Shown: positions 1 to 43,479, counted from the stretch's first letter. The stretch: DNA of 43,479 bases from Candidatus Kapaibacterium sp. (GCA_015490805.1 WFXC01000023.1:1-43479); one strand, 5' to 3'. The notes: a model not told the origin generated them from the sequence alone. A program made the numbers and translations.

Positions 1-811
1 GCAGCGGTCCCACGATCTTGTAGGTCAACTGGAGTTGTTGTCCCGGTGAGGTGCGGAACTTCAGGTATGGATGCGGATGCTGTGCATCGCTACCGTCGTA
101 TACTTCACCAGAGCGCAGAATCCGCCGCGGGTCCACATCATCGGGGAAGGATTCAGTGATGCCGGTCTGGACGAGAAAACGGAAAACTGGACGCCAACTC
201 CAGGTATACCATGCGTGTCCTGTGGTCATATTGCACCAGTTACCAAAATCTCGCCAGCGAAACTTTACCGATGCAATCGCGGGGTTTGTAGTAGTTACCC
301 AGACTTGTGGGCGTAGCGCTGTCCACCCTGAACGATAACTACAAAACTCAATCAGCACATTCGATTGCCCATCCCACTGGATCGGCGTTGAGAACATATG
401 CACATTCCACTGATTTGGCTGCGGCACGAAACTGGGGTTGGAATACACTTCCGTTAATCCAGTTGGAAAAGGAGAATTAAACCCAACAGGCATCTGGGGT
501 AAATCAGTCAACCCGAACTTCACCGTCATCTGCCGTGCGGGCATATTAGAAGGAACATTACCAACTAACACTCCTACTCCCACGATCAGCCCAGGCGGCA
601 TACCGGCTGCCTGCATATCCGAAGCCCGAACGAAATACTGGTGTTTTACCGTATAGTAAAGGTCATGGTAAGGGTTGTATAAAAAAGCCGAGTACCACTG
701 CTGAATACTTCCTGCCCCTCCTGCAACATCAAAGACTAACTGGGAAGATACTGGAATGGTAAATAGATTCCACATCACCATCAGAATCGGAAACCATAAC
801 AAGCGTCGCAT
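1..811 (-). CDS. secreted surface protein, C-terminus beyond the left edge (partial)
   Basis: An uninterrupted frame of 270 codons runs from ATG at 811 off the left edge. AAGGAG lies a few bases upstream of the start. The first 23 residues form a signal peptide (MRR, hydrophobic core, ending VSS before Q24), so the product is exported. The mature part is rich in aromatic residues and Gly. It contains blocks such as QYFVRASDMQAAGMPPG, PARQMTVKFGL and WDGQSNVLIEFC. This pattern resembles an extracellular beta-sandwich segment that I recall from large T9SS-exported proteins of Chlorobiota/Kapabacteria; that is family recall, not a search. The carboxyl end is outside the window, so a T9SS signal cannot be checked. 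It is divergent from the isomerase gene at 1038. No enzymatic motif is visible. Confidence 0.8.
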   Translation of the reverse strand, partial: MRRLLWFPILMVMWNLFTIPVSSQLVFDVAGGAGSIQQWYSAFLYNPYHDLYYTVKHQYFVRASDMQAAGMPPGLIVGVGVLVGNVPSNMPARQMTVKFGLTDLPQMPVGFNSPFPTGLTEVYSNPSFVPQPNQWNVHMFSTPIQWDGQSNVLIEFCSYRSGWTALRPQVWVTTTNPAIASVKFRWRDFGNWCNMTTGHAWYTWSWRPVFRFLVQTGITESFPDDVDPRRILRSGEVYDGSDAQHPHPYLKFRTSPGQQLQLTYKIVGPL

Positions 812-910
812 AATTCACTCCTTCTGACTTGTGAAACTTACTCAAATAATTGTAACTCTTATGTTCTGTCTTGTGTTCTATGTGTTTAGTTTTTATCAAA
901 CACTCTTTCG

Positions 911-918
911 CAAATATA
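911..918 (-). promoter_or_regulatory. candidate -7 element of the Bacteroidota type
   Basis: Read on the minus strand this is TATATTTG, a full match to TAnnTTTG. Twenty bases further upstream there is ATTG, a near match to the -33 TTTG. The element lies about 100 nt upstream of the secreted-protein start at 811. Confidence 0.4.
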
Positions 919-989
919 CAAAGATCTTCGCTAACTTGCAATACCTTTCCCATCTTCTTTCCGTTTTCTGTCGTTTTCCGTGTTTTTCG

Positions 990-997
990 TATTTTTG
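990..997 (+). promoter_or_regulatory. candidate -7 element of the Bacteroidota type
   Basis: TATTTTTG matches TAnnTTTG and sits about 40 nt upstream of the isomerase start at 1038. TCTG about 19 nt upstream is a weak -33 candidate. Confidence 0.4.
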
Positions 998-1037
998 CAC
1001 TGCATCAGAACGCGGGCAATAATGACAGGAGAGTAGT

Positions 1038-2159
1038 ATGCCAGATGCTTCAACATTCCTTCGTGGACTTGGTTTCCAAGAACTTGATCACCGCAGACAG
1101 GCTCTGGACAGTGAGCAAATGTTCGAGGTCCTGCAAAATTTCCCTGAGCAAATCCAGCAGGCAATGAGCATAGCAGATTCGGTTCCCACGCGGGATAGAG
1201 GAATTCAGTTTGTTGAGACAATTGTTGTTGGCGGAATGGGAGGCTCTGCCATTGGTGGAGCTGTCCTTCGAGACCTTGTTCAAGCCACTGAGGAAATTCG
1301 GCGTCTCGACATTAAAGTTCACCAGAGCTACCACTTCCCTCCAGCTCCAAGTGACCGTACCTTAGCTGTTGCTGTGAGCTACTCTGGGAACACAGAGGAA
1401 ACGCTTTCCTTTGCAGAGGAAGCCAGGCACCATACTCGTCAGGTCATCTGCATTACTTCCGGGGGAAAATTAGCAGAGCTGGCACGGGATTATCATTACG
1501 TGCTGGTCTTGATTCCCCCCGGATACCAACCCCGGTGTGCTTTTGGTTTCCTGTTTTTTACTCTCCTGCGCCTCCTGCTTCGCTACAAGGTATTTCCGCA
1601 TCGAGCTGAGCAGCAGTTGAATCAAAGCATTGAAGAGACTCGACAATTGCTGGAACAGTTGAGCTCTCACTATAGCGCTCTGATACCTGATAACCCGGCT
1701 TTACAACTGGCAACGCATTTCTACGGCAAGATCCCTGTTTTTTACTCCTCCGCTGATCACCTTGCAGCGATCAATGCTCGATGGCGAGCACAAATTCAGG
1801 AGAATGCAAAACAACTGGCGTTCGGCAATCTTCTCCCTGAAATGAATCACAATGAAATCAATGGCTGGCAATTTCCGGGGCAACTTCGTTCTGCGTTCGT
1901 GCCGGTCTTTTTCCACGATCCCCTCGATCATCCACGCATTCAGGCACGTGTAGCCATTTCCGCCGATATTCTGCGGCAATACACCCAGGAAGTTTTTACA
2001 CTCGAAGGTCAGGGAACAAAATTTCTCACCCGCCTCATATCGCTCATTTACCTTGGCGACTGGGTCAGCTACTGGCTGGCGCTGATGAACAATGTTGATC
2101 CATCACCGGTTCCCATTATTCAAGAGCTCAAAAAACGCCTGGCAGTCTTGCCCAATTAG
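1038..2159 (+). CDS. bifunctional phosphoglucose/phosphomannose isomerase (SIS family)
   Basis: The 373-residue cytosolic protein matches the archaeal/bacterial bifunctional PGI/PMI family, which interconverts glucose 6-phosphate or mannose 6-phosphate with fructose 6-phosphate. The SIS fold is shown by GGMGGSAIGG (about residue 70) and by the sugar-phosphate loop YSGNTEET (about 115). The family C-terminal domain has the motif NHNEINGW near 269, which carries the His expected in the active site. Length is close to that of known members. The ATG at 1038 is preceded by AGGAGAG. The next gene starts 2 nt after the stop, so the two are probably co-transcribed. Classical PGI is a different fold; this is probably the organism's route between glucose, mannose and fructose phosphates, but another PGI elsewhere cannot be excluded. 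Confidence 0.93.
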   Translation: MPDASTFLRGLGFQELDHRRQALDSEQMFEVLQNFPEQIQQAMSIADSVPTRDRGIQFVETIVVGGMGGSAIGGAVLRDLVQATEEIRRLDIKVHQSYHFPPAPSDRTLAVAVSYSGNTEETLSFAEEARHHTRQVICITSGGKLAELARDYHYVLVLIPPGYQPRCAFGFLFFTLLRLLLRYKVFPHRAEQQLNQSIEETRQLLEQLSSHYSALIPDNPALQLATHFYGKIPVFYSSADHLAAINARWRAQIQENAKQLAFGNLLPEMNHNEINGWQFPGQLRSAFVPVFFHDPLDHPRIQARVAISADILRQYTQEVFTLEGQGTKFLTRLISLIYLGDWVSYWLALMNNVDPSPVPIIQELKKRLAVLPN

Positions 2160-2161
2160 CG

Positions 2162-4285
2162 ATGGTGCGCTTCTTTCTGCTGACGATAGGATGGCTGCTT
2201 CCTCCGCTCCTCAGGGCAGACCAGTGGATAATCTGGAACACGCAGAACTCGCAGCTCCCAACTGATACGATCACGGCAGTCTGTGAAAGCGTGACCGGCG
2301 TTGTGTGGGTTGGCACTCCACGAGGACTTTTGAGATATGCCGGGCAACTATGGACACGGTTTACGCCTTCGAATTCTGCTCTTCCGGACAGTGTGATTAC
2401 TGCTCTGGCTACTGATCCGCAAGGACGCCTCTGGGTTGGTACCCGCTCTGGCGTTGCAATGCTGGATCAGTCACGCTGGTATCAGTACACGACGCAGAAT
2501 TCAGGGCTGGGCAATGACAAAATCCGTGCCATAGCAGTAGCATCCGATGGGAGTGTGTGGTTTGCTACGGCTGGCGGCGTTTTTCGATGGTATCTGCAGC
2601 AATGGACCGGCTACACAACGCAAAACTCCGGCATTCCTTCAAATAACATTCAGGCAATTGCCATAGCTCCTTCCGGAGATGTGTGGATTGGAACGGAAAA
2701 TGCGGGTGTTGCCGTACTCCACCAACAACAGTGGAAACGATACGCAATGGACAATTCTCCTTTGCCTTCCAATATCGTCCTGGCACTCTATGCCGCAACG
2801 GATGCTATCTGGATTGCTACCTGGGGCAATGGATTGGTCAAACTGTCTCTGCCCGATTCTTCCTGGTCATTCTACACCGCCGCAACGTCTCCGTTACCAC
2901 ACGACTGGATCAAAACGATCACAGCAGATCCGTGTGGCGCTGTCTGGATTGGAACTCGTGCCGGCGGATTGGCAATGACCGATGGTTTCGGCTGGGAAAG
3001 CTGGCAACCAATGAACTCCCCGCTTCCCGACTTTTTCATTCGCTCTCTGTGTACTCCTGCTGCCGACCGCATCTGGATTGGAACCAACCGTGGGCTGGTG
3101 CTGTTTCAACCATCAGCGGCGTTGATGCTGACCATCAATCCCACCATCATCGACTGCCATAATCCTGTTTTGCAGGGAACACTCACAACGCGCGGGCAAT
3201 TTTCGCCCAACAACCAGTTTGTTTTTATTCTGGAACAACCCACTCGCAGCGATACCCTGAATCGTCTCACAGCCCACTGTTCCGTATCTTTCCTCTTTCC
3301 CCTGGCAGACCTTCTGGAAAACCCTTTCTTTTTCCTCCGGGTTCTTGCCACCGATCCGGCTGTTGGAACGCTTTCGGACACACTCCGCAACACAATGCCA
3401 TTGCCAACCATCGAAGGAGACTCTGCTTTTTGTCAGGGAGATACGGTATGGCTTCGCGTGAGAGAACCATTTGCACGCTATCAGTGGTCGACCGGCGACA
3501 CGACAGCAGCCATTCCAATCACCGACGGAGGAACGTACGCTGTCACCGTCACTGATTCGAGCGGATGTAGTACAACGCGCCGTTTTACGGTAACCGCTTA
3601 TCCCCGTCCCCAGATTCGTGCTTCGGCGGATACTTCCATCTGTCAGGGCGAACCGGCATTCCTTTCCGTCACTGGTGGAACGCAGTACCTATGGGAACCG
3701 GCAGAGAGTTTAAACGATCCAACTTCTCCCACTCCCATTGCCTTCCCTACGGAAACCACAACATACATTGTTCGCGGAATTAATGAGTATGGATGTGCGA
3801 ATACCGACACGGTGATCGTCACCGTTCGCCCTTCACCACCGCCGCCACAGATTACCCAACGCGGTGATACGCTTATTGCTTCAGCAGCAAACAGTTATCA
3901 ATGGTATCGCAATAACACTCCCATTGCCGGGGCGACGCAGCAGCGCTACGTTGTGACACAAAACGGACGCTACAAAGTAAGAATTACGGATTCAACCGGA
4001 TGTTCCGCTTTTTCGGAAGAAGTTGAAGTCATTGTCAACAGCGTGCTCCTCAGCCAACCATCTCTGCCATTTACCGCCACTATCCGGAATTTTACTCTGA
4101 AGCTTTCTGCTGTTCCTCCACCATTTACTGTCCATCTGTATACACTCAACGGACAACGATTCCTGCAAGCTACCAGCCTGACGCCAGATTTCCGTCAGCG
4201 TCTCTCGCTCACAACTCCCGGTCCGGTGATTCTGATGATCCAAACGGCGCATCGATGGTACCGTTGCCTGCTTTTTGCCCAATAG
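2162..4285 (+). CDS. secreted seven-bladed propeller protein with Ig-like domains and T9SS signal
   Basis: The 707-residue protein has a signal peptide (residues 1-19, ending LRA). About seven repeats of roughly 42 residues follow (residues 25-330). Each carries a variant of VWIGT..GL and an NS.LP..I turn, the signature of two-component-regulator propeller (Reg_prop) blades. Seven repeats would make one closed beta-propeller. Three Ig/PKD-like beta-sandwich domains follow (about 395-630), with repeated CQGD/CQGE and DSSGC/DSTGC motifs. The last 70 residues (VHLYTLNGQRFLQ onward) resemble a type A T9SS sorting domain. There is no kinase or DNA-binding part, so this is a surface or secreted protein, not a hybrid regulator. 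It starts 2 nt after the isomerase stop without a Shine-Dalgarno sequence, which suggests translational coupling. The ligand is unknown. Confidence 0.88.
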   Translation: MVRFFLLTIGWLLPPLLRADQWIIWNTQNSQLPTDTITAVCESVTGVVWVGTPRGLLRYAGQLWTRFTPSNSALPDSVITALATDPQGRLWVGTRSGVAMLDQSRWYQYTTQNSGLGNDKIRAIAVASDGSVWFATAGGVFRWYLQQWTGYTTQNSGIPSNNIQAIAIAPSGDVWIGTENAGVAVLHQQQWKRYAMDNSPLPSNIVLALYAATDAIWIATWGNGLVKLSLPDSSWSFYTAATSPLPHDWIKTITADPCGAVWIGTRAGGLAMTDGFGWESWQPMNSPLPDFFIRSLCTPAADRIWIGTNRGLVLFQPSAALMLTINPTIIDCHNPVLQGTLTTRGQFSPNNQFVFILEQPTRSDTLNRLTAHCSVSFLFPLADLLENPFFFLRVLATDPAVGTLSDTLRNTMPLPTIEGDSAFCQGDTVWLRVREPFARYQWSTGDTTAAIPITDGGTYAVTVTDSSGCSTTRRFTVTAYPRPQIRASADTSICQGEPAFLSVTGGTQYLWEPAESLNDPTSPTPIAFPTETTTYIVRGINEYGCANTDTVIVTVRPSPPPPQITQRGDTLIASAANSYQWYRNNTPIAGATQQRYVVTQNGRYKVRITDSTGCSAFSEEVEVIVNSVLLSQPSLPFTATIRNFTLKLSAVPPPFTVHLYTLNGQRFLQATSLTPDFRQRLSLTTPGPVILMIQTAHRWYRCLLFAQ

Positions 4286-4757
4286 CCTGCTGACTTTCGG
4301 ATTGTGCTGATGGGAATCAGCTCCTTTCGGTGGCTGGCAGTACACGCCTCATTGTTTTTATCTCTGGCGGGACAACCCTCCGGGTTGTCCAGGACAAACT
4401 GAAGGCTTGTCCTACCATTCGCAACAATGCCGACTAAAGTCGGCACTCCTACCCTGCTGGGAGCGCACACTTCAGCGTGCATCATCTTCTGCCGACGAAA
4501 GTTAGCGCTCCCAGTGGAGCGCGGTGCCGCTGCGTTGCTACCATCTTTCTGGGAGCGCACACTTTAGTGTGCATTTACTGGAAACGCACCCTTTAGGGGG
4601 CACTTTCGTTGCCGACTAAAGTCGGCGCGCCCAGTCGACGCACACTTTAGCAGGCACATCAACGAAATTACTGCTCTCACCCACATTCAGCGGTGTCTGT
4701 GCACACCAACAGGATGTCTTAAGTGTCTTAACACCCTTAGCAAACAAACGGAGAGCG
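4286..4757. repeat. 472-bp gene-free stretch with an array of short palindromic repeats
   Basis: I see no gene here. From about 4369 to 4660 there are short inverted repeats: GGACAA/TTGTCC hairpins at 4370-4390 and 4391-4413; type A units such as GCCGACTAAAGTCGGC at 4429-4444 and 4611-4626, with a degenerate copy at 4491-4506; type B units such as GCACACTTCAGCGTGC at 4465-4480 and 4557-4572. Units are joined by short CTCCCAG/GGAGC linkers. Related arrays occur near 7090, 16320 and 42570. The rest (4661-4757) presumably holds the promoter of the pseudouridine synthase gene; I could not identify it. Confidence 0.8.
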
Positions 4758-5627
4758 ATGAAGGATCTGCAAACCCCTGCGCAGCGGCACATCTACCGAT
4801 TTCGTGTCCAGGAAGCCGGATGGCTGCTCAACGTCTTAGCGGATCATCTTCCTTTCTCCAAGACCCATATCAAAAAAATTCTCAACCGTGGAGCAGTATG
4901 GATCCGGCGTTCCAACCGCCGGCTCCGCCGAATCCGCCGGGCAAAAGCTTGGGTACGCCCCGGTGACTTTCTTGAAGTCTACTACGATCCAGCCTTAGAA
5001 AAGCTTCAACTTCCCAATCCAGAGCTTCTGGCAGATCACTGGCGATTTACGGTCTGGTACAAGCCACCGGGGGTGCTTTCGCAGGGAACAAAATTTGGAG
5101 ATCACACTTCTCTTCTCCGCCACGCTACCCGATCATTGCAGCGACCAGCTTTCCTGATCCACCGATTGGATCGAGCGGCTTCGGGATTACTCCTGCTGGC
5201 GCACACTCGTACGGCAGCGGCTGCTCTGTCAGCGCTATTTCGAGAACACCGGGTCCAAAAAGTGTATCGTGCAGAAGTCTCTGGAAATGTTACAGCGCAA
5301 CTCCCGGCAACTGGCTATTTCGACACTCCCATCGATGGAAAACCTGCCCAAACGTTCTATACCGTGGACCAGTACGATGCCGAACAGGACATTTCTCTGC
5401 TGACCTTAACACCGCAAACTGGACGATTGCACCAGATTCGCCGGCACTTAGCTGCTGCCGGATTTCCCATCATCGGCGATCGCACCTACGGAGGAATTCC
5501 GTCGCCAACTGGCTGGCTCCACCTCACGGCTGTTCACCTTTCGTTTCGCGATCCTGAAACCGGCAAAGTCCAGGCATTCACTCTACCAGAGGACAAAATT
5601 CTATGGAGCTCGCCACCGAACACTTAG
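4758..5627 (+). CDS. RluA-family ribosomal/tRNA pseudouridine synthase
   Basis: The 289-residue enzyme isomerises uridine to pseudouridine in RNA. An S4-like RNA-binding segment occupies about residues 20-80 (HIKKILNRGAVWI, then RPGDFLEVYYDP). The catalytic domain has the RluA motif HRLDRAASGLLLL at about 134-146, with Asp as the expected catalytic residue. The late motif GRLHQIRRHLAAAGFPIIGD is near 222-241. The start ATG follows GGAG closely. It is the first gene of a three-gene set whose members overlap end to start. Which uridine is modified (RluC, RluD or another specificity) cannot be told from sequence alone. Confidence 0.93.
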   Translation: MKDLQTPAQRHIYRFRVQEAGWLLNVLADHLPFSKTHIKKILNRGAVWIRRSNRRLRRIRRAKAWVRPGDFLEVYYDPALEKLQLPNPELLADHWRFTVWYKPPGVLSQGTKFGDHTSLLRHATRSLQRPAFLIHRLDRAASGLLLLAHTRTAAAALSALFREHRVQKVYRAEVSGNVTAQLPATGYFDTPIDGKPAQTFYTVDQYDAEQDISLLTLTPQTGRLHQIRRHLAAAGFPIIGDRTYGGIPSPTGWLHLTAVHLSFRDPETGKVQAFTLPEDKILWSSPPNT

Positions 5628-6529
5628 AACGATATCGAGCTATCATTCCAGAGTGGGAAGCCTTTCTGGAAAGTCTCCAGCATCCGCTGCCCACAGTTCT
5701 CTGGACTAACACCCTGCGCATCACACCGGAGGAGTTAGTGGCAATTCTGCGCGAGGAAGGCATTGCTGTAACGCCGCTGTCCTGGTATCCCGGCGCTTTC
5801 CGTGTCCAGTCCGAACATCCCAGTCCCGGAACAACGTGGGCGTACTTTGCAGGACTTTTCCATATCCAGGAAGAAGTCTCCCTGCTTCCCCCTTACCTCT
5901 TACAACCGAAACCCAACGAACGGATCCTGGATCTGTGTGCTGCACCGGGCAACAAAACGGCGCAAATAGCAGTGATGATGGAAAATACCGGAACCGTGGT
6001 CGCGAACGATCACAACCGTCATCGGGTGGGCGCTATTCGTGCGGTTGTCGATCGACTTGGTCTCATCAACGTTAGCATTCTGGTCAGCGATGGCACTTCT
6101 TTCTCACCCCGTAATGGAACGTTCGACCGCGTACTGGTCGATGTTCCGTGCAGTTGCGAAGGAACGTCCCGAAAAACGCCGACGGTCTTAGCCCAATGCT
6201 CCCTTCACTTCTCTGAGCGCTTAGCAAAGCGGCAACTGCTTCTGCTCAAGCGAGCAGTGGAAGTATGTCGTCCCGGTGGCATCATTGCCTACTCCACGTG
6301 CACGTACGCACCTGAAGAAAATGAAATGGTTGTGGATCAGGTTCTCCGGCTTTTCCCTGAACAACTGGAAATCCTCCCAATTACCATTCCCAATTTCACT
6401 TTTTCCCCTGGATTAACTGCGTGGCAGGGACACGAACTGAACCGCAACCTTCGCCATACGATGCGCGTGTATCCCCATCAGAATGACACCGGGGGTTTCT
6501 ATGTTGCACTACTCCGAAAACGCCAATGA
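5603..6529 (+). CDS. RsmF/NOL1-NOP2-Sun type RNA cytosine-C5 methyltransferase
   Basis: This 308-residue S-adenosylmethionine-dependent enzyme should form m5C in rRNA or tRNA. The SAM-binding loop DLCAAPGNKTAQIA is at about 110-123. The two cysteine motifs of the family are present: DVPCSCEGTSRK (about 179-190) and STCTYAPEEN (about 229-238), which provide the release and catalytic cysteines. There is no NusB-like N-domain, which argues against RsmB, and there is no C-terminal PUA-like domain inside this frame. Such a domain appears to be encoded by the next gene. The start lies 25 bp inside the pseudouridine synthase gene, and the stop overlaps the next start as ATGA, so the three genes are tightly coupled. 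Confidence 0.9.
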   Translation: MELATEHLERYRAIIPEWEAFLESLQHPLPTVLWTNTLRITPEELVAILREEGIAVTPLSWYPGAFRVQSEHPSPGTTWAYFAGLFHIQEEVSLLPPYLLQPKPNERILDLCAAPGNKTAQIAVMMENTGTVVANDHNRHRVGAIRAVVDRLGLINVSILVSDGTSFSPRNGTFDRVLVDVPCSCEGTSRKTPTVLAQCSLHFSERLAKRQLLLLKRAVEVCRPGGIIAYSTCTYAPEENEMVVDQVLRLFPEQLEILPITIPNFTFSPGLTAWQGHELNRNLRHTMRVYPHQNDTGGFYVALLRKRQ

Positions 6530-7014
6530 AATTCCGGTCCGAGCAATTTCAACGATGGCAACCGTGTCCTCCGGACATTCTTGCTCCGCTGCTGCAGTAT
6601 TTGCATCGCCGTTTTGGTCTTCCCCTCGACCTCCTGCAGCAGTATCAGTGGTTGCAACAAAATCTCAAGACGCTTGCACTCACGCACCCTGCGCACCAAC
6701 CACCACAGAAGCCGGAGCCGATGGCAATCGGCATCCCAGCACTGAAGCTGGGCGGTAAAATTCCCAAGATTACTTCTGCTGCTGCCCGCTTTTTCGGCAC
6801 AGCGGCAACGAAACACGTGGTAGAGCTTCCGGATCGCTCAGCACTCCAGTCTTACCTTGCGGTCACCCGTTTCCCACTTTCGATGGATGACTGCATTCAG
6901 TGCACAGAAGCGGGCGTTGTCATCGTGCGCTATCGCGGCATCCCTATAGGTACAGGATTTCTCAAGCTGGATTCCCCTGATACTCCGATCCTGCAAAGTC
7001 AATTCTCAAAATAG
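6526..7014 (+). CDS. small protein resembling the C-terminal RNA-binding domain of RsmF methyltransferases
   Basis: This 162-residue protein starts in an ATGA overlap with the methyltransferase. Its C-terminal part (GVVIVRYRGIPIGTGFLKL, about residues 128-146) looks like the PUA-like end of RsmF/YebU enzymes, where a Tyr-x-Gly-x-Pro-x-Gly pattern precedes a short RNA-contacting strand. The N-terminal half (WLQQNLKTLALTHP and neighbours) shows nothing that I recognise as catalytic. I infer that it acts with the methyltransferase as a separately encoded RNA-binding subunit. The assignment rests on motif recall and position only. A plain unknown small protein is the alternative. Confidence 0.6.
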   Translation: MKFRSEQFQRWQPCPPDILAPLLQYLHRRFGLPLDLLQQYQWLQQNLKTLALTHPAHQPPQKPEPMAIGIPALKLGGKIPKITSAAARFFGTAATKHVVELPDRSALQSYLAVTRFPLSMDDCIQCTEAGVVIVRYRGIPIGTGFLKLDSPDTPILQSQFSK

Positions 7015-7358
7015 TTTCGTGCTGACTGCAGCGTTGCTCCTTTCTCAGATGACTTTTTCTTTCCTCACCAACCTGCTTTCCCCAGCCGTAGGCATCCCGC
7101 TCTGCCGGGAGCGCGCACTTCAGTGTGCGTTTTTGCCAAATAAAGTCGGTGTTCCCAGCGGAGCGCTCGCTTTAGCGTGCATTCTTGCCGACTGAAGTCG
7201 GCGCCCCCCAGTGGAGCGCACGCTTCAGCGTGCATCACCTTGCTGCCGACCAAAGTTGGCACTCCCAGCTTGCCAGAAGCACACGTTCTCAGGCGTGCAT
7301 CCCCCAGGAGCGCATCCTCCAGCGTGGATTCTTCCACCTTCCACCGAGTCAGGCAGTG
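7015..7358. repeat. 344-bp gene-free stretch with palindromic repeat array between convergent genes
   Basis: I see no gene in this stretch between the convergent methyltransferase operon and the peptide transporter operon. From about 7090 to 7330 it holds the same units as the array near 4400: GCCGACTGAAGTCGGC at 7187-7202, GCACGCTTCAGCGTGC at 7218-7233, GCCGACCAAAGTTGGC at 7245-7260, plus degenerate copies near 7112-7129 and 7130-7180. The hairpins may end transcription from both sides, but there is no clear U-tract. Confidence 0.78.
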
Positions 7359-8399
7359 CTACTCTACATACGGACAGGCAACCCAATGTCCCGGCGATTT
7401 CTCGATGAGTGGTGGCACTGCTTCGGCACATTCCGGCCGTGCAATGGGACAACGAGTGCGGAAGGGACAACCGCTGGGTTTCGCTAACGGCGTGGGAACA
7501 TCGCCTTCCAGCACAATGCGTTTCTTCCCTCTGCGTGATGGATCAGGATGCGGCACAGCGGAAAGAAGTGCTCTGGAATACGGATGCTTCGGATGGAAAT
7601 AAACCTCTTCCGAATCTCCAATCTCCACGATATGCCCCAGATACATCACGGCAATACGGTCACTGATATGCTCCACCACCGACAAATCGTGGGCGATGAA
7701 AATATACGCCAGTCCAAACTCCTCCTGCAAATCTTCCATCAAATTGATCACCTGCGCCTGTACGGAAACATCCAGGGCGGAGACTGGCTCATCGCAGACG
7801 ATGAGATCAGGATTGGTTGCCAACGCGCGGGCAATACCAATCCGTTGCCGTTGTCCACCGGAGAACTCGTGCGGAAACCGCATTGCGTATTCTGGCTGCA
7901 ACCCAACCTTTTCCAGCAACCAGGCAACTTTTTCCTTAATCTCTTTCTCTCCCATTTCCGGATGGTGCAATTCCATCGGCTCGGCGATAATCTGCTCCAC
8001 CGTCAGCCGCTGGTTGAGCGACGCATAAGGATCCTGGAAAATCATCTGCACATAGCGGCGATATGGTTTCATTTCTTTTTTGGAAAGTCGCAAGAAGTCA
8101 ACGGCTTTACCATTCACGTAGAAATGCACGTGTCCATCCAGGTAGACATCAGGAGCGATATGGCGGAGAATATTCACAACGGCTCGCCCCACTGTTGTCT
8201 TACCGCACCCTGATTCGCCAACGAGACCCAGTGTTTCTCCCCGGTGAACGGTAAAGCTGACACCATCGACGGCTTTGACCTCTGCGACTTTGCGCTGCAA
8301 CACACCACCGTAAACGGGGAAATAAACCTTTAACCCTTCAACTTCCAGCAAAATGTCTTTTTGATCACTGTTGGGAGCTGCCATTAGACTTTTGCTCAT
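7359..8399 (-). CDS. oppF: peptide ABC transporter ATP-binding protein, OppF type
   Basis: From ATG at 8399 the product has 346 residues and is one of two ATPases energising peptide import. It has the Walker A loop GESGCGKTT (about 60), the ABC signature [12 protein letters not shown] and Walker B with [10 protein letters not shown] (about 203). The C-terminal oligopeptide/dipeptide extension has [12 protein letters not shown], followed by four cysteines spaced as in DppD/OppD-type ATPases ([12 protein letters not shown]). The open frame extends upstream to 8492, but those 31 residues are hydrophobic and unlike the family, so I chose MSKSL. That start still overlaps the oppD end by 35 bp. No Shine-Dalgarno sequence is seen, so it is probably translationally coupled. 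Confidence 0.9.
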
Positions 8400-9390
8400 T
8401 TGTGGATATTTCTGGCTGAACCAGGTGGCAGCGAACAAAATGACCGGGACGAACTTCAACCAGATCAGGCTCGACCGTATCGCAAATATCAATTTTCACC
8501 GGACACCGGGTACAAAACTTACATCCCTGCGGCAGCTCTAAGATGCTGGGAACGTTACCGGGAATGGCTTTCAGTCGTGCTTTGCGCTGCTGTTTCTCTG
8601 GCAACGGAATGGACTCCAGCAACCCCTGTGTATAGGGATGGAGCGGATTGGTAAACAACTCGTGGATCTCCGCAATCTCCTGAACCTTTCCGCCATACAT
8701 CACCACGACTCGATCGCAGGTTTCAGCAACCACTGCAAGGTCGTGGGTAATGAGCAGAATAGCTGCTTCCTGCCGCTTTTCTTTCAGTTCCAGCATCAGA
8801 TCCAGGATCTGTGCCTGGATAGTCACATCCAGCGCCGTTGTCGGTTCATCTGCAATTAAAAGGGCGGGATTACAAATCAGTGCCATTGCAATCATAACCC
8901 GCTGTCGCATTCCCCCGGAGAACTGGTGCGGGTAATCTTTGAGCCGCTTTGCAGGATCCGGTATACCAACGGCGCGCAGCATTTCAATAGCCCGCTGACG
9001 CGCCTCTTCCTCGCTCACGTCTTCGTGTGCCAATACGGTCTCAATAAGCTGCATGCCTATGGTATACACTGGATTGAGCGAGGTCATTGGCTCCTGAAAG
9101 ATCATTGCGATCTCATAGCCCCGCACCTTGTACATCTCTTCGTAGCTGAGCTTGAGCAAATCCCGCCCTTTATACCAGATTTCGCCGCCCGCAATAAAAC
9201 CCGGTGGCTGCGGTATCAACTTCATAATGGACAAAGAAGTCACAGACTTCCCGGAACCTGATTCTCCTACCAATCCCAGCACTTCCCCTTTGAGAATATC
9301 GAAGCTGACACCGTCCACGGCTTTCGCCGTTGCTCCCTCGATATCGAAGTATGTTCGCAAATCCCGTATTTGAACCAGTGCTTCTGCCAC
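8365..9390 (-). CDS. oppD: peptide ABC transporter ATP-binding protein, OppD type
   Basis: The product has 341 residues from GTG at 9390. Its motifs are Walker [10 protein letters not shown], the OppD-type signature [15 protein letters not shown], Walker B with [16 protein letters not shown], and the C-terminal extension [12 protein letters not shown] followed by a four-cysteine cluster ([12 protein letters not shown]). It pairs with OppF as the ATPase heterodimer. There is no internal ATG near the family start. A longer frame from ATG at 9462 overlaps oppC by 56 bp and adds 24 atypical residues. The GTG gives a 16-nt gap to oppC and has GGAG about 5 nt upstream, so it is preferred, with moderate certainty. 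Confidence 0.88.
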
Positions 9391-9406
9391 TTGCTCCGTT
9401 CCTTTG

Positions 9407-10549
9407 TTACCGCAACCGTGAAAAGACTTTTGGATCGAAGGCTTCGCGAATCGCTTCGCCAATGAACACGACCAGCAGCAAGGTCAAAAACATTGCAGAC
9501 AGCGGAACGATCACGAGCCACCACTTGGTCAAATGCTGCAATCCCACACTCATCATCTGTCCCCAACTCGGTGTTGGCGGTGGCAAACCAAATCCCAGAA
9601 AATCCAATCCTACCAGTGCAGCGATACCGGCAACGATCGAGAAGGGGAAATACGTAATGATCGGCACCAGAGAGTTCGGCAAAATATGTTTTAGCATAAT
9701 TTTATGCGTTGGCACACCAATAGAAACCGCAGCAGCAACGTAATCCTTGGCTTTTTCCCGATAAAACTCTGCCCGCATTAAGGTTGTAATGCCCACCCAG
9801 CGCACCAGAGAAAGCAAAATAATCAGCAGGATAAAATTCGGGCGAACGATCGAAGCAACAATAATGATCAGAAACAGCGTGGGAAGGGAGGACCAGATTT
9901 CAATGAGCCGCTGCATATAAATATCAAACTTTCCGCCAAAGTATCCCAGCATACCGCCCAATGGGACGCCGATTGCGTATTCGAAGAATGCCAGAATCAA
10001 GGCAAAGGAGATAGACACAAAAAATCCGTACGCCATTCGGGCAAAAACGTCGCGACCACGATCATCGGTACCAAACAGACGCGGTGCCGAGCCATTTTTA
10101 GTCTCGAATGGCGCCATAAACGGCTCATTCCCCTCAACCCCGATATCCTCGATAGGACCGTACGGATACGGGGGCATAATGACAATGTTATCGCTGCCTT
10201 CTGCCTCCCACTCTTCCTTCAGCCGTCGGTAATTGCATTCACCGGGATTGTCCTCCTGCCCAAAGAACTTCCCGCTGTAGAAATAATTCATCCCGAAAAG
10301 TTTACCGATGAGAAAATTCTCCACCAACATCTGCTTCACAGCGGGGAAATACCACTCCCCATTGTACCGAACCGCAATAGCACGGTTATTCACCAGCAGT
10401 GGTAGGAAAAAGGACAGGATATACGCTCCCAGCAGGATAAGGAAAGAGTAGTATCCCCGCTTCAAGCGTTTAAACTTCCGCCACCGCCGCTGCATCACCG
10501 TCAGGGACTTCGGCGGCTGTGCTTTTTGTTGTTGTTCCGTCCGATTCAT
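9407..10549 (-). CDS. peptide ABC transporter permease, OppC/YejE type
   Basis: The 380-residue inner-membrane protein has one transmembrane segment near residue 40. A long periplasmic insert of about 100 residues follows (VRYNGEWYFPAV, CNYRRLKEEW), then the permease core with the EAA-loop region YVAAAVSIGVPTHKIMLKHILPN. The motif LFGTDDRGRDVFAR just before the core is characteristic of OppC/DppC/YejE permeases. The insert with VRYNGEWYFP makes it closer to YejE than to plain OppC. It starts 11 nt after the oppB-like stop and lies in the same operon. Confidence 0.9.
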   Translation of the reverse strand: MNRTEQQQKAQPPKSLTVMQRRWRKFKRLKRGYYSFLILLGAYILSFFLPLLVNNRAIAVRYNGEWYFPAVKQMLVENFLIGKLFGMNYFYSGKFFGQEDNPGECNYRRLKEEWEAEGSDNIVIMPPYPYGPIEDIGVEGNEPFMAPFETKNGSAPRLFGTDDRGRDVFARMAYGFFVSISFALILAFFEYAIGVPLGGMLGYFGGKFDIYMQRLIEIWSSLPTLFLIIIVASIVRPNFILLIILLSLVRWVGITTLMRAEFYREKAKDYVAAAVSIGVPTHKIMLKHILPNSLVPIITYFPFSIVAGIAALVGLDFLGFGLPPPTPSWGQMMSVGLQHLTKWWLVIVPLSAMFLTLLLVVFIGEAIREAFDPKVFSRLR

Positions 10550-10560
10550 TCACACTCTTC

Positions 10561-11802
10561 CTACTGGAACCGTATTCTCGGATCGACCATCGCCAGCACC
10601 ATATCGGAGAAAATCGCTCCGAATAGTTTGATCAACACAGCAATCACTGCAAAGGAAAACACAATGGGGTAATCCCGCGTTAAGATTGCCTCAAACGAGA
10701 GTTTGCCAAATCCATCAATGTTGAACACCAGCTCAATAAAGTACGAACCTGTTACAAACACCCCAATGATAAAGCCGATATTTGCAGCAATGGGAATAAC
10801 AGAGTTCCGCAAGGCGTGGAGCCAGATAACCCGTTTTTCACTCAACCCCTTAGCAAAGGCGGTGCGGATATAGTCCTGGCTCAGATTTTCCAGCAAAGAA
10901 TTTTTCATCAGCACTGTCAGCGTTGCAAAGCTGGAAATGGTGTAGGACAACGTCGGCAAGATGGCGTGATACGCCCGATCCCAGATTTTTTCAAAAAACG
11001 AAAGTGATTCATAGTCCGGCGACTGAAACCCTCCGAGGGGGAAAACATCCCAGAAACTGCCGCCCCCAAACAGAATCAACATCACTGCACCCAGCGCCCA
11101 GCCGGGGATGGAGTACCCAATAAACACCAGAATACTGGTCACCAGATCGAACGGTGTACCGTGTTCCAGTGCTTTTTGAATGCCCAGATACGTACAAATC
11201 ACGTAGCTCAGAATGAGGGCAATCAAGCCAAACTGCAAAGAAATACGAATGCGTTCTTTGATAAGATTCAACACCGGCTCCTGATACACAAACGATTTCC
11301 CAAAATTCCCGGTCAGAATACCGCTAAACTCTTTGCGATAGATTTCTACCACCGTCTCTCCAAACCGCTCCCGTTCTTTTCCGATATACCATCCTTCAAC
11401 CGGCTTCGATGGATCGTCCGCATTGACCAGCTTATACTGCCCATTTTCTTTGACCACCATCAAGCGTACTCCCTCACCGACTGGCTTTGGCTTACCGGGG
11501 CGAAGATACTGATAATCGGTTTCTCTGGGATAGACCCCCAGCCAGATGAGATACCGCAGATAGATTGGTTTGTCGAATCCATAAAAACGCTTTAGCTCTT
11601 CGATAGCTTCTGGAGGAATCTCTGTCGTTCCAAACACATCACCTCCCCCCCCTTCAGTGGCGGCTGCCTGTTGCAACTGCATTATGCGTTGCTCCAGCGG
11701 ACCGCCCGGCGCTAACTGCACAATAAAAAACACCACAATGGTCGCTCCTAAAAAAGTCGGAATGGTCAGCAAAAACCGGCGCAAAAAGTATTGGTACAAC
11801 AT
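10561..11802 (-). CDS. peptide ABC transporter permease, OppB/YejB type
   Basis: The 413-residue inner-membrane permease opens with RRFLLTIPTFLGATIVVFFIVQLAPGG in its first 33 residues, the classic OppB/YejB entry helix. A large extracytoplasmic insert runs between the first and second membrane segments (about 35-190), with a Gly-rich stretch and VKENGQYKLVNADD. Five further membrane segments follow, with the EAA loop TAFAKGLSEKRVIWLHALRNSVIP. It is longer than E. coli OppB because of the insert. It starts 9 nt after the binding-protein gene and pairs with the OppC/YejE-type permease to form the channel. Confidence 0.9.
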   Translation of the reverse strand: MLYQYFLRRFLLTIPTFLGATIVVFFIVQLAPGGPLEQRIMQLQQAAATEGGGGDVFGTTEIPPEAIEELKRFYGFDKPIYLRYLIWLGVYPRETDYQYLRPGKPKPVGEGVRLMVVKENGQYKLVNADDPSKPVEGWYIGKERERFGETVVEIYRKEFSGILTGNFGKSFVYQEPVLNLIKERIRISLQFGLIALILSYVICTYLGIQKALEHGTPFDLVTSILVFIGYSIPGWALGAVMLILFGGGSFWDVFPLGGFQSPDYESLSFFEKIWDRAYHAILPTLSYTISSFATLTVLMKNSLLENLSQDYIRTAFAKGLSEKRVIWLHALRNSVIPIAANIGFIIGVFVTGSYFIELVFNIDGFGKLSFEAILTRDYPIVFSFAVIAVLIKLFGAIFSDMVLAMVDPRIRFQ

Positions 11803-11811
11803 CGCCCGTCG

Positions 11812-13812
11812 CTATTCTGTCTCGCCGAATTTTGTCCCCTGCCGCTGCTGTAATTCCTTCCACCACCGCACGTGCTTTGGACCTGGATCAGGAATTTTCC
11901 GATTCTCCCGCATCGCTTTCTCCAGTTCCTGCGCTTTCTGCTCATCGTACCACCATAAACTCATTGCTGAGCTTACCGGTGTCCCAAAGCGAGACAGGAC
12001 ATACTCCGGCATTCCAAATTTGTTCCAATACGCAAATTTCAGCGCTTTGGGATACCATCCCAACGCGTTTTTGCAGGAATCCATTACGATTTTATCAATG
12101 CGTCGGATAATCTCAATGCGCTTCGCAGGTGAGAAGGTCGTGTCATAGACCGCAAGCAGCGAATCAACTGTCGGACTTTTGAATCCTTCCAGATTGTTGT
12201 TGTTCTTTTTATCTGCCAGCGAGCTATGAAGAGAGGTTTCCGGATTCGGGAAGACCAATCCTGTCCAACTAATGAAATAAAGCTTGAAATTCCGGTTCAT
12301 CGCATTTTTCCACAGCGTATTGCCATCCTGGAATTTCAGGCGCAGATCAATGCCTGCTTTCCGCAATTCCTGTTTATACGGCGTAACAAATTTCTCAATG
12401 ATTTTTGGAATGCCAAACTCAATTACAAACGGCTTGCCGTCTTTGACCAGAATCCCATTTTCATTCCGTTCTTTCCATCCCGCTTCTGCCAGCAGTTGCG
12501 CCGCTTTGTCCGGATCATAGTCATACCGGGGATTGTCCGGATTCTCGTAAACGGTATTGGCATAGTATGAATGGAGCGGCAAGTATTCGTTGTACAGCAA
12601 CTTCTCAATGATCTTGGGTCGATTGTGCAGATACGCAAACGCTTTGCGTACCCGGATATCATTGAACGGCTCAACCCGCATATTAAATGCATACCCATTG
12701 GTCCCCGCCGGGCGATCATTGTAGACCCATCGCTTCCGAATCCATCCGTTCTGGAGTGCCTTGTAATTGGTATCAGTAACCCACTGCTCAATGGTAAGCG
12801 CTCCGAAGGTGAAGATGTCGCCTTCCCCTTTTTTGAACTTCTCATACATCAGCGAAATGTTGTCCTTGACCACGTCGAACACGATGTAGTCAAAGTTGCC
12901 GGTGTACTTATTCATCGGATAGTCTTTCGCCCAGTAATCCGGACGGCGTGTCAGCGTCCAGCCCTGCTCCTTGCGAATGTCCTTTGGCAAAATAATGTAC
13001 TCACCACTGCCAACCGGCATTTCGAATTGATACTTTTCCAGGAACTCTGCCCCCGTAAGGTGTCCAATTTCCTTCGATGACAGAATGGACATCGCCGCTC
13101 CGAAATACAGGAGATTGCGCCAGTTTAGCTTTTTACATCGCACTTTCACCAGATACTTACTGATTGCTTCTGGTTCATAAAATTTACCATACACCAGTTG
13201 GCTGGAAGGAAAGCGAATCGTTTCGTCCATCAACAACCGCCACGTAGCAACGACATCTTCCGCGGTGACCGGAGTTCCATCGGAAAAATGTGCCTGTGGA
13301 TCGATGCGGAAGGTAAACTCCATCTTATCATCTGAAATTTTCCAGTGCGATGCCAGCCGCGGGACAAATTCCATCGTTACGGGATGAATATCCAGCAAAG
13401 TCTCATAGCACATCCCTTCGATGTAGCTGTTTTCAATGTAATTGGAATTTTCCCCGTAAATCCGCATCGTTGCCGGGAATCGGGATGTCAAAATATGCAA
13501 TACACCTCCGACCTTCGCTCGTGGATCGCCAAAAAATTTCATTTCTTCCGGGGCGGGAGAGTACGTCACAAAGCCCAGATCCTTTGCAATTTTCTCAAAT
13601 CCCGGTCCACCCAGCTCTGGCGGTACCGTAGAATCCGGACCTGGGAATGGTTGCTTCACCCACGGATATTTTCCGTTGGGCCACCGCTCTTCAACCGGCT
13701 GGTAGCGGGACGTAACTACCTTCGCCTCCCGCTTTCCACAGCCGGAAATACTCCCTCCAATGAGAACGAACACTCCCAGGATAAACCAGATCGCCTTGAT
13801 CGTATTCCGCAT
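11812..13812 (-). CDS. peptide-binding lipoprotein of the ABC importer (SBP family 5, YejA/OppA type)
   Basis: The 666-residue extracytoplasmic solute-binding protein has a lipoprotein signal peptide with the lipobox SISGC (Cys25), so it should be anchored by lipid after export. Family 5 features include HFSDGTPVTAEDVVATWRLL near residue 180 and NGYAFNMRVEPFNDIRVRKA further on. Its size and the sequence around EEMKFFGDPRAKVGG fit the YejA-like branch that partners YejB/YejE. It is the first gene of the five-gene importer operon and supplies ligand capture. The ligand is probably oligopeptides; the sequence does not define it further. Confidence 0.9.
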   Translation of the reverse strand: MRNTIKAIWFILGVFVLIGGSISGCGKREAKVVTSRYQPVEERWPNGKYPWVKQPFPGPDSTVPPELGGPGFEKIAKDLGFVTYSPAPEEMKFFGDPRAKVGGVLHILTSRFPATMRIYGENSNYIENSYIEGMCYETLLDIHPVTMEFVPRLASHWKISDDKMEFTFRIDPQAHFSDGTPVTAEDVVATWRLLMDETIRFPSSQLVYGKFYEPEAISKYLVKVRCKKLNWRNLLYFGAAMSILSSKEIGHLTGAEFLEKYQFEMPVGSGEYIILPKDIRKEQGWTLTRRPDYWAKDYPMNKYTGNFDYIVFDVVKDNISLMYEKFKKGEGDIFTFGALTIEQWVTDTNYKALQNGWIRKRWVYNDRPAGTNGYAFNMRVEPFNDIRVRKAFAYLHNRPKIIEKLLYNEYLPLHSYYANTVYENPDNPRYDYDPDKAAQLLAEAGWKERNENGILVKDGKPFVIEFGIPKIIEKFVTPYKQELRKAGIDLRLKFQDGNTLWKNAMNRNFKLYFISWTGLVFPNPETSLHSSLADKKNNNNLEGFKSPTVDSLLAVYDTTFSPAKRIEIIRRIDKIVMDSCKNALGWYPKALKFAYWNKFGMPEYVLSRFGTPVSSAMSLWWYDEQKAQELEKAMRENRKIPDPGPKHVRWWKELQQRQGTKFGETE

Positions 13813-13899
13813 CCTCTTGTCCCGTGTTTTACTTCACACAAACAGCGAAAATACCATTTTTCCCAAAAACACCCAACACGCCGGATATTCGGGAAAACA

Positions 13900-16017
13900 C
13901 TACTTCAACAATATCCCACCCATTTCCTTGAAGAAGGGTACGAAGACCAGACTGATAATTGCCATCAGCTTGATTAAGATGTTCAGAGATGGACCAGAAG
14001 TATCCTTAAAGGGATCGCCAACGGTATCACCAACGACCGTTGCTTTATGCACATCCGACCCTTTGCCTCCCAGTTCCCCTTTTTCCACGTATTTTTTCGC
14101 ATTATCCCACGCTGCGCCGGAATTCGCCATTGAAACCGCCATCATCACACCAGAAATCAGCGCTCCAATCAGCACTCCTGCCAGCATTTCCACCCCAAAA
14201 AGGAATCCGATCACCAGCGGCGTTCCGATTACCAGTAAGCCCGGCGCAATCATTTCCCGGAGCGATGCTCTGGTGGCAATATCCACACATCGGGCATAAT
14301 CAGGTTTGGCTTTCCCCTCCAGCAATCCTTTGATTTCCCGAAACTGGCGTCGCACTTCTTCGATCATATCGAACGCTGCTTTCCCAACCGATCGCATTGT
14401 CATCGCCGAGAAAGCATAGGGTAGCGCTGCCCCAACCATCAGCCCTGCCAGCACGATCGGCTTCAGCATATCGATGTGCAACAGATGCGCGCGGGTTAAA
14501 AATGCTGATGTCAATGCCAGCGATGTGAAAGCAGCCGAACCGATAGCAAATCCTTTGCCAATTGCAGCCGTTGTGTTTCCCGCTGCATCCAGCACATCAG
14601 TTCGATGGCGCACTTCCTTGCCCATTCCCGCCATTTCCGCAATACCCCCGGCATTATCTGCCACGGGACCATAGGCATCAATGGCTAACTCAATTGCTAA
14701 AAAGCTCAGCATTCCAATGGCTGCCATCGCAATGCCGTACATTCCCGCCAGAGAGTATGCCAGTACGACCGTGATCGCCATCAGCAGCATCGGGATCACC
14801 GCGCTGTTATATCCCAATGCCAATCCGTAGATGATATTTGTTGCCGATCCTGTGCGCGCCGATTCTGCGACCGATTTCACCGGCTTGTATCGATTCGAGG
14901 TAAAAAATTCTGTCAGCAATCCGATCAGCAGTCCTGAAATCACCCCTGCAGCAATGCTCACATAAACCCCCATCCGGGAATACAGCGGACCATCAGGAGA
15001 AAGCTGGAAATGCTCTGGTAACATCGTTTGCACAAAAGGATACGCCAGAACCAGCACTAAAACTGATGCCACTACCAGTGTCCGCTTCAATGCTTTTTCT
15101 ACATCCGTTTCTTTCTTCACTCGTGCCACAAACAGGGAAACGAAACTGGCAACGATGCCGAGCGCACTGACAAAAATTGGAAAGAGCAATGCGGACATCC
15201 GGATATCTTCAGGAGCAAAGGCAAAAGCAGTACCACCGATCACCAGAGCAGCACAGGTACTTTCTGCAATGGATCCAAACAGATCGGCACCCATTCCAGC
15301 AGTATCGCCAACGTTATCTCCAACGTTATCAGCGATAACTGCCGGGTTTCGCGGATCATCTTCGGGAATACCCGCTTCAACTTTTCCGACCAGATCGGCA
15401 CCCACATCGGCTGCTTTTGTATAAATTCCCCCACCAACGCGGGCAAACAGGGCGACCGACGATCCTCCCAGACCGTAGCCAGAGAGAATCTCCATCAGAT
15501 AATGCTCCTCGATCGGCGGCAAAATGCCGGACAGCACCAAATACATAAAGACCAATCCAACGACTGCCAACCCGGTGAGTGCAAATCCCATCACTGCTCC
15601 AGAATGGAAAGCGATGGTAAATGCTCTTGCTAAGGACTGGCGAGCTGCCGCCGCAGTGCGAACATTGCCCTGCGTTGCAATCCACATTCCGATGTATCCC
15701 GAAGCGATCGAGGTTGCAGCTCCAACCAGAAAGCTGATCGCTGTATACAGTCCATCCCGCACAGTTGTTGTGGGATCATCGATAACCAGTACGATGACAA
15801 TGGCGAAAATTATCATAAACAGGATCAGGATCTGGTACTCGCGTCGTAAAAACGCTCGCGAGCCCTCCCGAATAGCATCTGCAATTTGCTGCATCCGTGA
15901 AGCTTCCTGCGGATTTGCCGCTCCTTCGGTCGGGGCAATTGCCAATACCTGCCGTGCAAAGGCAAAGGCAACCAGTAATGCAAAGATACCTGCTCCTAAG
16001 AGAACCAGTACAATCAT
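13900..16017 (-). CDS. hppA: membrane-bound ion-pumping pyrophosphatase, K+-dependent type
   Basis: The 705-residue multi-span enzyme hydrolyses pyrophosphate and pumps H+ and/or Na+ out of the cytoplasm. The pyrophosphate-binding region is clear: [13 protein letters not shown] then [19 protein letters not shown] (about residues 205-240). Near 480 the motif [14 protein letters not shown] has Ala where K+-independent enzymes have Lys (GNTTKA), so this is the K+-dependent class. About 16 membrane spans are expected. The ATG at 16017 has AAAGGGACGG just upstream. The longer frame from 16062 adds 15 polar residues and is rejected. It is a single gene upstream of the peptide importer, with an 87-bp gap. 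Whether Na+ or H+ is pumped cannot be settled here. Confidence 0.95.
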
Positions 16018-16066
16018 TGTCCGTCCCTTTTCGTTTAAACACCCCGTTGAAATTGAAAGCAAATTA

Positions 16067-16074
16067 CAAAACTA
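16067..16074 (-). promoter_or_regulatory. candidate -7 element for the pyrophosphatase gene
   Basis: Minus-strand TAGTTTTG is a full match to TAnnTTTG about 50 nt upstream of the hppA start. No convincing -33 partner was found. Confidence 0.3.
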
Positions 16075-16101
16075 CTAAAAGTTTTGCATTTTTGATCACG
16101 T

Positions 16102-16176
16102 GGGCACTTAGCTCAGTTGGTCCAGAGCGCTACCTTGACACGGTAGAGGTCAGTGGTTCGAATCCACTAGTGCCCA
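16102..16176 (+). tRNA. tRNA-Val (anticodon GAC)
   Basis: A 75-nt cloverleaf can be folded. Acceptor GGGCACT pairs with AGTGCCC; D stem is GCTC/GAGC; anticodon stem CTACC/GGTAG carries loop TTGACAC (anticodon GAC); T stem is AGTGG/CCACT with loop TTCGAAT. The discriminator base is A. The CCA end is not encoded (the genome reads CAG after the discriminator). It is divergent from hppA and followed directly by a strong terminator. Confidence 0.95.
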
Positions 16177-16180
16177 CAGC

Positions 16181-16207
16181 AAGCGCCGCTTTTGCGGCGC
16201 TTTTTTA
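16181..16207 (+). terminator. Rho-independent terminator after tRNA-Val
   Basis: A perfect 9-bp stem, AAGCGCCGC / GCGGCGCTT with a TTTT loop, runs into a T-tract. It begins 4 nt after the tRNA. Confidence 0.9.
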
Positions 16208-16587
16208 TTTCCCTTTCACAGCTTCCTCTGCCGAAAACTACCGGATAGGTACACTTGCAGTTCTCCGCAACTTGCAAATTCCTCCATTGAAAAGGTAGAA
16301 TGCTTACCAGAACGTTCCTCCTTCCTGCTATCAGCGTGCTCAAAGGCGTGTTCTCAGGAAGGATAAACGCAGAAGCTGGGAGCACCGGGACCAGGAGCGC
16401 CGGTTTCAGCCGGCATCTTGCACGCTGAAGCATACGCTCCACCAGAAGCGCCGCCTTTAGTCGGGATCTTGCACGCTGAAGCGTGCGGTCCAGGCACACC
16501 AAGGTGTACGCTTCCAGTGAACCTGGTGTGTCGGCTTTCGCCGGCAAAGGAAATCACACTCGCGGGTGAACCTTTTGAGGCAAAACC
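16208..16587. repeat. 380-bp gene-free stretch with palindromic repeats at the secA 3' end
   Basis: I see no gene here. From about 16320 to 16550 there are diverged copies of the same repeat family, several inverted relative to the other arrays: GCCGGTTTCAGCCGGC at 16399-16414, GCACGCTGAAGCGTGC at 16471-16486, and further imperfect copies near 16415-16435, 16440-16470 and 16533-16548. The stretch lies between the convergent tRNA-Val and secA. Confidence 0.72.
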
Positions 16588-19500
16588 TTACCCCCGCTTA
16601 CCGTGACAGTATTTATACTTCCGCCCACTGCCGCACGGGCAGGGATCATTGGGTCCGATCTTTGGCTGCTGCCGCCGCACTGGCTGCCGCTTCTTGCGGA
16701 CGACTGCCGCTCCTTCCTCGGCGGAAACCGTTTCATATTCTGGCACTTCGACCGGTGCCTGTAACTGCTGAGCGAAGGAGGTATCCTTTCCGTAGCGGAG
16801 TCGCTGTCCTGCCATCCCTCGAACTTTCGGTAGACGCCGCCGTTTACCATCCGCCTCAGTGGTGCGGAACTCCTGCTCAATGACCGGTGGATAGTAGCGA
16901 TACACAAAGCTGACAATATTGCGATTGATGGTGCGGATCAATTCCACAAACATATGGTAGGCTTCGGTCTTATACTCAACCAGCGGATCTCGCTGTCCAT
17001 ACGCCCGCAAATGAATCCCTTCCTTGAGCTCATCCATTGCTCGCAAATGCTCCCGCCACTGCTCATCAATAGTGATCAGAACGGCTGCTCGTTCCAGTTG
17101 CCGCATAAAATCAGAACCCAGCAGCTTTTCTTTCCGCTCATACGCCTCCTGTGCAACCTGCAGAACCCGGCGTACAAATTCTTCACGGTCTATCTGGGCA
17201 AACTCTTCAGCGGTCATCTCCAGATCTGCTAAGATCAACGAACGCAATTGCTGCCGCACCGCATTGATATTCGCATCCTGCTGATAGGTGTCGTACAACT
17301 CTTCAGCGATTTCGGCGATATACTCAAAAATTTCCCCTTTCAGATTTTCCCCTTCCAGTGCCATTCGGCGGCGTCGATAGATCACTTCCCGCTGCTGATT
17401 CATCACATCATCGTACTCCAGCAAGCGCTTGCGAATTGCAAAATTATTTTCTTCGACCCGCTTTTGCGCTCGCTCTACAGACTTAGTGATCATCTTATGC
17501 TGAATGGGCTCTCCCTCCGGCACTTTCATCCGCTGCATAATGGAAGCAATCCGTTCGCCGCCAAACAGGCGCATCAAATCATCTTCCAGCGAAATGAAAA
17601 ACTGCGAAGAGCCGGGATCGCCCTGTCGACCCGACCGTCCGCGCAACTGGCGGTCAATTCGACGGGACTCGTGTCGTTCCGTTCCGATAATAGCCAGACC
17701 ACCGGCTTCCCGTACTTTCGGATGTAGCTTAATGTCTGTTCCTCGCCCTGCCATATTCGTGGCAATGGTGACCATACCGGGCTGCCCCGCCTGGGCAACG
17801 ATTTCTGCCTCGCGCTGATGATGCTTGGCGTTCAACACATTGTGCTTGATCCCCGCCCGACGGAGCATTTTGCTGAGCAACTCGGACACCTCCACACTAG
17901 TCGTGCCTACCAGAACTGCTCGCCCTTGCTTCAACAAACGCTGAATCTCTTCAATAACCGCCTGATACTTTTCTTTCTTCGTCCGGAAAATCAGGTCGTC
18001 CTTATCCTCCCGAATCACCGGTTTGTGCGTCGGGATAACAACCACATCCAATCCATAGATCTCATAAAACTCTGCTGCTTCAGTTTCCGCTGTCCCGGTC
18101 ATTCCCGCCAGCTTCTTGTACAGCCGGAAGTAATTTTGAATCGTGATCGTCGCCAAGGTTTGCGTATCCTGCTGAACTTTCACGCCCTCCTTGGCTTCAA
18201 TTGCCTGATGCAACCCTTCCGAATACCGCCGTCCTTCCAGAATACGACCGGTGAACTCATCGACAATTTTGATTTTGCCATCCTGCACCACATATTCCAC
18301 GTCCCGCTCATAGAGACAGTACGCCTTGAGCAATTGAATCACCGTGTGAATTTTCTCGCTCCGCTCCGAATAAATGCGCAGCAACTCCTCTTTCTGTCGC
18401 TGCTTTTCTTCCTCCGAGAGCGAGGCATCTCCCTCAATGCGGCTCATTTCTGTTGGCAAATCAGGGAGCAGAAACATATCTTTTTCGCCGACCAAGCGCT
18501 CCAGAAATTCCCGTCCTTTGTCCGTAATGTCAATTTGATGGTTTTTCTCATCAATGGCAAAGTACAGCTCCCGGTCAATCTCCTGCATCCGGATGCCTTT
18601 ATCCCGCAAATACTCCAGCTCCGTATCCTGCAGCAACTGCTTATTCGCCGGATCCTGGAGTAATTTCATCAGGCGCTTGTTTTTCGGAAAACCGCGGTGC
18701 GCCCGCAGCAAAGCCACGCCCGCTTTTTGCAAAGCTTCCTTATCGGTATCCTGCTTTGCCAGCCATTCCTCTGCCTCCCGGACAAAGCCGGCGACTAATT
18801 TTTTCTGTGCTTCCACCAGGCGGCGAACATACGGATTAAGTTCGTCAAACTGGTGATCGGTCTGCTCCACCGGACCGGAGATAATCAGTGGCGTGCGGGC
18901 TTCATCAATCAACACTGAATCCACCTCATCCACGATCGCATAATAGTGTCCTCGCTGCACCATCTGGTCCAGCGATACTACCATATTGTCCCGCAGGTAA
19001 TCGAACCCAAACTCGTTGTTGGTACCGTAGGTAATATCCGCCTGATACGCTTTTTTCCGCTCCTCCGGTTTCATATTGGACTGAATACAGCCCACCGTCA
19101 AACCCAAGCGCTCAAAGACCGGGCGCATCCATTCACTATCCCGACGCGCCAGGTAATCGTTCACGGTCACCAGATGCACTCCTTTGCCAACCAGGGCATT
19201 GAGATACAGCGGCATAACCGCCACTAAGGTCTTCCCCTCCCCAGTTGCCATCTCTGCAATCTTGCCCTGGTGGAGAACGATCGCCCCCATCAACTGGACA
19301 TCGTACGGGATCATATCCCACTCAACCTCGTGCCCCACCACTGTATAGCGCGTTCCTACCAGGCGTCGACAGACTTCTTTCACCACTGCATAGGCTTCTG
19401 GCAAGATTTCATCGAGCACTTCCTGTTCCAGCTCAAATTCTTCTTCTTCCAGCTTCTTCAACTCCTCACCAACCGCTTCGCGTTCTTCGTGACTTAGATC

Positions 19501-19719
19501 CTCCTTCAGCTTCTGCCGCAACTCCGCAATACGTTCCCGGACCTCAGCAGTCCGTTCTGCGATGCGCTTCCGAAACTCCTCGGTTTTCTGGCGCAACTGT
19601 TCATCGGTGAGCTCGTGCAACTGCTCATAGATCTGATTGATCTGCTCCACAATCGGTTTCAATGCGCGAATATCCCGCTCGTGCTTTGTTCCAAAAATTT
19701 TTTTCAGGAAATTCAACAT
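16588..19719 (-). CDS. secA: preprotein translocase ATPase SecA
   Basis: The 1043-residue motor drives unfolded preproteins through SecYEG at the inner membrane. The first ATP-binding domain has [16 protein letters not shown] (about 158). [19 protein letters not shown] follows (DEAD-like box). The second nucleotide domain has [12 protein letters not shown] and [11 protein letters not shown]. The C-terminus carries the zinc-binding SecB/ribosome motif [14 protein letters not shown] (about 1025-1038). Compared with the 901 residues of E. coli SecA it has an insertion around 260-390 ([18 protein letters not shown] region), as in other Bacteroidota/Chlorobiota. It is divergent from a small unknown gene with about 60 bp between them. 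It provides the export step for the many signal-peptide proteins in the window. Confidence 0.98.
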
Positions 19720-19778
19720 TTACCGTCAATCCCCGTTTTCTCCTTGAAATACCTGATTTTCTAAGCAGTTATAAACGG

Positions 19779-20102
19779 ATGTCCAACCAAGCTGTTTTAC
19801 AAAAAAAGATGGATCGAGCTTCGCAAAAAGAACGCAATACCGATCATAGCGAGGATGTTTTCATCTTCAGCGATGAAAACTTCCAGAAACAACTGGAAAC
19901 GGCACCCCAGCAGCGAGGGTACTACATCCTTCGCTTCTATGTGGATGACTATGGGAACTTAGCAAAGCACCGGACGAACAAGCTGGCAACGTTCTACTAC
20001 CTGCCGTCGGGAGGTACGCTGCGCGATGAAAATTTTAACATTGTGCGGTACAGTGCCCGCTACGATCTTTACAAAGATTTTGCCAAGGTCCGCCGGAAAT
20101 AA
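19779..20102 (+). CDS. small protein of unknown function, 107 residues
   Basis: I do not recognise this protein. From ATG at 19779 it has a Lys/Arg/Gln-rich N-terminus (about 1-45), then a compact part rich in Tyr and Phe: GYYILRFYVDDYGNLAKHR, FYYLPSGGTLRDENFNIVRY and DLYKDFAKVRRK. There is no signal peptide, membrane segment or metal motif, so it is probably cytoplasmic. The frame stays open upstream to 19662, but that would overlap the secA start; the secA-free start is preferred. It is divergent from secA, and its end converges 30 bp from the next minus-strand gene. That the tail half is well structured is inference. Confidence 0.6.
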   Translation: MSNQAVLQKKMDRASQKERNTDHSEDVFIFSDENFQKQLETAPQQRGYYILRFYVDDYGNLAKHRTNKLATFYYLPSGGTLRDENFNIVRYSARYDLYKDFAKVRRK

Positions 20103-20132
20103 GCCCGCTTCCCATCCCTGCACATCCATCGC

Positions 20133-22100
20133 TTAGCGCTCATCTTCTGCCCGATCTGCTGGCTGCACGAAACGCGCATACAATGCCTGCCGCAGCCGCT
20201 GAACCAGCGGATGATCAGGATCCCACCGCTGCTCGACCACAATACGATCGAATTCTGCCACCGCTTCCTTCCAGGTTCGACAGCGATTGATGCGATCCAC
20301 CACCGTTTGCCACAGATCGGCATCGCCCTGGCACAGTTCTTCGATCATCCGTTCCTGCTCCTGAACATCCAGACAACTCTGGATGGGACACGCATCCTCT
20401 GTTGCCTCCGGTGCAACGAAACGCCCCAGAAGTTCAAAGTAAAAATCCCGCACTCGCTGCGCTCTTTCTGAAATCCTGAACGGCTGGAGTTCTACATCCG
20501 CAACAGGTGCCGTTTCACTCTTCGCCAGCGCCTCCTCTACATCGTAGTACTCCATCGGAGGTGCTTCCCGATCATCTTCCACGGTGGTACCTGCTTCATC
20601 AATCTCCGGCGGCAAATATTCTTCATCCTTCTGCGCAATCTCCCTCATTATCTCCTCTTGCACCGCTACATCGGTGTTTCCATCATCCTCCGGGATGCGT
20701 TCTCCCATACCAGATTCTTCGGTGTCCGCCGGTGTAGCTGCACCTTCTGTTGTCTCACTTTGTACTGGCTCTTCCTCCGCTTCGGTCTCCGACGAAAGCT
20801 GCTCAGCTCCGATCTCTGCGATTTGCTCTGCATCTGCCATCTCTTCCGGTGGAACCATTGATGTCAGGTCCGCTTCTTCGTCACTCACGGTTTCCAGCAC
20901 TTCTTCACCTTCTGCCCGTTCCGTTGTCTGCTCTGCCGAAACCGGTTCCGTCACCCATTCCGGTTCTGAAGTTCTCTGCTCCGATACCATTGCTTCCTGC
21001 TGCAAAGTGTTTTCCTGCGGTGATTGTTCAGCCTCTGGATGATCCACCGACAGCTCTGCTATCGTTCCCGCTCCCGGTGATGCTGTTTCAACTCCTTCGG
21101 ATACAGGTGAGGTTTCAGAAGCTTCTAGCGCCTCCTCTACCTCAGCTCCGTCTTTTCTCTCTTCTCGAGAACCATCGTCTTCCTGCTTTACCGATAGTGC
21201 TTCTGCTTTCTTCTCAGCAGGCACTGCCTCACTGCTGCTTGCTTCATCAACGCTATCCTGTGGAGGAGCTGGAGCAAATTCCAGCGGCAATGTCTCTTCC
21301 TGCTCCTGCTCCACCTGTTCCAGTACCAACTGAATAACATACCGAAATTCTTCCCGCGAAATAAATTCCTTGTGTTGCCGCTCTGCAATTTCCTGCAACT
21401 TCTCTGCGATAGGAAAGATCCCTTTGTCGTGCAAAAACACAATCAGTGCAGCAATTGGGATACCGGAAATACCTGTTCGACCGGCGAAACCATAGATTGT
21501 CTGGAAAAACTGCTCCATTGGAATGAGCAATTCCAGAAACTGCGTCGGTGTATAGTCGAACAATTCGTCCTGATCCACTCTCTGAACGATCCGCTCAAAG
21601 TCCAGTGCTGACAGCAATTGCTCTGGCGAGTGCGTTTGTTCTTCAACCACCTGCCGAACTCCTCGCACCAGATAGGGATAATCGCCAAAGTACTGCAAGC
21701 GCAGGAAAATCACTTCTGCCGGCTGTGTCGGTTCGCCTCGAAACACAAACCATCGCAAAGTCGTTTGCGGACGAAGCAGGAAATTGCATCGGACCTTGGC
21801 TGCAAGCGCTGCCAGATCCCGGCGGGTCTGCTGATCAAACCGGGCAAACTTTCGACAAAACGCATCATACTGCTCCAGCAACGGCTGAAATGCTGGCTGC
21901 TGAAAATCGAAATAAGGAGAGCGCCGCCGCTGCAACTGCTGCTGATAAATCCACCATTCGACTTCAGCAGAGAAAAACTGCCGGTACGGTGGCTCGATTC
22001 TTTCATCCTGCTGGAGTACTTCCAGCGGAAGATAGGGCTGTTCGTTCTCCAGCAACCTCAACAGCCGGTCGGTCTCGATGCGAATTTCCGATTCAAACAT
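20133..22100 (-). CDS. unknown 655-residue protein with a long acidic linker
   Basis: I do not recognise the family. Three parts are visible. Residues 1-275 look like a folded, mainly helical domain rich in Gln, Phe and Tyr (EVEWWIYQQQLQRRR, FLELLIPMEQFFQTIYGFAG). Residues about 275-540 are a strongly acidic Glu/Ser/Thr/Ala/Val-rich stretch without hydrophobic periodicity, probably disordered. Residues about 543-655 form a second helical domain (RVRDFYFELLGRFV, WQTVVDRINRCRTW). There is no signal peptide, so it should be cytoplasmic. It follows mutS2 on the same strand after 143 bp. The first Met is preceded by GCGGAG. Low-complexity coding is continuous in frame, which argues for a real gene. 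Confidence 0.72.
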   Translation of the reverse strand: MFESEIRIETDRLLRLLENEQPYLPLEVLQQDERIEPPYRQFFSAEVEWWIYQQQLQRRRSPYFDFQQPAFQPLLEQYDAFCRKFARFDQQTRRDLAALAAKVRCNFLLRPQTTLRWFVFRGEPTQPAEVIFLRLQYFGDYPYLVRGVRQVVEEQTHSPEQLLSALDFERIVQRVDQDELFDYTPTQFLELLIPMEQFFQTIYGFAGRTGISGIPIAALIVFLHDKGIFPIAEKLQEIAERQHKEFISREEFRYVIQLVLEQVEQEQEETLPLEFAPAPPQDSVDEASSSEAVPAEKKAEALSVKQEDDGSREERKDGAEVEEALEASETSPVSEGVETASPGAGTIAELSVDHPEAEQSPQENTLQQEAMVSEQRTSEPEWVTEPVSAEQTTERAEGEEVLETVSDEEADLTSMVPPEEMADAEQIAEIGAEQLSSETEAEEEPVQSETTEGAATPADTEESGMGERIPEDDGNTDVAVQEEIMREIAQKDEEYLPPEIDEAGTTVEDDREAPPMEYYDVEEALAKSETAPVADVELQPFRISERAQRVRDFYFELLGRFVAPEATEDACPIQSCLDVQEQERMIEELCQGDADLWQTVVDRINRCRTWKEAVAEFDRIVVEQRWDPDHPLVQRLRQALYARFVQPADRAEDER

Positions 22101-22243
22101 CTCCGCTTTCGCTTTGTTGCGCTACTGAAAAACGAAAATTACAAAATCCCGGTTGAATAGCCGATAGTCCCCATCGCCTTCTTGAGCAATCCACCCCGGA
22201 GCGTACGACGAACTCCAGGCTCTCCGAATACCACTGGCACAGC

Positions 22244-24637
22244 CTACTTCAACTCCACGATGGTCACGCCTGCTCCCCCTTCCAGCTCATTACCAACGCG
22301 GAATGAAGCTACCGAAGGATGTTGCCGCAGAAACTGGTGGATTCGCTCCCGGAGAGCACCGGTTCCCTTGCCGTGGATGATGGTCAACTCTTTCAACGGT
22401 GATAGCAGCGCCCGTGCGATAAAGTGATCAACTTCCAGAAGCGCTTCTTCCGGGAAATACCCGCGAACATCCAGGGTAGCATTCGCATCCAGTGCGGAAA
22501 TCGTTCCCTCTACTGATTCCATTTTCCACCGCCGCTTGTCCTGCTGCTTCTCTGCCTCTTTCTCCGACAGCACCTGTAATTTCTCAAATCCCACTTTCAT
22601 CCGCACATTGCCAACTTCCACTACTGCCAGTTGCTTTTCTGGATACACTTCCTGCACAACTCCTGGCGTTGTCATATCCTCCACCCGTACCATCGCCCCT
22701 TTATGAATAGTCGGTGGCGGCGGTGCCGCAACTGGCTTTGCTTCGATGCCGGGGATGCTTTGCAATTGCTTCTCCAGTCGCTGGATTCGGCGATGCGCTT
22801 CTTTTGGCTGAAGTTGATTCTCCCGCAATTCCCGAACCGTTTGCTCAATCAACCGCCGGGCATCAGCAACAACCTGCTGAGCTTCCGCCTGCGCCGCTTC
22901 CATCAGGGCACGATACTTCTGGCGAAATTTCTCGAACCGTTCTTCATACTGCTGGCGTTTCCGTTCGGCTGCCTTCCGTTCTTCAGCAATCTGCTGTTTT
23001 AACTGTTCCAGTTGTTGTTGCTGATGCTGCACCTGTGCGATAGCTTCCTCCAGCAAATGCTGCTCGGATCCCAGATAGGACCGCGCTTTCTCCAGCACCT
23101 GCGGTGGAAGTCCGATTTTTTCTGCCAGCACAAAAGCATAGCTGTTGCCGGGAACGTGGGGCAGCAGCCGGTATGTTGGCTCCATCCGCTGCGAATCGAA
23201 CTCCATACTGGCATTTGCCATCTGGGGACGCACCATTGCATAGCTTTTGAGCGAGGATTGGTGTGTTGTAACGACCAAAAATGCTCCCTCCTCCAGCAAC
23301 ACCTCCATCACACCCATTGCCAGCGCCGCACCTTCCTGCGGATCCGTTCCCGCGGCAATTTCATCGATGAGCACCAGTGTCTGGTCATCGGCGTACTCCA
23401 GAATATGCCGCAGTCGCAGCATCTGGGAACTGAACGTGCTCAGATCCTGTTCCAGCGACTGATGATCGCCAATGGACGCAAACAACTGAACCCCACACAG
23501 CCGACAGCGTCCCAGCGGATAAATCCCGCTTAATGCCATTGCAACTGCCAATCCGATGGTTTTCAACGCCACCGTTTTACCGCCGGCATTTGGTCCCGAA
23601 ATTAAAAACCCCTTATGCTCTTCGGAAAAAGTGATGGTCAACGGCACAACATTTGACTTACCTTTCTGGATGACCAGCAGCGGGTGATACACTTCTGCAA
23701 ACCGCAACTCAGGATCATCCGTTAGCTCCGGCTGTTCTCCACCGTAGGTTCGTGCAAATCGCACCTTTGCGTGCAAAGCATCCAGATGTCCCAGGATCTC
23801 CAGCGATCGCTGCCACCGATCTGCTTCAGCCGCAATTTCTGCCGTCAGCACCCGGAGAATACGTTCAATTTCCCGGCGTTCCCGGTCGTGTAAAAATGCC
23901 AGCTCATTATTCAACTCGACAATGGAGGCAGGTTCCATAAACACAGTCATTCCCGACTTGGAGACGCCGTGCATAATGCCCGGCACTTTTCCCTTATGCT
24001 CCACCCGAACCGGGATGACATAGCGCCCTTCACGCTGCGTGACAAATTCATCACTCAAGACACCGTCTTCCGCCAGCCGCCGCATAATCCGCTGCACTTT
24101 CTGCCGAATCACTGCACCCAGGCGGAGCAGTTCCGTCCGGATCGCTCGCAGCTCTGCCGAAGCCTGATCCCGAACAGCAGCAGTATCATCGATCACTTCC
24201 CGAATATGTCTTTCCAGCAAACGATTTGCATAGAGTTCTGAGCAAAGTGCTGCCAGATGCGGCACCGCTTCCCGGTAATGGAGCACTTCCTGCTTGATCA
24301 ACCGGGAGAGCCGGATCACATCTCGCACTTTAAGAATTTCCGAGGGAGTCAGAAAGGCATCCTGGATACGGGCTTTTGCCAGCAGGGGGCGAATATCTTC
24401 CAGGGTATCAACGGCGAGTGGGACCCCCTGTTCCAACAACCACCAGAGCTCCCGCTGCCGCTCGTGTTCTTGCTGCACCCAGTAAATGTGGCGATCCGGG
24501 CGCGACTGCAAAATAATTTCTTTCCCCAGCTCTGAAACACACCCCTGGGCAATATGCTGAAGCAATTTCGGAAATTCCAGTTCCCGGAGAGTCTCTTCCT
24601 GAAGCTGCTCCCTTGAAAGCTGCTGCTGTGGAATCAT
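22244..24637 (-). CDS. mutS2: MutS2 family ATPase/endonuclease
   Basis: The 797-residue protein has the MutS core ATPase with Walker A GPNAGGKTVAL (about 346), the DLSTFSSQMLRLRHIL segment and LIDEIAAGTDPQEGAALA (Walker B). A long coiled coil rich in Gln/Glu/Lys follows (about 510-620). A C-terminal Smr domain (about 720-797) has LDVRG, where many members have LDLRG, and HGKGTGALR. There is no mismatch-recognition domain. MutS2 proteins suppress recombination and, in Bacillus, act on collided ribosomes. The start overlaps the yqeY-like stop as ATGA, so the two are coupled. Confidence 0.95.
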   Translation of the reverse strand: MIPQQQLSREQLQEETLRELEFPKLLQHIAQGCVSELGKEIILQSRPDRHIYWVQQEHERQRELWWLLEQGVPLAVDTLEDIRPLLAKARIQDAFLTPSEILKVRDVIRLSRLIKQEVLHYREAVPHLAALCSELYANRLLERHIREVIDDTAAVRDQASAELRAIRTELLRLGAVIRQKVQRIMRRLAEDGVLSDEFVTQREGRYVIPVRVEHKGKVPGIMHGVSKSGMTVFMEPASIVELNNELAFLHDRERREIERILRVLTAEIAAEADRWQRSLEILGHLDALHAKVRFARTYGGEQPELTDDPELRFAEVYHPLLVIQKGKSNVVPLTITFSEEHKGFLISGPNAGGKTVALKTIGLAVAMALSGIYPLGRCRLCGVQLFASIGDHQSLEQDLSTFSSQMLRLRHILEYADDQTLVLIDEIAAGTDPQEGAALAMGVMEVLLEEGAFLVVTTHQSSLKSYAMVRPQMANASMEFDSQRMEPTYRLLPHVPGNSYAFVLAEKIGLPPQVLEKARSYLGSEQHLLEEAIAQVQHQQQQLEQLKQQIAEERKAAERKRQQYEERFEKFRQKYRALMEAAQAEAQQVVADARRLIEQTVRELRENQLQPKEAHRRIQRLEKQLQSIPGIEAKPVAAPPPPTIHKGAMVRVEDMTTPGVVQEVYPEKQLAVVEVGNVRMKVGFEKLQVLSEKEAEKQQDKRRWKMESVEGTISALDANATLDVRGYFPEEALLEVDHFIARALLSPLKELTIIHGKGTGALRERIHQFLRQHPSVASFRVGNELEGGAGVTIVELK

Positions 24638-25080
24638 TCGCTACTCAGCAACTGGCGCACCACCTGTTGCACTTGCTTTCCTTCTGCTTTTCCTCTCAGC
24701 ACTTTCATCGCCGCCTGCATCACGCGTCCAAAATCTTTGATGCTGGTTGCCCCCACTTCCTCAATGATTCTGGCAACCTCCTGGCGCAATTCTTCCCTGC
24801 TCAACTGCTTCGGTAAAAACTCTTCCAACACCTGTAATTCCGCCTTTTCCTGTTCTACCAGATCCTGCCGACCGGCTTTCTCGTACTGTTCGATTGCCTC
24901 CCGCCGCTTTTTGACACTGGTCAGCACCACCTGCAATTCACGATCTTCGGTGACCTCCTGACCACTTTTCTCCAGTTCCAGCAAAGCAGCATTGAGTAAT
25001 CGCAGGGTACGCACTCGCACCTCATCCTTTGCCTTCATTGCTTCCTTGAGTTTCTCCATCACCGCTTGCCGCAGTCCCAT
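24634..25080 (-). CDS. GatB/YqeY domain protein
   Basis: The 148-residue cytosolic protein has the YqeY pattern: an N-terminal helical hairpin (KLKEAMKAKDEVRVRTLRLLNAAL), RREAIEQYEKAGRQDL in the middle and LEEFLPKQLSREEL followed by the small C-domain with FGRVMQAAM. The fold is shared with the tail of the GatB subunit of tRNA amidotransferase. The biochemical role of free YqeY proteins is not firmly known. ATG at 25080 is preceded by GGAGG. A GTG at 25092 could also serve. It is the first gene of the yqeY-mutS2 pair and is divergent from rpsT. Confidence 0.92.
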   Translation of the reverse strand: MGLRQAVMEKLKEAMKAKDEVRVRTLRLLNAALLELEKSGQEVTEDRELQVVLTSVKKRREAIEQYEKAGRQDLVEQEKAELQVLEEFLPKQLSREELRQEVARIIEEVGATSIKDFGRVMQAAMKVLRGKAEGKQVQQVVRQLLSSE

Positions 25081-25216
25081 CGCCTCCAACACGCCGTTTG
25101 TTCCACTTGTTCAATACTTGCTGTCGGTAATCGTTAAAAAAGCGCTGGCAAAGCGGCTAAACGTTTCCTTGTACGTTGTAGTGTAGAGTAAAACACAACA
25201 GAGGCACCGAGAGAGA

Positions 25217-25489
25217 ATGGCTCACACAGCATCAGCGAAAAAGCGTATTCGACAAAATGCGAAGCGTCGTGCTCACAACCGATACTACCGAGTAATGGCA
25301 CGTCGGGCGATCAAAGCCGTACGGCAATCGACCACGTACGAAGAAGCAGTAGAAAAATTCCGATTTGCGACCAAAATTCTGGATCGTATTGCTGACCGTG
25401 GCATCGTCCACAAAAACTACGCAGCAAACAAAAAATCGAAATTAGCAAAGTACATCAACAAGCTGAAAGCTGAACAGGCAGCATCGTAA
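25217..25489 (+). CDS. rpsT: 30S ribosomal protein S20
   Basis: This 90-residue, very basic protein has the S20 pattern: HTASAKKRIRQNAKRRAHNR at the N-terminus, three helices and the late segment GIVHKNYAANKKSKLAKYIN. It binds 16S rRNA early in small-subunit assembly. It is preceded by GAGAGA before the ATG. The 124 bp to yqeY must contain divergent promoters, though none match a consensus well. tRNA-Arg starts 7 nt after the stop, so a shared transcript is likely. Confidence 0.96.
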   Translation: MAHTASAKKRIRQNAKRRAHNRYYRVMARRAIKAVRQSTTYEEAVEKFRFATKILDRIADRGIVHKNYAANKKSKLAKYINKLKAEQAAS

Positions 25490-25496
25490 TCAGCAC

Positions 25497-25570
25497 GCGC
25501 CCGTAGCTCAACTGGATAGAGCATCTGACTTCGGATCAGAGGGTTGGGGGTTCGAGTCCTCCCGGGCGCG
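25497..25570 (+). tRNA. tRNA-Arg (anticodon TCG)
   Basis: A 74-nt cloverleaf can be folded. Acceptor GCGCCCG pairs with CGGGCGC; D stem is GCTC/GAGC; anticodon stem TCTGA/TCAGA carries loop CTTCGGA (anticodon TCG); T stem GGGGG/CCTCC includes one G-T pair. The discriminator is G and CCA is not encoded. It follows rpsT by 7 nt. Confidence 0.94.
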
Positions 25571-25850
25571 CAAGGGAAAATGCCAAACAACAAAGAAAAA
25601 TCTGACTTCCACATAGCTCTGTCCTTGCAAGACCATGTTCATTCAATGCAATCATAGTGTATGCTTTATTTCCTCTTCACCATCGCCATAGCAAAGCCAC
25701 CGTTACATACACTACACCCTCAGCTTCAACGTTGTGCAATTTTTGCAGAATACAACAGCTTACCTGAGACTGAGGGTAGTAACTAAACAGTCAACGATGG
25801 AATAAGGGGTAAGTTATTTGTTTGCGGAAAACAGATAAAGGAGTATTGTG

Positions 25851-26285
25851 ATGACAGGATCAATGCAACCATTGATTGATGCGCTGAACGAAGACTTAGC
25901 CTTTGAGTATGCCGCAATTATTCAGTACATCACCTTTGCGGCTATGGTCAAAGGGATTCATCGGCGTGAACTGCACGAATTTTTCCTGGCAGAAATTCTG
26001 GACGAAGTGGAACACGCAAAGTATCTTGCAGAAAAAATTGTCGCTTTAGGTGGTGAACCTGTCACAACCCCCAAACCTTTCCCGATCGTTACTTCTCCCA
26101 AAGAAATGCTGGAAGCCATTTACGAAGCGGAAAGGACAACAGTTGAGCGGTATACCGAACACGCCAGATTAGCAGAGCAATTGGGCGCTAAGGACGTCCA
26201 GGTGAAACTGGAAGACATCATTGTCGAAGAAGCGAACCACCGGGACGAAGTGGCGAAAATCCTCTGGATGTATCAAGGAGACTGA
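25851..26285 (+). CDS. ferritin-like diiron protein (bacterioferritin/Dps-like)
   Basis: The 144-residue four-helix protein has iron ligands placed as in ferritin-like diiron carriers: Glu in LNEDLAFEYAAIIQYI (helix 1), EILDEVEHAKYL with ExxH (helix 2), ERTTVERYTEHARL (helix 3) and IIVEEANHRDEVAKIL with ExxxH (helix 4). It is likely to oxidise and store iron, or to protect against peroxide, in the cytoplasm. ATG at 25851 is 7 nt after AAAGGAG; a GTG one codon earlier is too close to it. The 280 bp upstream, after tRNA-Arg, show no further gene. The phosphatase gene follows after 14 nt, so these probably share a transcript. Confidence 0.9.
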   Translation: MTGSMQPLIDALNEDLAFEYAAIIQYITFAAMVKGIHRRELHEFFLAEILDEVEHAKYLAEKIVALGGEPVTTPKPFPIVTSPKEMLEAIYEAERTTVERYTEHARLAEQLGAKDVQVKLEDIIVEEANHRDEVAKILWMYQGD

Positions 26286-26299
26286 TCCTGCGACTCTCA

Positions 26300-26809
26300 A
26301 TGCGATTACCAAAGGTACTGTTTGTGTGTCTGGGCAACATTTGCCGCTCTCCCTTAGCAGAAGGTATCTTTCGGCATCAGATAGCACGTCGAGTGCCCGA
26401 TCATCCGATGATAGTGGACTCTGCGGGTTTGGACGACTACCACGTTGGCGAACCGCCCGATGCTCGAACGCTCCTGGTCGCTCATCAGCACGGTATCACC
26501 TTGAACCACCGTGCCCGGCTCATTACCCCGGAGGATCTTCAGCGTTTTGATTACATCTTAGCAATGGATCGTTCCAATCTTCGCAAACTTCAGAAACTGG
26601 CGCGCCAGTATGGAATCGCTGATCCACCAGAAATTCGACTAATGCGCGATTTCGATCCGCAACCTGATAGCGGTGAAGTACCGGATCCCTACTACGGCAC
26701 GATGGAAGACTTTGAAGCAGTCTACCAGATTTTAGACCGATCCATCCACCATTTCATTGATTTTCTGCTCAACTCGGTCATCCGATCGGAAAGTCCGCAG
26801 CACCGGTAA
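26300..26809 (+). CDS. low-molecular-weight protein-tyrosine-phosphatase family protein
   Basis: The 169-residue cytosolic phosphatase has the P-loop CLGNICRSPLAEG at residues 10-22, with nucleophile Cys10 and Arg16. The general-acid loop is VPDPYYGTMEDF near 128. Length and motif order are normal for LMW-PTP. The stop and the next ATG share a base (TAATG), so the kinase gene is translationally coupled. In many bacteria LMW-PTP genes sit next to fructosamine-kinase homologues, and members of such pairs have been reported to dephosphorylate sugar phosphates on ketoamines. The substrate here may therefore be a glycated protein or sugar phosphate instead of phosphotyrosine (inference). Confidence 0.93.
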   Translation: MRLPKVLFVCLGNICRSPLAEGIFRHQIARRVPDHPMIVDSAGLDDYHVGEPPDARTLLVAHQHGITLNHRARLITPEDLQRFDYILAMDRSNLRKLQKLARQYGIADPPEIRLMRDFDPQPDSGEVPDPYYGTMEDFEAVYQILDRSIHHFIDFLLNSVIRSESPQHR

Positions 26810-27678
26810 TGCTCCCTGTCGCCACGGATCAACTGGAACGCGCTTTAGCAGAACTTCTCCACACCGACATTCTGCTGCACAGCCACTTTCCCGTTGGCGG
26901 TGGGTGCATCCACCACGGAGGCGTTATTAAAACGAATCGTGGAACGTTCTTCTTGAAGTGGAATACCACCGATGCCCGCCCAATGTTCGAGGCGGAGCAG
27001 AAAGGACTTCAGGCACTGCGCCATCGATCGTCCCTGCTGGTACCGATGTCCTATGGCATATTTACACTGAATCGCTACGCCTTCCTGCTCTTAGAATACT
27101 TCCCTCATCAGCCAGCAACAGCGCTGTACTGGGAGCGTTTCGGGATCGGACTTGCAGAGTTGCATCGGAACTCTGCAGACCGCTACGGTTTTGATGAGGA
27201 CAATTTCATTGGCTCGCTTCCTCAATCGAATCGCTGGCACGCTACCTTTGTGGACTTCTTCATCCACGAGCGCCTGCTCCCCCAGATCCAGCGGGCGCAG
27301 CAGCAGCTTACTGCTTCCCACCGCCGCCAATTCGACCGCCTCTTTGCTCAGCTTCCCCATCTGCTCCCTGAAGAACCTCCCGCTCTGCTGCACGGCGATC
27401 TCTGGAGTGGCAACTGCTTTGCGACTACCAACGACGAGGCTGTCATTGTGGATCCTGCCGTGTACTACGGACACCGGGAAGCGGAATTAGCTTTCACCCT
27501 GCTGTTTGGCGGCTTTCACGATCGTTTCTACCAGAGCTATCACTCTCATTTTCCTTTGCTGTCCGACTGGCAGCAGCGCGTGGATCTGTACAACCTCTAT
27601 CCGCTGCTGGTCCATCTCAATTTGTTCGGTTCTTCCTACCTCCCTGACATTGAGCGCATTCTTCGTCGATATACCTGA
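26809..27678 (+). CDS. fructosamine/ribulosamine 3-kinase family protein
   Basis: The 289-residue kinase of the FN3K family phosphorylates the sugar of ketoamine adducts on proteins, which makes them unstable and removes the glycation. The hallmark HGDLWSGN is at about 194-201, and DPAVYYGHREAELAF follows at about 217-231; both are strongly typical of the family. The N-terminal lobe contains the GGGCIHHGGV segment and the ATP-binding Lys in FLKWN. Bacterial homologues mostly prefer ribulosamines and erythrulosamines to fructosamines (family knowledge). It is coupled to the LMW-PTP gene through a one-base overlap. It ends the plus-strand transcript beginning with ferritin or earlier. Confidence 0.94.
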   Translation: MLPVATDQLERALAELLHTDILLHSHFPVGGGCIHHGGVIKTNRGTFFLKWNTTDARPMFEAEQKGLQALRHRSSLLVPMSYGIFTLNRYAFLLLEYFPHQPATALYWERFGIGLAELHRNSADRYGFDEDNFIGSLPQSNRWHATFVDFFIHERLLPQIQRAQQQLTASHRRQFDRLFAQLPHLLPEEPPALLHGDLWSGNCFATTNDEAVIVDPAVYYGHREAELAFTLLFGGFHDRFYQSYHSHFPLLSDWQQRVDLYNLYPLLVHLNLFGSSYLPDIERILRRYT

Positions 27679-27760
27679 CATCTACTGTTTTGTAACTTTT
27701 TCGCCATTGCTGATAACTCTATCCTGAAGCGGTAGAACACAGTATGTGCAAACTTTTTTG

Positions 27761-27768
27761 TATGTTTG
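27761..27768 (+). promoter_or_regulatory. candidate -7 element of the Bacteroidota type
   Basis: TATGTTTG matches TAnnTTTG and lies 37 nt upstream of the secreted-protein start at 27805. No clear -33 was found. Confidence 0.35.
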
Positions 27769-27804
27769 AACACAGTCATCTAAACAATAAAAGCAGCAAT
27801 AGCA

Positions 27805-28515
27805 ATGCGGTACAGGAATGTTCTTGTCTTCCTTGGATGGCTTCTTTACAGCAGTACTCTTCTTTGGGCACAGAGTCTGGAGATCTTAGAACCTGTACCT
27901 GCGGTTATTACTGGGGCAACGGATGCATCTCAGTTAGAGTTCCATCTTTCCGTGCAAAACAAAAGCACACAAACGTTGAATGTCCGAGCAGCGATTGAAA
28001 TCTTAGAAGCGGAAGAAAATCACCTGATCTACTTCTGCTGGACAAACTGCTACGCTCCAGGAGTGTTGGAATCCCCCGATGTTGAAACCATCGCACCGGG
28101 AGAAATCAACAAAAAATTTGTGATATATCTCCGCCCTAACGGTACAGAAGGCACTTCAAAAGTTCGAGCGACTTTTTTTGTCGATGGCAATCCTGATGAC
28201 AAAGTATCGGCAATTGCAGAGTTCCAGGTAGGAACAATTGCTGGATTTGCGGATCATTTACCGAAAACGGTCCAGGTTCATCCGATCTACTTGAATGAAA
28301 TGTTCATCCAGTGGAAATACCGCATTCCCTTCCACTTTCAGACAGCCTCACTGAAGATTCTCAACATCTTGGGCAAAACTATCCGGACGTACTCACTCCA
28401 ATCCAACTCTGGTAATGTTCTGCTCGATCGTTCACTGCTTCCTTCAGGAATGTATTTCTATAGCTTGATCGTTGACGGGAAACCGTACTATACTGGAAGT
28501 CTGGTGCTGCCTTGA
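27805..28515 (+). CDS. small secreted T9SS cargo protein of unknown function
   Basis: The 236-residue protein has a signal peptide (1-22, ending LWA). A single beta-sandwich-like domain follows (about 23-145), with FHLSVQNKSTQTLNVRAAIE and IAPGEINKKFVIYL, a pattern like an Ig/CARDB-type extracellular domain. The C-terminus (about 160-236) is a T9SS type A sorting domain: LKILNILGKTIRTYSL, LLDRSLLPSGMYFYSLIVDG and a terminal strand YYTGSLVLP. It is therefore probably exported across the outer membrane and attached to the surface or released. No catalytic motif is seen. It has its own promoter candidate and ends at a bidirectional terminator. Confidence 0.87.
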   Translation: MRYRNVLVFLGWLLYSSTLLWAQSLEILEPVPAVITGATDASQLEFHLSVQNKSTQTLNVRAAIEILEAEENHLIYFCWTNCYAPGVLESPDVETIAPGEINKKFVIYLRPNGTEGTSKVRATFFVDGNPDDKVSAIAEFQVGTIAGFADHLPKTVQVHPIYLNEMFIQWKYRIPFHFQTASLKILNILGKTIRTYSLQSNSGNVLLDRSLLPSGMYFYSLIVDGKPYYTGSLVLP

Positions 28516-28541
28516 GCAGGAAAGCGGCTCAGAAAACACAA

Positions 28542-28565
28542 ACGGCAGGGAAAAGCCCCTGCCGT
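28542..28565. terminator. bidirectional terminator between convergent genes
   Basis: Inverted repeat ACGGCAGGG / CCCTGCCGT with a 6-nt loop lies between the T9SS cargo gene (plus) and the prolyl isomerase gene (minus). On the minus strand it runs into TTTGTGTTTTCT; on the plus strand into CGTTTCACTTTTG. Confidence 0.75.
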
Positions 28566-28594
28566 CGTTTCACTTTTGTAGAAGCTCTGTAGGC

Positions 28595-29035
28595 TTACTC
28601 TTCTCCAGACCCAATGGCAACTAATTCAACGGTAAACTCCAGATCCTTTCCTGCCAGAGGATGATTGGCATCCAGGGTAACTGTATCCTCCTCGATCTTC
28701 GTAACGCGAACTTCAAAGGTTTGCTGATCCGGCGTCGTGACAATGTAATTCTGTCCTTCCACCAACTCCAGATCCGAAGGCAAATTCGATCGCTCTACGA
28801 CAACCACATTTTCTTCAAGATGTGGACCAAAGGCTTCTTCGGCAGGAACGATAAAAGTTTTGGTTTCGCCTTCCTGCATTCCAATCACTTCGCGTTCAAA
28901 GCCAGGGATAACCTGCTGGGCACCCAGCGTAAAGGTAAACGGAGCTTCGTCGTGAGTGTCGTTCAACAGTTCGCCCCCCACGACGCGGGAAACATAGTGC
29001 ACCGTGACGGTGTCGCCAAGTTGTGCTGTTTTCAT
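28595..29035 (-). CDS. FKBP-type peptidyl-prolyl isomerase, SlyD-like
   Basis: The 146-residue cytosolic protein, from the Met of MKTAQLGD, has the SlyD layout. FKBP half: VHYVSRVVGGELLNDTHDEAPFTF without aligned gap, QVIPGFEREVIGM and KTFIVPAEEAFGPH. The inserted-in-flap chaperone domain follows (about 75-120: SNLPSDLELVEGQNYIV), then the returning strand TLDANHPLAGKDLEFTVELV. It should isomerise prolyl bonds and act as a folding helper. The metal-binding His-rich tail of E. coli SlyD is absent. The frame is open to 29062, but those 9 residues are outside the family. It is downstream of the E1 gene with a 93-bp gap. Confidence 0.93.
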   Translation of the reverse strand: MKTAQLGDTVTVHYVSRVVGGELLNDTHDEAPFTFTLGAQQVIPGFEREVIGMQEGETKTFIVPAEEAFGPHLEENVVVVERSNLPSDLELVEGQNYIVTTPDQQTFEVRVTKIEEDTVTLDANHPLAGKDLEFTVELVAIGSGEE

Positions 29036-29128
29036 TGAGAAAATCCCGAAATTTTGAAACAAAAGAAACTTCGTACCGCCTACTCTGACGGTATCGGGTG
29101 CAGAAACGGTTATGCTGCGAACAAAGTG

Positions 29129-31180
29129 CTAAAACCGCAAAAGTTTTTGGAGAGTCTGCGCAATTTTCTCCGCCGTCGGCAACAAATGCTCCATCGATCG
29201 GCGATTGTAGGGAATGGGGCAATCGGGGACAGCCAGGCGTTCTACGGGAGCATCTAGGAACGTAAAAGCCTGCTGTACAATCGTTGCAGCAATTTCTGCT
29301 CCAAACCCTACGGTCCACGTATCCTCGTGTGCGATCAAGCAGCGGTTTGTTTTTCGCACCGATTCCAGCACCAGTGAATGATCCCACGGTACAATCGTTC
29401 GCAGGTCGATAACTTCCACATCTGCTCCAACCATTTCAACAGCTTCCAGGGCAGCATACAGCGTATCGCCCCACGAAATAATCGTTGCCTGCGTACCGGA
29501 TCGTACAATTGCCGCTTTACCAAACGGGATACCGTAATGGGGACCAGGATAGGGGCGGCGGGCTTTTGCAGCATCCAGCAATGCCCGATGTTCCAGGAAA
29601 ATCACCGGATCATCACCGCGCAGCGCCGACCGAAGTAGTCCGGCTGCGTCTTCTGCATTTGAAGGATAGGCAATTTTCCACCCTACCAGATGCGCAAAAA
29701 AGGCTTCACCTGAAACACTATGCCACGGATCTCCTGTTGCTCTGCTATAGCCCACCGGAATTCGGAGAACAACGGGTGCAGCAAAATCCCCATTAGTACG
29801 CCATCGAATCGTACCGCAATCATCGATCTGTTCCGTAGCAGGATCGGCATACTTGCGAAATTGAATTTCCGGCACTGGCAACAATCCTGCCAGCGCCATG
29901 CCCACTGCTCGCCCGACAATTCCTTCTTCTGAGAGCGAAGTATCGAACACTCGTTCCACCCCATATTTGAGCTGCAAATCCAGCGTGGCACCGTGTACCC
30001 CTCCTTTGACGCCCACATCTTCACCAAAGACCAGCATTCGGGGATTCAATTGCAATTCTTCATCCAGCACCTGCCGAATCGCCTCCACCATATTCACCCG
30101 GCGGCGAGAGGCTGGCGACGGCTGCTCCACCGTTGGCGGAAGTGAAACGCCCGCAGCTCTTAATCCTCCAACTTTTGGCAATGTGCCGTCAAAAAAGATG
30201 CGCTTGCGAATGGCTGCCGGTTCCGGTTCAGGGTCTGCTAACGCCTGCTGCAATGCCGTTTCAACTTCTGCTTCAACCTCACGTTCCAGCGTTTCCCATT
30301 TCCGCTTCGATAGAATGCGGCGCTTCTGAAGGAATGTTTGCAGGTGCTGTACTGGATCTCGTTCCTGCTCCCATTGCCGCTCTTCTTCCGACTTGTACGC
30401 TGCTGTATCTGCTGCTGAGTGCCCGCACAGTCGCACAACCTGCAAATGGATCAATGCCGGTTTTCGCTGCTGACGAACGTACTGCACAGCCGCTTCCACC
30501 AACGCCGCAGTCTGCTGCGGATCGGTACCGTCGCCATCGAAGATTTTCAGGTTGCGAAATGACCGCAAATTCTCGGCTATGTTCCCACCCGGTGTTTGCA
30601 GCGTATTGGGAACGCTAATGCCGTATCGATTGTCCTCGATGAAAAACAGGTAGGGCAGTGAAAGGGTTGTCACAATTGTCAACGCTGACCAGAAGCCATT
30701 GGTCGCTACGGATCCATCACCGCCCAGCGCCACTGCCAGCGCGCCATCCCATACTGAATCCTGCAACACCGTTCGGTGATATTCAATCGCCTGTGCCCAT
30801 CCAGCCGCTGGGGTATACTGCGCTCCCACGTCCCCGCTGGTTGGCAACACCGTTGCTCTACCGCGAGAAGGCAAATTGTGTACGACGCCGATGTCCCGTC
30901 CCCCGCTTCTCCCCGTTGCCTTTGCCATCGATCCTGCCAGTGCTTCCCGCGCGGTCAATCCCATTCCCAACACAAAGGGGCGCGATCGGTAGTACACCGT
31001 CGCTCCATCTTTCGGATGCGTAATGAATTGCGCTAATACTGCCTGCGCTAATTCGTGTCCCTTAGCCGAAAACTGATAGGTTACCAGTTTCTTCGGCAGC
31101 AATTCCGTCTCTTCAACCTCATCGATTTTTCGGGACAGCAATACCAGTCGTGCCGTTGCAATCCACTGTTCCCTGGTCAT
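29129..31180 (-). CDS. fused 2-oxoacid dehydrogenase E1 (alpha + beta subunits in one chain)
   Basis: The 683-residue cytosolic enzyme decarboxylates a 2-oxoacid with thiamine diphosphate and passes the acyl group to E2 lipoate. The alpha half (about 1-330) carries the ThDP/Mg motif GGDGSVATNGFW (about 155) to IEDNRYGIS (about 187). The beta half (about 350-683) has VFGEDVGVKGGVHGAT, FDTSLSEEGIVGRAVGMAL and PEIQFRKYADPATEQI. Such fusions are common in Bacteroidota/Chlorobiota and are usually assigned to pyruvate or branched-chain 2-oxoacids; I cannot choose between them. E2 and E3 are not in the window. ATG at 31180 is preceded by GGTGGAG. The longer frame to 31222 adds 14 atypical residues. 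Confidence 0.93.
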   Translation of the reverse strand: MTREQWIATARLVLLSRKIDEVEETELLPKKLVTYQFSAKGHELAQAVLAQFITHPKDGATVYYRSRPFVLGMGLTAREALAGSMAKATGRSGGRDIGVVHNLPSRGRATVLPTSGDVGAQYTPAAGWAQAIEYHRTVLQDSVWDGALAVALGGDGSVATNGFWSALTIVTTLSLPYLFFIEDNRYGISVPNTLQTPGGNIAENLRSFRNLKIFDGDGTDPQQTAALVEAAVQYVRQQRKPALIHLQVVRLCGHSAADTAAYKSEEERQWEQERDPVQHLQTFLQKRRILSKRKWETLEREVEAEVETALQQALADPEPEPAAIRKRIFFDGTLPKVGGLRAAGVSLPPTVEQPSPASRRRVNMVEAIRQVLDEELQLNPRMLVFGEDVGVKGGVHGATLDLQLKYGVERVFDTSLSEEGIVGRAVGMALAGLLPVPEIQFRKYADPATEQIDDCGTIRWRTNGDFAAPVVLRIPVGYSRATGDPWHSVSGEAFFAHLVGWKIAYPSNAEDAAGLLRSALRGDDPVIFLEHRALLDAAKARRPYPGPHYGIPFGKAAIVRSGTQATIISWGDTLYAALEAVEMVGADVEVIDLRTIVPWDHSLVLESVRKTNRCLIAHEDTWTVGFGAEIAATIVQQAFTFLDAPVERLAVPDCPIPYNRRSMEHLLPTAEKIAQTLQKLLRF

Positions 31181-31290
31181 CCCACTCCACCCTTTCCTGA
31201 TACCTTTGCAACAAAACAGCAAACTACAAATATCCGGAAATTTGGGCAGCTACAGGGTTTGCTCACGATACAGGACCGCAGTGTCACTTT

Positions 31291-33270
31291 TCAATGCGAC
31301 CGAACTGGATTCCGCACTTCGATCAGCACCGTTCGGCAGTAGTACCGTCCCTCCGGGATGGAATTGTCGTAGCGCAATTTTGACGGACCAATGCCTCTGA
31401 CCTCCACCAGATGCCCATCTGGTGTAACTTCTCGCAGAAATGCTGCAACGCTTTCTGCCCGCTTTTGAGACAACTCGATGTTGTACCGCCGTTCTCCCAG
31501 GCGATCGGTCGAGCCAATGATGCGGATTTCTGATTCAGGACGGACTGCTTCACCCACAAAGCGCCGCAGAATCACCCGGTTTTCAGGCGTCAACTCATAG
31601 CGATCAAAGTCAAACACGATGAGACTGAGCCGACTCAGCTCTACAGTATCCCGCGTTATGCGGACCGTAAGAGCCACCTGAGCAGAATCCTGTTGCTGCC
31701 GATCGTCTTGGATTCGTGCGGAAACTGCATTGCCGCTTCTATGACCTCCCAGATACTGGATAGTTTGTCCCCGCAATGGCAACCGCATTGGCGACTGCCG
31801 CAATTTTCCGCCACTCCACTGCTGAACCACTGTGTCCCCACTATGCAGTTGCAATCTCCACTGCGTCACTGCTGATAATGCCGGCTGCACCGTCAACGTC
31901 ACCGTAAGCGCTGAATCCTTTGCGTCATATTCAAAGAAACGCGAATGCACGACCGGAGCCAGCAGCAGCGGGTCATCGCTGTACAGCTCCACCCGGCGAT
32001 TTTCTTCCCATCCTTCCCGGTACGCTTCACTGGATGCAAATTCGGGCAGGAAGCGCCATTCGATGCGCAAGCGTTTGGGATCGATGTCCCACTCATTGAT
32101 CAAAAAATCAGCTACCGCCGCTGCTCGCTGACGCGCCAATTCCCGCTGTGCCTTTTCATCAGCCGCTTCATCATTCCGCGCAATTCCCACAATCCGCAAG
32201 GTCGCGTGAGGCATCTGCTGCATTCGCTTACCGATAATTGACAGCAGAGCATAGTAAATGGGCAACATCGAGCGCGGTAGTTGCTGCTCAGTAAATTGCT
32301 CTTTGTCTTCCGGCACCCACCGGTACCGCTGCAGGAGTTGAGCAGATGCACTGTCAAAGAACAGGTAAGGCAACAACGGAAAAGTTTCGGTAACAACCAT
32401 TTGCCGAAGCCGGAGTGTATCAACCCAAAGTCGTTGAAGAACCAGCGCTGGCGGCGTTGTCGGAGACTCCGGAGGCGACACTGTCGGTGGAGCTGGAGCC
32501 TCTGGCTTTCGCGGTTTCGGAGCTGAGAACATCCGGTACTGGATTCCCAGTCCAAACTGGAAGTGGTGAATCTTCCACTCTGCATCTGCTAATACCGAAT
32601 TGAGTCCGTATCGATAGCCACCCTCCAGCAGCAGCGAGACAGCGTTGCCAACCGGCACTGCCATACTGATTGCGCCGCTAACGCCATAGCTGGTCGTTGT
32701 TTGCGGCACCTCACCGCTGGATAGCAAATGGCGTCGGGTTCCGTCCGGGAATCGGACTCCGTCCGGTGATTGGATCGATTCATAGGTCTCAAATGCTGTT
32801 CCCAGCAATGGCATTCCTGCATCCACTCCCAGTCGGAGGGTGAGTGGAAAGGCTGAAAGCACTGGCAACTGATAGGCGATGCCAAGGTCGGCAAAGAGGT
32901 ATTGCAGCGTAGACTGATACTCATACTGGACAACCAGTGGCTCATACGTGCCGCTCCGGGGATTATAGACTTCAAAATTCGACTGCACTGCCTGCAATTC
33001 TGCCAGTTTGCGATGGTAGCTTCCAGCCAGCGATACAAAAAGCGGCAACGAACCGATCCGATACTCCCATCGAATGCTGCCCCATTGCCCCAGCGCAGTG
33101 CCATTGCCAAACTGCCCGCACTCAGTACTTCCCGGAAACACCGGCATTGTCGAAATATTCCACAGGCGGGTTAGACCACCAACGACAGCGATCCGACTCT
33201 GCTCCATCGGTTGTGCCATTGCTATTACGACACCAAGCATTACCCCTACAGCCAGCAAGAATCTTCCCAT
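31291..33270 (-). CDS. OmpA-family outer-membrane protein with two OmpA-like modules
   Basis: The 659-residue protein has a signal peptide (1-19, ending AMA before Q20). Residues about 25-235 alternate as beta strands (FPLTLRLGVDAGMPL, SLLLEGGYRYGLNS, FQFGLGIQYRMFS), which fits an eight-strand outer-membrane barrel of the PorT/OmpA type. A Pro-rich linker (about 238-260) follows. The first OmpA-like module (about 285-425: LFFDSASAQLLQRY to RRVELYSDDP) is followed by a beta-sandwich (about 430-535). A second OmpA-like module ends the protein (about 540-655: FDFDRYELTPEN, GSTDRLGERRYNIELSQKRA). OmpA modules bind peptidoglycan. It is downstream of the giant-protein gene on the same strand. The start has AAGGGGAAG upstream. 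Confidence 0.85.
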   Translation of the reverse strand: MGRFLLAVGVMLGVVIAMAQPMEQSRIAVVGGLTRLWNISTMPVFPGSTECGQFGNGTALGQWGSIRWEYRIGSLPLFVSLAGSYHRKLAELQAVQSNFEVYNPRSGTYEPLVVQYEYQSTLQYLFADLGIAYQLPVLSAFPLTLRLGVDAGMPLLGTAFETYESIQSPDGVRFPDGTRRHLLSSGEVPQTTTSYGVSGAISMAVPVGNAVSLLLEGGYRYGLNSVLADAEWKIHHFQFGLGIQYRMFSAPKPRKPEAPAPPTVSPPESPTTPPALVLQRLWVDTLRLRQMVVTETFPLLPYLFFDSASAQLLQRYRWVPEDKEQFTEQQLPRSMLPIYYALLSIIGKRMQQMPHATLRIVGIARNDEAADEKAQRELARQRAAAVADFLINEWDIDPKRLRIEWRFLPEFASSEAYREGWEENRRVELYSDDPLLLAPVVHSRFFEYDAKDSALTVTLTVQPALSAVTQWRLQLHSGDTVVQQWSGGKLRQSPMRLPLRGQTIQYLGGHRSGNAVSARIQDDRQQQDSAQVALTVRITRDTVELSRLSLIVFDFDRYELTPENRVILRRFVGEAVRPESEIRIIGSTDRLGERRYNIELSQKRAESVAAFLREVTPDGHLVEVRGIGPSKLRYDNSIPEGRYYCRTVLIEVRNPVRSH

Positions 33271-33586
33271 TGCGTTCTTCCCCTTTTACTTTCCGAAATC
33301 GAAAGATACGAAATCCCCGGCAGCCGTGCTCTGTCCCCGGCATTCTCCGGAGCATAGTTCCTACCTTTGGGCATTTCAAATCTACCCAACCGTTACAAAG
33401 AGTGATCTGGAGGAATCCTCCCATTTGCCACTTAGCACAATGCCACTAAGCGTACACACTTTTGCACGCGATCGCTGTACTTCCTTTTACGGCAAGCGTC
33501 TGCTGAAGCCTTACTGGCGCAATGTTCTCAAAACGTCGGTTTAGGCGACTCGTTCCGACCAGTGCAACGGTCTTCGGACTTCAGCG
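33271..33586. other. 316-bp intergenic stretch
   Basis: I see no gene between the end of the giant-protein gene and the start of the OmpA-type gene (both minus strand). The stretch must carry the OmpA-type promoter if that gene is not read through. TATCTTTC on the minus strand near 33307-33300 is a one-mismatch candidate. No strong hairpin was found. Confidence 0.5.
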
Positions 33587-36500
33587 TTACGGCAGCAGCA
33601 GCAATTGCAACGCTGGCGGTGTCACCGTACGGTCAGGAGCGGGCGCACAACTACCACCCCAGTAATGCCAGGCAACAGCCCAATAGCGGAAGCGGGACAG
33701 ATCCGATCGGTACAGGGTTGGATTCCACGTTCCACTGGCAATGCGCTGTACAATGCGCCGCTCATCCGCCCGCAATTTCCGGTTCAATGCCCACGGAAAG
33801 TGTGCAGGATTCAGTCTCAGAAGTTCCAGCATATGCGTATGAGATCGCCCAGCATAACATCGCACGAGCCACTGTCCCGTAATGGGAGCTCGCTCCTTCC
33901 GATTCCGCCGATCCCAGCGGTGCCCTGTTCGCTGCTCAAAGGTTCGGATAAATGCATCTTCCACCAGCAGGCGAGCTGCGCGGGGACGGGCAAAGGCAAC
34001 ATAATCCCACCACGCTATTGCTGGCAAATCCAGACGAACGGTGACAGTCGGAAGCCCGGTATTCAGGCGATAAATGATGCGATACGGATTGGGAAAGTAC
34101 GCGTCCCGAATCTCCCATTCCTGCAGCGGCGATTTTGGCATCAGTCCCGACACCGAAACACCCGTCATCCGATCCAGCATCAGCGGTGATCTACCGCCTG
34201 CAGCGAAGCCAGCAATGCGGTGCACTGGCTGGTACAACCACGGTTCTACGCGCTGTCGCCAATACAGGCTGGTTCGTGGATACTGCGGTTGCACATCCCG
34301 CGGATGAATACTCCCCGATAGCCACTGCAAATCATATATGTCGAACCATTCACCAGCGAAATCCGGCTTTCGGTACTCAATGCCCGTTACGAGACCGGAT
34401 GGCGCCACGACGGCTCGCACCGACCCTCTTTGAAAAATGGCTGAAATCTTTTGCTGCAGGGTTCGATATCGACTCGTGCGGAAATGATACACGTACATTA
34501 GCTTCTCACCAGATCGAGTTCGAAGACTTGGCAACCGCCGCTGCCGCAATTCCACCGTTGTTCCCCGTCGCTGGAGAAATTGCACCCATCGCTCCTGCAA
34601 TCTGGATCGGATACCGTAATCAGTCTCGGCACGCGAGGCGATGAGGTCGCTACGCTCCTGAATCCGCACCTTGAGTACTTGCAGCCCGTAAATCGTTGCT
34701 GTCTGCAACTGTGACGGGATGGGGAAACGAATGCGACGTCTGCTATACGTTGCGTTTACTTCCACTGGATCCTGACCACCTGCGGGAATAAATCGCACCT
34801 TCAGCCGATACCCTTCTTCAGCCAGCAACGAACGCATTCCTCGCCGCAACTGGATAAACCCATCCGGACACTGATCGATCAAGAAATACCGCTGATTCTT
34901 GCGGGGATACATCGACGCAATGTTGGATTCAGGGATACGATCGGGTGCTGGACCAGTCCGAAACCGGTGCTCCATCGTTTGCACTGCCAGCGAACCATTT
35001 GCTTTTCGTACATCCTGCCACCGCCCACCGATCCATTCCTGCCCTTTGACTGCCACGCGCACCCGATGCCACGTACTGCCTGCCAGCATTTCATCCGGCT
35101 CTAAGGTCGCAACGATACGATCATCGTCCAGCGTCCATCTGCCCAGCAAGGGAGAACTTCCGCGCCGATCCTGGCGAAGCGTAAATTCTGTAATGAGCAG
35201 TCGGAACGTACGGATGCGCGGCTCTCCGTCTTCGTCCAGCTCTTCAATCTCAAACGGCTGATTTGCCACAAAGTTAAAAGCTGCCTGTGGACTTACGAAG
35301 ACACTGACGTTTTGCGCTCCGTCCTGCGGTTGCAGATCGGCAATCATATCCAGCTCGAAGGGAGTCAACCGTGGCGGGGAGCACCGGCTGCCGATGCGAA
35401 ATTCAAAATTGCAGTACCCCTTAATGGTTCCGCCCAATGCAGAGAACCGTCCACCAACAGCTCCTTCCAGCCACGTGGGATTGGGCATTCCCGCTGTAAG
35501 CCGGGCAGCGGTTTCCAGTTCCAGAATCGAAACATTGCCTTTAAAAAACCACACATCGACATACATTCCAATCTCACCAGCAACATAGGCGTACACCTGT
35601 CCCGAAGCATACCACCCGTTGAGTCCCGGTTCAGAATATCCTTCGCATCGCAATATGCCTCGATAATCCAGCAACGAGACGTCATACCCCATCAGAAACC
35701 GGAGTCGTGCGTAGAACACCAGAAACTGGAGCCGTCCGGAATCAAAACGCAATTCCTGCCCAAAAGCCATTCCCTTCCCCTGAGAAATCAATGCACTATT
35801 CCGCAGCATTGGTGGTGGCGCTCCCAGCAACGCAACAACTTCCTCCGGCAGTGGGGGAATCGGATCCAGGCGTGTCCCCATCTGGAAGTACGATCCTACT
35901 GATGGCAAGTGCAGATCGCCGATGCCCAGGCTTACGCCTACGCGCGCAGTCGGACGTCCAATCCAGAAATACCAGCTATCCGATGCAACGTGCAGCACCA
36001 TCTGTCCCCCGCCACGAAGGAGTCCGGCTCCGCGGGGTGCATCGATATTCACATCAAACGTGCCGTCCAGCACAAGGGAGGGTTCAAAATTCAGTTGAAG
36101 AACCAGTGTTCCCCAGAGTGGTGCTTTGCGTCGTTGATTCAGTTGACACAACATCCAGTAATCTCCCTGAAGCCGAATAAAGCGGATTCCTCCACCCGTA
36201 CCGGTTGAGAATTCCGCTTCCAGCGCCACATCGCCATTGAGCACAAACGGATCCGGATGCGTTCCCAGTGCTACCATTGCCCGCAGCCCGAAAGAGCCAG
36301 AGCCATCGGGGATAAAGCGAAAACCAGAAGCAGTCGCTCCCGGCACGGCAGGATCGGCGGTTCGAGAATCGGTCGGTGGTGCTGCGACTTCTCCCACCCG
36401 CTGCATATTGTACCACGCACCTCCGCCAAAGCCATAGATTCCCACTCCCGCTCCAACCGGGATGCCAGCGGGAAGATAGGCACGCACATCCACGAACCAG

Positions 36501-39500
36501 TAGCGGTAATCGGAAACGGCGCCAAATTGTACGACTCCGCTCGCTGACACTAACTGGGCAATCTCAGCCGACACTTCACCCCGGAAGCCGTTGCCAAATG
36601 TCGGATCTTCACTGTAAAACGACAGGCGCCCTTCGATAGATGCTGCAGCGCCCAGATCCGCCGCCAGACGAATTTCATCCAGCCGGACCTGACAAAAGCC
36701 CAGCCGCCACCGCGGTGCCCGCTGCAAAGCGCCCCAGAATGATACGGTTGTTCCCCCGCTAATCCCCGCGCTGGATTCCGCAAAGAGATTGAGATCGACA
36801 CCAAAGCGGAGCGCCGCTCCGGGTTGTCCCTCGCAATCTCCGGTCACAATGCGTACTTCTCGAATACTCAGCGGAAAGCCTGCCAGCGTATGTTGCGGAC
36901 TGGCAAATGCCCAGTTTCCAGACTCAAACTGAATGCGATCCCCCACACTGCGCACCCCAAATCCTTCAAAATCAACGCCCCGGAAGTCAATACCTGGAAG
37001 GCGTGGCAAATCGCCAGCCAATCGCAGTTGCCCATTCAGCAGAACGGTCGGCAGAAATCGTCCACTTTCAACTCGCAGTTCAAAAGTAGAGCTGGGTAGA
37101 ATTGCCAGTCTGCCGATTCGGGTCAGCGGAAAATTCAACGTGTCGCGAGCTTGCACCTGGAACACGAAGGAAAGCGAGCCAGTCGTTGAGCGATTGAGCA
37201 GCCCTCGATAGTCCAGCGTCGAATCCGACACCGGCACGCTTAACCGACCGTGGATCAACGCTTCACGAAATGCTGATTGCAGAATCCGCAACCGCAGCGT
37301 GTCGATACTCCCACCCCAGTTGTTAAAATCGACATTGTCCGCAACATTGGTCGCCTCTATGGTGAGCGTTACGCCGGTGCCATCGATCAGCACCTGCTCC
37401 AGCCCGACTCTGGGACCTTCGGTTGCGCCGGTACGGTGGAACTCATCCGGCAACTGGAGGAACAATCCGGACAGATAGAACCCCATCCAGGTGGAGTCTT
37501 TCGCTCCACGGTAATCCGATGGGAAGCGGAGCGTTCGGGGATTGCTATGAGCAGAGACATCAAGCGCAAAATGGATCGGGGAACTGCCCCGCAACCGAAA
37601 GCCGGGCGCCTGCGTCAGAGCGCATTCCTGAAGTTGCCCTTCCAGTACAAAGCCCCACTGACTGCGCGGAGATCGCTCCAGCCGCGCCGTTGCTCGCCCG
37701 CGCACGTGCTGCGTCGGATCGGTAATCACCTGCCCGGCAGCATCGATGGGTAACAGCACGTGACGGGAAAACGCCACTTCCACATCCAGTTGAAACGCCC
37801 GGAATCCGGAGCAATCCCACTCCAGGTAAGTTCCTCGATCTTCTGCAGAGCGCCAGCCGCGGAACAGCACCTCCCACGTCGGCACATCATCCCGACCTTC
37901 GCGATCGGAAAGGACGATATCCGATGGCAGATACAGAATGCCATCCACAAGATTCAATCCGCCGGGATGGAAGCAGATCGCTCGCGCTCCTATGCCAATC
38001 CCATTGCCCGGTCCCATTAGATCCGGCAGTTCGATCCACGCCACCACATTGAGCCGCCCGCCCGGATAGGTCATCGTCGAAGGTCGGAACACGGCACCCA
38101 CCAGTGCAATAATCACGCGGCGCGATCCAATCACCCGATCCAATCCAACGGGAAGTGTGAGAGGTTCATCACCACTGAGCACGCTCAGCAGTCGGCGACC
38201 GGTGCGAAGATAGGCGTCGATGCTCCGTATTTCTTCCTGTCCCAAATCTCGAGCTCCCGCCTCAATGGCATTCGCTATTTCTGCTGACAAAGGAGCATCA
38301 TCGGCGATCACTGCCCGCGCTTCTCCCTGATATACCTGATTATCCGTGTTCACCTGAAGATCATCGAATTCCACCAGCAGCCGCATTCCGCTTCCAGCGG
38401 TCGGCAGTCGGAATGCCGGAATCTCGATTACGCCCCGCCCTCGCAACGCCGTCGGCGATGCATTCTCCAGTTGGGTAATGGTTAGCGTAAAAGCGCCAAT
38501 GGCAATACGATCGCCAACGGCAAGTGGCTCGCTACGCGGTGTCCTGTTCGTCACAGGCGGCGTTTCACACCGATAGACACACGGTCCTTCGTCAGGCTGA
38601 TACCGAAAGCGGGCAACGCGACTGGTGATCACTGTTCGCTCACAGCCGACACCATCTTCCCGAACTGTCGCTGCATCAACCTCGAACCCAAACTGCCACA
38701 AATACCACTGCCCAACGTCTGCGGTAAAGGTCACCGTTGCGCCGGTAGTGTTAATGGTACGAAACATCACCTGTTCTGCGCCGGCAGCATACGGCGCAAA
38801 GCTGGCGAAATCACTCCCTTCAAATGCTCGATGGAACACCGGCGTCCGTACTACGACCGTTGCCGAATCTTCATCTTCTGATTCCATCCGCCAGACTTTT
38901 ACCCACCCACGGCGTATACCGGCTGGCTGCACTGATGGCTGCACCACGCCCCGGAATACCGGTTGCGCCACTGGTATAGTACCCTCCGGTGTCAGGGGTC
39001 GGAGTACCAGACAGGTAGCTGGATCGATCGGCTCACTCTCTTCCCCAACGATCTGGAATCGCCACACCGGACCGGTCAGGTATGGATTCCCGTCATCATC
39101 CAGATACTGAACCCGCCAGTAGTACGTTCCCGTCGTTGTCAGTGGTGGTGTCTGAAGCTGCCTGAGCTGGAAGAATTCCGCACATTCATCGCCAATCCGG
39201 TAGAGATCCGACGCCGGATGCTGTGTCGTTGCAGTCGTTACAATACTTCGAAATTCTGAATCCCGTGCAACCTCAATCCGCACCTGCTCCTGTGCCCACG
39301 GGATGTGAAGAAATGAACGGCGACGAATGATCGACACCATTTCTTCAGGGGTGTAGTTCAGCGCAGCCGGCACCGGAGTCTGCCACCGCAGCCGTACCTG
39401 CATCCCCTGCGGAAACCGCGCCATCTCTGGTGGTGCTTCACGGTTCGGCTTCCGAAGTCCAAGCGTAAAAATCCGGGGTTCCGTTTCGACGACCGTCGTA

Positions 39501-40735
39501 CTTCCATCTGCCCATCGGAAGGTTGCCCGAACCCACCAGCGATACGACTGTCCCCGCCGTAAACGACCCGACCAATCCAGACTCTCCCCATCGTCACTGA
39601 TCGCATTCACAAAGTGATACGTCGCCCGCTCCGGGGACACTCCCTGCGAACGCGCTGGACCTTGGGGCCAACGGACATTCCGTTCATTCGTCAACCGTAC
39701 GCCCCCGCCTTCCACAACGACCTCAAATCGCGCACCGCGCAAACTATCGCTGTACGGCTCAAAACGAACGATGAGCAGAGGATGTCGCCACGGAATGGTA
39801 TCGCCGTTTTGGGGCCAATGAGGTATAAGCCGCAACCGCTGGCGTGTTTCTCCCTCCTCTGATGAACGATCGGAAGCAAATCCAAAAACGGCAATCTCAC
39901 TTTTGCCCTCATTGTCACCACGAACGGCTATGGGGCGACCAAATTGGTCCAGTACCTGAACCTGCCAGGCAAATCGCTCCGCTCCTGTAATCGATCGGAA
40001 CGATGGATCGCCAAACTGATATTGGTAAGAAACGCCTGTTATCACCTGCTCAAACAGCGGAGCATTCCGGTCAATGGCTTCCCGCGGTGACTGGTCTGCA
40101 AAAACGGGAACGATCAGCAGTCGATACTGTGGTGAAATATCTGGCGGTACTGGCGTGACGCCCGTCCACTGGAATAGCGGCGGCGAACGATCCGGATCGG
40201 GAAGATCAAATCGATCCTTCGGCGCTAACAGTATCGGAGGCTCCGGTAGCAAGATCTCAAAGGTTGGACAAACAGCATACCGATGCAACACCGTACCGGT
40301 AGCGTCCAACAGCCAGACGCAGTACGTATACACTCCTTCAGGTAACTGCTGTGTGCGAAGCGCCTGCCGCTCTACGGTAGGATCCGCAATATCAATGCCG
40401 CCGGACTGATACAGTTCGGGTGGCGCGATGTCCGGTCCGGTTAGCACCGTTAGTCCCGGCGGGAAGTGGAAGCGTGGAACGGCTGGATCGCCGGGATCCA
40501 TTGTCACAATGGGCTTGCCGTCCTTCTGGATCTCGAAAATCACCCGGATGTCCGAGTACACGTCCTTGCTATCGTTCCGGATGAAAATTCGCACAATGTT
40601 CGGATTGCGGCTCCACTCTGACAGTGCGGCTGGCGTCGGCCGCTGAATCTGGACACTCTGGATCCGCAGTGTCTGGGAAACGATCACAAGTGGAAACAGG
40701 AAGCTCAAAATAAGACATCGGAGCCATAATTTCAT
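33587..40735 (-). CDS. giant secreted beta-rich protein with TANFOR-like N-terminus, 2382 residues
   Basis: The signal peptide is residues 1-20 (MKLWLRC, hydrophobic core, VVS-type end before Q21). The start ATG at 40735 has ACAGGAGT upstream; an earlier Met at 40789 would bury the signal peptide. Residues about 21-270 resemble the TANFOR domain that I recall from large Bacteroidota proteins (LEI-type strands, EGVYTYCVWLLD). Fibronectin-III-like units follow to about 600. A Cys-containing segment lies near 710 (CVYRCETPP), and a long beta-rich stretch covers about 720-1780, with FDDLQVNTDNQVYQGEA, Asp-Tyr-Arg-Gly motifs and a Gly-rich GVGIYGFGGGAWYNM near 1435. An SbsA-like Ig unit (LQPQDGAQNVSVF, about 1800-1920) precedes an Arg/Trp/Tyr-rich C-terminus. 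No T9SS signal is visible at the end. The function is unknown; I infer an envelope or surface scaffold. Confidence 0.85.
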   Translation of the reverse strand: MKLWLRCLILSFLFPLVIVSQTLRIQSVQIQRPTPAALSEWSRNPNIVRIFIRNDSKDVYSDIRVIFEIQKDGKPIVTMDPGDPAVPRFHFPPGLTVLTGPDIAPPELYQSGGIDIADPTVERQALRTQQLPEGVYTYCVWLLDATGTVLHRYAVCPTFEILLPEPPILLAPKDRFDLPDPDRSPPLFQWTGVTPVPPDISPQYRLLIVPVFADQSPREAIDRNAPLFEQVITGVSYQYQFGDPSFRSITGAERFAWQVQVLDQFGRPIAVRGDNEGKSEIAVFGFASDRSSEEGETRQRLRLIPHWPQNGDTIPWRHPLLIVRFEPYSDSLRGARFEVVVEGGGVRLTNERNVRWPQGPARSQGVSPERATYHFVNAISDDGESLDWSGRLRRGQSYRWWVRATFRWADGSTTVVETEPRIFTLGLRKPNREAPPEMARFPQGMQVRLRWQTPVPAALNYTPEEMVSIIRRRSFLHIPWAQEQVRIEVARDSEFRSIVTTATTQHPASDLYRIGDECAEFFQLRQLQTPPLTTTGTYYWRVQYLDDDGNPYLTGPVWRFQIVGEESEPIDPATCLVLRPLTPEGTIPVAQPVFRGVVQPSVQPAGIRRGWVKVWRMESEDEDSATVVVRTPVFHRAFEGSDFASFAPYAAGAEQVMFRTINTTGATVTFTADVGQWYLWQFGFEVDAATVREDGVGCERTVITSRVARFRYQPDEGPCVYRCETPPVTNRTPRSEPLAVGDRIAIGAFTLTITQLENASPTALRGRGVIEIPAFRLPTAGSGMRLLVEFDDLQVNTDNQVYQGEARAVIADDAPLSAEIANAIEAGARDLGQEEIRSIDAYLRTGRRLLSVLSGDEPLTLPVGLDRVIGSRRVIIALVGAVFRPSTMTYPGGRLNVVAWIELPDLMGPGNGIGIGARAICFHPGGLNLVDGILYLPSDIVLSDREGRDDVPTWEVLFRGWRSAEDRGTYLEWDCSGFRAFQLDVEVAFSRHVLLPIDAAGQVITDPTQHVRGRATARLERSPRSQWGFVLEGQLQECALTQAPGFRLRGSSPIHFALDVSAHSNPRTLRFPSDYRGAKDSTWMGFYLSGLFLQLPDEFHRTGATEGPRVGLEQVLIDGTGVTLTIEATNVADNVDFNNWGGSIDTLRLRILQSAFREALIHGRLSVPVSDSTLDYRGLLNRSTTGSLSFVFQVQARDTLNFPLTRIGRLAILPSSTFELRVESGRFLPTVLLNGQLRLAGDLPRLPGIDFRGVDFEGFGVRSVGDRIQFESGNWAFASPQHTLAGFPLSIREVRIVTGDCEGQPGAALRFGVDLNLFAESSAGISGGTTVSFWGALQRAPRWRLGFCQVRLDEIRLAADLGAAASIEGRLSFYSEDPTFGNGFRGEVSAEIAQLVSASGVVQFGAVSDYRYWFVDVRAYLPAGIPVGAGVGIYGFGGGAWYNMQRVGEVAAPPTDSRTADPAVPGATASGFRFIPDGSGSFGLRAMVALGTHPDPFVLNGDVALEAEFSTGTGGGIRFIRLQGDYWMLCQLNQRRKAPLWGTLVLQLNFEPSLVLDGTFDVNIDAPRGAGLLRGGGQMVLHVASDSWYFWIGRPTARVGVSLGIGDLHLPSVGSYFQMGTRLDPIPPLPEEVVALLGAPPPMLRNSALISQGKGMAFGQELRFDSGRLQFLVFYARLRFLMGYDVSLLDYRGILRCEGYSEPGLNGWYASGQVYAYVAGEIGMYVDVWFFKGNVSILELETAARLTAGMPNPTWLEGAVGGRFSALGGTIKGYCNFEFRIGSRCSPPRLTPFELDMIADLQPQDGAQNVSVFVSPQAAFNFVANQPFEIEELDEDGEPRIRTFRLLITEFTLRQDRRGSSPLLGRWTLDDDRIVATLEPDEMLAGSTWHRVRVAVKGQEWIGGRWQDVRKANGSLAVQTMEHRFRTGPAPDRIPESNIASMYPRKNQRYFLIDQCPDGFIQLRRGMRSLLAEEGYRLKVRFIPAGGQDPVEVNATYSRRRIRFPIPSQLQTATIYGLQVLKVRIQERSDLIASRAETDYGIRSRLQERWVQFLQRRGTTVELRQRRLPSLRTRSGEKLMYVYHFRTSRYRTLQQKISAIFQRGSVRAVVAPSGLVTGIEYRKPDFAGEWFDIYDLQWLSGSIHPRDVQPQYPRTSLYWRQRVEPWLYQPVHRIAGFAAGGRSPLMLDRMTGVSVSGLMPKSPLQEWEIRDAYFPNPYRIIYRLNTGLPTVTVRLDLPAIAWWDYVAFARPRAARLLVEDAFIRTFEQRTGHRWDRRNRKERAPITGQWLVRCYAGRSHTHMLELLRLNPAHFPWALNRKLRADERRIVQRIASGTWNPTLYRSDLSRFRYWAVAWHYWGGSCAPAPDRTVTPPALQLLLLP

Positions 40736-40833
40736 CAGAAAACTCCTGTATCGATTGAACCGATTACTTGTTGTCATCTCCGAAACCACTCCCCTCAGTC
40801 AGGTAACCGTACTGTACCGGGCAGTGGAGCAAA

Positions 40834-42489
40834 CTACCAATTCACACTGTAGCGCACCGACCCTCGCAGAAACTGCACTTCTGAATTTTCCGATGTTGTG
40901 GACTGGAGCAGAAACAGCAGGGATAACTTGCCAAACGGTTTCAGCGAATAATGCCCGGAAAATCGAAGAAAGAAATTTTCCGACTGCTGCGATGCCACTT
41001 CCTGTATGCCGTATCCAGCACTGCCCAGCAGTTCCAGCGACTTGAATACCGGCACACGAATCGTCTCGCTGATGTTGAGCATACTGGGCGCTGGATTTTC
41101 TCCCGCTTCGTTCTTCGATCCAAAAATGGTGGTGGTAAAAATCCAGTTGTTCGGTAGTTGCAGGGCATAGGCGATGTTGAGAGAATGTCCCTGAAATTGC
41201 TGCTGCTGCGCTGTTACCACATTGTGATCCACAACGCTGGAGTAGGAATACCCAACGGCAATGGAATGTCGAAGGGTTCCCGTCAGAAACCGAAAGGAAG
41301 GATTGAAGTTGAACATCTGAGAGATGGTAGACACGCGCAGCGTGTCGTTGACGTGATTCGAACGAATGCCGTAATTGGTATAGGAAGCAGCAACACTGAC
41401 AGCAGAACTGAGTTGCGCTGACAGATTTACAGATCCAATGAGGCGCTGTGTTGTTGCCAGCTTGTCCTGGAGCAAATTGTTCTGCTGAAGCCCAATCGAC
41501 CCGCTGAGAATGAGTCGGGAATTGAGCAATCGAACTGTTGGTGCAAGCGTAATTCGCCCGATGTCATTGATCAACTGCGTATATCCGAGCGTTACGTAGC
41601 CGGGACCTATCCATTCCCCACGGACGCGCACATTCCACCAACTGCGCGGGTTGAGGGTCAGCTCCACTTTTGCCGCTCCATCGACGCTGGTAGAATAGCG
41701 GGGAACAAAAATCCATCGGGGGATACTCTCTGCCGCCGACGTTTCGGGAAAGCGGAGGTCACGGGTAAAGGCGGCAACGGCAACCTCTCCACGGAAATGG
41801 AGCGAAGAAGTCAGCGGCAGTGCCAGCATTAGGGATCCCGCAAGGTTCTCCATCGCTGGCAACTGGAGCGTATCCGGTAGAGAGGTTGAATCATCAATAG
41901 CGTGCATCAACGACAGCAGTACCGTCACCCCATCGAGCGATTGCACCCCTGCTTTCAGTGCCCAGAACCAGCGGTCATACTCTCCCAGGAATGTTCCCTG
42001 TGGCAGGCGGGCGTGACGCCCCAGTCCATACAGAAAGCCAATATAGAATGGTCCAGGTGTCAACTCGATGCCGCCGCCTAAGATTCGTTGATCTCCGAAC
42101 GTCAGCGGCGAGAAAGTCAACGAAAAATATCCGCCATAGAGTCGCAACCAGCGTGCCGCCTGCAAACTGGCGCCAAACTGATTGAACGGCTGTCGATACC
42201 CCACCTCCCGATTGGTCAGCCGCAATTGAAATGGCAACTGAATCTGATCGAACAACGTCAGGCGGGCAGAGAGCAGAACACGTCCCACGAAGCGATCCGC
42301 AAACGGATACCGATAAAAAGCTCCAGACCCCTGCTGTTGATTATACTCTCCTATCACCTGCACGTTTCCGGACAACCGCACCCACGACGGCGAAGAAGAT
42401 GGATCACCAGCGACTGCCGACCCTCCATACCATCCGAGGATAACAATGGTGATCACCCAGAGGACTCGACAGCAAGCAACATTTTCCAT
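40834..42489 (-). CDS. outer-membrane beta-barrel protein of unknown function
   Basis: The 551-residue protein has a signal peptide (1-27, ending AVA). From residue about 33 to the end it shows alternating polar/hydrophobic strands with aromatic girdles, such as VRLSGNVQVIGEY, LQAARWLRLYGGYFSLTFSPL, GGGIELTPGPFYIGFLYG and SVAASYTNYGI. The chain ends in VRYSVNW, and an aromatic last residue in a final strand is what the BAM machinery recognises. The size fits about 20 or more strands. ATG at 42489 has AAGGAG 6 nt upstream; the frame to 42537 adds a non-signal leader. The giant-protein gene starts 98 bp downstream on the same strand, so the two may act together. Transport substrate, if any, is unknown. 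Confidence 0.82.
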   Translation of the reverse strand: MENVACCRVLWVITIVILGWYGGSAVAGDPSSSPSWVRLSGNVQVIGEYNQQQGSGAFYRYPFADRFVGRVLLSARLTLFDQIQLPFQLRLTNREVGYRQPFNQFGASLQAARWLRLYGGYFSLTFSPLTFGDQRILGGGIELTPGPFYIGFLYGLGRHARLPQGTFLGEYDRWFWALKAGVQSLDGVTVLLSLMHAIDDSTSLPDTLQLPAMENLAGSLMLALPLTSSLHFRGEVAVAAFTRDLRFPETSAAESIPRWIFVPRYSTSVDGAAKVELTLNPRSWWNVRVRGEWIGPGYVTLGYTQLINDIGRITLAPTVRLLNSRLILSGSIGLQQNNLLQDKLATTQRLIGSVNLSAQLSSAVSVAASYTNYGIRSNHVNDTLRVSTISQMFNFNPSFRFLTGTLRHSIAVGYSYSSVVDHNVVTAQQQQFQGHSLNIAYALQLPNNWIFTTTIFGSKNEAGENPAPSMLNISETIRVPVFKSLELLGSAGYGIQEVASQQSENFFLRFSGHYSLKPFGKLSLLFLLQSTTSENSEVQFLRGSVRYSVNW

Positions 42490-42534
42490 TCCAACTCCTT
42501 TTTCAATCACCACTGCCGGATTTCTCCATCGGTG

Positions 42535-42542
42535 CAAAGTTA
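42535..42542 (-). promoter_or_regulatory. candidate -7 element for the barrel gene
   Basis: Minus-strand TAACTTTG matches TAnnTTTG about 46 nt upstream of the barrel start at 42489. The -33 position has no clear TTTG. Confidence 0.35.
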
Positions 42543-42805
42543 CAAAAACAGCACTAGATAACCACTACCTCCCGCAGGGGCGACCTGGCTGGTCGCCATC
42601 ACCCGCACCCGTAGGGGCGACCGGCCGGTCGCCCCTACACATCTACGCCAGTGCCTCCTTTTATCTTTTTTTGCCGACTGAAGCCGGCGCTCCTTCAGCG
42701 CTGGGGGCGCACGCTTCAGCGTGCATCATCTTCTGCCGGCTAAAGCCGGCGCTCCCAGTGCCGGCGCTCCCGGTTCAGCGCTCCCGGCCACACCTCCGCC
42801 TTCCG
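42543..42805. repeat. palindromic repeat array and 28-nt perfect palindrome
   Basis: No gene is seen here. A perfect 28-nt palindrome lies at 42611-42638 (each half GTAGGGGCGACCGG), with a shorter imperfect relative at 42577-42598. From 42673 the same family as the other arrays resumes: GCCGACTGAAGCCGGC at 42673-42688, GCACGCTTCAGCGTGC at 42709-42724 and GCCGGCTAAAGCCGGC at 42735-42750. The array reaches the stop of the right-edge gene. Confidence 0.8.
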
Positions 42806-43479
42806 CTACCGCACCACCACCACTGGCACCACAATCACCCGATCCCCTCTCCATAACCGTACGTAGTACGTCCCACTTCTCGAAAGCTCCACCCACGCTT
42901 CCCGCTCTCCTGCTCCCTGGTTCCGCTGATACACCACTCGCCCCACCAGATCCCGAATCTCTATCGACCAGCCTTCCTCCGACGGATACCGCACCCGTAT
43001 CCATCCCCGACTCGGATTCGGACTCACCACCCCTGCTACCCTCTCCAGCCTCACCTGTCCCATCCCCGTCACTACATCCGCACTGCTGCCTTCCAACTGT
43101 ACCCAGTTGCTCACCTTCCCTCCACCCTCTGCTCGCAGATACACCACGACCAGTTCCTTCTTCGGATCCACCCAGATCCCGATGGTTGTATCCACCACCA
43201 CCGTATCCATCACTTTCTTCGGCAATCCCTTGGCGTTTGCTAAGTTATCATCGTCCTCATATACCACTACCCGATACCGCTCGGCTCCCGCCACTGGCCG
43301 CCACCGAATCAGAAACGGGACCTCTTTCACCCTGAATCTCCGATACGCCCAGTACCACAACGTATCATACTCCGGTGTTACTTTAACTCGATACCGATGC
43401 CGATCGTACACAAACGGTCGGCGCAGCAACTCCCCCGGCCGATACACAAAGGCATACTCCGGTCCTCCTATGATGATCC
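42806..43479 (-). CDS. secreted T9SS cargo protein, C-terminal part (N-terminus beyond right edge)
   Basis: The open frame runs from the right edge to the stop at 42806, giving 223 residues. The first 130 include a fibronectin-III-like unit (FLIRWRPVAGAERYRVVVYE, then KELVVVYLRAEGGGKVSNW). The C-terminus is a well-formed T9SS type A sorting domain: SPNPSRGWIRVRY, IEIRDLVGRVVYQRN, LSRSGTYYVRLWRG and a final strand VIVVPVVVVR. The product should therefore be secreted through the T9SS. The enzymatic or binding part, if any, is outside the window. The frame is open through the edge (GGPEYAF precedes the first possible GTG at 43447), so the true start is not visible. Confidence 0.88.
   Translation of the reverse strand, partial: IIIGGPEYAFVYRPGELLRRPFVYDRHRYRVKVTPEYDTLWYWAYRRFRVKEVPFLIRWRPVAGAERYRVVVYEDDDNLANAKGLPKKVMDTVVVDTTIGIWVDPKKELVVVYLRAEGGGKVSNWVQLEGSSADVVTGMGQVRLERVAGVVSPNPSRGWIRVRYPSEEGWSIEIRDLVGRVVYQRNQGAGEREAWVELSRSGTYYVRLWRGDRVIVVPVVVVR

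What the first reader, a model, noticed from the sequence alone, without database searches (positions are those of the whole stretch)
31291..42489. Barrel, giant TANFOR-like protein and dual-OmpA protein as a candidate unrecognised envelope system
Three consecutive minus-strand genes encode an outer-membrane beta-barrel (551 aa), a 2382-aa secreted beta-rich giant and an OmpA-type protein with its own barrel and two peptidoglycan-binding-like modules. Order and common strand suggest one machine or surface structure: pore, large scaffold and cell-wall anchor. All three have signal peptides. The spacing (98 and 316 bp) is loose, so co-transcription is not certain. The functional link is inference.
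Basis: partly seen in the sequence, partly recalled or inferred. Interest (0 to 1): 0.62.

Follow-up and report, generated by a model that had tools for sequence, protein, structure and literature searches.

The report
Outer-membrane barrel paired with TANFOR-type giant
Two of the three neighbouring genes, a wide outer-membrane barrel and a giant secreted protein, are a recurring pair across Bacteroidota that also accompanies a class of bacterial toxins with no proven export route, while the third gene (OmpA-type) is a neighbour only in this genus.

Summary
The barrel-giant link is real and phylum-wide. In 148 Bacteroidota genomes, 50 of 61 genes carrying the giant's N-terminal module have a barrel of this family within 10 kb on the same strand, and 48 of 54 strong barrel hits have the module (median gap 154 bp). 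One natural protein fuses module and barrel. The module is remotely homologous to the N-terminus of TANFOR polymorphic toxins (hhalign 99.7%, E 1.5e-26). In Flavobacteriia and Cytophagales the giant is split: barrel, TANFOR toxin, immunity-like ORF, core, FN3 protein. The window carries a fused module+core version without a recognised toxin. The usual further partner is an FN3 protein; the dual-OmpA gene is a widespread order-level gene (83 of 99 genomes), found beside the giant only in this genus. The barrel is predicted to have 26 strands (pLDDT 88) and matches no Pfam, NCBIfam or PDB sequence. Best reading: the module docks the giant to its own outer-membrane barrel, which anchors or exports it. 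Pairing is well supported; the docking and export steps are inferred.

The parts
40834..42489 (-). 551-aa outer-membrane beta-barrel with signal peptide, 26 predicted strands
   Evidence: ORF; AF2 pLDDT 87.9, 26 strands; best PDB fold MtrB Z 19.6, then porins and ushers; no Pfam/NCBIfam
33587..40735 (-). 2382-aa giant secreted protein, TANFOR-type N-module fused to beta-rich core
   Evidence: ORF; family in 69 of 99 genomes of the order
39725..40735 (-). N-module (signal peptide plus TANFOR-type and Ig/FN3-like region) of the giant
   Evidence: A4 profile match E 4.5e-83 (the window is itself in A4); hhalign of the fused-type N-modules (A5) with toxin N-modules (A6) 99.7%, E 1.5e-26
34325..38608 (-). 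core of the giant; a separate gene in Flavobacteriia and Cytophagales
   Evidence: A1 profile; 340 relatives in genome contigs; AF2 pLDDT 81, pTM 0.46
31291..33270 (-). 659-aa OmpA-type protein; neighbour only in this genus, probably not part of the system
   Evidence: PF00691; order-wide ortholog located elsewhere in other genera

Best explanation
Barrel and giant form a dedicated two-partner outer-membrane unit. The giant is exported to the periplasm by Sec, and its N-terminal TANFOR-type module binds the 26-stranded barrel encoded beside it. The barrel holds, and perhaps passes, the giant at the outer membrane so that its long beta-rich core is displayed outside. In other Bacteroidota the same module and barrel carry interchangeable cargoes: nuclease or ADP-ribosyltransferase toxins with immunity-like genes, RCC1-repeat proteins, and giants of 3,000-6,400 aa. 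The window holds the version in which the module is fused to the core and no recognised toxin is attached. The OmpA gene is a genus-specific neighbour. Shown: homology, reciprocal adjacency, natural fusions, barrel prediction, cargo diversity. Inferred: physical docking, surface display, and whether the barrel exports or only anchors.
For: Three of four N-module genes in this genome have a barrel beside them. Reciprocal adjacency in 148 genomes: 50/61 and 48/54, median gap 154 bp; 33 genomes hold both, out of 35 with each. N-module and barrel fused in one 947-aa ORF (L183). N-module fused to core in 34 loci and separate in 18. TANFOR homology. Varied toxin domains at the C-termini of split N-module proteins: AHH, Endonuclea_NS_2 twice, EndoU, ART, with ORFs directly downstream that match no Pfam family. 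Wide unplugged 26-strand barrel model, close in size to ushers and MtrB.
Against: No complex was modelled and nothing is shown in the laboratory. The barrel lacks POTRA or other known export domains. 11 of 61 N-modules, including C15 of this genome and three giants of about 6,400 aa, have no barrel nearby. T9SS is present in this genome (SprA at C43) and could do the export. The core model has low pTM.
Confidence: 0.6

Rival explanations
1. T9SS route: the N-module proteins are exported by the type IX system, as Jana et al. proposed for TANFOR toxins, and the barrel is only a surface anchor or receptor, as PorP/SprF-like barrels are for type B substrates.
For: SprA is in this genome; PMC7073777 reports T9SS in over 95% of genomes with TANFOR and T9SS substrates enriched nearby; PMC9143113 (abstract) links type B substrates to PorP-like barrels.
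Against: No T9SS C-terminal domain found on the window giant, on a split toxin scanned whole or on ten toxin C-termini, nor on core or FN3 protein; the barrel has 26 predicted strands and no Pfam match, so no PorP_SprF match.
Confidence: 0.25
2. The core giant is itself an outer-membrane or bridging machine (LptD/TamB-like groove or second large barrel) for lipid or glycan transport, with the 26-strand barrel as its exit pore.
For: The core's best Foldseek rows are LptD, ApoB and ushers (E about 1e-4); model residues 575-1076 align to porins and ushers with Z about 13.
Against: TM-scores only 0.1-0.15, rmsd mostly 10-13 A, pTM 0.46; the N-module/barrel pair is common without the core (35 against 15 genomes); toxin cargoes of relatives do not fit lipid transport.
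Confidence: 0.07
3. One reading: barrel, giant and dual-OmpA protein form one machine of pore, scaffold and cell-wall anchor.
For: Same strand, 316-bp gap, conserved in three species of the genus.
Against: The OmpA ortholog is not adjacent in any of 23 other genomes that have both genes, and has other conserved neighbours there; the regular further partner is an FN3 protein.
Confidence: 0.04
4. Adjacency of barrel and giant is inherited synteny without functional link.
For: Gene order is often conserved in close relatives.
Against: Pairing persists across the phylum, in both gene orders (33 barrel upstream, 15 downstream), in several paralogous pairs per genome, and as a fusion.
Confidence: 0.02

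Closest known systems
TANFOR-containing polymorphic toxins (TIGR02542; Jana, Salomon and Bosis 2020, PMC7073777)
   Same: Homologous N-terminal module, signal peptide, large size, FN3-protein neighbours, phylum Bacteroidota; split relatives carry toxin domains and immunity-like genes
   Different: The window giant has no direct TIGR02542 match, no recognised toxin and no immunity gene; it is fused to a core; the parts of the paper read here do not mention the barrel or the core
Two-partner secretion (type Vb, TpsA/TpsB)
   Same: Works-like resemblance: a large secreted protein with an N-terminal module, plus its own barrel gene
   Different: No TPS, POTRA or ShlB Pfam match, 26 predicted strands instead of 16, and the partner module is Ig/FN3-like
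T9SS type B substrates with PorP/SprF barrels
   Same: Bacteroidota, giant surface proteins each with a barrel gene beside it
   Different: No C-terminal T9SS signal found, no PorP_SprF match, larger barrel
MtrB conduit and chaperone-usher pores (FimD/PapC)
   Same: Nearest solved barrels in size and fold by VIA-align: MtrB Z 19.6 over 442 residues (rmsd 6.1), ushers Z about 16 over 375 residues
   Different: 9-12% identity, no MtrB or Usher Pfam match, no usher plug or chaperone gene

Membership tests
TANFOR polymorphic toxin | Direct match to TIGR02542 at the N-terminus | tested here: not met
   No match of the window protein at E 0.1
TANFOR polymorphic toxin | N-terminal module homologous to TANFOR proteins | tested here: met
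   hhalign 99.7%, E 1.5e-26 to toxin N-termini, several of which match TIGR02542
TANFOR polymorphic toxin | C-terminal toxin domain | tested here: not met
   No Pfam or NCBIfam toxin domain in the giant; the C-terminus is shared within the genus and with L081
TANFOR polymorphic toxin | Immunity gene directly downstream | tested here: not met
   The 316-bp gap is followed by the OmpA gene
Two-partner secretion (T5bSS) | TpsB-type barrel with POTRA domains | tested here: not met
   No Pfam match; 26 predicted strands that begin at residue 37
T9SS substrate | C-terminal sorting domain (Por_Secre_tail or CHU_C) | tested here: not met
   None on the giant, while two other window genes give such matches in the same scan
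SprA translocon | TIGR04189 match | tested here: not met
   The giant has none; the genome's SprA is at C43
PorP/SprF barrel | PorP_SprF Pfam match | tested here: not met
   No family for the barrel at E 0.1
Chaperone-usher | Usher Pfam match with plug domain and chaperone gene | tested here: not met
   No Pfam match; the barrel fold is only similar
MtrB/PioB | MtrB_PioB Pfam match | tested here: not met
   No Pfam match
OmpA family (659-aa protein) | PF00691 domain | tested here: met
   E 3.1e-19 for the whole protein; one stretch over and one just under the cut-off
Export or anchoring by the partner barrel | Surface exposure that depends on the barrel | not testable with these tools
   Needs mutants or a complex model

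The most novel reading that the evidence does not exclude
The barrel is the outer-membrane translocon of a previously unrecognised, T9SS-independent two-partner secretion system of Bacteroidota, whose substrates are recognised by an N-terminal TANFOR-type module and include polymorphic toxins and giants up to about 6,400 aa.
Probability: 0.3. Interest if true: 0.88.

Novelty: new variant of a known kind. Interest (0 to 1): 0.66.

Why it matters
TANFOR toxins were described in 2020 without a demonstrated export route; T9SS was proposed on neighbourhood grounds. A barrel family without any domain model sits beside most such N-modules, is fused to one, and recurs up to four times in a genome. That gives a specific gene to delete and a specific interface to predict, and makes an open question (how these toxins and giants reach the surface) directly testable. 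It also gives first functional context to several families without annotation: the barrel, the core and the N-module giants.

Tried and rejected
OmpA as third partner: rejected by synteny. Giant as an SprA-like translocon: no TIGR04189 match. Known annotation of giant, core or barrel: none in Pfam, NCBIfam or PDB sequences. Toxin in the window giant: none recognised. TIGR02542 as a probe across the phylum: too weak (3 of 247 genomes at E 1e-5), replaced by the N-module profile A4. Promoter and terminator scan: below the shuffle background, so uninformative on co-transcription. One look-up used a made-up accession by mistake and returned nothing. Literature: TANFOR appears in three open papers, one of them relevant; four further searches found no description of the barrel pair; most subscription papers and all preprints are outside the library. 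PDB families absent from the VIA-align lists are not taken as excluded.

Full report
What is there. The window is contig C22 of a 2.67-Mb genome; near-identical contigs are named Candidatus Kapaibacterium. The three minus-strand genes are as described: a 551-aa barrel, a 2382-aa giant starting at the ATG at 40735, and a 659-aa OmpA-type protein, with gaps of 98 and 316 bp. Pfam and NCBIfam recognise only the OmpA part.

The giant and barrel recur together. In this genome the giant's N-terminus recurs at C6 (3264 aa) and C38 (699 aa, with RCC1 repeats), and the barrel recurs at the same two places; a further N-module protein lies at C15 with no barrel found. In the same order, relatives of the giant are found in 69 of 99 genomes, and the neighbourhoods read show barrel - giant - FN3-repeat protein in tight same-strand order. 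A genome-contig scan gave 340 relatives, of which 80 were read; their record names span Kapabacteria, Ignavibacteria, Cytophagales, Flavobacteriia, Chitinophagales, Bacteroidales and Rhodothermota.

Two architectures. In 34 of the 80 loci N-module and core form one protein; in 18 they are separate genes. In 63 of 75 loci with room the core is directly followed by the FN3 gene, and in five more the barrel lies between the two. In split loci the N-module protein has the marks of a polymorphic toxin: varied C-terminal domains (AHH, Endonuclea_NS_2 twice, EndoU, ART), followed at once by ORFs, mostly of 137-360 aa, that match no Pfam family and look like immunity genes by position, then the core. 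TIGR02542 (TANFOR) hits these N-termini below its curated cut-off (best E 4e-10) and 20 of 28 members of the N-module alignment (best 8e-14). The window N-terminus is not hit directly, but its alignment matches the toxin N-termini at 99.7% probability, E 1.5e-26.

Reciprocal test. In 148 Bacteroidota genomes drawn evenly by the tool, N-module and barrel profiles were searched separately. 50 of 61 N-modules have a barrel within 10 kb on the same strand; 48 of 54 barrel hits with E up to about 1e-20 have an N-module; the median gap is 154 bp; 35 genomes have each and 33 have both. Chance would give well under 1% (20 kb in about 4 Mb, one strand; my estimate). The barrel profile was built from loci found through the giant, which favours such barrels somewhat, but this cannot create adjacency in other genomes. 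Weaker barrel hits (E 1e-8 to 1e-20, mostly ORFs of about 800-930 aa) were left out of the count; many lie in genomes without an N-module hit. The core is found in only 15 of these genomes, so the pair, not the core, is the basic unit. One 947-aa ORF joins an N-module (22-270) to a barrel (361-923) in a single chain (L183), which argues for direct contact.

The OmpA gene. Its ortholog is in 83 of 99 genomes. In the 23 genomes outside the genus that have both it and the core giant it is never adjacent: different contigs in 21, 552 kb apart in single-contig G005, and about 10 kb apart behind other genes in G075. Different contigs do not strictly exclude nearness at contig ends, but nine OmpA neighbourhoods outside the genus were read and, G075 apart, none holds giant, barrel or FN3 gene. 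The FN3 ortholog of this genome is at C27. I conclude that OmpA joined the giant only in this genus.

Structure. The barrel model is confident (pLDDT 87.9) with 26 strands; the nearest solved folds are MtrB, OprD-type porins, TonB-dependent receptors and ushers. The core model is beta-rich but uncertain (pLDDT 81, pTM 0.46); matches to LptD, ApoB and ushers are weak. No sequence relative of barrel or core is in the PDB.

Mechanism. Most likely the N-module docks its protein on the partner barrel, which anchors or exports it. The support is comparative: adjacency, fusions, repeated pairs with different cargoes. Export versus anchoring cannot be decided here. No T9SS signal was found on the proteins scanned, though T9SS is present in this genome.

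Known or new. Jana et al. 2020 (PMC7073777) described TANFOR toxins, noted FN3 and T9SS-substrate neighbours and proposed T9SS export. In the parts I read they do not mention a barrel or core partner, which fits the lack of domain models for these. Open-literature searches found nothing on the pair. I class it as a new variant of a known kind: TANFOR proteins are known; their barrel partner, the core and the toxin-free fused form appear not to be.

Noticed in passing
L058 3-11334 (own genome C38): Two large ORFs (1081 and 1338 aa, no clear Pfam family) stand directly before an N-module + RCC1-repeat protein (699 aa) and a barrel (624 aa); a similar N-module + RCC1 protein beside a barrel occurs in G019 (L181).
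   Followed up: partly
L183 9636-12479 (-): N-module and barrel in one 947-aa ORF, with two further N-module proteins (1203 and 1719 aa) beside it.
   Followed up: partly
window 27805-28515 (+) and 42806-43477 (-): Two proteins with T9SS C-terminal sorting signals just below the Pfam cut-off; with SprA at C43 they indicate a T9SS.
   Followed up: partly
window 29129-31222 (-): 697-aa fusion of both halves of a 2-oxoacid dehydrogenase E1 (E1_dh, Transket_pyr, Transketolase_C).
   Followed up: no
L059 6528-13797 (G005), also L084: In a single-contig genome the giant is broken into ORFs of 1821 and 611 aa that overlap slightly: frameshift, sequencing error or real split.
   Followed up: no
G111:C7, G130:C39, G220:C91: N-module proteins of about 6,400 aa with no barrel nearby; each genome also has a barrel without an N-module nearby (C3, C50, C13), possibly their distant partner.
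   Followed up: no
own genome, C10 (two), C11, C14 (two), C21, C23, C28: Eight further paralogs of the dual-OmpA protein, a sizeable expansion whose roles are unknown.
   Followed up: no
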